58,904 bases of DNA from Myxococcales bacterium (lineage in GTDB: Bacteria > Myxococcota_A > Polyangia > Polyangiales > Houyiibacteriaceae): the NCBI GenBank assembly GCA_024640845.1, contig JAHEEE010000016.1, positions 1 to 58,904 on the forward strand, given 5' to 3'. The notes under the pieces are model-generated. The model saw only the letters and a program-made list of their open reading frames with translations. It did no database searches and had not been told where the DNA came from. Shown in pieces: positions 1 to 58,904 of this stretch. Each line of letters starts with the position of its first letter. Position 1 is the first letter of the stretch. Position numbers and translations under genes: made by a program.

Positions 1-1
1 G

Positions 2-115
2 GCCAGGTCGGTGACTGCCAAGCCGCCGTCCGTGGAAGAAGGAATCGACTCGATGACCCGAACGATGGCCCGCACCTTGAAAGAGGACGGACTGGTCGCT
101 CCTGCGGCGCCCTGA
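2..115 (+). CDS. C-terminal fragment of an unrecognised protein
   Basis: An open frame enters from the left edge and stops at a TGA ending at 115, giving about 37 residues. The tail is polar then Ala/Pro-rich (ends KEDGLVAPAAP). No domain is recognisable from so little sequence. Roughly 215 bases without a convincing gene follow before the next gene, which runs on the opposite strand. It could also be a chance open frame. Confidence 0.4.
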   Translation, partial: ARSVTAKPPSVEEGIDSMTRTMARTLKEDGLVAPAAP

Positions 116-330
116 TCGGCCATGACCTTCCTCGCAGGAGACAACCCAGTGCGCAATTGCACTCGAGGTCGACTGTAAATTCGAAGGGTTCAAGCTCTCT
201 CAGTCCATGAGGCTCAAGATGAGCGTCGAATTTCGCGGTACGAGATCTTATGTCGCCTAGGGCGCGAACCGGAAAGGCCTTTTGAAGTTACTATGCTCTC
301 CGAACCAAGATGCTCCGGTGACGGTTCGAG

Positions 331-1032
331 TCATACCGCTCCTCGCGGGCTGCGCTTGCTTTGTGGTTCGCCGATGGAGCCCCATGAAAACCCGTCACTA
401 GAGCGTGGGGGCCGTCGGGGGCGAGCGCCGTCCAGAAATGGCGCGCTGATCTCGACGAGGTAGCGTTGTGCCGCGCGAACCGAGCGCACTCGGATCCGAC
501 GATGAAGGACGTTCGCGGTGAAACCGTGCGCGAGGCTCCACAGCACGATGCTGAGGTCACGCGCGCGAAGCTCGTCGCCGTCGCCCAGGTAGTCGGCGAT
601 TGCGCTTCGTAGCAATCTTACTGCACCTTGCACGGCTTCTTCGAGGTCGGGGAAAGCGCCCTCCTCGTTCAGCCGCCTCCCAAACATCACGTCGTACAGC
701 GCGGGCTGATCCCATGCGAAACGCAAGTACGCCTTGAGCAAGGCCTCGAGCTTACCCCGCGCTCCGGACACGGAACGCATGGAGCGATCGATCGCGCGTG
801 CGAGGTCGCTGAAACCGCGGCACGCGAGCTCGGCCAACAACGCTTCCTTGTCCTCGTAGTGGCGATACGCCGCGCCGTGCGTGACGCCAGCACGCTGCGC
901 GACCTGGCGCAGCGTGAAATCCGTGCCGATCTCGCCGAGCAACTCGACACCGACGTCGGCGAGCGCCCTTTTCAGATCGCCATGATGGTAGGCTCGCGGC
1001 GGCTTGCGATTCGCGCGGGCGACCGTGGTCAT
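331..1032 (-). CDS. TetR/AcrR family transcriptional regulator
   Basis: A 233-residue protein with an N-terminal TetR helix-turn-helix at about residues 38-62 (TLRQVAQRAGVTHGAAYRHY), preceded by YHHGDLKRAL, a sequence typical of TetR proteins with a WHG-type C-terminal ligand domain. The ATG at 1032 is chosen because it overlaps the stop of the upstream hydrolase gene by 4 bp (ATGA), so the two are translationally coupled. The frame stays open upstream, but that stretch is antisense-type shadow inside the hydrolase gene. It probably represses its own operon through the palindrome at 1929-1943. The C-terminal 25 residues are Arg/Ser/Pro-rich and probably disordered. Confidence 0.9.
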   Translation of the reverse strand: MTTVARANRKPPRAYHHGDLKRALADVGVELLGEIGTDFTLRQVAQRAGVTHGAAYRHYEDKEALLAELACRGFSDLARAIDRSMRSVSGARGKLEALLKAYLRFAWDQPALYDVMFGRRLNEEGAFPDLEEAVQGAVRLLRSAIADYLGDGDELRARDLSIVLWSLAHGFTANVLHRRIRVRSVRAAQRYLVEISAPFLDGARPRRPPRSSDGFSWGSIGEPQSKRSPRGAV

Positions 1033-1910
1033 TCGATCTCGTCCCGGACGAAACGCAGCACCTCCTGCTCGAACCGCTCCGGTCTCTCGAGGTCGGGGAA
1101 GTGTGCCGCATCGTCGAAGACCACCAGCCGCCCTCGGGGTGCCAGCTCGAGACTTCGATGCGGGTCGCTTGGCCGGTGCGTTCGGTCGAGTGCGCCCCAG
1201 ATCGAAAGGACGGGCGGCTCTACCGGCGTCACCGGCGGCTTGGCGTGACGAAGCGCCTGCAGCGCAGATGCCAGACAGTAGTCTCCCCCAGCAGCGTACG
1301 CGTTGAGCGCTTCCGTTAGGTAGGGTCCCCGATCGGCGCCACGGGGAAGCGCCGCGCGGTACCACGACCCCGCCATCGGCCGTCGAAGACTACGCACCAG
1401 GAGCTGCCCCACAATCGGCGTCCCGATGAGCCCGCGGAAATCGACACGACCCGCCCACCCGAGCGCTTCCTCGAAGCTCGGGGTTTGCGCGAGGACGACT
1501 GCGGCGACTCGACCGGGCACAAGGCGGGCCGCTTCTAGGGCTACCAGGCCAGCCACGCATGGAAACGACAGAACGGCGCGCTGGACATCGAGTACGTCGA
1601 GCATCTTCGCGAGAACGTCGGCGTTTTCATCGATCGAGTAGCGAAACGAGGGACCCGGCCGCGAGTGTCCAAACCCTGGAAGCTCAAAGCCGACGACTCG
1701 TCCGTGCTTGGCGAAGGAGGCGAACTGCGAGTCGTGGTGTTCCAGGACATTGGGTGGGTCCGGCGTGAACACGAAGGTGAGCAAACCGCATCCCCGGTCG
1801 ACTACTCTGAGACGAGCCCCGCCGACCTCGACGAACCGATAGGGATCGCTGGTGCTTGGGAGACCGTGCGACAAGGCGAAACGCGCTTGATCGACGAAAG
1901 AGCCATTCAT
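1029..1910 (-). CDS. alpha/beta-fold hydrolase with a Cys in the nucleophile position
   Basis: A 293-residue alpha/beta-hydrolase fold protein. The nucleophile elbow, usually GxSxG, reads FPCVAG here, placing Cys118 where Ser normally sits. Asp242 (WGALDRTHR) and His270 (DDAAHFPD) fit the acid and base. The usual HG oxyanion motif after strand 3 is replaced by TPDPPN. The start at 1910 is preferred over the longer frame from 1952 because AAAGGAGT lies just upstream and the longer version would put a perfect palindrome inside the gene. It is the first gene of an operon with the TetR gene. The substrate is unknown; ester, thioester or lactone hydrolysis, or a non-catalytic role, are all possible. 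Confidence 0.85.
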   Translation of the reverse strand: MNGSFVDQARFALSHGLPSTSDPYRFVEVGGARLRVVDRGCGLLTFVFTPDPPNVLEHHDSQFASFAKHGRVVGFELPGFGHSRPGPSFRYSIDENADVLAKMLDVLDVQRAVLSFPCVAGLVALEAARLVPGRVAAVVLAQTPSFEEALGWAGRVDFRGLIGTPIVGQLLVRSLRRPMAGSWYRAALPRGADRGPYLTEALNAYAAGGDYCLASALQALRHAKPPVTPVEPPVLSIWGALDRTHRPSDPHRSLELAPRGRLVVFDDAAHFPDLERPERFEQEVLRFVRDEIE

Positions 1911-1928
1911 CGTGTTTACTCCTTTAAT

Positions 1929-1943
1929 GTAACCATTGGTTAC
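1929..1943. promoter_or_regulatory. 15-bp palindromic operator, probably for the adjacent TetR protein
   Basis: GTAACCATTGGTTAC is a perfect 7+1+7 inverted repeat lying between the hydrolase ribosome-binding site and its likely promoter. On the minus strand a weak -35 (TTGCTC) and -10 (TAAAGT), 16 bases apart, lie just upstream, so a repressor bound here would cover the transcription start. Size and symmetry suit a TetR-family operator. Confidence 0.7.
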
Positions 1944-2082
1944 TTTATGCATTCGCTGACGACGAGCAACCTGCGATGCTCCCGCGGCCGGTGTAGGCGT
2001 GCAGGCCGGGATCGAGTCCTGATCGACCCAGCTCGCCTCGGTGGCGCCGCCGCGTCCTTCGGGTCAGATTGACATCCCCCCA

Positions 2083-2430
2083 ATGCAACTGCGCGCCCAG
2101 GACAGCTCTGAGCCTTCGATGCGGGAACCTCAGCCATCGGGTCGGCGGCGTGTGTCGCGCGGGTACATTCGGATTTTGCTCCTGAGCCTCTTGGGGCTCC
2201 TTGGCGTGATAGCGAAGGTCGGTGCCGACCAGCTCGGAAAGCGCATGCTCGACTTTTCCTTTCACCTAGGGGTGGTCGAGGTCTTGAAGTTCTTCGATCC
2301 AGAAAAGGAGAAGAGTGGGCCTAGACTCGAGCAGACGGAAGACGGGCGCACCTTCTACCGATGGCCGATCACACTTGAAAATAATGAGGAAGAGCTCGCA
2401 GACCAAGCCGCGTGTGTCTTGACGTTTTGA
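2083..2430 (+). CDS. small single-span membrane protein of unknown function
   Basis: About 115 residues with one hydrophobic helix (YIRILLLSLLGLLGVIAKVG) after a basic, polar N-terminus, then a soluble, mostly acidic C-terminal part of about 65 residues. No family is recognised. The start is uncertain: GTG at 2041, ATG at 2083 and ATG at 2119 are all in frame, none with a good ribosome-binding site. It lies in the same direction as, and 86 bp before, the HdeD-like gene, so it may be in the same transcript. The orientation rule (basic N-terminus) suggests the C-terminal part faces the periplasm. Confidence 0.55.
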   Translation: MQLRAQDSSEPSMREPQPSGRRRVSRGYIRILLLSLLGLLGVIAKVGADQLGKRMLDFSFHLGVVEVLKFFDPEKEKSGPRLEQTEDGRTFYRWPITLENNEEELADQAACVLTF

Positions 2431-2516
2431 TGAGGCAGGAGGAGATTCTCCTCGGTGCCGGAGCTGGCAGAGGCAAGCCCACCGGTCGGAAACTAGTCAA
2501 GGTGGAGGAGATCGTC

Positions 2517-3122
2517 ATGAATGAACGTTTTTCAGAGCGGGGTCAGCCACTGCGCGCTGCGGCGGCTGCGGCTGGCGATCGCGTAGATGACAAGCTCGGC
2601 GATGTCTGGTGGGCCTTGCTGGCTCGGGCTCTCGTCCTCGCCGCGCTCGCCGTGTTCGTCTTCTTCTGGCCGAGCACCGGGCTTGCGGTTCTCGCGCGCA
2701 TCGTGGGCGCCTTCCTCATCGTCGATGGTGCGGCGGGCTTGCTTGGTGCCATCTCCGCACAAGACCGCGGGCCGTTGCTGGTGCAGGGCGCCCTGAGTTT
2801 GATCGTCGGTGCGGTGCTCCTTCTTTGGCCATCCGCCAGCTCGCGTACGCTGATGCTGGCATTGGGCGCCTGGGGTGTTCTTCAAGGCTTGGGCCTACTT
2901 TGGCAGTCTCGGGAGCTCGCACCGGACTCCCCGAACCGATCCGCCGTCCGGACGGTGGGGCTCGTGTTGGCGGTCATCGGCTTCGTGTTCCTCGTATGGC
3001 CTGGCGCGGGCGTCGTGACCCTCGCCTGGGTCATTGCGGCTGTCGCCTTCGTAGCCTCCGCGTTGTTCTTCTGGTTGTCGCGGAAGGTCAAGCGGGTGAG
3101 GAAAGCACTACCTGGGCAGTGA
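2517..3122 (+). CDS. HdeD/DUF308-type multi-span membrane protein
   Basis: A 201-residue protein with about six hydrophobic helices and the repeated pattern of small residues, W and P (FFWPSTGLAVLARIVGAFLI, LLLWPSASSRTL, FLVWPGAGVVTL) typical of the HdeD/DUF308 family. In enterobacteria HdeD is an inner-membrane acid-stress protein; the role here is not known. The ATG at 2517 is chosen for its strong upstream GGTGGAGGAG. Its TGA overlaps the GTG of the next gene by 4 bp (GTGA), indicating translational coupling with the AsmA-like gene. Confidence 0.8.
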   Translation: MNERFSERGQPLRAAAAAAGDRVDDKLGDVWWALLARALVLAALAVFVFFWPSTGLAVLARIVGAFLIVDGAAGLLGAISAQDRGPLLVQGALSLIVGAVLLLWPSASSRTLMLALGAWGVLQGLGLLWQSRELAPDSPNRSAVRTVGLVLAVIGFVFLVWPGAGVVTLAWVIAAVAFVASALFFWLSRKVKRVRKALPGQ

Positions 3123-3910
3123 GCGCTAAGATCGCAGCCATCGCCCTTGCTGTCGTCCTCGCCGTCGCAGGCTACTTCACGATGCAGTTCTTCCTGAACC
3201 ACCTGGTCGAGCACGGCATCGAAACCATCGGCCCACGTCTAACGGGGACGAACGTAGAGCTTGGCGAAGTCGACCTGACGCTACTTTCAGGAAAAGGATC
3301 GATCAGAGGGGTGGTCATCGGGAACCCGAAGAATTTTGAAACCGACAACGCGTTCGAGCTCGACGAAGTCCGAGTCGACCTCGCGCTCCTGTCGGTGTTT
3401 GGCGGCACGATGGTCGTGGAAGAAATCTACATCGGCAGCCCGAAGATCACGTACGAAAAGAAGGGTGATACGAGCAACCTGGTGGCGATCACCAGGCACA
3501 TTCACCGAGTTGCTGGGGGCTCAGCACCGGAAAGTGAACGCCCGGAAGAACAAGAGTCGGAGCCCTCGGGGGATGCGACGGTTCGGATCGAGCGGTTCGA
3601 GCTCAAAGACGCCCAAGTCAAAGCGCAGATTCGCAAGGACAAGACCCTCGACGTTCCGTTGCCTGGGATCGAGCTGACCAATCTAGGCGGCGCAGACGGT
3701 GCATCGGTCGGAGACGTCAGTGCAGAGATGATGGACACCGTCACCGGACGGGTCATGGCCGCTGTCACGAAACGGGCCTTGTCGTTGGGGGCCGGAGGAA
3801 GGGGCGAGGACGCCGGAGAAGCGGAAGAAGAGGCGCCAGGTGAGGCGGAGGCTCGGCCTGCTCGAAGGGGGCTGCGAGCGCGCAGGCACGAGAAAAGTGA
3901 GTCACCATGA
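3119..3910 (+). CDS. AsmA-like/DUF748-type envelope protein
   Basis: A 263-residue protein with one N-terminal membrane anchor (about residues 4-22) followed by beta-rich periplasmic sequence. The stretch from LTGTNVELGEVDLTLLSGKG through IRGVVIGNPKNF and FELDEVRVDLALLSVFGGT resembles the N-terminal repeat of AsmA/DUF748 proteins, which form long beta-sheet grooves linked to outer-membrane lipid homeostasis. It is much shorter than full AsmA proteins. The C-terminal 60 residues are Glu/Ala/Arg-rich and probably disordered. The GTG start overlaps the stop of the HdeD-like gene by 4 bp. Confidence 0.75.
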   Translation: MSAKIAAIALAVVLAVAGYFTMQFFLNHLVEHGIETIGPRLTGTNVELGEVDLTLLSGKGSIRGVVIGNPKNFETDNAFELDEVRVDLALLSVFGGTMVVEEIYIGSPKITYEKKGDTSNLVAITRHIHRVAGGSAPESERPEEQESEPSGDATVRIERFELKDAQVKAQIRKDKTLDVPLPGIELTNLGGADGASVGDVSAEMMDTVTGRVMAAVTKRALSLGAGGRGEDAGEAEEEAPGEAEARPARRGLRARRHEKSESP

Positions 3911-3989
3911 ACGCCAGGAGTATGCGTCGGCGTGCTGCTGTGCTCCGAGAGCGAAGCTCGCCACGATCAACGCATAGTCACGGGGTTCG

Positions 3990-4163
3990 CTATGGGTGTC
4001 CGTGAAACCCGACGTTTCCGTACGGTCGCGCGTGAAACCCCCCCCCGTAGTAGTCCACACCAACACCCATGCTGATGCTGGGTGTGATACGGCAGCTCGC
4101 GATCGAGGTGCACAAGACCGCGAACAAACAACTGACGAAGAGTAACCTCACAGTGCGCGTCAT
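3990..4163 (-). CDS. small lipoprotein with a Gly/Tyr-rich tail
   Basis: A 57-residue precursor: basic start (MTRTVRLL), hydrophobic core, then a lipobox-like TSIASC. The mature part is about 30 residues and rich in Gly, Tyr and His (DYYGGGFHARPYG). A good ribosome-binding site (GGAGAAGG) lies just upstream. Its ATG overlaps the TGA of the upstream VOC lipoprotein by 4 bp, so both are probably made together and both end up lipid-anchored. Function unknown. Confidence 0.6.
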   Translation of the reverse strand: MTRTVRLLFVSCLFAVLCTSIASCRITPSISMGVGVDYYGGGFHARPYGNVGFHGHP

Positions 4164-5032
4164 CTGCCTTCTCCAGGACTCGGGTCCCATTTCTGTAGGG
4201 CGAGGGGCGCTCCCGATGGATCGAGTATCACGGCAAGCTTACTCCCGCGGAGGTCGTCTTCCGGCTCGACGACGACCCGCCCGCCATGTGCCAAAACCTT
4301 GGGAAGCAGCGCAGTCGGGTCAGCCACTCGTATGAAGGGAACCCACGCCGGCCGGGTCTCCTCGAAAGGGTTCTCCAAAATACCCGCGCGTGGCGCGCCG
4401 TCACGCGTGAGGACGCGATATCCGGCTTCGCCGTCGCCGACGATACGAACCCCATATCCAAGTAGCTTATGATAGAAGCTCGCCGCATCCTCGGGAACGT
4501 CGGCGATCAGCTCGTGCCAAAGCCACGTGTTAAGCAGCGCCGGAGTGTCTTGGGGATCGCCGTCGTTGGCCCGAATGAGCTGTAGCAAGGCGCCTTGCGG
4601 GTCGGAGATCACGGCGACGCGACCGACGTTCGGGATGTCGGTAGGCTCGAGGAGCTGGTTCGCCCCGAGCGCGATGGCGCTCGACAGCGAATCGTCCACG
4701 TCCGGCACCGAGACGCCAGAAAGCCAGACGGCCGAACGGGGTGGTTTCTCATGCTTGCTGGCATCGATGATCCCCCCGAGCGAACGCCCACCATGAGACA
4801 CCTCCGTGTAGCTCCCACCCTCGAGGACGTTGAGCTGCCAACCAAAAACGGACGAATAGAAATCGCGGGCGGCACCGGCATCCGGTGTGATGAGGTTGTG
4901 CCAGACGAACTTGCCGGGAAGACGCGTCGACGGCTCTGACACGAGGGGCGGCAGCGTGAGCGAGTCGTTGCGGCTGCACCCAAGCGACGTGCTGAGGGCG
5001 ACGAGAAGCACAATGGTGGTCGAGTAGCGCAT
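4160..5032 (-). CDS. lipid-anchored tandem VOC (glyoxalase/bleomycin-resistance fold) protein
   Basis: A 290-residue protein with a lipoprotein signal ending at Cys19 (STSLGC) and two vicinal-oxygen-chelate modules, about residues 41-155 (begins GKFVWHNLITPDAGAARDFY) and 165-283 (begins NTWLWHELIADVPEDAASFY). Each module starts with the H-x-L pattern of the first metal-ligand strand and ends with a DPQGA/DPSGA strand. Two-module VOC proteins of this type are usually cytoplasmic; export as a lipoprotein is unusual. Substrate unknown. It is coupled to the small lipoprotein gene downstream. Confidence 0.85.
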   Translation of the reverse strand: MRYSTTIVLLVALSTSLGCSRNDSLTLPPLVSEPSTRLPGKFVWHNLITPDAGAARDFYSSVFGWQLNVLEGGSYTEVSHGGRSLGGIIDASKHEKPPRSAVWLSGVSVPDVDDSLSSAIALGANQLLEPTDIPNVGRVAVISDPQGALLQLIRANDGDPQDTPALLNTWLWHELIADVPEDAASFYHKLLGYGVRIVGDGEAGYRVLTRDGAPRAGILENPFEETRPAWVPFIRVADPTALLPKVLAHGGRVVVEPEDDLRGSKLAVILDPSGAPLALQKWDPSPGEGR

Positions 5033-5089
5033 GACGAGCCTTTGCAGCGGAGGTTACCTCAAGATGCTCGGCCGACTCAACCGGAACCC

Positions 5090-5356
5090 TTATTGCGCCC
5101 GAAGCTCGGCAATCACGGTCCCTGTTCCGTCGCGAAGCCGCAGAACGTCACCTACGATGTCGTAGCTTCTCGTTTCTCGGAGCGCCTTGGCAAACTCGCG
5201 CTCGAGCTCCTCGCCTTCGATGCATGCGCGCCTCGTCATTGCCGTCGGGCCGAACGAAAGCTGGTCATCTTCGAGCGTGTAACCGACGGTGATATGATTG
5301 CAGCCCGCGAATCCCGACACACGTGGCTCCGCCTCTTGAAGCGGCAGATAGTAAAT
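5090..5356 (-). pseudogene. 5'-truncated META-domain (HslJ-like) gene remnant
   Basis: The frame reads ...YYLPLQEAEPRVSGFAGCN and continues with LSFGPTAMTRRACIEGEE and a C-terminal ...IAELRAQ. This matches the conserved core and end of META domains (GCN, the T-R-x-A-C motif). There is no signal peptide, no ATG, and the frame is closed by a TGA at 5357-5359 exactly where the rest of the domain should be, so about 20-30 domain residues and the export signal are missing. A GTG at 5320 could start a 76-residue product, but it would begin inside the fold. The break lies about 100 bp from the integrase gene, suggesting the gene was cut by integration or rearrangement. Confidence 0.65.
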
Positions 5357-5463
5357 TCAAACGCCCTTTAAGGTTCGCGCGTCAGGCGACATAACATTTG
5401 GTACCGCGCAATTGGGCGCTCGTCTTGAGCCCGATGGGCTAAGAGAGCTCGAAACTCAGAAGG

Positions 5464-6609
5464 GTGGGCGCTCAGTCGAGATCGGCGCACGGTGTCTACA
5501 CGGTCCGCTTCACGCACCGCGGTCGACGGCAGCACCGATCCACGAGCGTTAGAGATCTTGCAGGAGCTAAGGTCGAAGCGGCGCGAATCTACGCCGAGAC
5601 TATTTCCGGTCGCCGACTGCAAGACCGACCACGAGATCTGAAAGAGCTCGACGTCTTGCTCGCCGAGTGGCTCATGCAGATCGAGTCCGAGATCGCGCCC
5701 GAAACCTGGAAGACGTTTCGCGGATACTGCTCGAACCACTTCCTGCCCTTCTTCGAGTCGGCCGAGCGGCTCACCGTGAGCTCCATCGAAGACTACAGCC
5801 GCATGCGGCTGCGCCACGTCACACGGCCCACGGTGGCGAAGGAGCTCTCCGCCCTTCGAAATTTCCTTGGCTGGGCCGAGCGCCGAGGCGAAATCGACGA
5901 GGCTCCCGTCGTTCGAAATCCTCCCAGGCGTTCGACCGGGACCGCCTACGACGGCGGAAAACGCGACAAGGTGCGGGTCTCGCTGACCAGCGAGCAAGCC
6001 GATGCGATCATTGACCTTCTACCGGAACGGACCCCTGTAGCTGGCTATCCCATCAAGGCGCTCTTCACGGTCATCTGGGATACGAGCCTCCGCATCGGAA
6101 CGATGTGGCGGCTCGAGGTACCCAAACACTACAAGCCAGGAGACGACGTGCTCCGCATCTCCAAGGAGATCGACAAGTCTCGGTATGCCCGCGCCGTGCC
6201 ACTGACGCCCCGAGCGCGCCGCGTGCTCGATGCGATCTGCCCTGAAGAGGGCCTCATCTTCCGCCGCTTCGAGTACCGCCGGATGCTAGTCCAGACTGCA
6301 CGCAAGGTGCTTGGCACGGAGCACGAGGCCAAGCACCTGAGCGCCCATGACTTCCGCCACGCCGCGCTCACACACATGGCCGCGGTCGGCAGCGACCTGA
6401 CCGCCATCGGGCACATCGCCGGCCACAAGAACGCGACCACCACCGCCCTCTACGTGCACAACTCAGAAGCTGCCGCACGCCGCGCGGTCGCTCGCCGAGC
6501 CGGAATTCTGGACACCGAAGTGGACACCAGTGCCGGCCAAGCGGCCGAAAAGTGTCCAGTGGTACGACCTAAGTTTTCGGAATCATTTAGTGGGCCATCC
6601 TGGACTTGA
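5464..6609 (+). CDS. tyrosine-type site-specific integrase
   Basis: A 381-residue tyrosine recombinase. It has an N-terminal arm-type/SAM-like DNA-binding part (about 10-140) and a catalytic domain with Arg210 (TSLRIG), His295 and Arg298 (HDFRH), His321 (AGHKN) and Tyr330 (ALYVH), so it looks catalytically complete. A GTG start at 5464 directly follows AGAAGG. The stop lies inside a 63-bp copy of the tRNA-Lys 3' region. The same frame continues open for a further 99 codons past this TGA, and the other copy of the repeat has CGA (Arg) there, so the original protein was probably about 481 residues with the att core in its coding sequence. Confidence 0.92.
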   Translation: MGAQSRSAHGVYTVRFTHRGRRQHRSTSVRDLAGAKVEAARIYAETISGRRLQDRPRDLKELDVLLAEWLMQIESEIAPETWKTFRGYCSNHFLPFFESAERLTVSSIEDYSRMRLRHVTRPTVAKELSALRNFLGWAERRGEIDEAPVVRNPPRRSTGTAYDGGKRDKVRVSLTSEQADAIIDLLPERTPVAGYPIKALFTVIWDTSLRIGTMWRLEVPKHYKPGDDVLRISKEIDKSRYARAVPLTPRARRVLDAICPEEGLIFRRFEYRRMLVQTARKVLGTEHEAKHLSAHDFRHAALTHMAAVGSDLTAIGHIAGHKNATTTALYVHNSEAAARRAVARRAGILDTEVDTSAGQAAEKCPVVRPKFSESFSGPSWT

Positions 6610-6633
6610 ACCAGGAGCCAATGGATTAAGAAT
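6571..6633 (+). repeat. att core copy (tRNA-Lys 3' half), left copy
   Basis: This segment repeats at 11622-11684, 5051 bp to the right. From 6581 onward 52 of 53 bases are identical; the left 10 bases are partly diverged. Positions 6591-6633 correspond to the tRNA-Lys acceptor 3' strand, T arm, variable region and anticodon-arm 3' side, ending in the anticodon loop. The single core mismatch (T6607 versus C11658) creates the integrase stop codon. No complete tRNA can be formed here because the 5' half is absent. Confidence 0.9.
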
Positions 6634-6909
6634 GAGAACCATCCGTCGGCATCCGTCGCAAACGGTGAGATTACGGGGGATGAACACTGCCCGATTGCGA
6701 CGGATCAGACCGGTGATGCCATTTCAAAACCCTTTCGTGCCCTTTCGCGGAGCACGCTGATCGCGTCGCTCTACCAACACGCGAGCGCTCTGGCGCAAGC
6801 CGGAGACATCGAGGCTGCGCGGGTTGCGCATGAGGCTGCAGGGAAGCTTCTCTCAGTGACAGAAGCCGCGGACACCGTGGTCGATCTCAGTCAGCGCCGG
6901 AAGCCGTAG
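6610..6909 (+). pseudogene. read-through 3' extension of the integrase frame
   Basis: Directly after the integrase TGA the same frame stays open for 99 codons to a TAG at 6907-6909. The first codons (TRSQWIKN) are tRNA-derived, and the rest is protein-like: SKPFRALSRSTLIASLYQHA, then an amphipathic ALAQAGDIEAARVAHEAAGKLL and DLSQRRKP. It looks like the 3' end of an integrase gene, or of a fused downstream domain, on the other side of an internal att site. With the TGA in place it is probably untranslated unless a start inside it is used or the stop is read through. Confidence 0.6.
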
Positions 6910-7058
6910 CCACGCACCCGCTGCGCCCGCACTGCCCTCCACGCAGGAAATGCGCAAGAGCAGCGCGAAAGCCGCAGCGGTTCCGTCGCCAGGGTTGGCA
7001 TGGCTGATGCACCACCTCGGGCCAGTAGCGCTTAGCGCCGAAGCAGCGGAGGTGGATC

Positions 7059-10000
7059 ATGAGGCGTTCCGTTTTTCTTTCAACGTTCCTCTTTGCGGCG
7101 GTGTTAAGCCCGATCACCTTAAATAGCTTCACGTGCGCCCCCCCTGCAGACGCAAGGCTTTCCATCCTCGAGCTCCGGGTCGGTGACTTTCACGGCGAAA
7201 ACGTAATCGAGGGATTCAGCCCCAACGTGTTTTCATACGACGTTCGCTTCCCGGAGGAAGAGTCGGTGGGTGTGCTGTGGGTGAGAACCAACCACCCCAG
7301 CACGAAGATCGACGTGGAATACGACGGCATGCCCCTGCGGCTGGTCGGCCAATCCGTGGCCAAGCTCGAGGTGCCGCTTGGGCAAAGTGAGCTCACCATC
7401 GTCGTCACCGGGCGCGGGGCCACCCCGGACTCCAACACCTACGTCGTGCGCATCCTCCGCGCCCCGGTCTTTGCGTGCACCGAAGACGGCATTCGCGAGG
7501 CGATCCTCTACGGTGGAGGGCCCAACTACTTTGACTGTGACGGACCCACCGTCGTGCCGACCGTGTACGAGATCGTCATCGACAATGACGTCATCCTCGA
7601 CGGCGAAGGCAACATGATCGTCGACGCCGGAGGAGGCGGCGGCGGTGCTGGCGGCGCTGGCGGCGACGGTGCCGGCGGCGCTGGGTTGATGGCGGCTGAG
7701 GTGGCGCCGAAGGCAAACGGTCCACATCGGGTGTTCTCGATTCCCGCAGGCGTTACGGCGGAGCTGATTGGTTTCACGGTGACAGGCGGCGCGAATGTTG
7801 AAGAAGGCGGCGGCATCCTCAACGCAGGAGTCCTCACGCTTACAAGCACCAAGGTGACCGCAAACACAGCGGATCGTGGCGGTGGAATTGTGAACCGCGA
7901 CACGGGAAGTCTGACGGTCGTTGAAAGTTCCGTGTCTGAGAACACTGCGGATTCGTATGGCGGCGGCATGCAGAATTTGGGACAAGCCCTGCTCGCGGAC
8001 ACCAATATTTCCAGGAACGCCGCCGGCAGTGCTGCTGCTGCCATTTCAAACGGGTTCGATCAGCCCGAGGCAGTCATGACCCTCGTCCGCTGCTTGATCC
8101 AGGACAATATCGCCCAACAAGGCGCGGGTGGGATCACGAACTACGCCACGCTGGAGCTGAACAACTCGACCGTTTCCGGCAATGCGGGTCCGCGCGCTGG
8201 AGGCATCGGGAACCGAGGGGATCTCACAATCGCGAATACGACAGTCTCCTCGAACACGTCGGAAGGCGATGGTGGAGGCGTTCGGAACAACGAGAACGGC
8301 ACGCTGACCGTGATGGCCAGCACTGTCTCCGAGAACACCGCGATGTTCGGAGCCGGCATCCGGAACTTCGGTCAGGCCGAGGTCATCGATACCATGGTGG
8401 CCGACAACACCGCGGGGCAGGCCGGCGGCGGTCTCTCCAACCGACCCGGGGCAACGATGATGATCACCGGCTCTACCGTCTCCAGCAACAGGGCCCTGAC
8501 CGGAGGCTCCGGCGGCATCGCCAACTCGGGCAACATCACGGTGATCAACACCACCGTCTCCGATAACGAGGTCGGCGACGAAGGCGGCGGCATGATCAAC
8601 TATGCCGGTGGCACTGCCGAGCTGAACGACGCGACGTTGTCGTTCAATCGCTCACCGGGTCATGGCGGCGGCCTCGTGAACCGAGCGGACGCAACGATGA
8701 CGCTCGCAGGAAGCACCGTGGCTGGAAACCAGGCTGCGAACAACGGCGGCGGCATCGACAATCACGGGTGGCTCGCGTTGAGAGATAGCAGCGTCTCCGA
8801 AAACAGCTCGGGAAGCGGCGGCGGCATTTACGTCGGCCATTCGGGCGTATTGACCGTCGCGAATAGCACGTTGTCCGGAAATACGACCGAATCAGCTGGC
8901 GGCGGCATCGACATTGACGGATCGGTGACGGTTGCGAACAGCACGATCTCAGGAAACATCGCAGAGATCGGCGGCGGTGGGCTCCTCAACGACGGTTTCT
9001 TGGAGGTGAGCGACACCGCCGTGTCGAACAATGCAGCCATGCGATTCGCGGGAGGCGTTTGGAATAGCGGCGAAGCCACGTTGAGCAACGTCACGGTGTC
9101 ATCGAACAGCGCTCCCGAGGATGGCGGCGGCATCCGGAACACCGAGACCGGAGCTCTGACCGTAACGAGAAGCACCGTGAACGGAAACACCGCGGGAACC
9201 TGGGGAGGCGGCATCAGGAACTTGGGCGCCATGAACATCATGGACACGACTGTGTCCAACAACATCGCCCAAGGCGGAGCTGGACTCTCCAACCGGCCAG
9301 GGGCATGGATGGCCCTGACCAATTCGACGGTGTCAGACAATGGCATCTCCAACTGGTCGACCTTGGCCCTCGCGAGCGTGACCATCTCCGGAGAGGGCAT
9401 CTTCAACGACGGTGGATGGATCACGGCAAGGAACACGATCGTCGATAGTCCATGCAACGCGACGCCGCTGGTCAACTCGCTCGGCGGCAACATCGAGAGC
9501 CCGGGTAGTACCTGCTTCGTACCACATCCTGCGGATCAGGTTTCCCTTACCCCGGAACAACTCAACCTCGAACCACTCCAAGACAACGGCGGGCCTACTT
9601 GGACGCACGCCCTACTGCCTGGCAGCTTCGCGATCGACTCCGCTCTCGAGTGTCTCAATTGGGCAGGGTACCCATTGTTCTTGGACCAGCGGGGCGCACC
9701 TCGCCCGTACGGCCTGGCGTGTGATTCCGGCGCGTTTGAGCTCGGGGCTGTCCCGCTACCAGGGGACTTCTGCATCAACGATACGGACCGCGCAGTGTAC
9801 GAATCGCTAGCGTACGTAGACGGAGGCGGCAACCCCTCAAGCTGCACAGAAGCTGCGAGCTCGATTGCCGCGGACTGCGTCTTCGGGTCAGCGCAGTCGT
9901 CGCCCCCACTGGTCGGCTGCCCCGATGAGGTCGCGGCCGTCATCACGTGTTTCCCGAACTGTAGCCCGGACACGATTGCAGCATTCGATCAATGCGTCGC

Positions 10001-10970
10001 AGACTGCACCGAAGAAGCCACTGGGCTGTCTGCCGAGTGTGGAGACTGCTACGGCGAGTTGGCCGGATGTGGCGCAGAGACCTGCGTCCCGGAATGCGCC
10101 GGGGGTGGGACCCAACCGCCTTGCATCGATTGCCTGTTCTTCGCGGGCTGCACGGGGCGCTTCGATGCCTGCACCGGCCTTCCGGGGAGCACCGACTGCA
10201 GCGCTGGAGGCACCGGAGGTGCTGGAGGCACGGGCGGCACCGGTGGCACAGGCGGTACCCCGAAGGAGTACACACAAGACTTCGAGTCGCTCGACCAGCA
10301 GAGCCCGACCGCGCTGAGCGATGACGGATGGTTGGTCTCCGGTACCGTGTTTGACAGCGGCGGTACCTTCAAGTTTGACTACGGGCCGTTCGGCGCGCCC
10401 AACCTCGTCGGTGCCTTCTGCGACATCGACGTAGGTCAGGGCGGGTTGCCTCAAGGCGACCAACAGCTCGTGGTCTACAGCGATTACAGTTGCTGTCAGC
10501 CGAGTAGCGGACACTTTCCGTTGGGCTCAGGTACTGACCAGGTCGAGTCGAGTGTCTTCCAAGAACCATACCCGGACAACCCGGGTGAACAGATCCCAGC
10601 GGCCGCCATCGGTAAGACGCTTGTGTTCAGCTTCGATGCCAAACGCGGCAACATCAACTCTCCGACCGATCCAAGCGGAAAGTGCGACCCGCTCAGTCCG
10701 GATTACACAACCAACCCACCGTGTGACAGCACGGCACTGGCGTACATCCAGACGCTGGATCCCAGCGCCGGATTCACCCGGAGCAACTTCGTAGAGATCG
10801 ACATGACGAACCTCCCGTTCGACTGGGCTCGTTACCAGATCTCGTTGGAGCTGACCGACCCGGCTCTTGAAGGCCAAGTTCTGCAGTTTGGCTTCCGGAC
10901 CGTTGCGAACGCCTTCGAGCCGTCCGGTGTGTTCTACGACAACATCCTGGTGGTGCTCGAGGCTCTATGA
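7059..10970 (+). CDS. large secreted parallel beta-helix surface protein
   Basis: A 1303-residue protein with a Sec signal peptide (about 1-31) and a cadherin-like beta-sandwich (about 33-135, starting RLSILELRVGDF). A Gly/Ala-rich linker (about 192-213) leads into a right-handed beta-helix of roughly 25 rungs (about 227-815) with the recurring NSTVSGNTA...GGGI(R/L)N pattern of polymorphic outer-membrane-like repeats. A choice-of-anchor-Q-like segment follows (DNGGPTWTHALLPGSFAIDS, about 835-900), then a Cys-rich block (about 903-1047), a GGTGG linker and a beta-rich C-terminal domain. GGAGGTGG precedes the ATG. Likely a surface adhesin or matrix protein. It is the main cargo between the two att core copies, and its codon choice looks less GC-biased than that of neighbours. 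Confidence 0.88.
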   Translation: MRRSVFLSTFLFAAVLSPITLNSFTCAPPADARLSILELRVGDFHGENVIEGFSPNVFSYDVRFPEEESVGVLWVRTNHPSTKIDVEYDGMPLRLVGQSVAKLEVPLGQSELTIVVTGRGATPDSNTYVVRILRAPVFACTEDGIREAILYGGGPNYFDCDGPTVVPTVYEIVIDNDVILDGEGNMIVDAGGGGGGAGGAGGDGAGGAGLMAAEVAPKANGPHRVFSIPAGVTAELIGFTVTGGANVEEGGGILNAGVLTLTSTKVTANTADRGGGIVNRDTGSLTVVESSVSENTADSYGGGMQNLGQALLADTNISRNAAGSAAAAISNGFDQPEAVMTLVRCLIQDNIAQQGAGGITNYATLELNNSTVSGNAGPRAGGIGNRGDLTIANTTVSSNTSEGDGGGVRNNENGTLTVMASTVSENTAMFGAGIRNFGQAEVIDTMVADNTAGQAGGGLSNRPGATMMITGSTVSSNRALTGGSGGIANSGNITVINTTVSDNEVGDEGGGMINYAGGTAELNDATLSFNRSPGHGGGLVNRADATMTLAGSTVAGNQAANNGGGIDNHGWLALRDSSVSENSSGSGGGIYVGHSGVLTVANSTLSGNTTESAGGGIDIDGSVTVANSTISGNIAEIGGGGLLNDGFLEVSDTAVSNNAAMRFAGGVWNSGEATLSNVTVSSNSAPEDGGGIRNTETGALTVTRSTVNGNTAGTWGGGIRNLGAMNIMDTTVSNNIAQGGAGLSNRPGAWMALTNSTVSDNGISNWSTLALASVTISGEGIFNDGGWITARNTIVDSPCNATPLVNSLGGNIESPGSTCFVPHPADQVSLTPEQLNLEPLQDNGGPTWTHALLPGSFAIDSALECLNWAGYPLFLDQRGAPRPYGLACDSGAFELGAVPLPGDFCINDTDRAVYESLAYVDGGGNPSSCTEAASSIAADCVFGSAQSSPPLVGCPDEVAAVITCFPNCSPDTIAAFDQCVADCTEEATGLSAECGDCYGELAGCGAETCVPECAGGGTQPPCIDCLFFAGCTGRFDACTGLPGSTDCSAGGTGGAGGTGGTGGTGGTPKEYTQDFESLDQQSPTALSDDGWLVSGTVFDSGGTFKFDYGPFGAPNLVGAFCDIDVGQGGLPQGDQQLVVYSDYSCCQPSSGHFPLGSGTDQVESSVFQEPYPDNPGEQIPAAAIGKTLVFSFDAKRGNINSPTDPSGKCDPLSPDYTTNPPCDSTALAYIQTLDPSAGFTRSNFVEIDMTNLPFDWARYQISLELTDPALEGQVLQFGFRTVANAFEPSGVFYDNILVVLEAL

Positions 10971-11145
10971 GCCCGTCCTGTCCGTGCAACGTCGGCGCGG
11001 TTGAGGTGCAGCAGCCGTAGGCGCTGGCCCGACGCCCGCACTGCCTCCAGCGCCCGTAGGAAACAAATACGTATAGCCCGGCGCCGCCCGCCGACCCCAC
11101 GTTGCTGACGACCATCTAGTGACCGGGATCAAAGCGCAGGTTGTC

Positions 11146-11536
11146 ATGCGGTACTTGGTTGGCCTTGTGTGGGTGCTGGGGCTAGCCGCGATCGGCTGCG
11201 GCAAGAGCGACGGGAAATGCCGCGGCTCCCTCGGCGCGTACTGCGCGAGGAAGCCCTGCCCCACGTACGAGGAAGCCGTGTCGGATGCAAATGTGAACGA
11301 GATTGGGCATGCGGGGAACGGCGATTCGTAGAGATGGGCTCCCTGTCCCGCACAACGATGTTTTTCGACGACTCGTGGCGGTGACAGTCTCCGAAGATAT
11401 TGAAACGTTCTGCGACCGAACTTCCCACTGGATCTTCTACGGCCCGGTGCCACACTGCCCCGACATTCGCGTCTGCGCGTTCGGAAATTGGGTATGCATG
11501 AGTGGGTGCTACGCGACGTGCGGCGTCCAGCCGTAA
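11146..11536 (+). pseudogene. small Cys-rich lipoprotein gene broken by two frameshifts
   Basis: Frame 1 encodes a lipoprotein start (MRYLVGLVWVLGLAAIGCGK) and a Cys-rich mature part ending EIGHA. The logical continuation CGERRFVEMGSLSRTTMFFD lies in a second frame, and LVAVTVSEDIETFC with SHWIFYGPVPHCPDI and CATCGVQP lies in a third. Joined, they give a roughly 130-residue exported Cys-rich protein of a kind common in Myxococcota. Two single-base changes, near 11313 and 11373, would restore it. Genuine decay is favoured by its position in the accessory segment, but sequencing error is possible. Confidence 0.6.
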
Positions 11537-11621
11537 CCACGCAATCCCTGAGCTGCGCGTGCCCTTTGAAAAGGCACGGGAAAAGGCACGAACGACGAAC
11601 GCAGAGGCAGCTGCAATCGCT

Positions 11622-11684
11622 AAGCTACCGAAATCATTTAGTGGGCCATCCTGGACTCGAACCAGGAGCCAATGGATTAAGAAT
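11622..11684 (+). repeat. att core copy at the tRNA-Lys gene, right copy
   Basis: Partner of the repeat at 6571-6633. It covers the 3' half of the intact tRNA-Lys. Reading in the integrase direction it encodes KLPKSFSGPSWTRTRSQWIKN without the stop found in the left copy. The sequence just left of it (encoding EKARTTNAEAAAIA in the same frame) looks like another, degraded integrase C-terminus. Confidence 0.85.
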
Positions 11685-11714
11685 CCACTGCTCTACCACT
11701 TGAGCTAATGGCCC
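11642..11714 (-). tRNA. tRNA-Lys (anticodon CTT)
   Basis: Full cloverleaf on the minus strand: acceptor GGGCCAT/ATGGCCC, D arm GCTC/GAGC, anticodon loop TTCTTAA (anticodon CTT), T arm CCTGG-TTCGAGT-CCAGG. It is 73 nt with discriminator A; no CCA is encoded. It is last in the His-Arg-Lys cluster, and its 3' half is the integration core of the neighbouring element, so it is reconstituted rather than destroyed by integration. Confidence 0.95.
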
Positions 11715-11791
11715 ATGACGCGCAGCCCGTAGGCGGCTAGCGCGCTTATGTCTCGCCTTGCAGCGGGTTGCAACGCTGGTCGGCGAGTCGG

Positions 11792-11819
11792 CCCCGTAAC
11801 GTGGCTTCGCCACCACGGG
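11792..11819. repeat. palindromic spacer element, copy 1
   Basis: Contains GTGGC-TTC-GCCAC inside outer CCCCGT/ACGGG arms. Its reverse complement nearly matches 11957-11985, so the two copies flank tRNA-Arg in inverted orientation. Each can fold alone, and together they could pair around the tRNA. Confidence 0.7.
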
Positions 11820-11823
11820 ACTC

Positions 11824-11845
11824 ATTCGAAATCCTCGATTTCGAA

Positions 11846-11846
<1 letters not shown>
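11824..11846. repeat. 10-bp hairpin just 3' of tRNA-Arg
   Basis: ATTCGAAATC-CTC-GATTTCGAAT is a perfect 10-bp stem with a 3-base loop, abutting the 3' CCA of tRNA-Arg. No T run follows on the minus strand, so it looks like a processing or stability hairpin rather than a standard terminator. Confidence 0.6.
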
Positions 11847-11922
<76 letters not shown>

Positions 11923-11929
11923 AAGCTTT

Positions 11930-11948
11930 CTGATGCCAGAGGCATCAG
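11930..11948. repeat. 8-bp hairpin between tRNA-His and tRNA-Arg
   Basis: CTGATGCC-AGA-GGCATCAG is a perfect 8-bp stem with a 3-base loop in the tRNA intergenic spacer. It is probably part of the folded precursor; there is no T run to suggest termination. Confidence 0.5.
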
Positions 11949-11956
11949 AGGCGCAG

Positions 11957-11985
11957 CCCCGTGGTGGCGAAGCCACTGTACGGGG
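11957..11985. repeat. palindromic spacer element, copy 2
   Basis: GTGGC-GAA-GCCAC inside CCCCGT/ACGGGG arms. It is an inverted near-copy of 11792-11819 on the other side of tRNA-Arg. Confidence 0.7.
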
Positions 11986-12012
11986 CGAAAGGTCAACGAA
12001 AGTTTCAAAGAG

Positions 12013-12088
12013 TGGGGTGAGTGACGGGAATTGAACCCGCGACACCCGGAGCCACAATCCAGTGCTCTACCACTGAGCTACACCCACC
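12013..12088 (-). tRNA. tRNA-His (anticodon GTG)
   Basis: Cloverleaf on the minus strand with the extra 5' G(-1) opposite C73 that marks tRNA-His: acceptor GTGGGTG/CACTCAC, anticodon loop TTGTGGC (anticodon GTG), T arm GCGGG-TTCAATT-CCCGT, and encoded CCA; 76 nt. First of the three-tRNA cluster in the direction of transcription. Confidence 0.95.
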
Positions 12089-12129
12089 AAAGGGGGCGGA
12101 GTCTAGCGTCACTTTCGCGGCAGGCAAGG

Positions 12130-12654
12130 CTACACGCAGCGGCCTTTTTCGTAGTACCTGCGGGCCCATTCGGCCATGGCGATCCCGGCGGCCACGCTGA
12201 TCGGGTAGCTGTGATTGATACCGAACATCGGGATGGCCAGCACCTGGTGCGCTGCCTCCAAAATCCCGGGCGAGCAGCCCTCGTCCTCGTTGCCGAAGAT
12301 CAATACGGCATCGTCCGGCATCTCCGCTTCCCACATGCCCTGTTGGGCGTGGTCCTTCTCGAAGGCCACCAGCGGCCAACCCTCTTTGTCGGCCGCATCG
12401 AGGAACGCCCGCTCGGTCGGCAGCTCGACGATGTTCTCGTAGCGCTGCATCCCCATCGCTGCACGCTCGTACCAGGGCTCGGTGCCAATGAGGATGATCT
12501 CCTTGGCGAGAAAAGAGTGCGCCGTCCGGATGATCGAGCCGATGTTGAACGGGTTCTTGGCGCGGTCGATCGCGATCCGGAACGGGTGGCGGATGCGGTT
12601 GAGCTCGCTCCGGATCTCCGGGCGCGGCATCTCGAACGAAGGGACGTGCGCCAT
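12130..12654 (-). CDS. SpoU/TrmH-family RNA 2'-O-methyltransferase
   Basis: A 174-residue protein with the three SPOUT motifs in order: motif 1 NPFNIGSIIRTAHSF (about 34-48), motif 2 LIFGNEDEGCSP and motif 3 FGINHSYPISVAAGIAMAEW near the C-terminus. SpoU proteins methylate ribose 2'-OH in tRNA or rRNA using SAM and a knotted fold. The length equals a minimal SPOUT domain with no extra RNA-binding domain. Its ATG directly follows the stop of the thioredoxin-like gene, and it sits next to a tRNA cluster. The exact target nucleotide cannot be told from sequence. Confidence 0.88.
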   Translation of the reverse strand: MAHVPSFEMPRPEIRSELNRIRHPFRIAIDRAKNPFNIGSIIRTAHSFLAKEIILIGTEPWYERAAMGMQRYENIVELPTERAFLDAADKEGWPLVAFEKDHAQQGMWEAEMPDDAVLIFGNEDEGCSPGILEAAHQVLAIPMFGINHSYPISVAAGIAMAEWARRYYEKGRCV

Positions 12655-13203
12655 TTACTTCCACTTGATCGAGCAACCCATCGAGGGGGTGTGCTCGAAG
12701 TCGACCGTTTCGCCTCGAAGCGCCGCATCCAAGAGCTCGCGAAGCTCTCGGCGCGTCACCTTCGCGGGCTCTTTCCAGTTGTCGTCGATGCGGCCGTTGT
12801 AGAGGAGCTTCCGATCCCGATCGAAGACGAAGACGTCCGGAGTGCACGCCGCATCGTAAGCGCGCGCGACCTCTTGGCTCTCGTCGCGCAAGTACGGGAA
12901 GTTGAAGCCCTTCTCAGCCGCTCGCTCTTTCATCTTCTCGAAGGAATCGTCGGGGTATTCTTCGGCATCGTTCGGGTTGATTGCGACGAGCCGAACACCC
13001 TTGTCTCGATAGTCGTTCTGAATCGCGAGCAGCCTATCTTCGCTCGCGATCGCGTACGGGCAGTGGTTGCAGGTGAAGACGACGACCAGCAGCTCGGCAT
13101 CGGCAAACGAGTCGAGCGAATAGACTTCGCCATCGACGCCCGGCAGCGAGAACGGCGGCGCGGTGGTTCCGAGGGGCATCCCGTTGGAGTGCATCACAGG
13201 CAT
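12655..13203 (-). CDS. thioredoxin-fold protein (AhpC/TSA or TlpA-like)
   Basis: A 182-residue thioredoxin-fold protein with the active-site segment VVFTCNHCPYA, i.e. a CxxC (Cys-Asn-His-Cys), and the substrate-side PF of AAPPFSLPGV. Later parts (VRLVAINPNDAEEYPDDSFE, YLRDESQEVARAYDA, TPDVFVFDRD) match the redoxin family found in many proteobacteria. No signal peptide, so cytoplasmic; likely a peroxiredoxin-like or thiol-disulfide reductase. Transcribed with the methyltransferase gene, which begins at the next base. Only about 20 bp separate it from the divergent kinase gene. Confidence 0.85.
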   Translation of the reverse strand: MPVMHSNGMPLGTTAPPFSLPGVDGEVYSLDSFADAELLVVVFTCNHCPYAIASEDRLLAIQNDYRDKGVRLVAINPNDAEEYPDDSFEKMKERAAEKGFNFPYLRDESQEVARAYDAACTPDVFVFDRDRKLLYNGRIDDNWKEPAKVTRRELRELLDAALRGETVDFEHTPSMGCSIKWK

Positions 13204-13223
13204 GGGCTTCCTTTAAGGCAATC

Positions 13224-14582
13224 GTGCTAGATTCGCCATACGAGATGGGGGAAGAGCCGGGGAAAAATGATCCGCTGATCGGGGCGACGCTCGGGGGGCT
13301 CTACAAGATCGAGCGCTTGATCGGGGTCGGCGGCATGGGCCGGGTCTACGAGGCAACCCATACGCTCCTCGGCAAGGCTTTCGCGCTCAAAGTCCTGCCC
13401 GAAGCACGCGCTGACAAGCCCGACGCGACCGAGCGCTTTCTACGCGAGGCTCGGGCGGCTTCGAAGATCGAAAACGAGCACATCGTCAAGGTCGTGAACG
13501 TCGACCGGGACGGCGAGCATCGCCTGTTCATCGTCATGGAGCTCCTCCAGGGCGAAAACCTCGCTGAGCGTCTCGACCGGGGCCCCCTCCCCCTCGAGCA
13601 AGCAATAAGCGTGGCCACCCAAACTGGCGATGCACTTCAAGCCGCGCACGACGCCGGCATCGTCCACCGAGACCTCAAGCCCGAGAACATCTTCCTGGTC
13701 GACAAGAACGGCAGTGACTTCGTCAAGGTCCTCGATTTTGGCATCTCGAAGATCAAGACTCCCGAGCACGGCGACCCGAAGCTCACAGCCACCGACCAGA
13801 TCGTAGGCACGCCGCTCTACATCTCGCCTGAGCTCGCGCGCGGCATCGCGACGGTCGACCACCGCACCGACATCTACGCACTTGGCGTGATTGTGTACGA
13901 GATGCTCACGGGGACGCCTCCGTTCAGCGGACAGAACCACTTCCAGCTTCTCTACAAGCACGGCAACGAGGCGCCCGATCCGCCGTCGCAGAGGAGCAAG
14001 AAGGCCAAGATCCCCGCACACGTCGAGTCCGCGGTGCTTCGCGCGCTCGAAAAAGATCCGAACGATCGCTACGAGAACATGGACGCGTTCTGCGCGGCGC
14101 TGCGCGGGCCAACCGTGCCGCCGCGCGCGCGCACGTTCGGCATCCCGCTGCTTGCTGCGGCGATCATCGCCATGCTCGCGTTCGTGCTGTGGCCCAAACC
14201 AGGCGGCGAAAACACGAACGCGCCCACTCTTTTGGACGCGGGCGTCGAGCCGGTGGAGCAGCCTGCGCCCGACGCGAGCGCTGCGACAAAAAAGTCCGAT
14301 GCCTCGGTAGATTTTGCGGAGCCCGAGGCCGAGGTCACGCTCGAAGAGATCCAACTGGGCTCACGCCCAACGGGCGCTTTTGTGACCATAAATGGGTCGA
14401 AAAAGGGCAGGACTCCGCTGACCGTCGAGCTCGAGCGCGGCGAGCAAGTGACGGTACGGTTTTCGCTTCCGGGATATCAATCCGAGCGGCGCCGCCTCCG
14501 GGCAGGCGAGGACGACGAGCTCCGCGTTCGCCTGAAAAAGAAAAGACCCCCCGAAGAGTCGCCGATTAAGACAAAGTTCTAA
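13224..14582 (+). CDS. transmembrane Ser/Thr protein kinase with C-terminal PEGA domain
   Basis: A 452-residue Hanks-type kinase: Gly loop GVGGMG (34-39), Lys56 (ALK), HRDLKPEN (148-155), DFG (171-173), SPE (201-203) and later subdomains to about 290. One membrane span (about 306-323) is followed by a periplasmic linker and a PEGA domain (about 377-437, RPTGAFVTINGSKKGRTPLT). All catalytic residues are present. The GTG at 13224 has AAGG upstream; an ATG at 13245 is an alternative. It heads a four-gene operon: the next gene starts 3 bp after its stop and also carries a PEGA domain. It probably phosphorylates cytoplasmic targets in response to an envelope signal. Confidence 0.93.
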   Translation: MLDSPYEMGEEPGKNDPLIGATLGGLYKIERLIGVGGMGRVYEATHTLLGKAFALKVLPEARADKPDATERFLREARAASKIENEHIVKVVNVDRDGEHRLFIVMELLQGENLAERLDRGPLPLEQAISVATQTGDALQAAHDAGIVHRDLKPENIFLVDKNGSDFVKVLDFGISKIKTPEHGDPKLTATDQIVGTPLYISPELARGIATVDHRTDIYALGVIVYEMLTGTPPFSGQNHFQLLYKHGNEAPDPPSQRSKKAKIPAHVESAVLRALEKDPNDRYENMDAFCAALRGPTVPPRARTFGIPLLAAAIIAMLAFVLWPKPGGENTNAPTLLDAGVEPVEQPAPDASAATKKSDASVDFAEPEAEVTLEEIQLGSRPTGAFVTINGSKKGRTPLTVELERGEQVTVRFSLPGYQSERRRLRAGEDDELRVRLKKKRPPEESPIKTKF

Positions 14583-14585
14583 CCA

Positions 14586-15593
14586 GTGCCCGCTTTTTCC
14601 TCGCTTCTGCTCATCGCCTTGCTGGGCCTCGCCGCCCCGAGCCTCGCGGGCGCGCAGGCCACGACGGAAAACGCAGAGGCGCGGGTCTACTTCGAGGAAG
14701 GCAATCGGCTCTACGAAGAGGCCAGCGACACCGAAGGCCCGCGCCGCACCACCCTGCTCCAGCGCTCGCTCGAAGCGTACGTCGACAGCTTGCAGATCGT
14801 TCGTAGCCGAAACGCTTTGTTCAATGCCGCGATCGTGCTCGGCGAGCTCGAGCGCTACCACGAGTCTTTCAACTACTTCAGCGAGTACCTCGCGATCGAA
14901 GGCTTGACCGAAGCCGACCGCGCCGAGGCGAACCGGCGGCGTGACGAGCTGCGCGCCAAGGTCGCCGTGCTCGAGGTCGTCAGCGACCCGACAGGCGCAT
15001 TGGTTTTCGTGGATCGCAAAGACCTCGCCCCACGCGGACAGACTCCGATCGAGCTCGCAATCCTCGAGGGGGAACACTCCTTGTTCTTCGAACGGGAGGG
15101 CTTCGCCCCGGCCGAGCTTAGAAGCGCGGCCGTCCGAGGCGAGACCACGAGGGTGGAGGTCGTGCTCGAACCGGTCCCGGTGGTTCCCACGGTCGAGCCG
15201 GAGCCCGCGCCCATGCCCGAAGCGCGCCCCCGCCTGAGGAACGCCGCGATTGGAACCGCCGCCGCTACGCTCGCCACGGCCGCGACAGCGCTTGGTGTGT
15301 CGCTCAGAGCCCGGACGCTTCGAGACGACGCAAACCAAGCCTCGGCCCAATACCGGATGACGGGTGACGCCGCCGACCTTCAGCGCGCCGAGGACCTCGC
15401 GGATCGAACCGACCGCTTCAACATCGCCGCGGACGTGCTGTGGGGCACGACGATCGCGCTCGGCGTGAGCGCCCTCGTGCTCTACGGCGTGCATCGGAAG
15501 CGACAGAAGAGGGGGGCCCCGGAGGTCGGCGTCTCGGTGTCGCGCGACGGGGGCTACGCGTCGCTGAAGATGGCGTTTGGAGCGAGGCCGTGA
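14586..15593 (+). CDS. exported TPR-like/PEGA-domain protein with C-terminal membrane spans
   Basis: A 335-residue protein: signal peptide (about 1-23, cleavage after AGA), helical TPR-like region (about 28-122, VYFEEGNRLYEEASD, NALFNAAIVLGELERYHESF), PEGA domain (about 126-194, SDPTGALVFVDRKDLAPRG), Pro-rich linker, then two hydrophobic segments (about 219-240 and 283-305). Small TPR-PEGA proteins commonly accompany myxobacterial kinases. GTG start 3 bp after the kinase stop; its own stop overlaps the next GTG by 4 bp. It probably acts in the periplasm as a partner of the kinase's PEGA domain. Confidence 0.8.
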   Translation: MPAFSSLLLIALLGLAAPSLAGAQATTENAEARVYFEEGNRLYEEASDTEGPRRTTLLQRSLEAYVDSLQIVRSRNALFNAAIVLGELERYHESFNYFSEYLAIEGLTEADRAEANRRRDELRAKVAVLEVVSDPTGALVFVDRKDLAPRGQTPIELAILEGEHSLFFEREGFAPAELRSAAVRGETTRVEVVLEPVPVVPTVEPEPAPMPEARPRLRNAAIGTAAATLATAATALGVSLRARTLRDDANQASAQYRMTGDAADLQRAEDLADRTDRFNIAADVLWGTTIALGVSALVLYGVHRKRQKRGAPEVGVSVSRDGGYASLKMAFGARP

Positions 15594-17572
15594 AGCGCGC
15601 GCTCCTCGCGTGGGTGGCGCTCTCGGTCCCAGGCCTCTTGGGAGGGTGCTCGCTCCTCAACGCGCCGGACCGGAACTTCACGCCACCCGATGGCGGGGTC
15701 GACGGCGGCGGTATCGAGCTTTTCTGCTCCGACGGCCTCGACGACGACGATGACGCCGCCACCGACTGCGCGGACGCCGACTGCGACGAAGAGCCCGCGT
15801 GCTGCGAGAGGCGCCGCACGACGCTCAGCTACGACTGGACGGACGTGAGCTTGAGCAACGCCTGGAGCTTCGCGCCGAGCGCGTGGAACCCGCTTCGTCC
15901 CTCCCTCGATGGCACGACCTTCGTCGGCGGCTTCCTTCCCGCGGACACGCCGCGCGCCCTGATCAGCCGCGATTGCGTCTCGCTCGGCCTTGGCGGCTGG
16001 GTCACGACCACCTTGCACAGCACCAACTCGGGCGGCTGCACAAGCGACGAGGTGTGCGCGGACTACGCTGGCATCGTCCTCAGCGCCGTCACGAGCTCGA
16101 CCGAAGGCAGTCGACTCCAAGACGAGCTCGCAGTGACGCTCCACGCGGGAGGCCTGGTGCGGGTCACACAGGCGGGCGCCGAGATCGCTCGGGCGGAGCG
16201 AGCGGTAGAGCAGGACCTGGATATCGAGATCGAAGTCCGACCGATGCTCGACGAGAGCAACCAGGCCGTGGTGGTGGCCTCGGTGTTGGTCGACGCGGAG
16301 ACCATCCTCGAGAGATTCACAGTCGCCCGCACCGAGAACCTGATCTCCAGCGGGGACTGCGCGGAGATCCCGGGCCTGCACGTGGCGGCAGAGGGCCAAG
16401 GCGACCTCGTGTATGTAGGCCCCATCGAAACCGCGAAGCAGGACTGTGCCAATCCGAGCCAGTTCGATGAACAAAGTGCAACCCTGCTAGCCGCAAACCT
16501 CGAATTTAACCCCTCCTGGAGTGAGGCCTATGTAGGGGCGCCAGCGTTGGCCAGCTCACGCAACGCGCTTTCCGACATCCAGTGGGACTTGATCGTCGAG
16601 GGCAGCAACTGGAGCCCGGAGCTCGAGCCGACCACCCACGTCGGGTACGCGCTCGGCCACGCACGGGTCGCCACCGACGAAGGCGGCAACTGGCGATTGA
16701 CCGGTTGGGAGAGCAGCGAGGCGCCCAAGGTCGGCGCTGATCCCCCCGCCTGCTCGGGGGGCACGTGTGCCGACAACCGAAGCGTGCGCGAGCCTCATTT
16801 GCTGGCCGAGCTCAACGATGAAGGGGAGCTCCGAGACCTGACCTTGGCCTTTGCGCGTGAGCTTGTAACGAGCCCAACGGAGCGTGATGTCTTTGGGATC
16901 CAGATCGTTCGTCCCATCGGCAGCCCCGGCTCGCCGCTGACGCTCCCAAGTGCGCCGACGCTTGCTCCGGAGGACGTCCCCGAGTGCGTCAGCCTTCGTG
17001 ATCCGGCGCTAATTCCGGTGGATCCGGAGGCGACCGGCGGTTACTGGGTGCTCTTCACGTGCATCGAAAGCGCGATGCCACCGCGGCAGATCCACGCGGT
17101 GCGGGTCTCGCGGGCGCTCGAGATCGTGCAAGAGGGCGGCGGTCCCATGCGGCGTGTGGTGCTCGATGCAGACGAGCTCGGGCCGTTTGCCGCCGCCGGG
17201 ATTCGCGCGCCGGAGCCGGTGATCTCGTTTGCCGAAGATGGGTTGCGGCTGCGGGTTTGGTTCCTGGCGCAACGCACGCCGGGGGATTGGGCGGTGGCCT
17301 TGGCCGAGGCGCGAACGCACGACATCGAGCTTCTCTCCCTGGACATTCCGGAGCCCTTACCCTTCCCGGTGAATCCGATTTTGAGCAGCGGGTCGACGCT
17401 CGTGCTGAGCGGCTGCGTGGCCGAGCAGTGCAACATCACTGGAATCGCCGTCACCCCCCGCGCTGACGATCCAAGCCGGCTTCGCTTCCTCTTGGCACGG
17501 CGCTTGAAGGAGTCGACTGGGGACGAAACCTTTCAATTAATACCTTTGGAGCAAACTTGGAGGACACCGTGA
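15590..17572 (+). CDS. lipoprotein with LamG-like and beta-propeller-like regions (first of pair)
   Basis: About 660 residues. The lipoprotein signal ends at Cys20 (GLLGGC). The mature N-terminus has an Asp-rich, Cys-containing stretch (SDGLDDDDDAATDCADADC, about 44-62), a motif seen in myxobacterial surface lipoproteins. A concanavalin/LamG-like beta region follows (about 75-280), then repeats of the kind seen in five-bladed glycosidase-type propellers (for example EPVISFAEDGLRLRVWFLAQ). No catalytic triad could be assigned. The GTG start overlaps the upstream stop (GTGA); the frame extends upstream but only as overlap with the TPR/PEGA gene. Likely a surface glycan- or polymer-binding protein. 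Confidence 0.75.
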   Translation: MKRALLAWVALSVPGLLGGCSLLNAPDRNFTPPDGGVDGGGIELFCSDGLDDDDDAATDCADADCDEEPACCERRRTTLSYDWTDVSLSNAWSFAPSAWNPLRPSLDGTTFVGGFLPADTPRALISRDCVSLGLGGWVTTTLHSTNSGGCTSDEVCADYAGIVLSAVTSSTEGSRLQDELAVTLHAGGLVRVTQAGAEIARAERAVEQDLDIEIEVRPMLDESNQAVVVASVLVDAETILERFTVARTENLISSGDCAEIPGLHVAAEGQGDLVYVGPIETAKQDCANPSQFDEQSATLLAANLEFNPSWSEAYVGAPALASSRNALSDIQWDLIVEGSNWSPELEPTTHVGYALGHARVATDEGGNWRLTGWESSEAPKVGADPPACSGGTCADNRSVREPHLLAELNDEGELRDLTLAFARELVTSPTERDVFGIQIVRPIGSPGSPLTLPSAPTLAPEDVPECVSLRDPALIPVDPEATGGYWVLFTCIESAMPPRQIHAVRVSRALEIVQEGGGPMRRVVLDADELGPFAAAGIRAPEPVISFAEDGLRLRVWFLAQRTPGDWAVALAEARTHDIELLSLDIPEPLPFPVNPILSSGSTLVLSGCVAEQCNITGIAVTPRADDPSRLRFLLARRLKESTGDETFQLIPLEQTWRTP

Positions 17573-19482
17573 GCCGAGATCGACGACACCAGCACCGTGG
17601 GCGACTTCGGATCGCCGCTGCGTTGGCCGTCCTGTCGGTGGCCTGCGGGACCTCCGATTCCTCATCTGGCCCAACCTCCGGAGCGGGCGGCACCGACTTT
17701 GATCAAGGGGACGCGGGATTCGAGGACGCCGGAGGCACCAACGGCGCGGCTGGCGCCGGGGGCGACCGTGGCGCTCCGCCGTCGTCGGCCGCGAGCCCTG
17801 AGGCGTTCGTCAACAACCCGATCGACCAGCTCTTCGCCGATCCCCAGCGAAGCCCATGGGACCTGCTCTCCGTCGACTCGGCGGACGCGCAGGGATATGT
17901 CGATGCGGCCCTCGGCTGCTACGCGAACCCGGCAGCGTGCGACACGACCGGATGTCGAGCGTTCGCCTCGTGCTGTGTCGCGAGCGGAAGCTGCTGCGCG
18001 CCCGTGGTCAACACGTCGTTGCCCGACTCTCTCGACTTAAGAGAGTGCGCCGGGCTCACCATCGGTAGCTGCCTCGCGGGCGAAGGGCTCAGCGTGAGCG
18101 TCTTTGGCGAGCAAGAGCCGGTACTGACGGGTCGCGGCCTGGTCCCCAACGGCTCGGCCACCGCAGAGGGCGGCGCGCTCCTCGGAGGAGTCGTCGACCT
18201 CGCCTCGCACCGGGTCCTCGTCGAGGTTCAGTTCTCGCCGGCCGTCGGGTGCGGCGGCAGTTGTCTGCAGAGCGCCGGCGTTGCGTTTACTCCGCAACAG
18301 TTGGGCGGCTTTGGCGGCGCGCAGATCGGGCTTCTGTTGAGCGGTTCGCGGGAGGTCGTGAACCTGATGATTTCCGCTCAGGTCGCCGACAGCTTCGACG
18401 CGGGCAACGACGATACGGTCTGGCGGCTCACGCTTTCGCCGAGCGGCGTGGCACGAGTCGAGCGCGATGGCGCCACGCTGGGTTCGTATCGGTTCGATTC
18501 GCAGTCGCTTCGGCAAGCGCGCCTTGCAATCTTCGGAAGGAACCTCGTGGCTGACGAGGACAGCGCGGCGGTCGCGTCCATCACGACGCAGACCGCGGTG
18601 TGCGACAACCCCCGCGGCTGGAGCGAGCGATTGCCCGTCACGGTCTCGGTGCAGGGCGACATCGACCCGCAGCTCGCGATGGGCCTGGAGCCATCGATCG
18701 CGGCAGGGCCCGAGATCACAGCGGTTGCCTTCGAGCGCGATGGAGAGATCTTCGTCGGGCAGGAAGACTCCTTCGGCCTGGTGAATCTCGAGACGCCTGG
18801 TCCCTCCGCCTCGATTTCCCCGAGCGAGGGGTTCGAGGCGGGCGGCGTGGGTGACCCCGAGCTGTTCTGGCTGCTCGACTCTCTCCACGTCGTCTACACG
18901 GCCTACGACACCAACGGCGTCGGTAGCATCGGTTGGGCGGTGCTCACCCGCGACGCGGCAGAGAAGGAACAGTCGCCGATTTTGGCGCCTCAGGACGACG
19001 TCATCTCCTACGAATCACCCACGCTCCTAGTCCGCGATGATCTCCTCGTCATGATCGTACGCGCGACCCTGTCGTCCGGCGCGACGGAGCTTCGCGCCTT
19101 CTACTCGGTCGACCCAGGGGCTGGCTGGGCGCGAATCGTCGACGGCACGCTCGAGGAGCTGACCCGGGTGAACGACCCGGCTTCGGAGATCACGAGCCCG
19201 AGCTTGATCGTGCACAACAGCGCGTACCAGCTCTACTACGCGCGTCGTACCGGTACCCGATGGGCGGTCGAGCTCGCCACCTCCGACGAATTGTTGCTTT
19301 GGCGACCCCTCGGTGAAGCGATCGGGGCGAGCGGCGAGGGTTTCGACAGCCTCGGCGCGCGTGGTCCCGACGCCCAGTCGCTCGATGAACGCATCGAGAT
19401 GATCTACATGGGCCAAGACGGAGTTTCGTTCGAGCTGGGCATCGCGTCGCGATCGGCCCCGTCGGACACGGCGCTTCAGTGA
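17569..19482 (+). CDS. lipoprotein with LamG-like and beta-propeller-like regions (second of pair)
   Basis: About 637 residues. The signal ends in a lipobox (LSVAC), then Gly/Asp-rich GAGGTDFDQGDAGFEDAGG and a Cys-rich patch (CYANPAACDTTGCRAFASCC). A LamG-like beta domain (about 170-340) is followed by propeller-like repeats (about 360-630) including SPSLIVHNSAYQLYYARRTG and VELATSDELLLWRPLG, the pattern of GH43/GH32-type five-bladed propellers. It has the same architecture as the preceding gene, so the pair probably arose by duplication. The GTG start overlaps the upstream stop by 4 bp (TTG at 17557 is an alternative). The 3' end overlaps the convergent SOUL gene by 7 bp. Confidence 0.75.
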   Translation: MSRDRRHQHRGRLRIAAALAVLSVACGTSDSSSGPTSGAGGTDFDQGDAGFEDAGGTNGAAGAGGDRGAPPSSAASPEAFVNNPIDQLFADPQRSPWDLLSVDSADAQGYVDAALGCYANPAACDTTGCRAFASCCVASGSCCAPVVNTSLPDSLDLRECAGLTIGSCLAGEGLSVSVFGEQEPVLTGRGLVPNGSATAEGGALLGGVVDLASHRVLVEVQFSPAVGCGGSCLQSAGVAFTPQQLGGFGGAQIGLLLSGSREVVNLMISAQVADSFDAGNDDTVWRLTLSPSGVARVERDGATLGSYRFDSQSLRQARLAIFGRNLVADEDSAAVASITTQTAVCDNPRGWSERLPVTVSVQGDIDPQLAMGLEPSIAAGPEITAVAFERDGEIFVGQEDSFGLVNLETPGPSASISPSEGFEAGGVGDPELFWLLDSLHVVYTAYDTNGVGSIGWAVLTRDAAEKEQSPILAPQDDVISYESPTLLVRDDLLVMIVRATLSSGATELRAFYSVDPGAGWARIVDGTLEELTRVNDPASEITSPSLIVHNSAYQLYYARRTGTRWAVELATSDELLLWRPLGEAIGASGEGFDSLGARGPDAQSLDERIEMIYMGQDGVSFELGIASRSAPSDTALQ

Positions 19483-20150
19483 TCCGATGTGGTCACTCGG
19501 AACGCGGTCAAAATCTCGTTACGGCGCATGAACCACGGCGTGAACGGCGGGTTGTAGCGGGCCCAGGTCGGCTCGCCCGTAGGCTCGAAGCCCTCGGCGC
19601 GCAGGGCTTCGTAGAGCGCTTCGAGGTGCTTCTTGTAGTTTCGCTTCGACCACGTGCCCGAGTAGCGAATGGCGGCAAGCGTGCGCGCCGGCATCTCGCG
19701 AATCGTGATGCGCTCATCGTTCGGGGCGGGGAGCTCTTCACGCGTGAGATTCGACGGCATCATGAAGCGGACGGTGTAGCGGTCACCGGTCTTTTCCTGC
19801 GTGACGGGCGTGGTCATCGCGATCTTCGTTCCTTCGGTCTTCTCCTGAGCCACCGGCGCAGTCATCGCGATCTTCTGCGAACCACGGTTGTCGCCGAAGA
19901 TGTACTTCGCCAAGATCCGAAATCCCTGATCGCCGGCGTCTTCGAGGCTGCCGTCGACGGAGGTCTCGGCAACCAGGTAGGGTTCATACTCGCGTATCTC
20001 GATGGCCCCTAGCTTCGATATCACGCGGTAGTCTGGGCTCTCGTAGGCCACGTCCTCATCTCCCCATACGATGGCGCCGATCGCGATCGCGGCGCCCGCA
20101 ATCGCAAGTAGCACAACTGTCCAAGTCAAGAGCCGCTTCGTCGCGCGCAT
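19476..20150 (-). CDS. SOUL/HEBP family haem-binding protein
   Basis: A 224-residue protein: N-terminal membrane anchor (about 8-28), then a SOUL domain beginning YESPDYRVISKLGAIEIREYEPYL and containing the typical IAMTAPVAQEK and IAMTTPVTQEK repeats, YTVRFMMPSNLT and the C-terminal NEILTAFR. SOUL/HEBP proteins bind haem or tetrapyrroles. The anchor suggests a periplasm-facing domain. It begins 2 bp after the SulP stop, so it is probably the last gene of the exporter/SulP operon. Confidence 0.9.
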   Translation of the reverse strand: MRATKRLLTWTVVLLAIAGAAIAIGAIVWGDEDVAYESPDYRVISKLGAIEIREYEPYLVAETSVDGSLEDAGDQGFRILAKYIFGDNRGSQKIAMTAPVAQEKTEGTKIAMTTPVTQEKTGDRYTVRFMMPSNLTREELPAPNDERITIREMPARTLAAIRYSGTWSKRNYKKHLEALYEALRAEGFEPTGEPTWARYNPPFTPWFMRRNEILTAFRVTTSDH

Positions 20151-20152
20151 GT

Positions 20153-21697
20153 TTAGGCATTATCCGTGAGAGCGATGGTGGGCCGTACGGCCTCGAGGAT
20201 CTCGAGACGAATTCCGTCCGCTTCGGCGTGCGCCACGAAGTCGTCGATGACTTCTTGAACGTCGTGATCCAAAATCCGCGTGGCCGACATGTCGATGGTC
20301 AGCGCGCAGCCCGGCGGGACTTCGCGAAGAATTCGTTTGAGGGCCGCCTTGTTGAGGAAGGTCATGTGCTCGGTCAACCGAATCGTGAAGCTGCCCTCCG
20401 AGGTCTGCTCTCGGTAGAAGTCCATCTGGTAGTTGAATATGAGAATCTCGAAGAACGCGACGAGCATTCCGAGCATGATCCCCTTCAAGAGGTCGGTAAA
20501 CACCAGCCCAACGATCGTGACGATGAACGGGAGGAACTGCCAGAGGCCCTCGGTCCACATCTGCTTGAAGAGCGAGACCCTCGCGAGCCGGTAGCCGATG
20601 ACGAGAAGAATCGCAGCCAAGCAGGCAAGCGGAATCCGGTTGAGGAGTCCGGGAATCGTGGCGACGCAGACCAGCAAGAGCACCCCGTGAATGAAGGAGG
20701 CGCGGCGGGTCTTACCGCCCGACTCGATGTTGGCCGTGCTTCGAACGATGACTTGGGTCACGGGAATCCCGCCGAGCAATCCGGAGACGATGTTACCGAG
20801 GCCTTGGGCCTTGAGCTCGAGGTTGGTGGGCGTGACTCGTTTCTCGGGGTCGAGGTTGTCTGTGGCCTCGACGGAGAGGAGGGTCTCGATGCTTGCGATG
20901 AGCGCCAGCGTAATGCCGATCAGGTAGACCTCCGGGTTGGTGATCTGCGAGAAATCGGGCTTTGTGAAGTTCGAGAAGAACTCCCCGAGGCTCGCCGAGG
21001 TCGGGACGGTCACGAGGTGGGCTTCAGCGATGGCGAGCTTGGGCACAAACGCGCTGAACACCTGGTTGAGCACGATCCCCAAGAGCACGACGAGAAGGGG
21101 CGCAGGGAGAGCTCGGCCAACACGGCTGTTCTTCAGCAGCGGCTGCTGCCACGCCAAGAGAATGGTCAGAGAAAGCGCAGTGACGATGATGGCGCCGGGG
21201 CTGAGCGAATCGAGTGCGTAGCCGATCTCGGTGAACGTGTTGCGGCCGTCGCGCTGGAAGAACTCGAGCTCGCCCTCCCATGATTGGTCGTAGCCAAGAG
21301 CGTGCGGGATCTGTTTGAGGATGAGAATGATCCCGATGCCGGCCAGCATCCCCTTGATGACGCTCGATGGGAAATAGTGTGCGATGACGCCGGCCTTGAG
21401 AAAGGCGGCGATGAGTTGGACGACGCCGCAGACGATCACCGAAAGGAGGTAGACTTCGAATCCGAGTGTCTCGATCCCCGCAGCAACCATCACGGCAAGG
21501 CCCGCGGCTGGTCCGCTCACACCGTGACGCGACTTGCTGACGAGCGTGACCACGATGCCGCCGGAGATACCAGCGATCAGGCCGCTGAAGAGCGGAGCTC
21601 CCGAGGCGAGCGCAATCCCGAGGCAAAGGGGCAGCGCCACCAGGAACACGACGATCCCGGCACGCAAGTCGTCCGCGAAGTGTTCCCGACTAAACAT
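20153..21697 (-). CDS. SulP-family anion transporter with STAS domain
   Basis: About 514 residues. It starts FSREHFADDLRAGIVVFLVALPLCLGIALA, the standard SulP first helix, and carries the family signature region SGPAAGLAVMVAAGIETLG, some 10-14 membrane helices, GGIPVTQVIVRSTANIESGG, and a C-terminal STAS domain (about 420-510). SulP proteins move sulfate, bicarbonate or other anions, usually with Na+ or H+. The ATG at 21697 is preferred to a TTG at 21730 because it starts exactly at the family N-terminus. It lies 29 bp downstream of the TolC gene in the same direction. Substrate not predictable. Confidence 0.92.
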   Translation of the reverse strand: MFSREHFADDLRAGIVVFLVALPLCLGIALASGAPLFSGLIAGISGGIVVTLVSKSRHGVSGPAAGLAVMVAAGIETLGFEVYLLSVIVCGVVQLIAAFLKAGVIAHYFPSSVIKGMLAGIGIILILKQIPHALGYDQSWEGELEFFQRDGRNTFTEIGYALDSLSPGAIIVTALSLTILLAWQQPLLKNSRVGRALPAPLLVVLLGIVLNQVFSAFVPKLAIAEAHLVTVPTSASLGEFFSNFTKPDFSQITNPEVYLIGITLALIASIETLLSVEATDNLDPEKRVTPTNLELKAQGLGNIVSGLLGGIPVTQVIVRSTANIESGGKTRRASFIHGVLLLVCVATIPGLLNRIPLACLAAILLVIGYRLARVSLFKQMWTEGLWQFLPFIVTIVGLVFTDLLKGIMLGMLVAFFEILIFNYQMDFYREQTSEGSFTIRLTEHMTFLNKAALKRILREVPPGCALTIDMSATRILDHDVQEVIDDFVAHAEADGIRLEILEAVRPTIALTDNA

Positions 21698-21726
21698 GGC
21701 CCCTATGGTGCATGGGGCATCGTACC

Positions 21727-23154
21727 TCAATCACAAGTGACGCGTGTAGTCGTCTCCCACCGGGTGCGCTCGATCTCGGCCAGGGCGACGGCCTCGATGT
21801 AGCGAACCTCAGCCAATGCGGCCTGCTGCTCGCGAAGATTGACGAAGATGAGATTGCTCGATCCGACCTCGAAGCGACGTCGTTCGCCCGCGGCAAGCTC
21901 GGCGGCGGTCTCGACGACGTCCTCGGTGAGCACAGCACGCTCCTGGGCCGCTTCCACGGCAGATGCAGCGTCGAGCGTTCGCGCGCGAAGCTGGTCCTCG
22001 ACGAACCGGACCTTCTCGAGATTTTCGGCAACGACTGCTCGGGCGGCGGTGGCGCGCCCTCGGTCCGTGCGCATCAGGAGCGGGATCGACAGCTGCACAC
22101 CCGCCTCGAAGACGTTTCCGGGAAGCGTGAAGTCGAGATCCGTCCCGGTTAGCTGACCGAGGTCGCGAGAGTACGCGAAGCGCGCGTCGATCTCGGGTGC
22201 TAGGCGGTTGCGCGCGAGCAACTGGTCGACCTCCGACACATCGAGCAGCGCGCGCGCCTGCCGAACCTCGGGATGGCACATCACGACCTTTTCGATGACC
22301 CGCTCTACGGCGAGGTCGTCGACGGGCTGAATCGCGACCTCGTGGGGAATGCGATCCGCGCCGACGACGACCGGCTCACCTTTGTCATCGCGGAAGTAGA
22401 GCGAGAGCTCGAACGAGGCCTTCTCGAACGCTCGCTCTGCCGCTACGACATAGGCGCGGCGCTCGAGCAGGATTCGTTCATTGTCCGTGACATCGAACTG
22501 CGCGATCGAGCCGGCCTCGAAACGACGTCGAAGCTGCGCGTCGCGTTGCTCGGCGAGATCGAGGAGCTCCATCGCGACGTACCGATTTCGGCCGGTACTC
22601 ACCCAACTCCAGTAGGCCTGTGCCGCCCCGAGCTCGAGGTCGAGCTCCGTGACGGAGAGATCCTGCTCGGCCGCCTCCTCGAGGTTCATGGCCCGCGCGC
22701 GCTCGGCACGCTCTGGGTCGATCAACCCGCCGCGCCAAACCGGAACCTCGATGCCAGCGCGCACTTCGCCGCCGGAAAGCGTCTGGTCGTCGCGGTAGGT
22801 CGGCCATCGCTGATTGATGCCGCGTCCCACGCGATAGCCGACGAAGATCTCCGAGCCCCAAAGGGTGGTCGGCTGCCGAAGCTCCGCATCGGCGCTTCGG
22901 TTGTCGTAGTAGGCGCCGGTGAGTAGCTTGGCGTTGCCTTCGAGCCTCGGATCGAACGCCCCGCGCGCAGCGGTCGCGTTGCCTTCAGCTTTCCGAACGC
23001 GCTGGACCGCCTGGCGAATTCGTGGGTCGTGTGAGGTCACGGATTGAAGCACTTCCTCAAAGGCGAGGGGAGGCCCTCGATCCTCGTTCGCCGCCGCGAT
23101 GGCCGGCGCGAACAGGCTTAGAACGACGAGGCCGAGACGGACAGCGGCGCTCAT
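21727..23154 (-). CDS. TolC-family outer-membrane efflux protein
   Basis: About 475 residues. A signal peptide (MSAAVRLGLVVLSLFAPAIAAA) is followed by two repeated OEP halves of long coiled helices with the typical GSIAQFDVTDNERILLE and RRFEVGSSNLIFVNLREQQ segments. It forms the trimeric outer-membrane channel of a tripartite exporter. The ATG overlaps the HlyD stop by 4 bp (ATGA), and the strong coupling supports a dedicated ABC-HlyD-TolC set. The upstream open frame (to 23424) is shadow of the HlyD gene. Confidence 0.92.
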   Translation of the reverse strand: MSAAVRLGLVVLSLFAPAIAAANEDRGPPLAFEEVLQSVTSHDPRIRQAVQRVRKAEGNATAARGAFDPRLEGNAKLLTGAYYDNRSADAELRQPTTLWGSEIFVGYRVGRGINQRWPTYRDDQTLSGGEVRAGIEVPVWRGGLIDPERAERARAMNLEEAAEQDLSVTELDLELGAAQAYWSWVSTGRNRYVAMELLDLAEQRDAQLRRRFEAGSIAQFDVTDNERILLERRAYVVAAERAFEKASFELSLYFRDDKGEPVVVGADRIPHEVAIQPVDDLAVERVIEKVVMCHPEVRQARALLDVSEVDQLLARNRLAPEIDARFAYSRDLGQLTGTDLDFTLPGNVFEAGVQLSIPLLMRTDRGRATAARAVVAENLEKVRFVEDQLRARTLDAASAVEAAQERAVLTEDVVETAAELAAGERRRFEVGSSNLIFVNLREQQAALAEVRYIEAVALAEIERTRWETTTRVTCD

Positions 23155-24488
23155 TTGCTCTCCTCGCCAGTGACCGCCATGGGCGGCGGTTCGGTGGTCG
23201 GCGGGAAGCCGTTGAACTGCCGCCAGACCTCGAATCCGAGCGACACTTGGTTGAGCAATACCCAGCCCTTCGTGAGCACGCCCTGACGAAGGTAGCTTGC
23301 CGCGGGCCAAGGCCCGTCCTCGTTGTCGGGCACGACCACGATTCGAAAATCCCCACGACCGTCGTCGGCCGGATCGACGAACGCGACCTTTCCGCCAAAG
23401 GTGCCAACCGCGACGGAAGGCCACCCTGAGAACTGCACCGCGGGCCAGCCCTCGAACTGAAGACGGACCGGGCTCCCCGGCTTCACCAACGCGGCGTCGT
23501 TGCCGTCCACGTAGAGCGCAACGGCGCGGTCTTCCGTCTGCGGAACGAGGATGGCGAGCACCTCGCCGCGGTTCACCTGCTCCCCGCCCAAACGACCAAT
23601 GACACGGAGAATGGTTCCGTCGGTCGGGGCAGTGATTGTCTGCGCTTGCTGCCGCGAAATCCCAACATCCAATCGAGCCAACGACGCGTTGGTCGTCGCA
23701 ACATCGGTTTCTGCGCTTTGCAAGGAGGCTTGTGCGTTCTCGATCTCAGCCCCGGTGGAGGCGACGACCCGCGCCCGGTAGGCGCGATTTTGGGAGAGCT
23801 TGTTGCGCGCCGCTTGAAGCTTCGCGCGCGCGGATGCGACCATCGCTTTGCTCTGGCGGGCCGCGAGCTTCGCGAGCTCCAGCTCCCGTTCGGACGCGAG
23901 ACCTTCGTCGTACAGATCGACCTGACGCGCTAGGTTGAGATCGTTGGTCTCGAGTGCGGCGAGGGCCGCGCCAAGCTCCTGGTCAGCGGCTTCAACGCCT
24001 TGCTGTGCGATTTGAACGTCGGACTCTGCAGCCGAGATCTCCGCGCGCTGCGAGCGGCGAATCGACTCGATGCGATTGCGAAGGGTCTCAACCCTTTGCG
24101 CCTGTGCATCGCGCCGCGCTTGGATTGCGGCTCGCTCGTCGCCGAGCCGGTCGAGGAGCGACTCGTCGTTGTCGACGAGCTCCACGATGGGATCGCCTTT
24201 GCGAACCGTGCTTCCCTCCTCGACGAACCAGCGCTCGACCCGACCGGAGATGGTGGCTTCGATCGGCTGCTGCCGCTGACCGGGTGCATAGGCGAAGACG
24301 TAGCCCTTGCCTTGGATGTTCTGAGTCCAGGGTGCGAGCAACGCAGCCAGGGTGAACAACACCAAGACGGCAACGAGGATCTTGGCCATGCGTGCCGCAC
24401 GCTGAGGAGCGGGCACCTCCAGCCCATCGGGCAGGGTTGCCCGCTCGAAGCCAGGCCAGGGGTCGCGCTCGAAAGATGCTCGGTTCAT
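23151..24488 (-). CDS. HlyD-family periplasmic adaptor (membrane fusion protein)
   Basis: A 445-residue protein: short cytoplasmic N-terminus, one membrane span (about 36-53), lipoyl half-motif (about 70-105, PIEATISGRVERWFVEEGST), a long alpha-helical hairpin (about 110-275) and the second lipoyl half (TITAPTDGTILRVIGRLGGE), then beta-barrel and membrane-proximal domains. This bridges an inner-membrane exporter to TolC. It overlaps both neighbours by 4 bp (upstream exporter, downstream TolC), so the three are made together. Confidence 0.93.
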   Translation of the reverse strand: MNRASFERDPWPGFERATLPDGLEVPAPQRAARMAKILVAVLVLFTLAALLAPWTQNIQGKGYVFAYAPGQRQQPIEATISGRVERWFVEEGSTVRKGDPIVELVDNDESLLDRLGDERAAIQARRDAQAQRVETLRNRIESIRRSQRAEISAAESDVQIAQQGVEAADQELGAALAALETNDLNLARQVDLYDEGLASERELELAKLAARQSKAMVASARAKLQAARNKLSQNRAYRARVVASTGAEIENAQASLQSAETDVATTNASLARLDVGISRQQAQTITAPTDGTILRVIGRLGGEQVNRGEVLAILVPQTEDRAVALYVDGNDAALVKPGSPVRLQFEGWPAVQFSGWPSVAVGTFGGKVAFVDPADDGRGDFRIVVVPDNEDGPWPAASYLRQGVLTKGWVLLNQVSLGFEVWRQFNGFPPTTEPPPMAVTGEESK

Positions 24489-26155
24489 GCCGCCTCTGTT
24501 CGCCCAGGGCTGCCCGTGGCGATGTGAATGTGTCGGTCCATTCGGTCTTGGATGCTGGGGTCGTCGGAGACGACGAGCAGCGCGCAGATTCGTGTCTTCG
24601 TGAGCTTGTCGAGCAGCGCGAGGCTCGTCGGCTGGGCAAGGCGGTCGAGGGTGCGGTCGAGCACCAGCACTGAAGGTTCGATCGCGACGGCCCTTGCGAT
24701 GGTGAGCGCCAGGGCTTGTGCATGCGAGAGGGGCGCGCCGTCACCGAGGAGTGGTGTCTGCAGGCCTTGGGGCAACGCCTTCACCGCGTCGTAGAGGCCC
24801 ACGTGCTCGAGCGTCTTCCACGCATCTTCAGAGGACAGCCCCGGATTGGCGGCACGTAGGTTGTCGAAGACGCAACCGGGGAAAAGCTCCGTCCCGCGTA
24901 CCAAGGCGATGCGGCTCCGAAGCGACGGAAGGGCGAGGTCGCGAACGTCGTGACCGTCGACTTCGACGACGCCGGCACGAAGAGCGTCGAGCCCGAACAT
25001 CGAGTCGACGAGCTCGTCGGTGGTCGTGCTGGAATCGGCGCTGATCGACAGACGCTCGCCAGGTCGAAGCTCGAATGAAACGCTCACGGGCTGCTCCTCC
25101 GAATCCCCACTCAGCTCGGCGTCAACCACGCGAACACCGATGGTCGAGTCGCGATCTCGAGGGGGGTTTTCCCCTTGGGATCGCTCGAGGGGAAGGTCCA
25201 AAATCTCGCCGAGCTTGTCGACGCCGGCAACGAGGTCGTAGAAGATCTCGACCTTCCCGCCAAGCTTCGCAATGGAGGCGACGACCGCGGTCACGATGAG
25301 CTCAGCCGCAACGAGTTGCCCGATCGAGAGCTCCCGTTCGATGACGAGCCAGCCGCCAACAGCCAGCAAAGTAACGCTGGCGAGGACCTCGATCGCCAGG
25401 GCTCCAACGACTTGCCGATAGACGACCCGGAAGTGCCGATGGCGCTGATCGAGGTAAGACTTGGCCAAGTTCTCGACTTCGAGTTGCGCGAGCTGCCGGC
25501 CGCCCGCGACCTTGAACGACAGCGGATGGCGCGCCATTTCCTCGAGCCATCCGGCAACGGCGTACTTGGCCTTCGACTCGGCGATGCTCGTGCCCGTGCC
25601 CCCGCGCCCGAGCGGAATCAAGACGATGGCTGCCGATAGGATCAGCACGATGTCGAACGCGAGTAGCGCCGGGTGGTAGAACGCAAGCACGACCAAGCCG
25701 ACCAGTGCGATGAGCACTGCGTCGACGCCGCCAAGCAGAAGCGAGGTGACGGTCTTCTGAATGGTGAACACGTCGAAGAAGCGGTTGAGAAGCTCGGGGC
25801 CACTCCGGTTGCGGAGCGCGTCGGCGCTCACGCGCGGGAGACGCGAGCCGATTTCGGATACGATACGGACGAAGAGGCGACGCTGCAGCATCTCCGCGAT
25901 CCAAATCTGGAGCGCGCGAAGAACCGCTGCTCCCGTGAGCGCAACGGCGAGGAGAACGGTCAGCACGAACAGCGGCTGTATCAGCGCGCCAAAGGCGACG
26001 GTGTTGACGAGGGACTGGACCGCAATGGGAACCGCAAGCGACAGCAGGCCAAGCGCAACGCCATAGATGATGACGACCGCGAGGTCCTGCTGGTCGAGCG
26101 CTAGGAGCTGGCGAACCCGTCGCAGCGGTGAGGTTTTCCCATCCATGACTTTCAA
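24485..26155 (-). CDS. ABC-type exporter protein with a degenerate, probably ATPase-dead nucleotide-binding domain
   Basis: A 556-residue fusion of a six-helix ABC exporter membrane domain (about 20-310) and an NBD-like domain (about 340-550) shaped like a type I secretion protein without a peptidase domain. The NBD lacks every key motif: the Walker A position reads ISADSSTTTDEL (no GKS/T), the Q-loop is VRGTELFPG (Gln to Arg), the signature is LSHAQ instead of LSGGQ, Walker B ends LVLDRTLD (Glu to Arg) and the switch His region is VVSDDPS. The reading frame is intact over its whole length, so this is not recent decay. It may work as a scaffold, as a non-ABC conduit, or with another ATPase. 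Confidence 0.88.
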   Translation of the reverse strand: MKVMDGKTSPLRRVRQLLALDQQDLAVVIIYGVALGLLSLAVPIAVQSLVNTVAFGALIQPLFVLTVLLAVALTGAAVLRALQIWIAEMLQRRLFVRIVSEIGSRLPRVSADALRNRSGPELLNRFFDVFTIQKTVTSLLLGGVDAVLIALVGLVVLAFYHPALLAFDIVLILSAAIVLIPLGRGGTGTSIAESKAKYAVAGWLEEMARHPLSFKVAGGRQLAQLEVENLAKSYLDQRHRHFRVVYRQVVGALAIEVLASVTLLAVGGWLVIERELSIGQLVAAELIVTAVVASIAKLGGKVEIFYDLVAGVDKLGEILDLPLERSQGENPPRDRDSTIGVRVVDAELSGDSEEQPVSVSFELRPGERLSISADSSTTTDELVDSMFGLDALRAGVVEVDGHDVRDLALPSLRSRIALVRGTELFPGCVFDNLRAANPGLSSEDAWKTLEHVGLYDAVKALPQGLQTPLLGDGAPLSHAQALALTIARAVAIEPSVLVLDRTLDRLAQPTSLALLDKLTKTRICALLVVSDDPSIQDRMDRHIHIATGSPGRTEAA

Positions 26156-26216
26156 AGCATGATTATAAATACAGGCTTGTCAATACGTGTTTTATGTTTT
26201 ATGTATCTAATGTCGT
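26156..26216. promoter_or_regulatory. AT-rich divergent promoter region
   Basis: This 61-bp gap is much richer in A/T than its surroundings. For the plus-strand regulator, TTGTCA (26177-26182) and TATGTA (26200-26205) are 17 bp apart, placing transcription a few bases before the ATG at 26217. On the minus strand TATAAT (26162-26167) lies only 6 bp before the exporter ATG, implying a near-leaderless transcript. Tandem TTTTATG copies (from about 26190) are candidate regulator sites. Confidence 0.55.
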
Positions 26217-26510
26217 ATGTTAGAGCCTCCCGAAACACAGTCAGCATGGTCTTTCCTCAGCAATCATGGACATGTGCTGATGTGTATCGCTCGTGATTCC
26301 AATGTGCGGGTCCGCGAGATTGCCCGAGACGTTGGAATCACGGAGCGCGCTGTGCACCGGATTCTCGGCGAGCTGGAGGAAGCGGGGGTGATCGTGCGCA
26401 CCCGCAATGGCAGACGCACGCACTACGAGATCAATGAGCGGTTGCCGCTGCGCCACCCGATCGAGGCCGACCACTCGGTTGGAGAGCTCGTCCGGTTGAT
26501 CGGTTCCTGA
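26217..26510 (+). CDS. winged-helix transcriptional regulator (MarR/ArsR-like fold)
   Basis: A 97-residue single-domain protein with a clear winged HTH: NVRVREIARDVGITERAVHRILGELEEAGVIVRTRNGRRTHYEINE (about 34-80). The recognition helix is ITERAVHRILGELEEAG and the wing is RTRNGRRTHYEI. No effector domain. It is divergent from the exporter operon across a 61-bp AT-rich region and so is the obvious candidate regulator of both itself and the operon. Proteins of this size and sequence often act as repressors. Confidence 0.85.
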   Translation: MLEPPETQSAWSFLSNHGHVLMCIARDSNVRVREIARDVGITERAVHRILGELEEAGVIVRTRNGRRTHYEINERLPLRHPIEADHSVGELVRLIGS

Positions 26511-26534
26511 GCTGAGTAGGGCGACCGGCATCGT

Positions 26535-27473
26535 TCACTGCACGGCGCGGAAGTCGATCCCGAGGCTGAAGGTGAGGAAGCTGAGCCAGTTCTTGGTATA
26601 CCCATCGCTTGGCGGCGTGGGGTCACTCTGTGTTCCGACGGCACCGCCCCCGAGGTAGCGAACGTTGAAAAAGCCCGAGACGCGCTTGTTGAAATCGTAC
26701 CCCACGCGCAGGCTCGCATCGAGGATCGCCCCCGTGATCTCTTCGTCGCTCCCGTTGATGACGCTGACGGGCGCGTAGAATCCGTCGATTTCGGTTCCCC
26801 ACCAGACACCGTTCTCGAAACCCCATCGGCCTCTAAACTTGATCGCGGGCACGGGGCCAACATCACGACGGCTCGCTCGAAGCGTGCCATCTGCCGAAGT
26901 GAAGACGATCGTCGCATCGCGAATTTGAAGCGAAACCCCGAGAGCGACTTCGTCTCCCCGGCGGCGCAGAAAATCGTAGAGATAGCTGATGCGCCAAAAC
27001 GGAAAGCCGTAGGTCGAGTTGAGCGGTGTCCCGGCGGGAAAGACGACGCCGTCGAAGACGACTTCCTCAGAGAGCACGGTCTCTCCCTTGAGGTTCAGCG
27101 GCTGGTAAAGGAACACGACCGTGTGTCGGCCTTTGAACTTCAGGTCGGTGCTCAAGCGGAAAAACGGAAAAAGCACGTCCTGGCCACCGTTCTCCCGATA
27201 GTCGAACCGAGAACCGTCGTTGCTCAGCTGAATGATGTGATGAGCAACCGCGAGGAACCCGAGCTCGGCGCTGAGCGTCCACTCGACGACGGGCGGCGTC
27301 TCCAAGGTCGCCTTGTATTTCGGAGCGATGTGGCTCTCGCTTGGATCCGGCCACTCGTACGAGACCTCGGCCGAATCATTCTGGGCAGTGTCCGCGGTGA
27401 CATCCTGGGCAGCGGCATTCACTGCTAGCAGGCAGACGAGGGAGGCCATCAACGCAGCTGGGAAAACACGCAT
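26535..27473 (-). CDS. outer-membrane beta-barrel-like protein
   Basis: About 312 residues from the ATG at 27473; TTG/ATG-type starts up to 27518 are possible. The signal peptide ends near AVNAAAQD. The mature protein is all-beta with alternating hydrophobic/aromatic strands (FPFFRLSTDLKFKGRHTVVF, PFWRISYLYDFLRR, GFFNVRYLGGG, LSFLTFSLGIDF), typical of an outer-membrane barrel of about 10-12 strands, with a C-terminal strand near the end. No specific family is recognised. It converges on the winged-helix gene. Confidence 0.7.
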   Translation of the reverse strand: MRVFPAALMASLVCLLAVNAAAQDVTADTAQNDSAEVSYEWPDPSESHIAPKYKATLETPPVVEWTLSAELGFLAVAHHIIQLSNDGSRFDYRENGGQDVLFPFFRLSTDLKFKGRHTVVFLYQPLNLKGETVLSEEVVFDGVVFPAGTPLNSTYGFPFWRISYLYDFLRRRGDEVALGVSLQIRDATIVFTSADGTLRASRRDVGPVPAIKFRGRWGFENGVWWGTEIDGFYAPVSVINGSDEEITGAILDASLRVGYDFNKRVSGFFNVRYLGGGAVGTQSDPTPPSDGYTKNWLSFLTFSLGIDFRAVQ

Positions 27474-27546
27474 GGAATCCGGGCTGAGGGTAGCACAGGT
27501 GTTGCTGGGGTCTGTCATTCGGCGAGACCAGCACTAGAGGGGGGAC

Positions 27547-29034
27547 GTGCGTGATGCAGACGTCGTCGTGATTGGCGCGGGCTTTGGCGGCCTCGCCGCG
27601 TCCTTGCGCCTCGCAGAGCTCGGGGCCGACGTGGTTCTGTGTGAGACCCTCCGGTATCCGGGCGGATGCGCGAGCACCTTCACACGACAAGGCTACCAGT
27701 TCGAAGCAGGCGCGACCTTGTTCTCGGGGCTCGGCGAGGGCCAGCTCTTCTCTCGTTGGAACGAGGCGTGGGATCTCGGCGTCCGCTTCGACCTCTTGGA
27801 CCCTCTGGTCGAGATGCGCACGGCGCGCTGGTCGCTTTCGGTGCCACCCGACCGAGATGCATTCATCGAACGCTTTTGCAAGCTGCCAAACGCGGACCCC
27901 GAAGCGCTTCGCGCCTTCTTCCATACACAGCGACGAGTCGCGGACGTCCTTTGGCAACTGTTCGACGACCCGAGCCTATTGCCCCCGCTCGGCGGGACGT
28001 CGGTGCTTCGCCACCTCGGGCGCTCGCTCGCATACGGACCCGTGGTCCGTTGGATGGGACGTCCGCTCTCGGATCTGATCGACCACCACGGTCTGACGGG
28101 TTGGGAACCGCTGCGCATTTACCTCGACGCGGTGAGTCAGATCACGGTCCAGGCGCCCTCGGCGGAGGCCGAAGCTCCATTTGCCATGGCAGCGATGGAC
28201 TACTTCTTTCGTGGAACCGGGCATGTTCATGGCGGCATCGGCCGCCTCGCATGGGGCCTGACCGAAGCGATTCAGCGAGCTGGAGGCGAGGTCCAACTCG
28301 CGAACCGCGTCAAAGGGGTGCGCCGCGAGGCGGGCCACTGGCGGGTCGACACGCGAAACGCAGAGATCCGCGCAGGTACGATCGTCGCAAATGTGCTGCC
28401 TCAGTCGCTGTCGACGATGGCGGAGCCCGCACTGAATGGCGCCCTCAGCGATGTAGAAAGCTCGGTCGAGTCGGGTTGGGGCGCGGCGATGCTCTACCTC
28501 GCCATCGGCCCGGACGCGGTGAGCGATCCGGCGCCGCAGCATCTTCAGCTCATCGACGACGAGTCGGAGCCGTTCATGGAGGGAAACCACGTGTTCTGCT
28601 CGATCAGCGCGGCCGACGAGCGTGATCGTGCGCCGGGCGGTCAACGTACGGTGACGATTTCCACCCATGTGCCGATGACGAAGCTCCATGACTTGGGACC
28701 TGAGGCGCAGGGCCGATACGTCGCGACGATTCAAGATCGGATGCGACAGACGCTGAGCCGTCGGGCGCCCGCGCTGGTCGATGACCTCAAGTTCGAAATG
28801 ACTGCAAGCCCCCGGACGTTCGCGCGTTTCACCGGAAGACACCGCGGCTATGTGGGCGGGGTGCCGCGGCGAGTCGGCTGGCGGCACTACCGACCACGGG
28901 CACTCTGGCCGCGTGAAGCTGCTCCCGGGCTCTTTTTGGTGGGCGACTCGGTGCTACTCGGCCAGAGCACGCTCGCCGTCGCGCTCGGGGGAGCCCGGAC
29001 GGCAGAGCACCTCGCCACTCGGCTTTCCGTGTAG
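27547..29034 (+). CDS. FAD-dependent phytoene-desaturase-like oxidoreductase
   Basis: A 495-residue flavoprotein with an N-terminal Rossmann FAD motif GAGFGG (10-15), then RYPGGCASTFTRQGYQFEAGATLFSGLG as in carotenoid desaturases/isomerases (CrtI/CrtD/CrtISO family), and a C-terminal LFLVGDSVLLGQSTLAVALGGARTAEHL FAD-closing segment. It catalyses desaturation or isomerisation of a hydrophobic polyene or related substrate. No other carotenoid gene is visible nearby, so the substrate is open. The GTG start has a strong AGGGGGGAC upstream. No signal peptide. Confidence 0.87.
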   Translation: MRDADVVVIGAGFGGLAASLRLAELGADVVLCETLRYPGGCASTFTRQGYQFEAGATLFSGLGEGQLFSRWNEAWDLGVRFDLLDPLVEMRTARWSLSVPPDRDAFIERFCKLPNADPEALRAFFHTQRRVADVLWQLFDDPSLLPPLGGTSVLRHLGRSLAYGPVVRWMGRPLSDLIDHHGLTGWEPLRIYLDAVSQITVQAPSAEAEAPFAMAAMDYFFRGTGHVHGGIGRLAWGLTEAIQRAGGEVQLANRVKGVRREAGHWRVDTRNAEIRAGTIVANVLPQSLSTMAEPALNGALSDVESSVESGWGAAMLYLAIGPDAVSDPAPQHLQLIDDESEPFMEGNHVFCSISAADERDRAPGGQRTVTISTHVPMTKLHDLGPEAQGRYVATIQDRMRQTLSRRAPALVDDLKFEMTASPRTFARFTGRHRGYVGGVPRRVGWRHYRPRALWPREAAPGLFLVGDSVLLGQSTLAVALGGARTAEHLATRLSV

Positions 29035-29087
29035 CTAGACCGAAAGTGGGGCTGCCAAATCGCCCACTTCGGCGCTAGAGGCAGGCA

Positions 29088-29636
29088 ATGGCAGCAGACG
29101 ACCTCGAGCGTGCTCGCGCACACTGGAGCTTTCGCGGCTCCGGCCGCCCTGACTGGGCGATCGAGCCGGGACCGGGACAGGAATCGGTCTGGGACTACCC
29201 CCGACCGCCGCGCGTCGACCACAGCGAACGCGTAGTTCGCGTGAAGCATGGCGAGACTGTCGTCGCCGAGACGCGTCGGGCGATTCGAGTGCTCGAGACC
29301 GCTAGTCCGCCAACTTTCTACATCCCACCGGACGACGTACGCACCGAATGGCTGGTGCGCGCCCGAGGCGCCTCCCTGTGCGAGTGGAAAGGCGAGGCGA
29401 CTTATTGGTCGCTCGAGCTCGACGGAAGCAAGGTGCCCAACGCCGCGTGGAGCTACGAGGCGCCGTTTCCGGAGTACGGCGAAATTCGCGGGTACCTGAG
29501 CTTCTACCCGAGCAAGCTCGATTGCTACGTGGACGACCATCGCGTGAGCGGACAGCTCGGAGGCTTCTACGGCGGCTGGGTGACTCCCGAAATCGTCGGC
29601 CCGTTCAAGGGGCAAGCAGGGACCGGCAGTTGGTGA
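29088..29636 (+). CDS. DUF427 domain protein
   Basis: A 182-residue protein of the DUF427 family: VWDYPRPPRVDHSERVVRVK, then RRAIRVLETASPPTFYIPPDDV, CEWKGEATYWSLELDG, AAWSYEAPFPEYGEIRGYLSFYPSKLDCYVDD. These are the conserved strands of this small beta-tent-like domain. Function is not established; family members are small cytoplasmic proteins, sometimes near redox enzymes. It follows the desaturase-like gene by 53 bp in the same direction. Confidence 0.85.
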   Translation: MAADDLERARAHWSFRGSGRPDWAIEPGPGQESVWDYPRPPRVDHSERVVRVKHGETVVAETRRAIRVLETASPPTFYIPPDDVRTEWLVRARGASLCEWKGEATYWSLELDGSKVPNAAWSYEAPFPEYGEIRGYLSFYPSKLDCYVDDHRVSGQLGGFYGGWVTPEIVGPFKGQAGTGSW

Positions 29637-29704
29637 GCTAACACGCAATTCCCGGCTCTCGACCGAACTTTGACACGGAGGCGCTCGGCGCCGATGTTGA
29701 GGTG

Positions 29705-30157
29705 ATGGCGTCTTTGCCGACCGAGCCTCCTCCGGCGCAGCCCATCGGCCCCACTCGGCGCCGAGCTGGGATCTTCATCGCGGCGTTCGTGGCGCTTCAG
29801 TTCTTGGTGCCACTCACGTACCTGGTGCGAGACGACGCGACGGACGACCGGTTCACGTGGCGCACACTCGCGACGCCGCCCGCACAGACGTGCGAGACCC
29901 GAGCGTCGCTCCAGCTCTTTGACGGCGCCCGCCAGCAGATCCCGCTCCGGCAGCTTCTTCAAGAGGATTGGGTGCGATACGTTCAGCAGGGGCGACGCGC
30001 CGTCGTGGACGCGTTCCTCCTGAAGCAGTGCGAGGCGGACGGCGTTCAGCAGGTCGACCTCGTGAACCGTTGCGACGACGAACGTGGGACCCGCAGCTAC
30101 AGCCTTCGCTGTGGTGGAGAGCGCGCGTACGAGACCACGAGGACGGCGGCCCGATGA
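29705..30157 (+). CDS. small single-span membrane protein, partner of the HTTM protein
   Basis: About 150 residues: basic/proline-rich N-terminus, one membrane helix (IFIAAFVALQFLVPLTYLV), then a roughly 100-residue soluble part with several Cys (TCETRAS, LKQCEAD, NRCDDERG, LRCGGE). No known family. Its TGA overlaps the ATG of the HTTM gene by 4 bp, so it is probably a subunit or regulator of that membrane enzyme. The C-terminal part is likely periplasmic with possible disulfides. A GTG at 29702 directly before the ATG is an alternative start. Confidence 0.7.
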   Translation: MASLPTEPPPAQPIGPTRRRAGIFIAAFVALQFLVPLTYLVRDDATDDRFTWRTLATPPAQTCETRASLQLFDGARQQIPLRQLLQEDWVRYVQQGRRAVVDAFLLKQCEADGVQQVDLVNRCDDERGTRSYSLRCGGERAYETTRTAAR

Positions 30158-31281
30158 ACGCTCTCGAACGCTACTGGTTCGGAGACGTGGCGCTCGCGCG
30201 ACCTTATGTGCTCGTCCGGTTCGTGCTCGCGTTGCTCGCCTTCGACACGTGGGTGAACCTCATCCCCGAGGGCGCGAAGTACGGCGTTGGCGCTTTCAAC
30301 GTCGCCCACTTCCCGTGGTTCGAGGGTTTTGTGCCGACGTCGAGCTTCTACCTCGGAGTATTGGCGTTCACAGGCGTGCTCGCGCTCAGCCAAGCGCTCT
30401 ATCGCCCGCATCGTATGGCGATCGTCTTCGTCGCGCTTGGCTACACGCTTGGCTGGTCGTGCAGTCTGCTCGACTCCGTGCCCTATCACTACCTGCTGTC
30501 GCTCTACCTTTCGTGCTTCGTGTTCTTCCCGATGCTCAGCGCGCGCGCCGCTTTCTCGAGGTCGCAGAGGGCGCCCTCGGGCAGCGCATGGGCGTACGTG
30601 CTGTTCTGCGTGACGACCGCGATCGTCTACTTCTACGTGGCCGCGTGGTCAGCCGCAGAAGGGGAACCCTACTGGCTTCCGATGGTCTGTTGCGCCGGCT
30701 ATCTCGTCGCAACCATGCAAGACCGCGTGGCACTTCCGGCCCTCAAGACGGCTATTCCGATTCTTTGCGCTGCGCCCATTGCCTTTCATCTGATGACACC
30801 CCAGTCCGGCTGGTTCGCGATCTACATGATCGGCATCTCGCTGATCGTGTTCACTCCGACATCGTGGGTGCATTCGATCGGTCGCGCGCTCACCCGCCCC
30901 GCGCGAAATCTCGTCGAGGAGCGGACGGATGCTGGGCTGGACGAGCGGGCATCGCAGGTGTTCTACGCGTCGCTGCTCGGTCTGGTCGCTGCGCCGATGA
31001 TCAGCATGTTCGTCGACCTGCCCGGGGTGAAGACGGGCTGCACGCTGACCGCGATCGCCATGCTGTTCGTCATGGGAAGGCAGCTCTACTTCACGCCTCG
31101 ATTTCGCCCACTTTGGCGTGTGGCAAGCCTGTTCGGCGGGTGCCTCGCGCTCTGGCTGACGGTCACGGCCAGCACCGCCCGCTTCGACTACTACCGCAAC
31201 CGTGCCGTCGATGCTGAGAGCCGCGGCGACCACGACACAGCGCTGATTTATCGCGAGAAAGCCGAGCGGTACGCCCGATAG
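30154..31281 (+). CDS. HTTM-type (gamma-carboxylase-like) multi-span membrane protein
   Basis: A 375-residue membrane protein with about 8-9 helices. The N-terminal region (ARPYVLVRFVLALLAFDTWVNL, AHFPWFEGFVPTSSFYLGVLAF, then SLLDSVPYHYLLSLYLSCFVFF) resembles the HTTM domain related to vitamin-K-dependent gamma-carboxylase. The key VKD-carboxylase Lys cannot be assigned by eye. The soluble C-terminus ends in a short TPR-like helix (AVDAESRGDHDTALIYREKA). Coupled to the upstream small protein. Bacterial family members have no firmly known substrate. Confidence 0.75.
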   Translation: MNALERYWFGDVALARPYVLVRFVLALLAFDTWVNLIPEGAKYGVGAFNVAHFPWFEGFVPTSSFYLGVLAFTGVLALSQALYRPHRMAIVFVALGYTLGWSCSLLDSVPYHYLLSLYLSCFVFFPMLSARAAFSRSQRAPSGSAWAYVLFCVTTAIVYFYVAAWSAAEGEPYWLPMVCCAGYLVATMQDRVALPALKTAIPILCAAPIAFHLMTPQSGWFAIYMIGISLIVFTPTSWVHSIGRALTRPARNLVEERTDAGLDERASQVFYASLLGLVAAPMISMFVDLPGVKTGCTLTAIAMLFVMGRQLYFTPRFRPLWRVASLFGGCLALWLTVTASTARFDYYRNRAVDAESRGDHDTALIYREKAERYAR

Positions 31282-31347
31282 GCGGATTCCTGCGCTTGCC
31301 GATCAAGAACGGGTCATCCGGCACGGCGGCTGCTAGTCTCCCACTCG

Positions 31348-33117
31348 ATGTTGACGGGTGACGGCTGGATCACGATCTCGGTGATCGTCGGGATGGTGAT
31401 CGTCATGGCCGCGAACCTGGCCGGGCCCGACCTGGTCTTGATCGCCGGTGTTACCGTGCTGCTCCTCACGGGCATCATTGACCCGTCCGAGGCCTTCACG
31501 GGCTTTTCGAATCCCGCCGTGATCACGATCGCCGCGCTCTTCGTCGTAGCCGCGGGCATCAAGGAGACCGGCGGTCTCGACCTCGCGGGCCGCCTCGTGC
31601 TCGGGCGGCCGCGCTCGCTCGCCGGCGGACAGCTCCGAATGATGTTCCCGGTGTCAGCGCTCTCGGCGTTCCTGAACAACACGCCCGTCGTCGCGATGTT
31701 CGTGCCGCTGGTCACCAGCTGGGCGCGACGCTGTCAGTTCAGCGTCTCGCTGATGCTGTTGCCGCTTTCCTACGCATCGATCCTGGGCGGCCTTTGCACG
31801 CTGATCGGTACGAGCACCAACCTCGTCGTGGCAGGTCTGGCGAAGCAGTGGGACCCAACGGTTCAGTTCGGCATTTTCGAGATCGCGCAACTGGGTCTTC
31901 CAGCCCTGGTGCTCGGTGTGCTCTTCATCGTGATCACCTCGCAATGGCTGCTCAAGGATCGCCAGGGCGCGCTGCAGGAGCTCGGCAAAGCGCGCGAGTA
32001 CACGATCGCGATGCGCGTCGAAAAAGGCTCGCCGGTCATCGGAGACAGCATCGAAGAGGCCGGCCTTCGCTCGCTCCGTGGCGTCTACCTCTACGAGATC
32101 GAGCGGGCCGGGCGCGTGCTCGCAGCCGTACCGCCAACGACCGTGCTGCGCGAAGGAGACCGCCTGCACTTTACCGGAGTCGTCGACTCCGTGGTCGACC
32201 TACGCAAGCAACGCATCGTCCCCGACACCGATCAAGTCGACAAGATCACCGCGCACCGCGACCGGATGCTCGTCGAGGCGGTCGTCGCCGCACACTCCTC
32301 GCTCATCGGTCAGACGATCCGACAGAGCCGTTTTCGCACGATCTACGACGCAGCGATTCTCGCCGTCCACCGGCAGGGCGTGCGCGTCACGGAAACAAAA
32401 GTGGGCGACATCCGTTTGCAGGCAGGCGACGTGCTCCTCATCGAAGGCCATCCGGACTTCGCACACGCAAGGCAGCGCGACCCGAACTTTGCATTGCTCG
32501 CCGAGGTCGAAGACAGTGCTCCACCCCGGCACGATCGGGCATGGCTGGCTGCCGTGATCCTGTTCTTGATGGTCTTGGTGAACGCGAGCGGCTCGATGAA
32601 CCTCATGACGGCCTCGCTGAGCGCCGCGGGCCTGATGCTATTGACACGCTGCCTCACCGGCGAGCAGGCCCGCCGTTCGGTGGACTGGACCGTGCTGATC
32701 GCCATCGCCGCTGCGTTCGGAGTCGCCATGGCGCTCCAGAAAAGCGGCGCGGCCGAGGTGCTCGCGTTGCGAATCATCGACCTCGCTGCCCCGTTCGGAC
32801 GCGTCGGCGTACTCGTCGCGCTCTACGCGATCACCGCGGTTCTCGCTGGTCTCGTCACGACGAAAGCGTCGGCCGCTCTGATGTTTCCAATCGCAGCAAC
32901 CGCCGCGGAAGCGCAGGGCATCGGCCTAGTCCCCATCAGCTACATGATCATGATCGCGGCCGCGACGGCCTTTTCGACTCCCATCGGCTTCCAGACGAAC
33001 CTGATGGTGTACGGCCCGGGCGGCTACAAGTACACAGACTTCCTGAGGTTGGGCCTGCCCCTTCAGACGCTGGTGGGGATCAGCACCGTTGCCATCATCG
33101 CTCTCGCTTGGCTCTGA
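31348..33117 (+). CDS. SLC13/DASS-type permease with two TrkA-C domains
   Basis: A 589-residue transporter. Two halves of membrane helices (about 5-200 and 410-589) flank two soluble RCK/TrkA-C modules (about 205-380, for example GSPVIGDSIEEAGLRSLRGV and LRLQAGDVLLIEG-like strands). Repeated signature loops SAFLNNTPVVAMFVPL and TSTNLVV in the first half and AFSTPIGFQTNLMVYGPGGY in the second mark the substrate/Na+ sites of the SLC13/ArsB superfamily. Likely transports a divalent anion (sulfate, dicarboxylate); exact substrate unknown. The next gene starts 3 bp after the stop. Confidence 0.9.
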   Translation: MLTGDGWITISVIVGMVIVMAANLAGPDLVLIAGVTVLLLTGIIDPSEAFTGFSNPAVITIAALFVVAAGIKETGGLDLAGRLVLGRPRSLAGGQLRMMFPVSALSAFLNNTPVVAMFVPLVTSWARRCQFSVSLMLLPLSYASILGGLCTLIGTSTNLVVAGLAKQWDPTVQFGIFEIAQLGLPALVLGVLFIVITSQWLLKDRQGALQELGKAREYTIAMRVEKGSPVIGDSIEEAGLRSLRGVYLYEIERAGRVLAAVPPTTVLREGDRLHFTGVVDSVVDLRKQRIVPDTDQVDKITAHRDRMLVEAVVAAHSSLIGQTIRQSRFRTIYDAAILAVHRQGVRVTETKVGDIRLQAGDVLLIEGHPDFAHARQRDPNFALLAEVEDSAPPRHDRAWLAAVILFLMVLVNASGSMNLMTASLSAAGLMLLTRCLTGEQARRSVDWTVLIAIAAAFGVAMALQKSGAAEVLALRIIDLAAPFGRVGVLVALYAITAVLAGLVTTKASAALMFPIAATAAEAQGIGLVPISYMIMIAAATAFSTPIGFQTNLMVYGPGGYKYTDFLRLGLPLQTLVGISTVAIIALAWL

Positions 33118-33120
33118 CTC

Positions 33121-34299
33121 GTGCCGCGTTTTCCAAACATCGCCGAACACGCCAACTCCGTCTCGCACCGCGTGTACAGCGAGCTTGCGGAGCGCGCGCG
33201 CGCCAACAACCAGGAGATCTTTCCGCTCCATGTGGGCGACACATATCGAGATCCCGTGATGGCGGCGCGCGCCGAGGCGCAAAAGAGCGAGGAGCATCCG
33301 GGCCTCCATGCTTATGCGCCCGTGCGTGGCGAGCCGGCGCTGATCGACGCGTTCATCGAGTACGTCGCCAAGCGCCATGAGGCAACGCTCGACAGAGATC
33401 GAATCCAGGTCATGTCCGGCGCAACAGCCGGCCTGAGCATCGTCTGCCAGGTGCTGCTGGAGCCTGGCGACGAAGTGCTGCTCCCCTCCCCGTTTTGGCC
33501 CTTGAGCCGTGGGATCATCGCCACCAAAGGCGCCAGCCCCGTGCAGGTCCCCTTCTACACGCGTCTCGATGAGCCTGGATTCGATCCCGAAGCCGCGCTC
33601 GAAGCCGCAGTGACTGATCGGACGGTCGCGCTCTACATCAACACGCCCAACAACCCAACCGGCCGCATCCTCTCGGAAACGACTGTCGACGCGATGCTGC
33701 GCGTGGCGATGCGTCACGACCTCTGGGTGCTCTGCGACGAGGCTTACGAAGAAATCTACTTCGATCGCGAACCTCCCACGCCGATCTGGTTACGCTCGGA
33801 GATCCGGGATCGAGCGGTCGCGTTTCACACACTATCGAAAACCTATGGATTCGCCGGTGCGCGAGTCGGCTTCACCCACGGCCCGGCCGAGCTGATGGGC
33901 ACCATCGCAGGGATGCAGACCTTTCACACCTATTGCGCCGCGCGACCGATGCAGCTCGGCGCGGTCGGGGCGCTTCGCGAAGGGGGCGCATGGGTCGAAG
34001 ACAGCCGCACGCTCTACCGCGACGCAGGATATGCTGCAGCTGACGCGCTCGGCGTTGCCCGCCCCCAGGGCGGCACCTTCCTCTTCATCGACGTGAGCCC
34101 TCACTTGCGATCGGGCGCTACGAGCTCCTTCGCATTCCTCGAGCGCTGTGCAGACGCAGGCGTCCTGCTGACCCCAGGGGCGTCCTGCGGCGACGACTAC
34201 GCGAAGTGGGTGCGCCTCTGCTTCACGTCGGTGCCCCCGGCTCGACTCGATTCGGCTTTGGGGAGGTTGGCTCCTCTTTTCCAAACACCTGGCGGCTGA
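33121..34299 (+). CDS. PLP-dependent aminotransferase, class I/II
   Basis: A 392-residue fold-type I aminotransferase: PLP Lys240 (HTLSKTYGFAGARVG), Asn178 in TPNNPTG, Asp206 in CDEAYE and Arg248. The N-terminal PLHVGDTYRDP and HAYAPVRGEPALIDAF segments match the aspartate/alanine-type subgroup. Substrates probably an amino acid and 2-oxoglutarate or pyruvate, not resolvable here. GTG start 3 bp after the permease stop, so co-transcribed. The 3' end overlaps the convergent DoxX gene by 77 bp. Confidence 0.92.
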   Translation: MPRFPNIAEHANSVSHRVYSELAERARANNQEIFPLHVGDTYRDPVMAARAEAQKSEEHPGLHAYAPVRGEPALIDAFIEYVAKRHEATLDRDRIQVMSGATAGLSIVCQVLLEPGDEVLLPSPFWPLSRGIIATKGASPVQVPFYTRLDEPGFDPEAALEAAVTDRTVALYINTPNNPTGRILSETTVDAMLRVAMRHDLWVLCDEAYEEIYFDREPPTPIWLRSEIRDRAVAFHTLSKTYGFAGARVGFTHGPAELMGTIAGMQTFHTYCAARPMQLGAVGALREGGAWVEDSRTLYRDAGYAAADALGVARPQGGTFLFIDVSPHLRSGATSSFAFLERCADAGVLLTPGASCGDDYAKWVRLCFTSVPPARLDSALGRLAPLFQTPGG

Positions 34300-34672
34300 A
34301 CCACGCGTCGAGCGAGGGTGACCCGGGACCGGTGAACGCCAATGTCGCATAGACGGCCGCGTAGAGGAGCGGCAGCTCGCGCATGGCCCACGCGTCGTTG
34401 AAGTGATGCACGAAGGCCGCGACCATCATCGCGATGAACAACGTCACCGAAGCGAAGCGGCCGAGGAGCCCGAGGAACAAGAGGATCGAACAGCCGACTT
34501 CGGCGAAGATGAGGAGTTGGAAGCTCACTTCGCTGCCGACGTTCAGCGGATCGGGGAACTGGAGGACGCGCGTCTCGTACTCGAGCACCTTGGGGATCCC
34601 GTGGCTGAGCATGAGCAACGAGACCGAAATCCGGAGCAGGAAGATACCGTTTTCGGCGAGCGTCCGACGCAT
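34223..34672 (-). CDS. DoxX-family membrane protein
   Basis: A 149-residue protein with four hydrophobic helices: FLLRISVSLLMLSHGIPKVL, FQLLIFAEVGCSILLFLGLL, ASVTLFIAMMVAAFVHHF and ELPLLYAAVYATLAFTGPGS. This is the DoxX layout, related to a thiosulfate:quinone oxidoreductase subunit and to many membrane proteins of unclear function. Its last 25 codons lie antisense to the end of the aminotransferase gene (77-bp overlap); the tail (KEEPTSPKPNRVEPGAPT) is polar and dispensable-looking, as expected for an extension that runs into a neighbour. Confidence 0.85.
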   Translation of the reverse strand: MRRTLAENGIFLLRISVSLLMLSHGIPKVLEYETRVLQFPDPLNVGSEVSFQLLIFAEVGCSILLFLGLLGRFASVTLFIAMMVAAFVHHFNDAWAMRELPLLYAAVYATLAFTGPGSPSLDAWFSRQVFGKEEPTSPKPNRVEPGAPT

Positions 34673-34709
34673 GCGCGCAAGCCTAGCACGCTGAATTCGC
34701 GCCGGCCGT

Positions 34710-35936
34710 GTGGATACACGGCCGACCCGTTACACTGAACACGTGGGGTCGTGTCCAGCATGCCATTCGATGCCCTTGTCCGGGTTTGAGGCGAGCCCCG
34801 GCGTCGAGGTGGAGCTGTGCGCGCACTGCCGTGGCCTCTTCCTCGACCGGCACGAGATCCGTCAGCTCGTCGGCGGCGGCTCGCTCGCCAAGGCAACCGA
34901 GGTCGTGCCCGTATCTCTCGGCGACGAGATTGGAATGCGCTGCCCGAAGTGCGTAGACCCTGCGATGCAGCCGCTGCGGGTCAGAGGCGCGGAAGCCGTA
35001 GAGTCGTGGCAGTGTCGAAGCTGTGGAGGGCTTTGGCTCGGTGAAGGCGCGTTCTTCGCCCTGGCTCGTTCGCTTCAAGCATCGCGGCGTCCCGTTCGCC
35101 TCGTCGCTCCGCCCGAGGCGAGCGCAGCACCCATCCTGCACGACGGCCCCGACCTGGCGCACAGTCGGAGTCGGCACGATCGCGGCATCGGCAATCTCGT
35201 TGGGGCCCCGGTCGCCCTAGCCGCGGGTTTGCTCCTTTGCTCGACTAGCTTGGGCCGCCTCTTCGCATCGCTCGTCGGGATGCCGTTCCACGAGCTCGGT
35301 CACGCGGCCGCATCATGGCTGAGCAGCCGAATCGCCATCCCGCTGCCCTTCTTCACCTTCTGGTTCGACGATCAATCGGTGCTCATGGGCCTGTTGGTCG
35401 TCAGCGCGCTCGGCTGGCTCATGTTTCACACCTACCGCGAAAAGAATTACTTCATGCTCTCGGTCGCGGGCGCGATGCTCGGCGCCTGGGCGATCGCGAC
35501 CTTCCTCATCTCGCCGACCACAACCCTGATGTGGCAGATCTTGGCGGGGGCCCTCGGAGAGATCGTGTTTGGCGCGTTCCTTCTGCTCGCCTTTCACTTC
35601 CCACTGCCGGACCGGTTTCGCTGGGACTTCTGGAGGTGGGTGGCGCTGATTCCTGGGGCGCTCTGCTTCGTGCACGCGCTGCTCCTCTGGCGCACGGTCT
35701 CCGCGGACGTGTCCCAAATGCCGTGGGGGGCCGCGATTGGCGCCGAAAGTGATGGCGACATGAACCGCTTGGTGCAGCAGTTCGCCTGGGACGCGAACGA
35801 CCTGGCCGACTTCTACTTGGCGATCGCCTACGGATGCCTAGCCGCGCTTGGTGTCACCTACGCGTATGCAGCGTATCGACTGAGGAGCTCCCGAGAAATC
35901 AACCCACCGGAAAAGGCGCTGCCGGCTTCTAGGTGA
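34710..35936 (+). CDS. tandem zinc-ribbon protein fused to a HELGH membrane (M50-like) domain
   Basis: A 408-residue protein with two TFIIB-type zinc ribbons, C15/C18...C37/C40 and C78/C81...C102/C105, each followed by the family's RGLFLD or GGLWL motif. About six membrane helices follow (about 165-395), with HELGH (194-198, [14 protein letters not shown]), a zinc-metalloprotease motif as in site-2 proteases, at the start of the membrane part. A second conserved NxxPxxxxDG motif is not clear; AESDGDMN near the C-terminus is a candidate. Start GTG 34710, or GTG 34743 just before the first ribbon. Possibly an intramembrane protease with a metal- or protein-sensing head. Confidence 0.8.
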
Positions 35937-36279
35937 GCCCCCACTTGGCCTTGTTCTCGGCGACCTCTTCCGGGCTCGGCTGATCGGAGCCGTCGTTGAC
36001 GGGAACCTCGAAGTCGTCCTGCGCCTCCATCATCTTCGCATTAAGCTCGGTGTCCTCGCTGAAGACCTCGGGCACGGAAGCGTCTTCGTAGATCGCCTCC
36101 CACGGACACTCCGGCTCACACGCGCCGCAGTCGATGCATTCTTCCGGCTGGATGTACAGCTGGTTGGGGAACGTCTCTTTGTCGTCACCCTTGTATTCGT
36201 AAATGCACTCCACGGGACAAACATCGACGCAGGACTTGTCGACGCAATCGCGGCAAAGACGTGTAATGACCCAGGTCAT
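35929..36279 (-). CDS. seven-iron-type ferredoxin
   Basis: A 116-residue ferredoxin: N-terminal cluster Cys9, Cys12, Cys17, Cys21-Pro ([20 protein letters not shown]) and second cluster C48-x2-C51-x2-C54-x3-C58-Pro ([16 protein letters not shown]), the FdxA-like 3Fe-4S/4Fe-4S pattern. The C-terminal 50 residues are acidic with a conserved-looking [12 protein letters not shown]. The ATG at 36279 has GGAAGGGAG upstream; the longer frame to 36336 is ignored. The 3' end overlaps the convergent zinc-ribbon gene by 8 bp. Cytoplasmic electron carrier. Confidence 0.93.
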
Positions 36280-36354
36280 CGGACTCCCTTCCGGAAAAAG
36301 TGGCTGAAAGCTAGCAGGGCCCCCCAAAGCGGTCAAAGATGACCGGAACCGCCA

Positions 36355-36858
36355 CTATCGCTTGGGTTTCGCGGGCTTCTTCTTCGGCGGCGCGCTCGGA
36401 TGGCAGCCGGCACAGCTGAAGTTCTCGATACCGAGGAGCTTAGCCATCGAGGGCGTCACGACCTCCTGCATGAACTTCACTTCGTCGGGAAAGGTGGACA
36501 GCATGCCACGATGACCCGGCGTGCCCTCCGGCGGAACGATGTACATCGATGGCGCCGGCATCTTGAAATCGATTTCCCTCATCTCTTCACCGTGGCAGTG
36601 GACGCAATCGAAGTCGCCAAACTCTTCTGCATCGTACCCAGCAAAGAGCTCCTTCATGATCGGGTTCACCTTCCCGATCATGTAGAATTCCCTGTCTTCG
36701 ACGCTCATTTCTTCCCATGGCGAGTCGGGCGGCGTGATCCCCATGGCCTCGATCGCGCTGACCTTGCCCGTCGACTTGGAGTCCGCGGACTTCGACCCGC
36801 CGCACGCCATCAAGCCGACGGCCAGCAGCGCCGCCACTGTTTTCATGATTCCACTCAT
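36355..36858 (-). CDS. di-haem c-type cytochrome-like lipoprotein
   Basis: About 167 residues from the ATG at 36858, or 163 from 36846. The lipoprotein signal ends LMAC. Two CxxCH haem-attachment motifs, CVHCH (85-89) and CAGCH (149-153), lie in a mostly helical, Met-rich protein (KMPAPSMYI, HRGMLSTFPDEVKFMQEVV); Met residues could be axial ligands. The C-terminus is Lys/Pro-rich (PSAPPKKKPAKPKR). Probably an outer- or inner-membrane-anchored electron carrier. It sits beside a ferredoxin gene, though the two act in different compartments. Confidence 0.85.
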   Translation of the reverse strand: MSGIMKTVAALLAVGLMACGGSKSADSKSTGKVSAIEAMGITPPDSPWEEMSVEDREFYMIGKVNPIMKELFAGYDAEEFGDFDCVHCHGEEMREIDFKMPAPSMYIVPPEGTPGHRGMLSTFPDEVKFMQEVVTPSMAKLLGIENFSCAGCHPSAPPKKKPAKPKR

Positions 36859-36876
36859 TGCCTCGCATGGTAATTC

Positions 36877-37674
36877 ATGCGTGGTAGCGGAGCACAAAGT
36901 TTGTTCTCTCGGTTTCAACGTCAAATGATCTTCCCGGGACCCGAGGGCGTGAACCGCGCGTTGCTCGCACGGGTCGCCGAGCAGGTTGGCGCCCGAGAGC
37001 TCCGCGTCCCCACCGAGGATGGTGAGACACTGTACGGTTGGCATCGTGATGCCGTCCGAACGGGCCCGCGACGAGTCCTGCTTTACTTCCACGGCAATGC
37101 GTCGTCGGTGCTCGCCCAGATCGAGCTGCAGAATCTCCTGTTGAGCGAGGGGTGGGATTTCGTCGGTATCCACTATCGCGGTTATCCCGGCAGCACGGGC
37201 ATGTCGAGCGAAGAAGGGCTGCATCGAGACGCTCTTGCCGCATGGGCCTGGGTGACCGAAGAGCTCGGCACGGCGCCGGAGCGCGTCGCGATTCACGGTC
37301 GGAGCCTCGGCGGAGGCGTTGCGGTCCAGCTGGGGGCGAAGGTCGACGCCGGCGCCCTATGCCTGGAGTCCACCTTCACCTCGATCGTGGAGCTCGCGAA
37401 GGAGCACTACTGGTTCCTGCCCGTCCGGCGACTCCTCGAACATCGCTTCATGAGCCGCGACTATGCAAAGGCGATCTCCTGCCCCGTCCTCGTGGCCCAC
37501 GGGAGCGCGGACACATTGATTGACGTCCACCACGGCAAGGAGCTCGCGCGCCTCTTTCACGCGGACGAGTACATCGAGGTGCCACGCATCGATCACGGCG
37601 ACATTCTGTTCGTCGGCAGAATCGCGGAACGTTATTTGAGATTCCTCGACGGCGCCGTTCCCGCTCGACAATAG
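36877..37674 (+). CDS. alpha/beta hydrolase (serine, BEM46/ABHD-type)
   Basis: A 265-residue hydrolase with oxyanion loop FHGNASS (71-77), nucleophile Ser143 in GRSLGG, Asp212 (HGSADTLID) and His240 (IDHGDILF). The sequence resembles the ABHD13/BEM46 group of short-chain esterases or lipases, which are often membrane-associated through an N-terminal helix; here the N-terminus is short and basic (SLFSRFQRQMIFPGPEG), typical of that group. Divergent from the cytochrome gene, with an 18-bp gap between starts. Confidence 0.9.
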   Translation: MRGSGAQSLFSRFQRQMIFPGPEGVNRALLARVAEQVGARELRVPTEDGETLYGWHRDAVRTGPRRVLLYFHGNASSVLAQIELQNLLLSEGWDFVGIHYRGYPGSTGMSSEEGLHRDALAAWAWVTEELGTAPERVAIHGRSLGGGVAVQLGAKVDAGALCLESTFTSIVELAKEHYWFLPVRRLLEHRFMSRDYAKAISCPVLVAHGSADTLIDVHHGKELARLFHADEYIEVPRIDHGDILFVGRIAERYLRFLDGAVPARQ

Positions 37675-37722
37675 AACCGGGCAGCGCACCTCTGGAAATC
37701 GACTCGACAGCCCAAGTGAAAC

Positions 37723-39648
37723 ATGTTCTATTTCTTCCCGATGTCTCGAGGGAAGAAAACACTTGCTCCGAAGCCGGCCGATGCGCCCTTGGTGCTGACC
37801 AAAGCCAACGCTGACGCGTGGCACCGAGAGGCCGATGTAATCGTCGTTGGGTTTGGTGGGGCTGGCGCATGTGCTGCGCTCGAAGCCAAGGCGCAGGGCG
37901 CTCGCGTGCTCGTCCTCGACCGGTTTCACGGCGGCGGCGCCACGGCGATCAGCGGCGGGGTGTTTTACGCGGGTGGCGGGACACACATCCAAAAAGAGGC
38001 CGGGGTCGACGACGACTCGGACTCGATGTTCCGCTACCTGTCGCTCGAAGTGAAAGGGGTCGTTTCGGAGGAGACGCTTCGCGACTTCTGCGATCGGAGC
38101 GCCGAGAACCTCGGGTGGCTCGAGGGCCATGGGGTTCCGTTCGAAGGCACGCTTTGCCCCTACAAGACCAGCTACCCGACCGACGACTACTACCTCTACT
38201 ATTCCGGCAACGAAGGCTTTTCGCCCTTCAAGGACGCAGCCAAGCCGGCACCTCGCGGCCATCGAGCCAAGGGCGCCGGGCTTCCCGGAGAGAGCTTCTA
38301 CGAGCCGCTTCGCGCGGCGGCGGTGCGTGCGGGCATCGATGTCGAGTATGAAGCGCGGGTTACCCGGCTGGTGATCGACGGCGGCAACCAAGTGCTCGGT
38401 GTGGAGTACCGAAAAATCGAGAAGGGCTTCTGGAGCCAGCTGCACCGGAAGCTTCACCAAGCGGGAATCGCGGTCGTGAAGTACAACCCGAAGCTGGCCG
38501 CGAAGCTCCGCGAGCGATGCTTTCGGATCGAGGCCGACCATTCGGTCGTCACGCGGGCGCGAGCGACGAAGGGCGTCATCCTGGCTGCAGGCGGCTTCAT
38601 CTACAACCGGGAGATGGTCAAGGAAATCGCCCCCCGCTACAGGACCGGGATGCCGCTCGGTACGACTTCCGACAACGGCAGCGGCATCCTGCTTGGCACC
38701 AGCGTCGGTGCCAAGACAGACCTCATGGACCGCGTGTCCGCGTGGCGCTTCATCAACCCCCCGGAGGCGTTCGCCAAGGGAATGATCATCAACAAGAACG
38801 GCGAGCGATACATCAACGAGTTCATGTACGGCGCAGCGATCGGCGAGGCCATGGTCGAGGAAAACGACGGCGAGGCGATCCTCATCATCGACGCCGAGCT
38901 CAAGAAGCTGGCGCGCGAGCAGTGCAGGCCCGGCAAGGCGCAATGGTTCCAGCGAGCACCTGCGCTCTTGAACCTCTGGTTCAACACCAAAGAAGCGAAG
39001 TCGCTCGAGGAGCTTGCCGAGGTCATCAAGGTCCCCGTTGCAACGCTGCGTAAGACGCTCGAAGCCTACAACGACGCGGCCGAAGGGAAGTCTGCGGATC
39101 CCTTTGGCAAGGACCCCGCGAAGATGCACGCCATGCGCAGCGGGCCCTACTACGCGATCAACGCTGGTATCCGCAGCAAGCGCTTCCCCTGCCCGACCCT
39201 GACCCTCGGCGGCCTCGTGGTGGACGAACGCACCGGACAGGTGAGAAGCGAACAGGGAGGCGTAATTCCCGGCCTCTACGCGGCCGGCCGAAACGCCGTC
39301 GGTGTCTGCTCGCGGCAGTACGTGAGCGGGCTGTCGATCGCGGATTGCGTATACTCCGGTCGCCGCGCGGGCGGCGCGGCGGCGCGTGACGAAGTATCCG
39401 CCGAAGACGACGCGCCCAACCTCACGCAAGCCCGGCCGATCGAGGCTACGCCGGCGCTCGAAGGCATCCCGCCGATCCGCGAGTCGTTGGTCGCCGACCC
39501 GACACCCGAAGCGCACGCGGGTCCGACCCGCCGAACGAAACGCGAGTGCCCATACCCGAGGCAAGCGCTCAACCGAACTATTCGTCGTCCGGGAGGCACC
39601 GCGCGTGTATCATCGCAGCGCGGGCGGTTGAGCAAGCGCGCCCCCTGA
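37723..39648 (+). CDS. FAD-dependent dehydrogenase, 3-ketosteroid-dehydrogenase-like
   Basis: A 641-residue flavoprotein: FAD motif GFGGAG (43-48), GGGATAISGGVFYAGGGTHI, and C-terminal GLYAAGRNAVGVCSRQYVSG followed by SIADCVYSGRRAG, the closing FAD segment typical of fumarate-reductase/ketosteroid-dehydrogenase (KstD, Delta4-(5alpha)) family enzymes. The catalytic domain lies between about 180 and 440. The last 75 residues (from about EDDAPNLTQ) are Pro/Arg/Thr-rich and look disordered, an unusual extension. ATG 37723, or 37741 internal. The following SnoaL-like, FolE and GMC genes run in the same direction. Confidence 0.87.
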   Translation: MFYFFPMSRGKKTLAPKPADAPLVLTKANADAWHREADVIVVGFGGAGACAALEAKAQGARVLVLDRFHGGGATAISGGVFYAGGGTHIQKEAGVDDDSDSMFRYLSLEVKGVVSEETLRDFCDRSAENLGWLEGHGVPFEGTLCPYKTSYPTDDYYLYYSGNEGFSPFKDAAKPAPRGHRAKGAGLPGESFYEPLRAAAVRAGIDVEYEARVTRLVIDGGNQVLGVEYRKIEKGFWSQLHRKLHQAGIAVVKYNPKLAAKLRERCFRIEADHSVVTRARATKGVILAAGGFIYNREMVKEIAPRYRTGMPLGTTSDNGSGILLGTSVGAKTDLMDRVSAWRFINPPEAFAKGMIINKNGERYINEFMYGAAIGEAMVEENDGEAILIIDAELKKLAREQCRPGKAQWFQRAPALLNLWFNTKEAKSLEELAEVIKVPVATLRKTLEAYNDAAEGKSADPFGKDPAKMHAMRSGPYYAINAGIRSKRFPCPTLTLGGLVVDERTGQVRSEQGGVIPGLYAAGRNAVGVCSRQYVSGLSIADCVYSGRRAGGAAARDEVSAEDDAPNLTQARPIEATPALEGIPPIRESLVADPTPEAHAGPTRRTKRECPYPRQALNRTIRRPGGTARVSSQRGRLSKRAP

Positions 39649-39654
39649 GCCGTC

Positions 39655-40083
39655 ATGATCCTCGAATCCGAACGCCGCGCGATCGTCGAAACACTCGTGC
39701 GCTACAGCACCGCGATCGACACCAGCGCATGGGGGCTTCTCGGAGACGTCTTTCTTCCGAACGCCCGAGTCGACTACCGCGGCGCCGGTGGGCCCGTCTT
39801 GAGCGGCGCGGAAACCTCGGGGTGGCTCGAGGAGAACATGGCGCAGTTCAAAATCCTGCAGCACTTCCTGTCGAACGTGCAGGTTGCGCAGGAAGGCGAC
39901 GAAGTACGCTCGGTGGCCTACGTCCATGCCGTTCACGGGTACCCGGGCGACGACGGCAGCATGCGGTTCTTCGACTTGGGAGGCGTGTACAAGGATCGGT
40001 GGCTTGAAACGTCGGCCGGTTGGCGCATCTCTGAGCGAGTGTTGACCACCAAGTGGTTTAGAGGTGATGTACCGGCCGCTTGA
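39655..40083 (+). CDS. SnoaL/NTF2-like protein
   Basis: A 142-residue cone-fold (NTF2/SnoaL) protein: RRAIVETLVRYSTAIDTSAWGLLGDVFLPNARVDY, then SGAETSGWLEENMAQFKILQHFLSNVQV and strands ending WRISERVLTTKWFRGD. This is the SnoaL-like group close to ketosteroid isomerase and scytalone dehydratase; several keep Asp/His catalytic pairs (here D22, H71 and others near the pocket). It starts 6 bp after the dehydrogenase stop. Its location next to a ketosteroid-dehydrogenase-like gene suggests steroid or aromatic-type isomerisation, by inference. Confidence 0.85.
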   Translation: MILESERRAIVETLVRYSTAIDTSAWGLLGDVFLPNARVDYRGAGGPVLSGAETSGWLEENMAQFKILQHFLSNVQVAQEGDEVRSVAYVHAVHGYPGDDGSMRFFDLGGVYKDRWLETSAGWRISERVLTTKWFRGDVPAA

Positions 40084-40125
40084 CTTGACGCCCCCGCACT
40101 CCCGACCCAAGGAAACCGTACTGCC

Positions 40126-40725
40126 ATGAGCGATAAGCCAACCGATGAAGAAGCCACGGAATGTGTCCGAAAGCTCCTCGCCTACATCGGCGACGACCCA
40201 GAGCGCGAGGGCCTGATCGACACGCCACGACGCGTGCTCGGGGCCATCGAGGAGCACTTCAGAGGCTACCACGAGGATCCGGTGGCGCACCTGTCGCGCA
40301 CGTTTAGCGAGGTCGAGGGCTACGACGAGCTCGTGCTCGTCAGCGACATCGAGATCTACAGCCATTGTGAGCACCATGTGGTCCCCTTCGTCGGCAAGGC
40401 GCACGTCGCCTACATTCCGAACGGCAAAGTGGTCGGGCTTTCGAAGATCGCGCGCGTCGTGGACACGTTCGGCAAACGGCTGCAGGTGCAAGAGAAGCTG
40501 ACAGCGCAAATCGCCAACGCCATCGACGAGACCCTCACTCCGCAGGGAACCGCCGTCATCTTGCAGTGCCAGCATTTTTGCATGTGTTATCGCGGCGTGC
40601 GGAAGCCCGGGTCGTGGACGACCACCAGCCGCCTGACCGGCTGTTTTTTGAAGGACGAAGCGGCGCGCATGGAGCTCCTGACTCTGATCGGGATGCCCCG
40701 CTCAATCGGCGGCGCGGGGGTCTGA
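40126..40725 (+). CDS. folE: GTP cyclohydrolase I
   Basis: A 199-residue FolE protein, standard length: DTPRRVLGAIEEHFRGY, zinc ligands Cys81 and His84 in SHCEHHVVPF and Cys152 in QHFCMCYRGV, GLSKIARVVDTFGKRLQVQEKLT and the C-terminal tail. It converts GTP to 7,8-dihydroneopterin triphosphate for folate/tetrahydropterin synthesis, in a homodecamer in the cytoplasm. An ATG with AAGGAAACC upstream. Its neighbours are not other folate genes. Confidence 0.96.
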   Translation: MSDKPTDEEATECVRKLLAYIGDDPEREGLIDTPRRVLGAIEEHFRGYHEDPVAHLSRTFSEVEGYDELVLVSDIEIYSHCEHHVVPFVGKAHVAYIPNGKVVGLSKIARVVDTFGKRLQVQEKLTAQIANAIDETLTPQGTAVILQCQHFCMCYRGVRKPGSWTTTSRLTGCFLKDEAARMELLTLIGMPRSIGGAGV

Positions 40726-40767
40726 GCCCGCCTCGATCTCCGCCCACCATCGTCGTACAGTTGGCGC

Positions 40768-42411
40768 ATGGGCGAACGGCAATACGACTGGATCATCATC
40801 GGGTCTGGGTTCGGCGGCAGCGTATCGGCGCACCGCCTGACGCAGAAGGGCTACAAGGTGCTCGTCATCGAGAAGGGGCGACGCTTTGCCGACGAAGACT
40901 TTCCGAAGACCAACTGGGACCTCCGGCGCTGGATGTGGAACCCCGCGATGGGACTGAAAGGCATCTTCAAGATGTCTTTCATGAAGCACATGACCGTGCT
41001 GCACGGAGTCGGCGTGGGCGGAGGCTCGCTCGTGTACGCCAACACGCTGCCCACCCCAAAGTCCGCCTTCTTCCAGTCCGGCTCGTGGAGCAAGCTCGCC
41101 GATTGGGAAACCGAGCTCGCGCCGCACTATGCCACAGCCAAGCGAATGCTCGGCGCGGCACCCAACCCGGTCGTGACACAGGGCGACCGAGTGATGAAGG
41201 AGATCGCGCAGGACATCGGGCGCGAAGAGCACTTCCACCCAACCGAGGTAGCTGTCTACTTCGGCGAGCCCAACAAGAAGGTTCCCGACCCCTACTTCGA
41301 CGGCGAGGGCCCCGACCGCGTCGGCTGCAATTTCTGCGGCGCGTGCATGACCGGGTGCCGAATCGGCGCGAAGAACACGCTCGTGAAGAACTACTTGTAC
41401 TTTGCCGAAAACAACGGCGCCGAGGTGCTCCCCGAGACCGAGGTGACGGCAATTCGGGCCGTGGATGGCGGCTACCGTGTGGAGACCAAGCCCACGTTCG
41501 ATAAAGGGCCGACGAGCGTCTTCACCGCGAGCCGCGTGATCCTCGCAGGCGGCGTGATGGGTACGATGCCACTTCTCTTGCAGATGAAGGAAGACCCCGA
41601 GGGTTTGCCGAAGCTCTCGGATCGCGTTGGCGACTTCGTCCGCTCCAACAGCGAGGCGCTGATCGCGGTGCTCTCGCCAAAGAAGGGCACCAACTTCTCG
41701 AAGGGCGTTGCGATCACCTCGATTCTGCACACCGACGATCACAGCCATATGGAGCCGGTGCGCTACGGCGCCGGATCGGGCTTCTTCCGCACGCTGCTCG
41801 CCCCCCATTCGCCAGGTCCAACCGTCCTCTCGAGAATCTGGGGAGGAGTCGTCGCGTTCCTTCGCCAGCCGGTGCGCTGGCTGCGAGCGCTTTTCGTCAG
41901 CGACTTGGCAAAGCATTCTCAGGTGCTGCTCTACATGCGAACGCTCGAGGGCACCCTCCGCATGCGGCTCGGGCGTGAATGGCGCACCGGGTATCGCCGC
42001 GCGCTCGTGACCGAGTTGGACGACCCGGCGCAGGCCCCGTCCGCCTTCATGGAGGAGGCTACCGACCTCGCCGAACGCTTTGCAGACAAGACCGAAGGTG
42101 TGACGACCACGCTGATGACCGAGACCCTTCTCGGCGTTCCCTCGACCGCGCACATCTTGGGCGGCGCTTGCATGGGCGACTCGGCCGAGACCGGAGTCAT
42201 CGACGCCAACCACGAGGTCTACAACTACCCTGGGCTCTACGTCATCGACGGCTCGGCCATCTCGGCGAACCCTGGCGTCAACCCGTCACTTACCATCACG
42301 ACACTCGCGGAACGAGCGATGAGCTTGATCCCGAAAAAAGAAGCCCACGCCCAGACGCCGCCGCCGAAAAAGGGTTCAGACGCCTTTAGCGAGGGTCTAA
42401 GAGCTGGGTAA
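40768..42411 (+). CDS. GMC-type oxidoreductase, cholesterol-oxidase-like
   Basis: A 547-residue flavoprotein. The FAD motif GSGFGGSVSAHRL (12-24) and GVGVGGGSLVYANTLP match the cholesterol oxidase (ChoD-like) branch of GMC enzymes. A CxxCxxCxxxC pattern (C187, C190, C193, C197: CNFCGACMTGC) precedes GAKNTLVKNYLYFAE; this Cys cluster is common in this branch and could hold an Fe-S cluster, though that is not proven. The C-terminal half has HILGGACMGD and NPGVNPSLTITTLAERA with the GMC catalytic His/Asn. No signal peptide. It follows the steroid-dehydrogenase-like, SnoaL and folE genes; its tail overlaps the convergent lipoprotein gene by 26 bp. Confidence 0.88.
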   Translation: MGERQYDWIIIGSGFGGSVSAHRLTQKGYKVLVIEKGRRFADEDFPKTNWDLRRWMWNPAMGLKGIFKMSFMKHMTVLHGVGVGGGSLVYANTLPTPKSAFFQSGSWSKLADWETELAPHYATAKRMLGAAPNPVVTQGDRVMKEIAQDIGREEHFHPTEVAVYFGEPNKKVPDPYFDGEGPDRVGCNFCGACMTGCRIGAKNTLVKNYLYFAENNGAEVLPETEVTAIRAVDGGYRVETKPTFDKGPTSVFTASRVILAGGVMGTMPLLLQMKEDPEGLPKLSDRVGDFVRSNSEALIAVLSPKKGTNFSKGVAITSILHTDDHSHMEPVRYGAGSGFFRTLLAPHSPGPTVLSRIWGGVVAFLRQPVRWLRALFVSDLAKHSQVLLYMRTLEGTLRMRLGREWRTGYRRALVTELDDPAQAPSAFMEEATDLAERFADKTEGVTTTLMTETLLGVPSTAHILGGACMGDSAETGVIDANHEVYNYPGLYVIDGSAISANPGVNPSLTITTLAERAMSLIPKKEAHAQTPPPKKGSDAFSEGLRAG

Positions 42412-43054
42412 CGGTGGCCGACGGGTCGACGGGCTCGGGCGGCTCTAGCTCGAACGTATCGACGACCTCGGCGCCGCGCTCATCGCAGTAGTAGGCCCAC
42501 TCGCCCCACTGCGGGTCCTCGAGCTTCAGGAAGAGCGCAAGGCACGCGTAGTACGCGCGTGCGGAAAGCTCGGCGAACGGCGTGATGTGCTCCGTGAGCG
42601 CGTTCGTGTAGATTTCGAGCAGCTCCTCGTCTTTCGCGATGCTCTCGGGGACCGGTGCGCCGCGGATACTGCCAGCCATGTCTTCATACATGTAGCCGAA
42701 GAGGGCAGTTCCTATGCCGCGCTCGAACAGCGGGTGTGTCCGCAGCGCGGCCGTCGCCGCGAGTGCGCGGTCGGTGGCCGCCTGCCGTTGGAGCAACCAC
42801 TGCCTGAACGAGCCTTCGGCCCAAGTCTGGATCGCCTTTTCGCTCGCACCGTCCGGAGGCTCGGGTGGTCGGACGGCCACGGCCTCTTCGACGCGCTTCC
42901 AAAGCTCCTGCAGATCGTTGCTGAGCTCCTCACGAGGGTAGACCGGCTGCGGCACCGGAATGGGGCTGACGACGATCTCTTGCGATCCATCCGGAGTCTG
43001 GCGACCGGCGCAGCCGATGCCAAGAGTCACCGCGATCAAAAGCCAACGCGACAT
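42386..43054 (-). CDS. lipoprotein of unknown function
   Basis: A 222-residue protein with a short lipoprotein signal (MSRWLLIAVTLGIGC, lipobox LGIGC). The mature part is mainly helical and acidic, with Trp-rich helices (NDLQELWKRVEEAVAV, QWLLQRQAATDRALAATAAL) and an Asp/Pro-rich C-terminus (ELEPPEPVDPSATV). No family recognised. Convergent with and overlapping the GMC gene by 26 bp; divergent from the RibD-like gene. Confidence 0.7.
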   Translation of the reverse strand: MSRWLLIAVTLGIGCAGRQTPDGSQEIVVSPIPVPQPVYPREELSNDLQELWKRVEEAVAVRPPEPPDGASEKAIQTWAEGSFRQWLLQRQAATDRALAATAALRTHPLFERGIGTALFGYMYEDMAGSIRGAPVPESIAKDEELLEIYTNALTEHITPFAELSARAYYACLALFLKLEDPQWGEWAYYCDERGAEVVDTFELEPPEPVDPSATVTQLLDPR

Positions 43055-43143
43055 GACGCGAGATTAACAGGCGGGGATCCGTCGGGCGAGTTTTGCGCGC
43101 AAAGCAGGTTGACTTGGCCGCGAAACCGCCTTTCCATCGGACG

Positions 43144-43920
43144 ATGACCGCCTCCATCGTCGAGCTGACCGACACGCGCAGCGTCGACCGTGCCGCGCGC
43201 GCGTTGTTCGGCAGCCCGCTCGACACTCGGCCCGCAGTCTCTCACAGCTTTGCAGCCTGGTGCGCCTCGCCCGACCAGCCGCTCACGACGATCAAGATCA
43301 ACGAGCACGGTCCCAAAAGCGAGCTCGACTGGCTTGCTCTCCACATCGCACGGGCGCGCGCCGACGGAATCGTCATCACCGGGAAGATTCTGCGCGACGA
43401 ACCGAACCTTGCCTTCAGCCTTCGCGCTGATTCGCGATGGGGCGATGCGTTGGTGAGCTGGCGCGAGCGCCGATGGGGTTTGTGCGACCCGCCCTTCATC
43501 CTGATCCTCACCGGGCGAGGCGACATCGACTTCGACCACCCGGTCTTTCACGGCTGGGGCCGGCCGCTCGTCTTCACGACCGATCGCACGGCGACGCGGA
43601 AGCTGGCCGCCGCACCCTGCCCCGTCGTGTCCGACGAGGCGCCTGACATTCGGCGGGCCATTCGGCACCTGCAACTCGAGCGCAACTGCGAATGCGTATC
43701 GATCGAAGCTGGGCCCTCGACCGCGCGCGAGCTCTATGAGCGCCCGATGGTAGTCAAAGAGCTCCTCCTCTCGGTCTACCTGGAGCCCTCGCTCGATCCG
43801 CGCGCCCAGGGTGATCCGCTGGTCGACCTCTCGACCGTTCGAGGCATCTTTCGCACCGAAACCTCGACGACGCATCGAGATGCCGGCCAACACTGGAGCT
43901 TTTACCGCTTGCGTCGCTAG
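43144..43920 (+). CDS. RibD-C/dihydrofolate-reductase-like protein
   Basis: A 258-residue protein of the RibD C-terminal (DHFR-fold) family: SELDWLALHIARARADGIVITGKILRDEPNL matches the region around the reductase's TxG...ARRxDP motifs, SIEAGPSTARELYE corresponds to EGGP(S/T) with Ala for Gly, and C-terminal SVYLEPSLDP to the family's final strand. Such proteins reduce pyrimidine or pteridine-like substrates with NADPH; the riboflavin role is not certain without a deaminase domain. An in-frame ATG at 43093 is an alternative start. Confidence 0.78.
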   Translation: MTASIVELTDTRSVDRAARALFGSPLDTRPAVSHSFAAWCASPDQPLTTIKINEHGPKSELDWLALHIARARADGIVITGKILRDEPNLAFSLRADSRWGDALVSWRERRWGLCDPPFILILTGRGDIDFDHPVFHGWGRPLVFTTDRTATRKLAAAPCPVVSDEAPDIRRAIRHLQLERNCECVSIEAGPSTARELYERPMVVKELLLSVYLEPSLDPRAQGDPLVDLSTVRGIFRTETSTTHRDAGQHWSFYRLRR

Positions 43921-43959
43921 CCTGCCGCCGCACCTGCCTGTAGCATCCGCCTCGTCGAC

Positions 43960-44628
43960 ATGACGTCACTCATTCACCGGATTCCGCGAAACGCAGCACT
44001 GCTGGTCGTGCTGCTGGTGTTGATCCTCGTCTCTCCCTTGGTGGCAGCCGATAGCGGCTGGTTCCTCGGCGAGCTGATGTTGGACGCCATTCTGTTGGCG
44101 GGGGTCTACTCGACAGCGGGCGACCGGCACCGGTGGCCGTTCCTGGTACTCACTGCCGTGACGCTTGCCGTCCGATGGGGTGAGCTTCTGCTGGGAATTC
44201 GAGGATTCGACACAGGCGCGCTGACCCTGACGCTCGCGTGGCTCGTCTACGCGATCACGATCATCGTTGGGGACCTCTTTCGTCGCCGTGAAGTCACCGT
44301 CAACACCATTTTGGGCGCCGTGGTGACCTATCTGCTTATCGCTGTGGCGTTCATGTTCGTCTTCCAACTCCTCGAGGTCGTGAGTCCGGGCGCACTCTCT
44401 GGGATCCCGGAGGAGGCGCGCCAAAGTCGCGCAAGCCTGGTCGATGCGCTGATGTATTTCAGTCTGGTTTGCCTCACCACGATGGGGTACGGCGATATCG
44501 TGCCGGTATCTGGATTGGCGCGACCGCTCGCGGTGCTCGAAGGGGTGATCGGCCAGCTCTACCTGGCCGTGATGATTGCTCGCCTCGTTGGCCTGCACAT
44601 CGCAGGACAGAGCATGTCACGAGACTAG
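43960..44628 (+). CDS. two-pore-helix type K+ channel-like membrane protein
   Basis: A 222-residue protein with about five to six hydrophobic helices and the K+ selectivity filter TMGYGD (174-179) between the last two. The pore region (VDALMYFSLVCLTTMGYGDIVPVSGLARPLAVLEGVIGQLYLAVMIARLVGL) matches Ion_trans_2 channels. No C-terminal RCK domain. Four upstream helices may form a voltage-sensor-like part but lack an obvious Arg ladder. Stand-alone gene, ending 1 bp before the convergent RND gene. Confidence 0.9.
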   Translation: MTSLIHRIPRNAALLVVLLVLILVSPLVAADSGWFLGELMLDAILLAGVYSTAGDRHRWPFLVLTAVTLAVRWGELLLGIRGFDTGALTLTLAWLVYAITIIVGDLFRRREVTVNTILGAVVTYLLIAVAFMFVFQLLEVVSPGALSGIPEEARQSRASLVDALMYFSLVCLTTMGYGDIVPVSGLARPLAVLEGVIGQLYLAVMIARLVGLHIAGQSMSRD

Positions 44629-44629
44629 G

Positions 44630-47600
44630 TCACGCTGAGGCAGGCGGCGATGTCGTGGCGCCGCTTGGGTTGGCCTTTGCGTTGAAAGAGATCGCGTAGA
44701 ATGTCGGCACGACGAGCATCGTGAGGACCGTCGCGACCAGGAGTCCAAAGACGATGGTCACCGCCATCGCGATGAAGAAGGCGTCGAAGAAGAGCGGCAG
44801 CATCCCGAGGACCGTCGTGGCCGCGGCCATCGCAACCGGACGTAAGCGGCTCACGCCGCCGTCGAGAACCGCGTCATAGATCGGCTTTCCTTCGCTGACC
44901 TGCAAGTCGATCTCGTCGACGAGCACGATCGCGTTCTTGATGAGCATTCCAGACAAGCTCAGGAACCCGAGAAGGGCCATGAAGCCAAACGGCTGGTTGG
45001 TGGCTAGCAAGCCTGCGGTCACACCGATGAGCGCAAGTGGCACGGTGAGCCAAATCACGAGCGGCTGGCGGATCGAATTAAAGAGGCCGATTACGATGAT
45101 CACCATGATTCCCACGAACATCGGGATGGGCGCGAAGAGAGCCGCTTGCGCTTCGGTCTGGCTCTCGTACTCGCCGCCCCATTCGACGTAGTAGCCCGGC
45201 GGGTACGAAAGGTTCTCGATCTGCGGTGCGAGCCTGGCCCAAAGCGTCGGAGCCGATTCGTTCGTTGGATCCGTGACCACGGTCAATGTGCGCTTGCGAT
45301 TGCGGCGCTCGACGACCTCGTCCGTCCACTCGGTCTCGAGACTGGTCACGACGTTGGCGAGGGGGATGTAGCGCTGCGCCACGGGGCTCCAGATCGGGAT
45401 CTGTCGGAGGTTGCCGACGTCGTTGCGAAGCGGGGCCGGCTGGCGAAAAAGGACCGGAATGACTTCGTCGCGCTCACGGTACACACCCACGGGTTGCCCT
45501 TCGAATGTGGATCGAATGTCTTGAGCCACCGCGCGGGTCGTGATTCCGTGCGCGTCGGCTTGCTCCTCGGATAGCCGCGGGTGAACCACCTTGACGCGAT
45601 CATACCACCGACCGCGCGACCCTTTGGTATCCGGATCTGCCCTGAAGATGGCAAGCACGTGCGCCTCGAGGTCCCGAAGCACGTTGGGGTCCGGTCCGAC
45701 GAGCCGAGCTTCGATCTTGCCAGGCTTGCTCGGACCGAGGTCGAAGGTGCGGCCGAATGCGATCGCGTCAGGCGCGACGCGCTCGACGTACTCCTCGGCT
45801 CTCTTTATATCCCGCTGGAGTGTGGTGTAGTCCTCGATGTCGACGAGAAACTGAGCGTACCCGCTGTGCTCCTTCTCGGGGGTGAACGTGAGGATGAAGC
45901 GGATCGGCCCTTGGCCGATCGCCGAGGCTACGTGAGTCACCCCTTCGAGCTCTGCCAGACCCTTTTCGATGATGGAGGCCCTCCGTTCGGTCTCTTCGAT
46001 GTGCTGGTCGATCGACCAGAATACGTCGACGCGGAACTTCGGGGTCGTCGACGCCGGAAAGAACGACTTGTCGGTGAAACCGAAACCGTACACGGAGAGC
46101 GCGAAGAATCCGAATATGACCGCGACGGTGACCCAGCGGAAGCGAATGCAGAGGGAGAGGAACTTCTTGTACCCGTTGTAGAGCGCGTTGTCATAGGCGC
46201 CCTTGGCGTCTTTTTTCGCGTCTGGCTCGGGCCGCTTCAAGAACCAAATGCCCATGAGTGGCGTGATAGTCATCGCGGTCACCCAGCTCAACGAGAGCGA
46301 AATCCCGATCACGGTGAACAGCGAGCTACAGAACTCGCCGGTGCTGTCCGGTGACAAGCCAATGGCAGCGAACGCGAGGATCGCGATGGCGGTGGCCCCG
46401 AGGAGCGGCATGGCCGTTTGGCTGGAGACTTCCTTGGCGGCCTCCTCGGGATCCATTCCGCCATTGATCCGTACCAACATGCCGTCGATGATCACGATCG
46501 CATTGTCGACGAGCATGCCTAGCGCGATGATCAATGCGCCGAGCGAGATCCGCTCGAGCGCCACGCCCGCCGGGCCCATAAAGATGAAGGTCGCCGCGAT
46601 GGTGAGCATCAGGACGAATCCGATGATCAACCCGCTTCGAAGCCCCATGAACAGCAGCAGGACGGCAATGACGATCCCGACCGCTTCGAGAAGATTCACC
46701 AGGAAGCCGTTGATCGCCGTGGTGACCATATCGGACTGCATGTAGATGACCTCGAGGTCCATCCCGAGAGGGAATCTGTCCTGAAGCTCGTCGAGCCGTT
46801 TCTTGACGCCGTCGCCCATCGTGACGACGTTGCCGCCCTTCTCGGTCGATACGCCAATGCCGATGGCCCTGTGGCCATCGATGTGGAGCTTGTTCTTCGC
46901 CGGCTCCTTGTAACCGCGCTCGATGTTTGCGATGTCGCGAAGGCGCACCTGGGAGTTGTCGCCCTGGCTGATGAGGATGTCACCGAGGTCTTGGGAGGAT
47001 TTGATGAGGGAGTCCGGGTGGATCTCGAGGTACTCATCGCCTGCTCGGACCTTGCCGGCATCCACGACCAGCCCCTCGGCCACGAGCTGGTTCATGATGA
47101 CGCCGGGCGAGATGCCGATCTGCGACAAACGCTCGCGGTCGAACTCGACGTACACCGCCTCGGGAACCGCACCGAAGAGCTCGACCTTGGCGACGTCTTT
47201 GACGAGCACGAGCTCCTTACGGAGCAGCTTCGCCACGTCATAGAGCTCGCGATAGCTGTACTCATCGCCGTAGAGGGCGAAGAACACGCCGTAGACGTCC
47301 GAGTAGTCGTCGATCACCAGCGAGGGGCCCGCACCTGGCGGCAGATTCGCCTGGGCGTCCCCCACCTTGCGACGAAGCTCGTCCCAGACCTGCGGGAGGG
47401 AATCGCCCGGCACGGTCGACCGCATCTCGACGCTGAGAGTGGACTGACCAGGCACGTTGCGCGATTCGATCTTCTTGATCTTGCCGAGCTTCTGCACGGC
47501 AAGCTCGATCTCGTCGCTGACCTCTTCTTCCACTTCGTACGCGGTGGCCCCCGGATATCGCGTGATCACGAGCGCTTCCTTGATGGTGAACTCGGGATCC

Positions 47601-47707
47601 TCGAGGCGCGGCAGGCTGTTGAACGACTGGTAGCCGGCGTAGAGCCCCCCAAGCGTCAGAACGACGATCAGCGTGCGGTTTCGAAGCGAGAAGTCGGTGA
47701 GATTCAT
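44630..47707 (-). CDS. RND-family efflux permease
   Basis: A 1025-residue inner-membrane transporter of normal RND length: N-terminal MNLTDFSLRNRTLIVVLTLGGLYAG, 12 helices, two large periplasmic loops, and the central proton-relay helix LGMLVDNAIVIIDG (one Asp retained, Asn in place of the second, a common variant). It works as a proton-driven trimer with an adaptor and a TolC channel. Its ATG overlaps the adaptor stop by 4 bp, so the pair is one transcript. Closest to the heavy-metal/lipid or multi-drug (HAE1) group; substrates unknown. Confidence 0.95.
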   Translation of the reverse strand: MNLTDFSLRNRTLIVVLTLGGLYAGYQSFNSLPRLEDPEFTIKEALVITRYPGATAYEVEEEVSDEIELAVQKLGKIKKIESRNVPGQSTLSVEMRSTVPGDSLPQVWDELRRKVGDAQANLPPGAGPSLVIDDYSDVYGVFFALYGDEYSYRELYDVAKLLRKELVLVKDVAKVELFGAVPEAVYVEFDRERLSQIGISPGVIMNQLVAEGLVVDAGKVRAGDEYLEIHPDSLIKSSQDLGDILISQGDNSQVRLRDIANIERGYKEPAKNKLHIDGHRAIGIGVSTEKGGNVVTMGDGVKKRLDELQDRFPLGMDLEVIYMQSDMVTTAINGFLVNLLEAVGIVIAVLLLFMGLRSGLIIGFVLMLTIAATFIFMGPAGVALERISLGALIIALGMLVDNAIVIIDGMLVRINGGMDPEEAAKEVSSQTAMPLLGATAIAILAFAAIGLSPDSTGEFCSSLFTVIGISLSLSWVTAMTITPLMGIWFLKRPEPDAKKDAKGAYDNALYNGYKKFLSLCIRFRWVTVAVIFGFFALSVYGFGFTDKSFFPASTTPKFRVDVFWSIDQHIEETERRASIIEKGLAELEGVTHVASAIGQGPIRFILTFTPEKEHSGYAQFLVDIEDYTTLQRDIKRAEEYVERVAPDAIAFGRTFDLGPSKPGKIEARLVGPDPNVLRDLEAHVLAIFRADPDTKGSRGRWYDRVKVVHPRLSEEQADAHGITTRAVAQDIRSTFEGQPVGVYRERDEVIPVLFRQPAPLRNDVGNLRQIPIWSPVAQRYIPLANVVTSLETEWTDEVVERRNRKRTLTVVTDPTNESAPTLWARLAPQIENLSYPPGYYVEWGGEYESQTEAQAALFAPIPMFVGIMVIIVIGLFNSIRQPLVIWLTVPLALIGVTAGLLATNQPFGFMALLGFLSLSGMLIKNAIVLVDEIDLQVSEGKPIYDAVLDGGVSRLRPVAMAAATTVLGMLPLFFDAFFIAMAVTIVFGLLVATVLTMLVVPTFYAISFNAKANPSGATTSPPASA

Positions 47708-48825
47708 TTACGGGTCTCGTCCGATTCCTTCAGCTCCGTGACTTTCATGCCCTCGGTGAGCAGATGCACGCCTGACATCGCAATGGCCTGCCCGCCTTCG
47801 AGCCCGTCCTTCACGACGATGCGGTCGCCGGTGATGGCGCCAACGGTCACTGGCTCCTTCGACACCGTCATCGATTCCTCGTCGACCACCCAGACGAAAG
47901 GCTTGGCCTCGCTGTCTGCAACCACTGCTCCGACCGGCACCAAGAAATCATCGGGGCCAGTGGTGACCAGCCCGGTTAGGGAGAGCTTTGCAGTCATGCC
48001 CGCCAGGACGGCGATACGGTCGGGCTTCGCCATGCTGAAGGTCGCGCGAAAAGTGCGGGTCGCCGGATCGGCTGCCGTGGCAAGCTCGGTCAGCTTCACG
48101 GGAAACTTCTGGCCCGGGAGCGCGGAGAGCTCGACGACCGGCTTCGCCTTCTCGTTCCACTCGTCCATGTCGATGTCGTCGCGCTGGCGGGCAAGATCTC
48201 GCTCCGGAACATCGACCACGACCTCCATGACCGACTCGTCTTGCAGCAGGAGCACCGGCTCACGCCCTGCCACGTTGCGAAAGTCCGTCACCAACTTCCG
48301 CGCGATGACGCCATCGAACAGCGCCCGAAGCTTGGTCTCTTCCAGTGCTTTTTGGGCAATGCGAAGGTCGGCGCGGCTCACATCACGCGAACGGGTCGCC
48401 ACGTCGAGATCGCGCTGAGTCCCCGACCCAGACGCGAACAACTTGCTCTCTCGCCGATACTCGGCCTCGGCGAGCTGAAGCCGCGCCCGCGCCGCCTCGG
48501 CCTTGGCTTGGTAGTCACGTGCATCGAGGCGGGAAAGGATCTGCCCTTTTTTCACCACCTGCCCCTCTTCCACATTCCAATCGATGATCCGCCCCTCGAC
48601 CTCGAACGCGAGCTCGACCACCCGCGCCGCCTTGATGCGGCCCGGATAGTCAGGCCGCGTCGCACCGAGGTTACCGGTCAACCGGAAGATCTTGATGGGC
48701 CGCGGGGGCGGCTCGACCTCGACGACTTCCTCCTTCTGGCAGGAGGCGAGTACTGCCGTCGCGACCAGCAGGGGCGCAAGCAAGAAGGCGTGGGCAAGCG
48801 TTCTGGGGGGCATCGAGGGCTCCAT
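47704..48825 (-). CDS. RND periplasmic adaptor lipoprotein
   Basis: A 373-residue membrane fusion protein with lipoprotein signal (lipobox VLASC, Cys29), lipoyl motif halves (PGRIKAARVVELAFEVEGRI and KLRALFDGVIARKLV), a short helical hairpin with the RDLDVATRSRDVSRADLRIAQ coil, and beta-barrel/MP domains. It links the RND permease to an outer-membrane channel. ATG at 48825, or 48813 (M5). The gene is divergent from the SBP-TolC fusion across about 135 bp. Confidence 0.93.
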   Translation of the reverse strand: MEPSMPPRTLAHAFLLAPLLVATAVLASCQKEEVVEVEPPPRPIKIFRLTGNLGATRPDYPGRIKAARVVELAFEVEGRIIDWNVEEGQVVKKGQILSRLDARDYQAKAEAARARLQLAEAEYRRESKLFASGSGTQRDLDVATRSRDVSRADLRIAQKALEETKLRALFDGVIARKLVTDFRNVAGREPVLLLQDESVMEVVVDVPERDLARQRDDIDMDEWNEKAKPVVELSALPGQKFPVKLTELATAADPATRTFRATFSMAKPDRIAVLAGMTAKLSLTGLVTTGPDDFLVPVGAVVADSEAKPFVWVVDEESMTVSKEPVTVGAITGDRIVVKDGLEGGQAIAMSGVHLLTEGMKVTELKESDETRK

Positions 48826-48960
48826 CTTCGACGCATTCGCGCCGTCCTGAAGGGACGCGGCAGCATAGGAAGCTCCGGGTCCCTTGCCAAGAGCAGATAC
48901 GGGGAACTTCGTGACGAGAGCCTAGGGAAACCAGGGTTCGTCGACTATGCTTCGCCCCCT

Positions 48961-51333
48961 ATGCGGCTGCTGTGCCTCCTTCTATTCGCTTTGTGGATCG
49001 TCCCCGCATCTCTAGATGCCCAACCTGGCAAGCCCGTCGTGCGAGTGGCCACAGTCCTGGACGGGCCATCGCCGGTGTTTCATGCCGCGATCGACGCTCT
49101 GCGCGATGAGATCCAGCTTCAGCTCTCGGATCGGTTCAGCGTCGAGCTCGTCGAGCTCCCGATCGCACCCAATTGGACCGCCGAACGCGTCGAGACCCTG
49201 CTCGACATGGCCTATTCCGACCCGAGCATCACCGCGGTGTTCGGCTTTGGCCACCTCACCATCCAGGCCGTCGCCAAGCGTAAGAACCTGCCGAAGCCCA
49301 CCATTTTGCCATACGTCGTCGAAGCTCGGCGCCAGGGTCTGCCGAAACGAGACGACGCGAGTGGTGTGAGGAACCTGACGTACATCACCGAGAAGTTCGA
49401 CGTCTCCGATGAGGCAGCCTATCTCCGGAAGGTCGCCGGCAGCAAGGAGCCCGTCGTGCTCGCGGAGCGGTCCCAAGCAGGTGTGGTCTCCACCATCATG
49501 CAGAACGAGACGCTTCGGGTCGTCGTTGCAGACCCCAACGTCGAAGCATTGATGGCGGCGATCCCATCGACCGCCGACGGCGTCGTTCTCTCGCCGATGA
49601 GGCAGCTCAGCCTCGAAGATCGCGAGCGACTCATGTCGCTCATCACGCGCCGACGCCTGGCCAACATCGCCGTCGATCCCTCCTGGCTGGAGCAGGGCGC
49701 GCTGATGTCCGTTCGCTCCCCCAACGGCTACAATCGCCGTGCGCAGCGCGCCGCGCTCAACCTCGACTTGATCCTCGAGGGTCGACCTGCCTCTCGAATC
49801 AACGTCGACTTCGAAGAGCGCCTAGAGCTGCAAATCAACATGGAGGCCGCCCGGGCCATCGGAGTTCGGCCCGACTATGAAGTCTTGATCGAGGCCGAGC
49901 TGACGCACGAAGACGAAGGTCTCGAAGACAATCGCATCGAAATGGCGAGCGCGATGATGGAAGCGGTCGATCGGAACTTGGACCTCGAGGTGTCGCGGAA
50001 GTTCGTCGAGGCCGGGGAAGAGGGTGTCAAACGCGAGCGCAGCGGGCTGATCATTCAATCCGAGGCTCGAACCGGGCTGACCATCCGGGACCCGAACCGC
50101 GTCCCGCCAGCCGGATTCACGGCCCAACGCCAAGCGTCGACGGTCGTGCGAGCGACTCAGAGCCTTTACTCCGCGGAGGCGTGGAAGCGGTTCCGGTCGC
50201 GCCAACTGAGCCAAGAAGGCCGACAATACGGCTACTTCGTCGACGTCCTCGACGTGATGCTCGAGACGGGCATTGCGTACGTCGCGATACTTCGTGCCAA
50301 GGCCCAGGAGCGAATACAACGCCAGAACGTCCGGCTTACGCGCGAGTACTTGGAGCTCGCGCGCATTCGCCTCGAAATAGGCGTCGCCACCGCAAGTGAG
50401 CTCTACCGCTGGCGCGCGCAGCTCGCGAGGAATCAGCAAGACGTGATCAACGCGCGGGCAAGGGTCGGACAATCGACCGTCGAGCTCAATCGAGCGCTCA
50501 ATCGGCCCCTCGAACAACCCATCGCGCCGGTCGACCTTCCGGTCGATGATCTCGGCCGCACGGTTCCTCCGAAGGACCCGATATCCAAGTACATGGCCGA
50601 TCCCTGGTCGTTCAGGCTGCTGCGGGATTTCATGGTCCGTGAGGGCCTTAGGAACTCTCCGGCTGTGCGTCAGATCGAGGCAAACAGGGATGCGGAGGTG
50701 CGCACCAACCGAGGCCTGAAACAGGAGCTTTGGCTTCCGGAGTTCTTCATCGAAGGCAGGGGTCAGCACGACTATTGGGTCGACGGAAAGGGCGCAGAGA
50801 CGCCACCCGAGCTGGCCGCGATTGGGTTCCCGGAGTTCAACAAGGGGACCTGGGAAGCGGGCGGCTTTGCTTCCATTCCACTCTCTCGAGGCGGCGAGGG
50901 TATTGCCGCCGTGCGTGAGTCGGCGCGCCTGGTCGAGCGGCTCAGCGCCGAGTATTCACGCGTCGACCAGCTCGTCGACACCGGGGTGAGGACCGAGCTC
51001 TACAGCGCCAGCGCGGCGCTTGCGGCAGTCGGCCTGACGCGCAAGGAAGCGGAGGCGGCCAGTGACAACCTCGAGCTCGTCGTCGACCTCTACCGGCGCG
51101 GAAAGGTCGACATCATTCGTTTGGTGGATGCGCAGACCCAGGCCCTCGTCGCAAACCTTGGCGCGGCGAACGCGGCCTACGACTACGTGCTGGCGCTTCT
51201 GTTCGTCAATCGCGAGATCAGTCACTTCCGAAACCTCGACGACGAAGAAGCGAAACTCGACTTCGAACGCAGGCTGAACGAGTTCGTGCTGTCCGCAGAC
51301 GCAGCGCAGTCGAATGCGCCTCCCCCTCCATAG
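48961..51333 (+). CDS. fusion of a periplasmic substrate-binding domain to a TolC-type channel
   Basis: A 790-residue protein. A signal peptide (about 1-20) precedes a type I-like ABC substrate-binding domain (about 25-306, KPVVRVATVLDGPSPVFHAA, ITAVFGFGHLTIQAV, and at its end SRINVDFEERLELQINMEAARAIGV, like the TrpX/ABC_sub_bind family tail INxxxAxxLGL). From about 320 to 775 it is a TolC/OEP outer-membrane efflux protein, with GVATASELYRWRAQLARNQQ and RGKVDIIRLVDAQTQALV marking the two half repeats. The frame upstream of 48961 is shadow of the adaptor gene. The RND pump it faces lacks its own TolC, so this fusion is the likely outer channel. Confidence 0.87.
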   Translation: MRLLCLLLFALWIVPASLDAQPGKPVVRVATVLDGPSPVFHAAIDALRDEIQLQLSDRFSVELVELPIAPNWTAERVETLLDMAYSDPSITAVFGFGHLTIQAVAKRKNLPKPTILPYVVEARRQGLPKRDDASGVRNLTYITEKFDVSDEAAYLRKVAGSKEPVVLAERSQAGVVSTIMQNETLRVVVADPNVEALMAAIPSTADGVVLSPMRQLSLEDRERLMSLITRRRLANIAVDPSWLEQGALMSVRSPNGYNRRAQRAALNLDLILEGRPASRINVDFEERLELQINMEAARAIGVRPDYEVLIEAELTHEDEGLEDNRIEMASAMMEAVDRNLDLEVSRKFVEAGEEGVKRERSGLIIQSEARTGLTIRDPNRVPPAGFTAQRQASTVVRATQSLYSAEAWKRFRSRQLSQEGRQYGYFVDVLDVMLETGIAYVAILRAKAQERIQRQNVRLTREYLELARIRLEIGVATASELYRWRAQLARNQQDVINARARVGQSTVELNRALNRPLEQPIAPVDLPVDDLGRTVPPKDPISKYMADPWSFRLLRDFMVREGLRNSPAVRQIEANRDAEVRTNRGLKQELWLPEFFIEGRGQHDYWVDGKGAETPPELAAIGFPEFNKGTWEAGGFASIPLSRGGEGIAAVRESARLVERLSAEYSRVDQLVDTGVRTELYSASAALAAVGLTRKEAEAASDNLELVVDLYRRGKVDIIRLVDAQTQALVANLGAANAAYDYVLALLFVNREISHFRNLDDEEAKLDFERRLNEFVLSADAAQSNAPPPP

Positions 51334-51360
51334 GCATCCCGGGAAAGAGGGCAGCCCCCT

Positions 51361-53652
51361 GTGAACGAGGGTAAATCGAGTTGGCGCGGAGTACGCCAAC
51401 GCCTAATCTTCCGGCCAGTGGCATCAACAGAAAAGGGAGGGGAACGCCGGCATCTCGGCCTGACGGCGGCCACCGGTGTGGGCGTGGGGGCCATCGTCGG
51501 TGGCGGTATCCTCGTGCTCGCGGGCGCTGCGTTTCGAGAGACCGGACCGAGCACGATCCTCGCCTTCGCCGTCAACGGCTTCGTCGCGTTGATGACGGCA
51601 TTGAGCTTCGCGGAGATGTCCTCCATGTTCCCCGAGTCGGGCGGCGCGTACACCTTTGCCAAGAAGGTGCTCACCGTCCGTGCTGCATTCGGCGTCGGCT
51701 GGGTGCTCTGGTTCGCATATATCGTGGCCGGCGTCCTCTACGCCCTCGGCTTCGCGGAGTACGCCACTCTCGCCATCGGGGAGGCGCTCGAAGCGACGTC
51801 CGGCGGTGCGCCGGCGTGGCTCTATCGGCGCCCTACGCTCAGTGCGTTGGCCGTCGGCGCGATGGGCGCCTACAGCATCTTGCTGATCCGCAGGAGCAAG
51901 GGCGGTGGTCAGTTCGAGACGGTCGGCAAGCTAATTGTGTTCGCCGTGCTGCTCGTTCTCGGCACATGGGCGTTCGCCACATCTCCTTCCGGAACGACGC
52001 GCGAGGGTCTCACACCGTTTTTTGAAGAGGGCACCACCGGGCTCCTGACCGCCATGGGTTTCACCTTCATCGCGCTCCAGGGCTTTGATCTCATCGCCAC
52101 CGTGGGCGGCGAGGTGAAGGACCCGGAGCGAAACATTCCTCGCGCCATGCTGACCTCACTCGGCATCGCGCTAGCGGTCTATCTCCCGCTGCTGTTCTTC
52201 ATCACGACAGTCGGCACCGAACCGGGTCAGAGCATTTCGGACATGAGCCGGGCGCGCCCGGCCACGGTGATGGCAGACGCCGCGTACCACTTCGGCGGCG
52301 TCTTCGGCTATTGGCTGGTGATCGTCGCCGCGGTTCTCTCCACCCTCTCGGCGCTCTCCGCCAACGTTCTCGCCGCGAGCCGCATCGCGCTGCAAATGGC
52401 GAGCGATCGCACCCTGCCAAGGGTGCTTCAACAACGCCACAGCACGCTTGGCACGCCGGTCATGGCGATCTACGCCACAGCGCTGGCGATGGGCTTCATC
52501 TTGCTGATGGTGCCCAACGTGTCCGCAGCGGGCGCAGCGGCCAGCTTGATCTTCTTGATTTCTTTTGCACTCGTGCACTGGACGAGCCTGCTCGCGCGCC
52601 GACGCACGCAGATCAAAGCTCCATTCCAAACGCCGTACTTCCCCGCCGTGCCGATCACCGGAGGGCTCGCGTGCGCGCTGCTAGCCGCCTATCAAGCCGT
52701 AGCCGTGCCCGGCGCCGGCGGCATCGCCGCGGTGTGGTTGGGCCTTGGCGTGATCCTCTACTACGGCCTCTTCGCCGGCCGCGCCCAGGCCCTCGACGCG
52801 TTTACCGAAGCCCTCGATCCACGGCTCGGCGTGCTCCGCGGACGAAGCCCGCTGGTGTTGGTCCCAGTCGCCAACCCCGCAAGCGCAGTCGGCATGGTCA
52901 CGTTGGCAAACGCGCTCGCCATGCCCGTGGTCGGGCGCGTCATACTGCTGACGGTGGTGCGGCGCCCTAGCGACTTTTCCGCGGCAGAAGCCGAAACCAC
53001 CAAGGCGCTCGCGGACGCCACCGATGTCGTCGGCCAGGCGATGCGGGCATCGTTGAGCGCCGGTCATACCCCTGAGGCGCTGATGACCCTCGCCTACGAC
53101 CCGTGGAAAGAAATCGCGCGCGTAGCGCAAGCGCGCGGCTGCGAGAGCTTGCTGATCGGTTTCTCGTCGCTCGAGGGACAAGGCAACGTCGAACACATCG
53201 AGCAGCTGTTGAACGACGTCGACTGCGACGTGGTCGCCCTGCGAGCCCCGAAAGATTGGTCGCTCACGTCGGGAACGCGCATCATCGTCCCGGTCGGCGG
53301 CCGGGGCAACCACGACGAGCTAAGGGCCCGCCTGCTCGGAAGCCTCGGCCGAGCGGGATGCACGAACGTCCGCTTCGTACAGGTTACGGACGAAGCCATG
53401 CCTCCAAACCTGAAGCGGCACCGCGAACGCGAGCTCCGCATGTTCGCAGAAGAAGAAAGCTTCGGCGTACCTCAGGTGGCGCTCATCGAGTCAGACGACA
53501 TGGTGCGCGCCCTCGCCGAAGAGGCCGGCCCGAAGGACCTGATCATCCTCGGGTTACGGCATGAGCGACACAAGCGGCTTTTTAGTAAATTGGCGCTGCA
53601 GGTCGCCCGGCGAACGGAGGCCGCGACTCTGATGATCAGCCGTAGGACCTAA
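51361..53652 (+). CDS. APC-family amino-acid-type permease with two UspA-like C-terminal domains
   Basis: A 763-residue protein. N-terminal APC transporter (about 30-460, LGLTAATGVGVGAIVGGGILVLAG, ALSFAEMSSMFPESGGAYTF), with about 12 helices and a GxG-type first helix break. Two universal-stress-protein-like domains follow (about 480-620, PLVLVPVANPASAVGMVTLA; 630-760, TRIIVPVGGRGNHDELRARLL...). APC-UspA fusions are a known architecture and may sense nucleotides or energy state. GTG start 27 bp after the previous stop. Substrate unknown. Confidence 0.9.
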   Translation: MNEGKSSWRGVRQRLIFRPVASTEKGGERRHLGLTAATGVGVGAIVGGGILVLAGAAFRETGPSTILAFAVNGFVALMTALSFAEMSSMFPESGGAYTFAKKVLTVRAAFGVGWVLWFAYIVAGVLYALGFAEYATLAIGEALEATSGGAPAWLYRRPTLSALAVGAMGAYSILLIRRSKGGGQFETVGKLIVFAVLLVLGTWAFATSPSGTTREGLTPFFEEGTTGLLTAMGFTFIALQGFDLIATVGGEVKDPERNIPRAMLTSLGIALAVYLPLLFFITTVGTEPGQSISDMSRARPATVMADAAYHFGGVFGYWLVIVAAVLSTLSALSANVLAASRIALQMASDRTLPRVLQQRHSTLGTPVMAIYATALAMGFILLMVPNVSAAGAAASLIFLISFALVHWTSLLARRRTQIKAPFQTPYFPAVPITGGLACALLAAYQAVAVPGAGGIAAVWLGLGVILYYGLFAGRAQALDAFTEALDPRLGVLRGRSPLVLVPVANPASAVGMVTLANALAMPVVGRVILLTVVRRPSDFSAAEAETTKALADATDVVGQAMRASLSAGHTPEALMTLAYDPWKEIARVAQARGCESLLIGFSSLEGQGNVEHIEQLLNDVDCDVVALRAPKDWSLTSGTRIIVPVGGRGNHDELRARLLGSLGRAGCTNVRFVQVTDEAMPPNLKRHRERELRMFAEEESFGVPQVALIESDDMVRALAEEAGPKDLIILGLRHERHKRLFSKLALQVARRTEAATLMISRRT

Positions 53653-53718
53653 GCAGCGGCAGCGAACCGCGTGTTTTGGCGATTGGGCTCGCAAGTAACT
53701 TGAAACGAATTCCCTCAG

Positions 53719-53792
53719 CGCGCCCGGAGGGATTCGAACCCCCGACCATCGGCTTAGAAGGCCACCGCTCTATCCAGCTGAGCTACGGGCGC
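53719..53792 (-). tRNA. tRNA-Arg (anticodon TCT)
   Basis: Minus-strand cloverleaf: acceptor GCGCCCG/CGGGCGC, D arm GCTC/GAGC, anticodon loop CTTCTAA (anticodon TCT), T arm CGGGG-GTTCGAAT-type loop-CCTCC, discriminator G; 74 nt without encoded CCA. It stands alone between the APC permease gene and the GMC gene. No repeated 3' fragment of it was seen. Confidence 0.93.
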
Positions 53793-53855
53793 GTTTCGTC
53801 GGTGCTTAGCACGACTACGCTGGCAGTGGCACTCACGCGGACGCTGGCGCTGCCG

Positions 53856-55481
53856 TCAGGCCGTCGGATTTCCCAGAATCAAGTCGGCTGCTCGTTCCGC
53901 CACCGCCACGGTCGGCGCATGCGTATTTCCCGACGGCAGCAACGGGAAGATCGACGCGTCCGCGATGCGCAGGTTCGCGATGCCGTGCACCCTGAGCTCG
54001 TTGTCGACCACGGCCGTCGGATCGTCGGCGGGGCCCATCTTCGACGAGCCGACCGGGTGATATACGCTCATCGCTTCTCGTCGCCAGAACTCGAGGATCT
54101 CTTCGTCGGTCTGCACCGAGTCCCCTGGCAGGATCTCGTAGGTTCGGTGCGGCGCGAACGCTTCGGATTGGTAGATCCTGCGCTGCAGCTTGAAGCCCTC
54201 GATCGCAAGCTGCCGATCGTGGTCGGTCGAAAGGTAGTTGTGGATGATCTTCGGAAAGTCCTTCGGGTCCGTGCTGCGCGCATGCACGCTCCCGCGCGAG
54301 GTCGGGCGAACGGTGCAAACCGTCGAGTTCACGCCTGGGTCAGGAGTCGCAACCATCTTGCCATTTTCATCCATCCCGCCGGCGCCCGGCGTGAAATGGA
54401 TCTGAAGGATGGGACGCTCGGCCCCCTCATTCGGCACGAAACCGCCAACGTTGCAGGCCGGCATCGTTAGAGGCCCCTTCTTCGTGAAGATGTACTTGAG
54501 CACGGCCAATAGAACCTTTGGGAACTTCCCGTCCTCCGACAAACACTGCTTGGTCTTCACACCCTGCTGCACCCAGACCTGTAAATGGTCTTGCAGATTC
54601 TCGCCGACGCCCGGGAGCGCGTGCTGAACCTCGACCCCGAGCTCGCCAAGCACCTCTGGGTTGCCGATTCCGGAGAGCTCGAGGAGAGGCGGCGTATTGT
54701 AGGTGCCGGCTGAAAGTACGACCTCGCGGGCGGCGGTCGCCTGATGGACGTTGCCCTTCTTGTCCCGGTACTCGACCCCAACCGCCTTCTTGCCTTCGAG
54801 CAACACTCGCATCACCAGCGCGTGCGTCTCGATCGTCAGGTTCGGGCGCTGCTTCACCTCGGCGCTCAAGAAGGCATCGGCAGAGCTCCAGCGCTTCCCA
54901 CCCTTCATGTTCACCTGGACATACCCAATGCCCTCTTGGGTCTCGCCATTGATGTCGTCGTTGCGAGGGATCCCGCAACTCACGGCGGCTTCGATATACG
55001 CCTCGCTAATCGGGTACTGCATCTGGACGTGCGTGACGTTCAGCTCGCCACCCTTGGCGTGGTACTCGTTTGCGGGCCCGGCGTCGTAGTTCTCCGACTT
55101 CTTGAAGTACGGAAGCATGTTCGCGTACGACCAACCTTCGCATCCCCGAAGCGCACCCCAATCGTCGTAGTCCTGTCGCTGTCCGCGCATGTAGACCATT
55201 CCGTTGATCGAGCTGCAACCGCCGAGCACGCGTCCCCTCACCACGCTCATCTCGCGGTTGTTCAGCTCTGGCTCAGGCTCGGTCTTGTAAAGGTTGGTCG
55301 TCTTTGCGTCGTACATCAGCTGAGTGAAGCCGATCGGCATCTTGATCAGCGGGTTGTTGTCCTTCCCGCCCGCTTCGAGAAGCAGCACGCGCGTCGAGGG
55401 GTCCCGAGACAGGCGGTTCGCGAGGCAACAACCAGCGGAGCCGGCGCCCACGACGATGAAATCAAAGGCTCGTTCAGGCAT
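53856..55481 (-). CDS. GMC-type oxidoreductase, choline-dehydrogenase-like
   Basis: About 541 residues: FAD motif GAGSAG (12-17), LLLEAGGKDNNPLI, the GMC signature VRGRVLGGCSSINGMVYMRGQ and SAGTYNTPPLLELSGIG, and C-terminal catalytic His in MSVYHPVGSSKMG with a second His in SGNTHAPTV (Asn in many relatives). This is the choline dehydrogenase/alcohol oxidase branch; the natural alcohol is unknown. Start ATG 55481; an upstream M at 55502 is possible. It shares a 132-bp divergent region with pdxH. Confidence 0.93.
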   Translation of the reverse strand: MPERAFDFIVVGAGSAGCCLANRLSRDPSTRVLLLEAGGKDNNPLIKMPIGFTQLMYDAKTTNLYKTEPEPELNNREMSVVRGRVLGGCSSINGMVYMRGQRQDYDDWGALRGCEGWSYANMLPYFKKSENYDAGPANEYHAKGGELNVTHVQMQYPISEAYIEAAVSCGIPRNDDINGETQEGIGYVQVNMKGGKRWSSADAFLSAEVKQRPNLTIETHALVMRVLLEGKKAVGVEYRDKKGNVHQATAAREVVLSAGTYNTPPLLELSGIGNPEVLGELGVEVQHALPGVGENLQDHLQVWVQQGVKTKQCLSEDGKFPKVLLAVLKYIFTKKGPLTMPACNVGGFVPNEGAERPILQIHFTPGAGGMDENGKMVATPDPGVNSTVCTVRPTSRGSVHARSTDPKDFPKIIHNYLSTDHDRQLAIEGFKLQRRIYQSEAFAPHRTYEILPGDSVQTDEEILEFWRREAMSVYHPVGSSKMGPADDPTAVVDNELRVHGIANLRIADASIFPLLPSGNTHAPTVAVAERAADLILGNPTA

Positions 55482-55613
55482 GGAATCGAGTTGTCGTACC
55501 ACAGCGCCGCCTTAAGACAACAAAGAGTAAAGTAAGGGCGGGGAAGCTCTGAAACGGGGCGAAAAGCCCGGTGTTCCCGCTTGCAGCGAGGTAGGCGGGG
55601 CGTAGGCTGGCGC

Positions 55614-56264
55614 ATGAGCGACGGCCCCCCCATCGATCAGATGCGCCGAGAATACCACCGCGGCCCCCTCGAGCGCGATGACTTGGACGCGGATCCGATC
55701 TCCCAGTTCGAACGATGGTTCGAAGAGGCGCGTGAGCGGGTGAAGGACGCCGAGCCCAACGCCATGACCCTGGCCACGGTCGACTCGAATGGCGCTCCCG
55801 GCGCCCGCACGGTGTTGCTCAAGTACTTCGATCAAAGCGGGTTTGTGTTCTTCACGAACCTCGAGAGCCGAAAGGCCTCGCACATCGAGCACAACCCGTC
55901 GGTCGCCCTTCTCTTTTGGTGGCCCCTGCTCGAACGGCAGATCGAGATCACCGGCGTCGCCGAGCGCATCTCGAGCGCGGAAGCCGCCAAGTATTTCATG
56001 ACCCGGCCGCGTGGCAGCCAACTCGGTGCTTGGGTGTCTGACCAGTCGCGCGTCCTCACCTCGCGCAAAGCGCTGGAGATCAAGCTCGGCGAGATGAAGC
56101 GCAAGTTCGCCGACGGGGAGGTGCCACTCCCCAAGTTCTGGGGCGGCTACCGTGTCACGCCGAAGACCATCGAGTTCTGGCAAGGCCAACCCGACCGTCT
56201 CCACGATCGCTTCCAGTACGTCCGCGAAGGCACCGGCTGGCGGATCCAACGGCTCTCCCCATGA
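55614..56264 (+). CDS. pdxH: pyridoxamine 5'-phosphate oxidase
   Basis: A 216-residue PdxH, normal length: MRREYHRGPLERDDLDADPISQFERWF, NAMTLATVDSNGAPGARTVLLKYFD, FTNLESRKASHI, and C-terminal RVTPKTIEFWQGQPDRLHDR with FRYVREG-like QYVREGTGWRIQRLSP, all hallmarks. FMN-dependent; it makes PLP from PNP/PMP with O2. ATG 55614 gives the family N-terminus; the longer frame to 55581 is ignored. It ends 8 bp before the convergent crotonase gene. Confidence 0.97.
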   Translation: MSDGPPIDQMRREYHRGPLERDDLDADPISQFERWFEEARERVKDAEPNAMTLATVDSNGAPGARTVLLKYFDQSGFVFFTNLESRKASHIEHNPSVALLFWWPLLERQIEITGVAERISSAEAAKYFMTRPRGSQLGAWVSDQSRVLTSRKALEIKLGEMKRKFADGEVPLPKFWGGYRVTPKTIEFWQGQPDRLHDRFQYVREGTGWRIQRLSP

Positions 56265-56271
56265 GGAAGAC

Positions 56272-57039
56272 TCAGGGGTTGGGGTTGCGGATTCGCTTCC
56301 CGATGTAGCGCGTTCCCTGTTGCATCGATTCAGGATCCTCGAGCGCGCCGAGAAGCGCATCGGCGTCGTTGCGCGCGTCGAAGGTAGCCGCCCGGATCCC
56401 GACGAGCTGCTGCTTCGTGACGCGAAGCACATAGCGGGACTTGGCGGCGACGCTCTGCGCCAACGCGGCAAGCTCGTCTTGGAGCTCATCCCGAGGCACG
56501 ACGCGGCTGATCAACCCGGCGTGAAGCGCCTCTTCTGCGCCAAATGGCCGGCAGCTCAACACCAGATCGGCCGCCAAGGTCTCGCCAACCAAGCGAACGA
56601 CCCAGTCCATACCGCCCCATGCGAGTGGGATCCCGGCGTCGAGCTCGGGGATCATGAATCGCGCGTCGTCGGCCCCGATCCGAATGTCGCACGCGGCCGC
56701 GAGGACCATACCGCCTCCGACGCAATGGCCGCGAATCCCAGCGATTGTGATTTGGGGAAGCTCGGCGATGGCGTTGGTTGCGCGGCGACCCAAGTCGGCG
56801 GTCCCACGAGGATCGGAACCGCGGAACGCGGTTAGAAAGGCTGGAAGGTCAGCACCAGCCGAAAACGACTTCCCCGCGCCTTGGAATCGAACGACTTTGA
56901 TCGTGTCGTCGCTCGCAATAGTCGCGCACGCCTCGACGAGCTCGCTCAGCATTCTGGGCGAGAGCGCGTTGAGCACATCCGGGCGATCGAAGAGCACCCG
57001 CGCGACTCCGTCCGCGGAGGATACGGTCAGTCCGGACAT
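56272..57039 (-). CDS. enoyl-CoA hydratase/isomerase (crotonase) family protein
   Basis: A 255-residue crotonase: GKSFSAGADLPAFLTAF (oxyanion/CoA site), GHCVGGGMVLAAACDIRIGADDARFMIPELDAGIPLAWGG. The Glu in PEL (equivalent to Glu164 of rat hydratase) is present, but the Glu usually in GGGCELA is replaced (GGGMVLA), so canonical hydration is doubtful; isomerase or other crotonase chemistry is more likely. ATG 57039 is chosen over the longer frame (57087) to match the family N-terminus. Divergent from the reductase gene. Confidence 0.88.
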   Translation of the reverse strand: MSGLTVSSADGVARVLFDRPDVLNALSPRMLSELVEACATIASDDTIKVVRFQGAGKSFSAGADLPAFLTAFRGSDPRGTADLGRRATNAIAELPQITIAGIRGHCVGGGMVLAAACDIRIGADDARFMIPELDAGIPLAWGGMDWVVRLVGETLAADLVLSCRPFGAEEALHAGLISRVVPRDELQDELAALAQSVAAKSRYVLRVTKQQLVGIRAATFDARNDADALLGALEDPESMQQGTRYIGKRIRNPNP

Positions 57040-57112
57040 TGCCCCTCTATTAGCGGAAGGACGAGACGTCTGTCCAACTCCTTCCACCCGTATGTGGTAG
57101 AACCCCCGGGCG

Positions 57113-58171
57113 ATGCCTGGCCGAATTGTCGTTTACGGTTCGTATGGATACACCGGCGATCTGATCGCGCGTTTTGCAAAGGAAAGCGGTATCGATGTCG
57201 TTCTATCCGGCCGCAACCTCGAGCGCCTGCGCCAACAAGCGACGCGCTACGGTTTCGAGCTGGCACCCGCCGACCTGTCGGACGCATCCTCGATCCGAAA
57301 GGTGCTTCGCGACGCTGACGTCGTCATCCACTGCGCGGGCCCGTTCGCCGACACCTACGAAGCAATGGCGGAGGCCTGCCTCGACACCGGCACCCACTAT
57401 ACCGACATCACGGGCGAGGCCGAGGTCTACGAGGGCCTCTGGGCGCTCGACGCCCGAGCGAAACGCGCAGGTATCATGCTGCTCCCTGGAACCGGCTTCG
57501 ATGTCGTGCCTTCGGATTGCCTCGCCGCGCATCTGAAGTCCCGCTGCTCCGATGCGACGCACCTAGAGCTGGCCTTTCGAGGTCTCGGCGGCGGGGTGTC
57601 CCACGGTACCGCCAAGACGATGGCGAAGAACATCCATCGCGGCGGCTTGATTCGGCGCGATGGCGAGCTGGTATCGGTGCCCGCGGCATGGAAGACCCGC
57701 ATGATCGACTTCGGTGACGGACGACCGGTGCACTGCATGGTGATCCCCTGGGGTGACGTCGTGACCGCCTACCGGAGCACGGAGATTCCGAACATCATGG
57801 TCTACATGATGTTCCCCGCAGGTCCGGCCCGCATCCTCCGGCTTGCGCGGCCGCTGCTGCCTCTCTTGGGAACGCGCCCCATACAGAACCTGATGAAGAA
57901 GCGGATCGAAGCCGGGCCCGCCGGACCCGATGACCAAACCCGCGCCGCCGCTCGAAACGAGCTTTGGGGCGAAGCGCGTAATGCGGCGGGACATGCTGTG
58001 GTCGCTCGGCTGTCGACGCCGGAGGGCTACACCTTGACCGCGCGCATGTCGCTTCTAATCGCCAACAAGGTATGCAATGGCGAGCACAAGCCGGGCTTTC
58101 AAACGCCCTCTACGGCTTACGGCGAAGACCTAATTCTCGAGTTGGCAGGCACCGAAAGACACGACGGCTAG
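57113..58171 (+). CDS. saccharopine-dehydrogenase-like NAD(P)-dependent reductase (trans-acting enoyl reductase type)
   Basis: A 352-residue protein: Rossmann motif GSYGYTGDLIARFA (9-22), VVLSGRNLERLRQQA, VIHCAGPFADTYEAMAEACLDTGTHYTDITGE, TGFDVVPSDCLAAHL. This matches the saccharopine-dehydrogenase N-terminal family including mycobacterial trans-acting enoyl reductases of polyketide-lipid synthesis. A hydrophobic stretch near 245-270 (RILRLARPLLPLLG) suggests membrane association. With the crotonase it may serve fatty-acyl chemistry. Substrate open. Confidence 0.9.
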   Translation: MPGRIVVYGSYGYTGDLIARFAKESGIDVVLSGRNLERLRQQATRYGFELAPADLSDASSIRKVLRDADVVIHCAGPFADTYEAMAEACLDTGTHYTDITGEAEVYEGLWALDARAKRAGIMLLPGTGFDVVPSDCLAAHLKSRCSDATHLELAFRGLGGGVSHGTAKTMAKNIHRGGLIRRDGELVSVPAAWKTRMIDFGDGRPVHCMVIPWGDVVTAYRSTEIPNIMVYMMFPAGPARILRLARPLLPLLGTRPIQNLMKKRIEAGPAGPDDQTRAAARNELWGEARNAAGHAVVARLSTPEGYTLTARMSLLIANKVCNGEHKPGFQTPSTAYGEDLILELAGTERHDG

Positions 58172-58255
58172 CGACATGCTAACAAGGACGCTGAAGGGCA
58201 CTGCGGACGTCATCAGGGTCGTTGCGATCGATTCCGATACCGCTTCCAACGTGGT

Positions 58256-58702
58256 ATGGTGCCAGCCATGATTCCAGATGAAGCGGTCGCATACGCATTG
58301 GCAGCCTGGAAGCGCTTCGACGAGAACGTTTCCGGTGACCTGGTGCGCGCGGTTGCTGGTGCGTTCGTCTTGGTCGCTGCCTGCGACGGTGAGCTAAGCA
58401 AGTCTGAGGCGAATCGATTTCTCGAGGCCCTCGGCGCGAAGGCCGATCACCTCTCGGCGCTTGATTTCGACGCGCTGTCCCGGACCTTCCTTGACCTATC
58501 GGAGGCGATGATTTCCGATCCCGTCGACGGAAAGCGGTTGGCGCTGGCAAACGTGGCCCGCGTCAAGGAAACCCGCGAGCACGCCGAGCTGGTCGCGGGA
58601 GCGGCAAGAATTGCCGCGTTCGCCGACGGTCGGATCGAGGCGGTCGAAGAGAAGGTGATGCACGACATTCAGAGCGAGCTGGGTCTGAAATCACCAAAAT
58701 AG
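58256..58702 (+). CDS. TerB-like (tellurite-resistance-type) protein
   Basis: A 148-residue all-helical, acidic protein: VRAVAGAFVLVAACDGELSKSEANRFLEALG, then VARVKETREHAELVAGAARIAAFADGRIEAVEEKVMHDI. The repeated AACDGELSKSE / AFADGRIEAVEE pattern with conserved Asp-Gly is that of TerB/TerB-like domains, which bind metal at a helical bundle and occur in stress and vesicle-associated systems. ATG 58256 or 58268. No other ter genes in the window, so the role is unclear. Confidence 0.8.
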   Translation: MVPAMIPDEAVAYALAAWKRFDENVSGDLVRAVAGAFVLVAACDGELSKSEANRFLEALGAKADHLSALDFDALSRTFLDLSEAMISDPVDGKRLALANVARVKETREHAELVAGAARIAAFADGRIEAVEEKVMHDIQSELGLKSPK

Positions 58703-58717
58703 AACCGGGAGGCAATC

Positions 58718-58777
58718 ATGAAACGCACTTTCGTCTTTCTCAGCACCTGCGCGCTCATCATCGGCTCTAGGCCCTAA
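58718..58777 (+). CDS. 19-codon leader or signal-peptide remnant
   Basis: ATG with GGGAGGCAATC upstream encodes MKRTFVFLSTCALIIGSRP and then a stop: a signal-peptide-like start without a mature protein. It could be a truncated lipoprotein gene or a chance ORF; it overlaps the end of the minus-strand barrel gene by 4 bp. Confidence 0.3.
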   Translation: MKRTFVFLSTCALIIGSRP

Positions 58778-58904
58778 AAGTAGAGTTGAATCGCGGGGCC
58801 GATCGTTTGAATGCGTTCGGTGAAGAACTGCCCGTTCGGCGAGCGGCCGATGTAGTACCGGAGAAGAAAATCGACCCGGTAGCTCGATTCGCCAATCGGA
58901 TCGA
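58774..58904 (-). CDS. C-terminal end of an outer-membrane beta-barrel protein (cut by window edge)
   Basis: The minus-strand frame entering at 58904 reads ESSYRVDFLLRYYIGRSPNG then FFTERIQTIGPAIQLYF and stops at TAG 58774-58776. Alternating hydrophobic residues and a terminal Phe (LYF) are the BAM-recognised signature of an outer-membrane barrel's last strand. Nothing more can be said of the protein because the rest lies outside the window. Confidence 0.65.
   Translation of the reverse strand, partial: DPIGESSYRVDFLLRYYIGRSPNGQFFTERIQTIGPAIQLYF

Follow-up and report, generated by a model that had tools for sequence, protein, structure and literature searches.

Two putative integrative islands in tandem at a tRNA-Lys(CTT) gene of a Myxococcales bacterium, joined through a chimeric integrase frame with a putatively detachable tail

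Why should an integrase gene close inside a copy of its own attachment core, when the same reading phase stays open on the other side? The question is raised by contig JAHEEE010000016.1 of a Myxococcales bacterium (assembly GCA_024640845.1), the whole 58,904 nt of which are referred to here as the window. A check of the window ORFs confirmed that the frame of integrase A (5464-6609, plus strand) closes at TGA 6607-6609 and that the same phase is open from 6610, for 99 codons, up to TAG 6907-6909. An earlier note on this DNA had explained the arrangement as two possible C-termini of one integrase, with the stop acting as a switch of integrase form or as an inactivation after integration. We instead consider it very probable that two integrative islands, A and B, lie in tandem at the 3' end of tRNA-Lys(CTT), that the frame is a chimera of integrase A and a tail, T1, belonging to B, and that this reflects a general design of integrases with detachable tails. 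The features are collected in Table 1.

Table 1. Features of the window that belong to, or border, the two putative islands
Feature	Position	Strand	Basis
Remaining part of element A in this contig	1..5463		Bases 1-121 coincide with the reversed end of contig C111 (exact 121-bp overlap); C111 has the far core and a T1 copy
Integrase A (tyrosine recombinase belonging to element A), 381 codons, shortened by the in-core TGA	5464..6609	+	PF00589, 2.3e-18; relatives 85-95% identical
Inner attachment core, made up of the displaced 3' part of tRNA-Lys and 22 nt of trailer; A/B junction	6569..6633		60/65 versus 11620-11684
TGA from a C-to-T difference	6607..6609	+	Present in only one of 23 distinct core copies
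T1 tail, forming the left end of element B; a segment conserved at the C-terminus of family-B integrases	6634..6909	+	Homologues on C111, L050, L078 and in 32/184 genomes of the order; dN/dS 0.14-0.48; helical hairpin model
Element B cargo: 1303-aa ORF	7059..10970	+	ORF; no Pfam match
Family-B integrase C-terminus remnant (AIPELRVPFEKAREKARTTNAEAAAIAKL), right end of element B, in core phase	11541..11619	+	Matches right end of L050, where the family-B profile scores 3e-17
Outer attachment core, overlapping the tRNA-Lys 3' part	11620..11684		Repeat comparison
tRNA-Lys(CTT), intact integration target	11641..11714	-	ARAGORN

The core overlapping the 3' end of the integrase frame, which the earlier note had pointed out, proved to be real. 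It was measured as a direct repeat of 65 nt, the outer copy of which contains the 3' part of the tRNA-Lys gene, and it stands far above chance (two matches versus 0.00 expected in shuffled sequence). The copies differ at 6574, 6576, 6577, 6580 and 6607. The difference of TGA and CGA had thus been read correctly, and its description as the only clear mismatch is accurate for the tRNA-derived part (6591-6633) and inaccurate for the whole repeat, which has four more mismatches in the trailer, outside the tRNA. The PF00589 match of integrase A (residues 174-335) lies wholly before the core. The 99-codon frame, also correctly reported, is by itself weak evidence, the DNA being GC-rich; its homologues and the dN/dS of T1 identify the stretch as a conserved coding segment.

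Integrase A has counterparts in four relatives (L010, L011, L012 and L014; in one of them the last 117 residues only). In all four it directly abuts an intact tRNA-Lys, CGA replaces TGA, and the frame crosses the core and stops at a TAG inside the tRNA, read antisense, after about 404 codons, which we take from these sequences to be the integrated form of element A. In the window, by comparison, 5.05 kb of other DNA (6634-11619) separate integrase A from tRNA-Lys, with core copies at both edges, which argues that a second element, B, was inserted at the same site. Since the codons after the stop are the left end of B, the 480-residue frame joins two islands, and both the tandem layout and the chimeric junction can be read from the sequence itself. 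Element A carries a tyrosine integrase gene, while element B has only a C-terminal remnant of one. Element B pairs the intact tRNA-Lys (11641-11714) with the displaced fragment 6591-6633; displaced tRNA fragments of element A are found at 6591-6633 and on C111. No relative of integrase A was found in viral contigs. G026, considered as an empty tRNA-Lys site, was rejected because a C-terminal remnant of integrase A lies 167 bp away.

The origin of the segment beyond the stop becomes apparent from element B and its relatives. The left end of B consists of the core and T1. At its right end the sequence leading up to the outer core is, in core phase, AIPELRVPFEKAREKARTTNAEAAAIAKLPKS; about 26 codons of a family-B integrase C-terminus are kept here, the rest of the gene being deleted. 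In L050 a family-B integrase C-terminus (3e-17), the core and T1 are successive and in frame, and this end matches the right end of B; in L136 integrase, core and T1 make up one frame of 684 aa. Both layouts indicate that T1 is the tail of family-B integrases and that B is a derivative in which this gene is almost entirely missing. Integrase A is of a different family, as the family-A profile matches none of the tail-adjacent integrases; tried as a means to find the integrases at tail loci, it matched the window only, those beside the tails being of family B. The earlier note had stated that a lack of homology to 6610-6909 would speak against it. Homologues turned out to be numerous, yet what they form is the tail of a different family of integrases. 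A single integrase with two alternative C-termini, for which the stop is a change of form or an inactivation, would account for integrase A, core and T1 standing in one phase, and for the T1 copy that C111 has at the far end of unit A. We nevertheless regard it as improbable, as the integrase ahead of T1 is of a different family in L050, L136, L134 and L142, family A has its own tail (T3, see below), and TGA is confined to one of the 23 distinct core copies. Most of element B is filled by the 1303-aa ORF, part of which shares 32% identity with a segment of L191.

As for the stop, 21 of the 23 distinct tRNA-Lys core copies compared have CGA, one (L180) has another change, and TGA occurs solely in the inner core of the window. 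It looks like an ordinary private C-to-T mutation in a redundant core: the inner copy no longer serves the tRNA, so the change was free to occur there. Being one private mutation, the stop lends no support to a conserved switch. The T may have been brought by element B or be of later origin. What stands of the earlier reading is its kind, as att cores do lie inside integrase frames of this group, with the C-terminus swapped by integration, and the myxophage Mx8 was the correct precedent; the particular case is two elements and a private mutation.

Of 184 genomes of the order, 32 contained T1 matches, with as many as 17 in a single genome, and in a phylum sample of 379 genomes every genome with a match belongs to the same order; none was found in phage records. 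An antisense T-arm lies at most 400 nt upstream of 9 of the 61 T1 matches, overlapping ones included, versus 2 of 2520 control segments, and 0 on the opposite strand; the other 52 have no recognisable core upstream. The dN/dS values of T1 (0.14-0.48) show coding constraint, and a single-sequence AlphaFold model of the window tail is suggestive of a helical hairpin (pLDDT near 90 over the helices).

The second tail, T3, is unrelated to T1. In L163, L173 and L175 it stands in frame behind the tRNA-Lys core, and in L058 it completes a family-A integrase as one 588-aa frame. T3 was detected in 13 of the 184 genomes, 11 of them in the genus, with dN/dS of 0.22-0.49, which again shows coding constraint. 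L054 and L053 are complete tRNA-Leu islands with split ends: the integrase abuts tRNA-Leu, T3 is close to the far core, and the far ends are marked by a 54-bp or 30-bp piece of tRNA-Leu. The core phase is equal at both ends (CEEQDSNLHVHRTLEPK in L054), therefore the joined circle would give integrase, core and T3 in frame. Of the 18 family-A integrase frames that were checked, 15 extend into a tRNA gene and stop inside or just past it. Integrase A, integrase B, T1 and T3 all read the tRNA-Lys core in one phase.

It could be objected that tail and integrase do not form one protein, given that many tails stand alone and that some integrase-core-tail joins (L076, L055) are out of frame. This we consider unlikely, although slightly less so than the single-integrase reading, in view of the continuous frames of 684 aa and 588 aa, the agreement in core phase between the two ends of L053 and of L054, and the common phase at tRNA-Lys.

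Further arrangements were observed beside these loci. A third left end, T2, follows the tRNA-Lys core in L171, L172, L178 and L180; in core phase it meets a stop within a few codons in L171, L172 and L178. In L045 (tRNA-Arg CCG) and L063 (tRNA-Leu TAG) two family-A integrases flank one tRNA on both sides, one reading antisense into its 3' end and the other sense into its 5' end, a layout that suggests islands using the tRNA 5' half. In L058, at 7789-9552, the N-truncated integrase carries a fused excisionase-like HTH_17 domain, and a similar sequence occurs in L055 in an ORF overlapping the integrase start.

The 121-bp identity between the start of the window and the end of C111, in reverse, makes it very probable that C111 continues the window to the left. 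C111 has a core copy followed by a T1 copy with 80% DNA identity, in which an 8-nt deletion breaks the frame. On the outer side of this core there is a terminator-like hairpin, resembling a tRNA terminator and common to G014. Gene synteny was looked for in this outer flank and none was found; the flank is therefore likely, from the shared hairpin, to be host DNA, and its treatment as proven host DNA was not upheld. Unit A, taken across window and C111, would then measure ~14 kb, with integrase A at its right end. Among its cargo are amidohydrolase, carbonic anhydrase, cation efflux, TetR and glyoxalase genes, and no phage or conjugation genes were seen among the proteins scanned. As a T1 copy occupies the far end of unit A, the last partner of integrase A in a circle may have been T1 rather than T3, and the join seen in the window may resemble element A's own attP.

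Arrays of core-bounded units beside tRNA-Lys in several genomes of the genus (L050, G025, G028), together with the lack of an own integrase in element B, might bring to mind an integron-like system, in which a resident integrase next to tRNA-Lys captures cassettes that each end in the tRNA-Lys core. There is little probability in this, as the units bear integrase ends and tails of their own, of more than one family, and related integrases are also found at Arg, Leu and Val tRNA genes, as would be expected of mobile islands. The repeats observed are tRNA halves with adjacent integrase ends and not described attC sites.

More plausible, and quite possible if not favoured, is that the array is dead, i.e. 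that neither element can move any longer and the stop is one sign of decay among many. Element B has lost its integrase, the T1 copy on C111 has its 8-nt deletion, and the inner core contains a stop; on the other hand, integrase A is full length, with an intact PF00589 domain and 85-95% conservation in relatives, and the cores are nearly identical. This view is compatible with tandem islands, as it concerns present activity only.

For the tandem islands we infer the following order of events. Element A, ending on its right in integrase A, would have been present at tRNA-Lys, and element B would have settled between A and the tRNA gene. As all ends share the core phase, integrase A would thereby have been fused in frame, through the inner core, with B's T1, and a C-to-T change in the redundant inner core would have created the stop. 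In the excised circle of such an island the integrase gene presumably spans attP, with a conserved helical tail as its last part. Integration would sever this tail, leaving it at the island's far end, while the catalytic part would gain a new short end read from the tRNA; by analogy with the reports on Mx8, the shortened enzyme is probably altered in activity. The most likely role of the tail is, in our opinion, to favour integration, a suggestion to which we give somewhat less than even confidence; multimerisation or target choice are the alternatives. Although this is more speculative still, we hypothesize that in a class of tRNA islands of this order the detachable tail may give the integrase a built-in control of direction, since it would exist in the circle alone and be lost upon integration. 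As the core phase is shared by elements at one tRNA, site-specific recombination itself could swap tails and catalytic parts, giving rise to combinatorial integrases; the window might preserve an exchange of this kind between two families, which a stop later disrupted.

The closest known system is the Mx8 integrase (IntP/IntX). According to later papers, its attP likewise lies in the integrase gene, where a tRNA-derived core separates the catalytic part from a tail of ~110 residues, and the C-terminus is replaced on integration: an end of 112 residues gives way to 13 residues, with lower activity (PMC4701971) or altered specificity (PMC6070905) reported for the integrated form. The tRNA core in one frame with a long C-terminal part recurs in the families described here (684 aa in L136, 588 aa in L058), and in L053 and L054 the integrated ends suggest replacement of the C-terminus, with the tail at the far end and a new end from the tRNA. 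In the window, the tail in frame with integrase A is that of element B, and a stop separates the two. Mx8 is a phage and its tail shows no homology to T1 (a comparison of the two as candidate homologues gave no support), whereas here many small islands are concerned, with two unrelated tails, two integrase families in tandem and a chimeric join.

In archaeal suicidal integrases (SSV, pTN3 and pT26-2 types) att is likewise translated within the integrase, the gene is split on integration, and inter-element chimeras have been proposed (PMC8371274). There, the split takes the N-terminal part away and the catalytic-domain fragment is inactive alone, whereas here the catalytic part remains whole and loses its C-terminal tail only, PF00589 lying entirely before the core. 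The ssrA islands of Dehalococcoides also share a single RNA gene in tandem, part of them lacking an integration module, and have an att copy in an integrase gene; they differ in using a serine recombinase and a tmRNA target, and the accessible part of that report describes no conserved separable tail (PMC3146451). Streptococcal ICEs in rumA similarly have att in the integrase gene and integrated and excised enzymes that differ in the C-terminus (PMC4701971), but their integrases are serine integrases and their target is a protein gene.

The Islander method already permits integrases across attP, citing Mx8 and SSV. Reviews describe gene-disrupting integrases as exclusively archaeal (PMC8371274) and att sites in integrase genes as present in very few elements, e.g. 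Mx8 (PMC4701971). As far as we searched the literature, the spread over many small islands of one order, the two unrelated conserved tails, the core phase that different integrase families have in common at a single tRNA, and the naturally occurring chimera are new. The Mx8 design would thus extend to many islands of one bacterial order, with a cross-family chimera found in nature, and the role of the tail is testable by simple swaps. Annotators should be aware that some short orphan proteins beside tRNA fragments may be cut-off integrase tails.

Two repeats were noted in addition. Between tRNA-Lys and tRNA-His, a 32-nt inverted repeat (11791-11822 / 11955-11986, 91% complementary) flanks tRNA-Arg(TCG). 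A dispersed intergenic motif of ~50-63 bp (...GAGCCCGATGGGCTAAGAG...), possibly a regulatory or mobile repeat, precedes integrase A and cargo genes in the window (5383-5445) and in related islands (L047:14406-14343, L050:5864-5926, L078:6397-6460, and L058:2047 and 4323), its copies being 76-81% identical.
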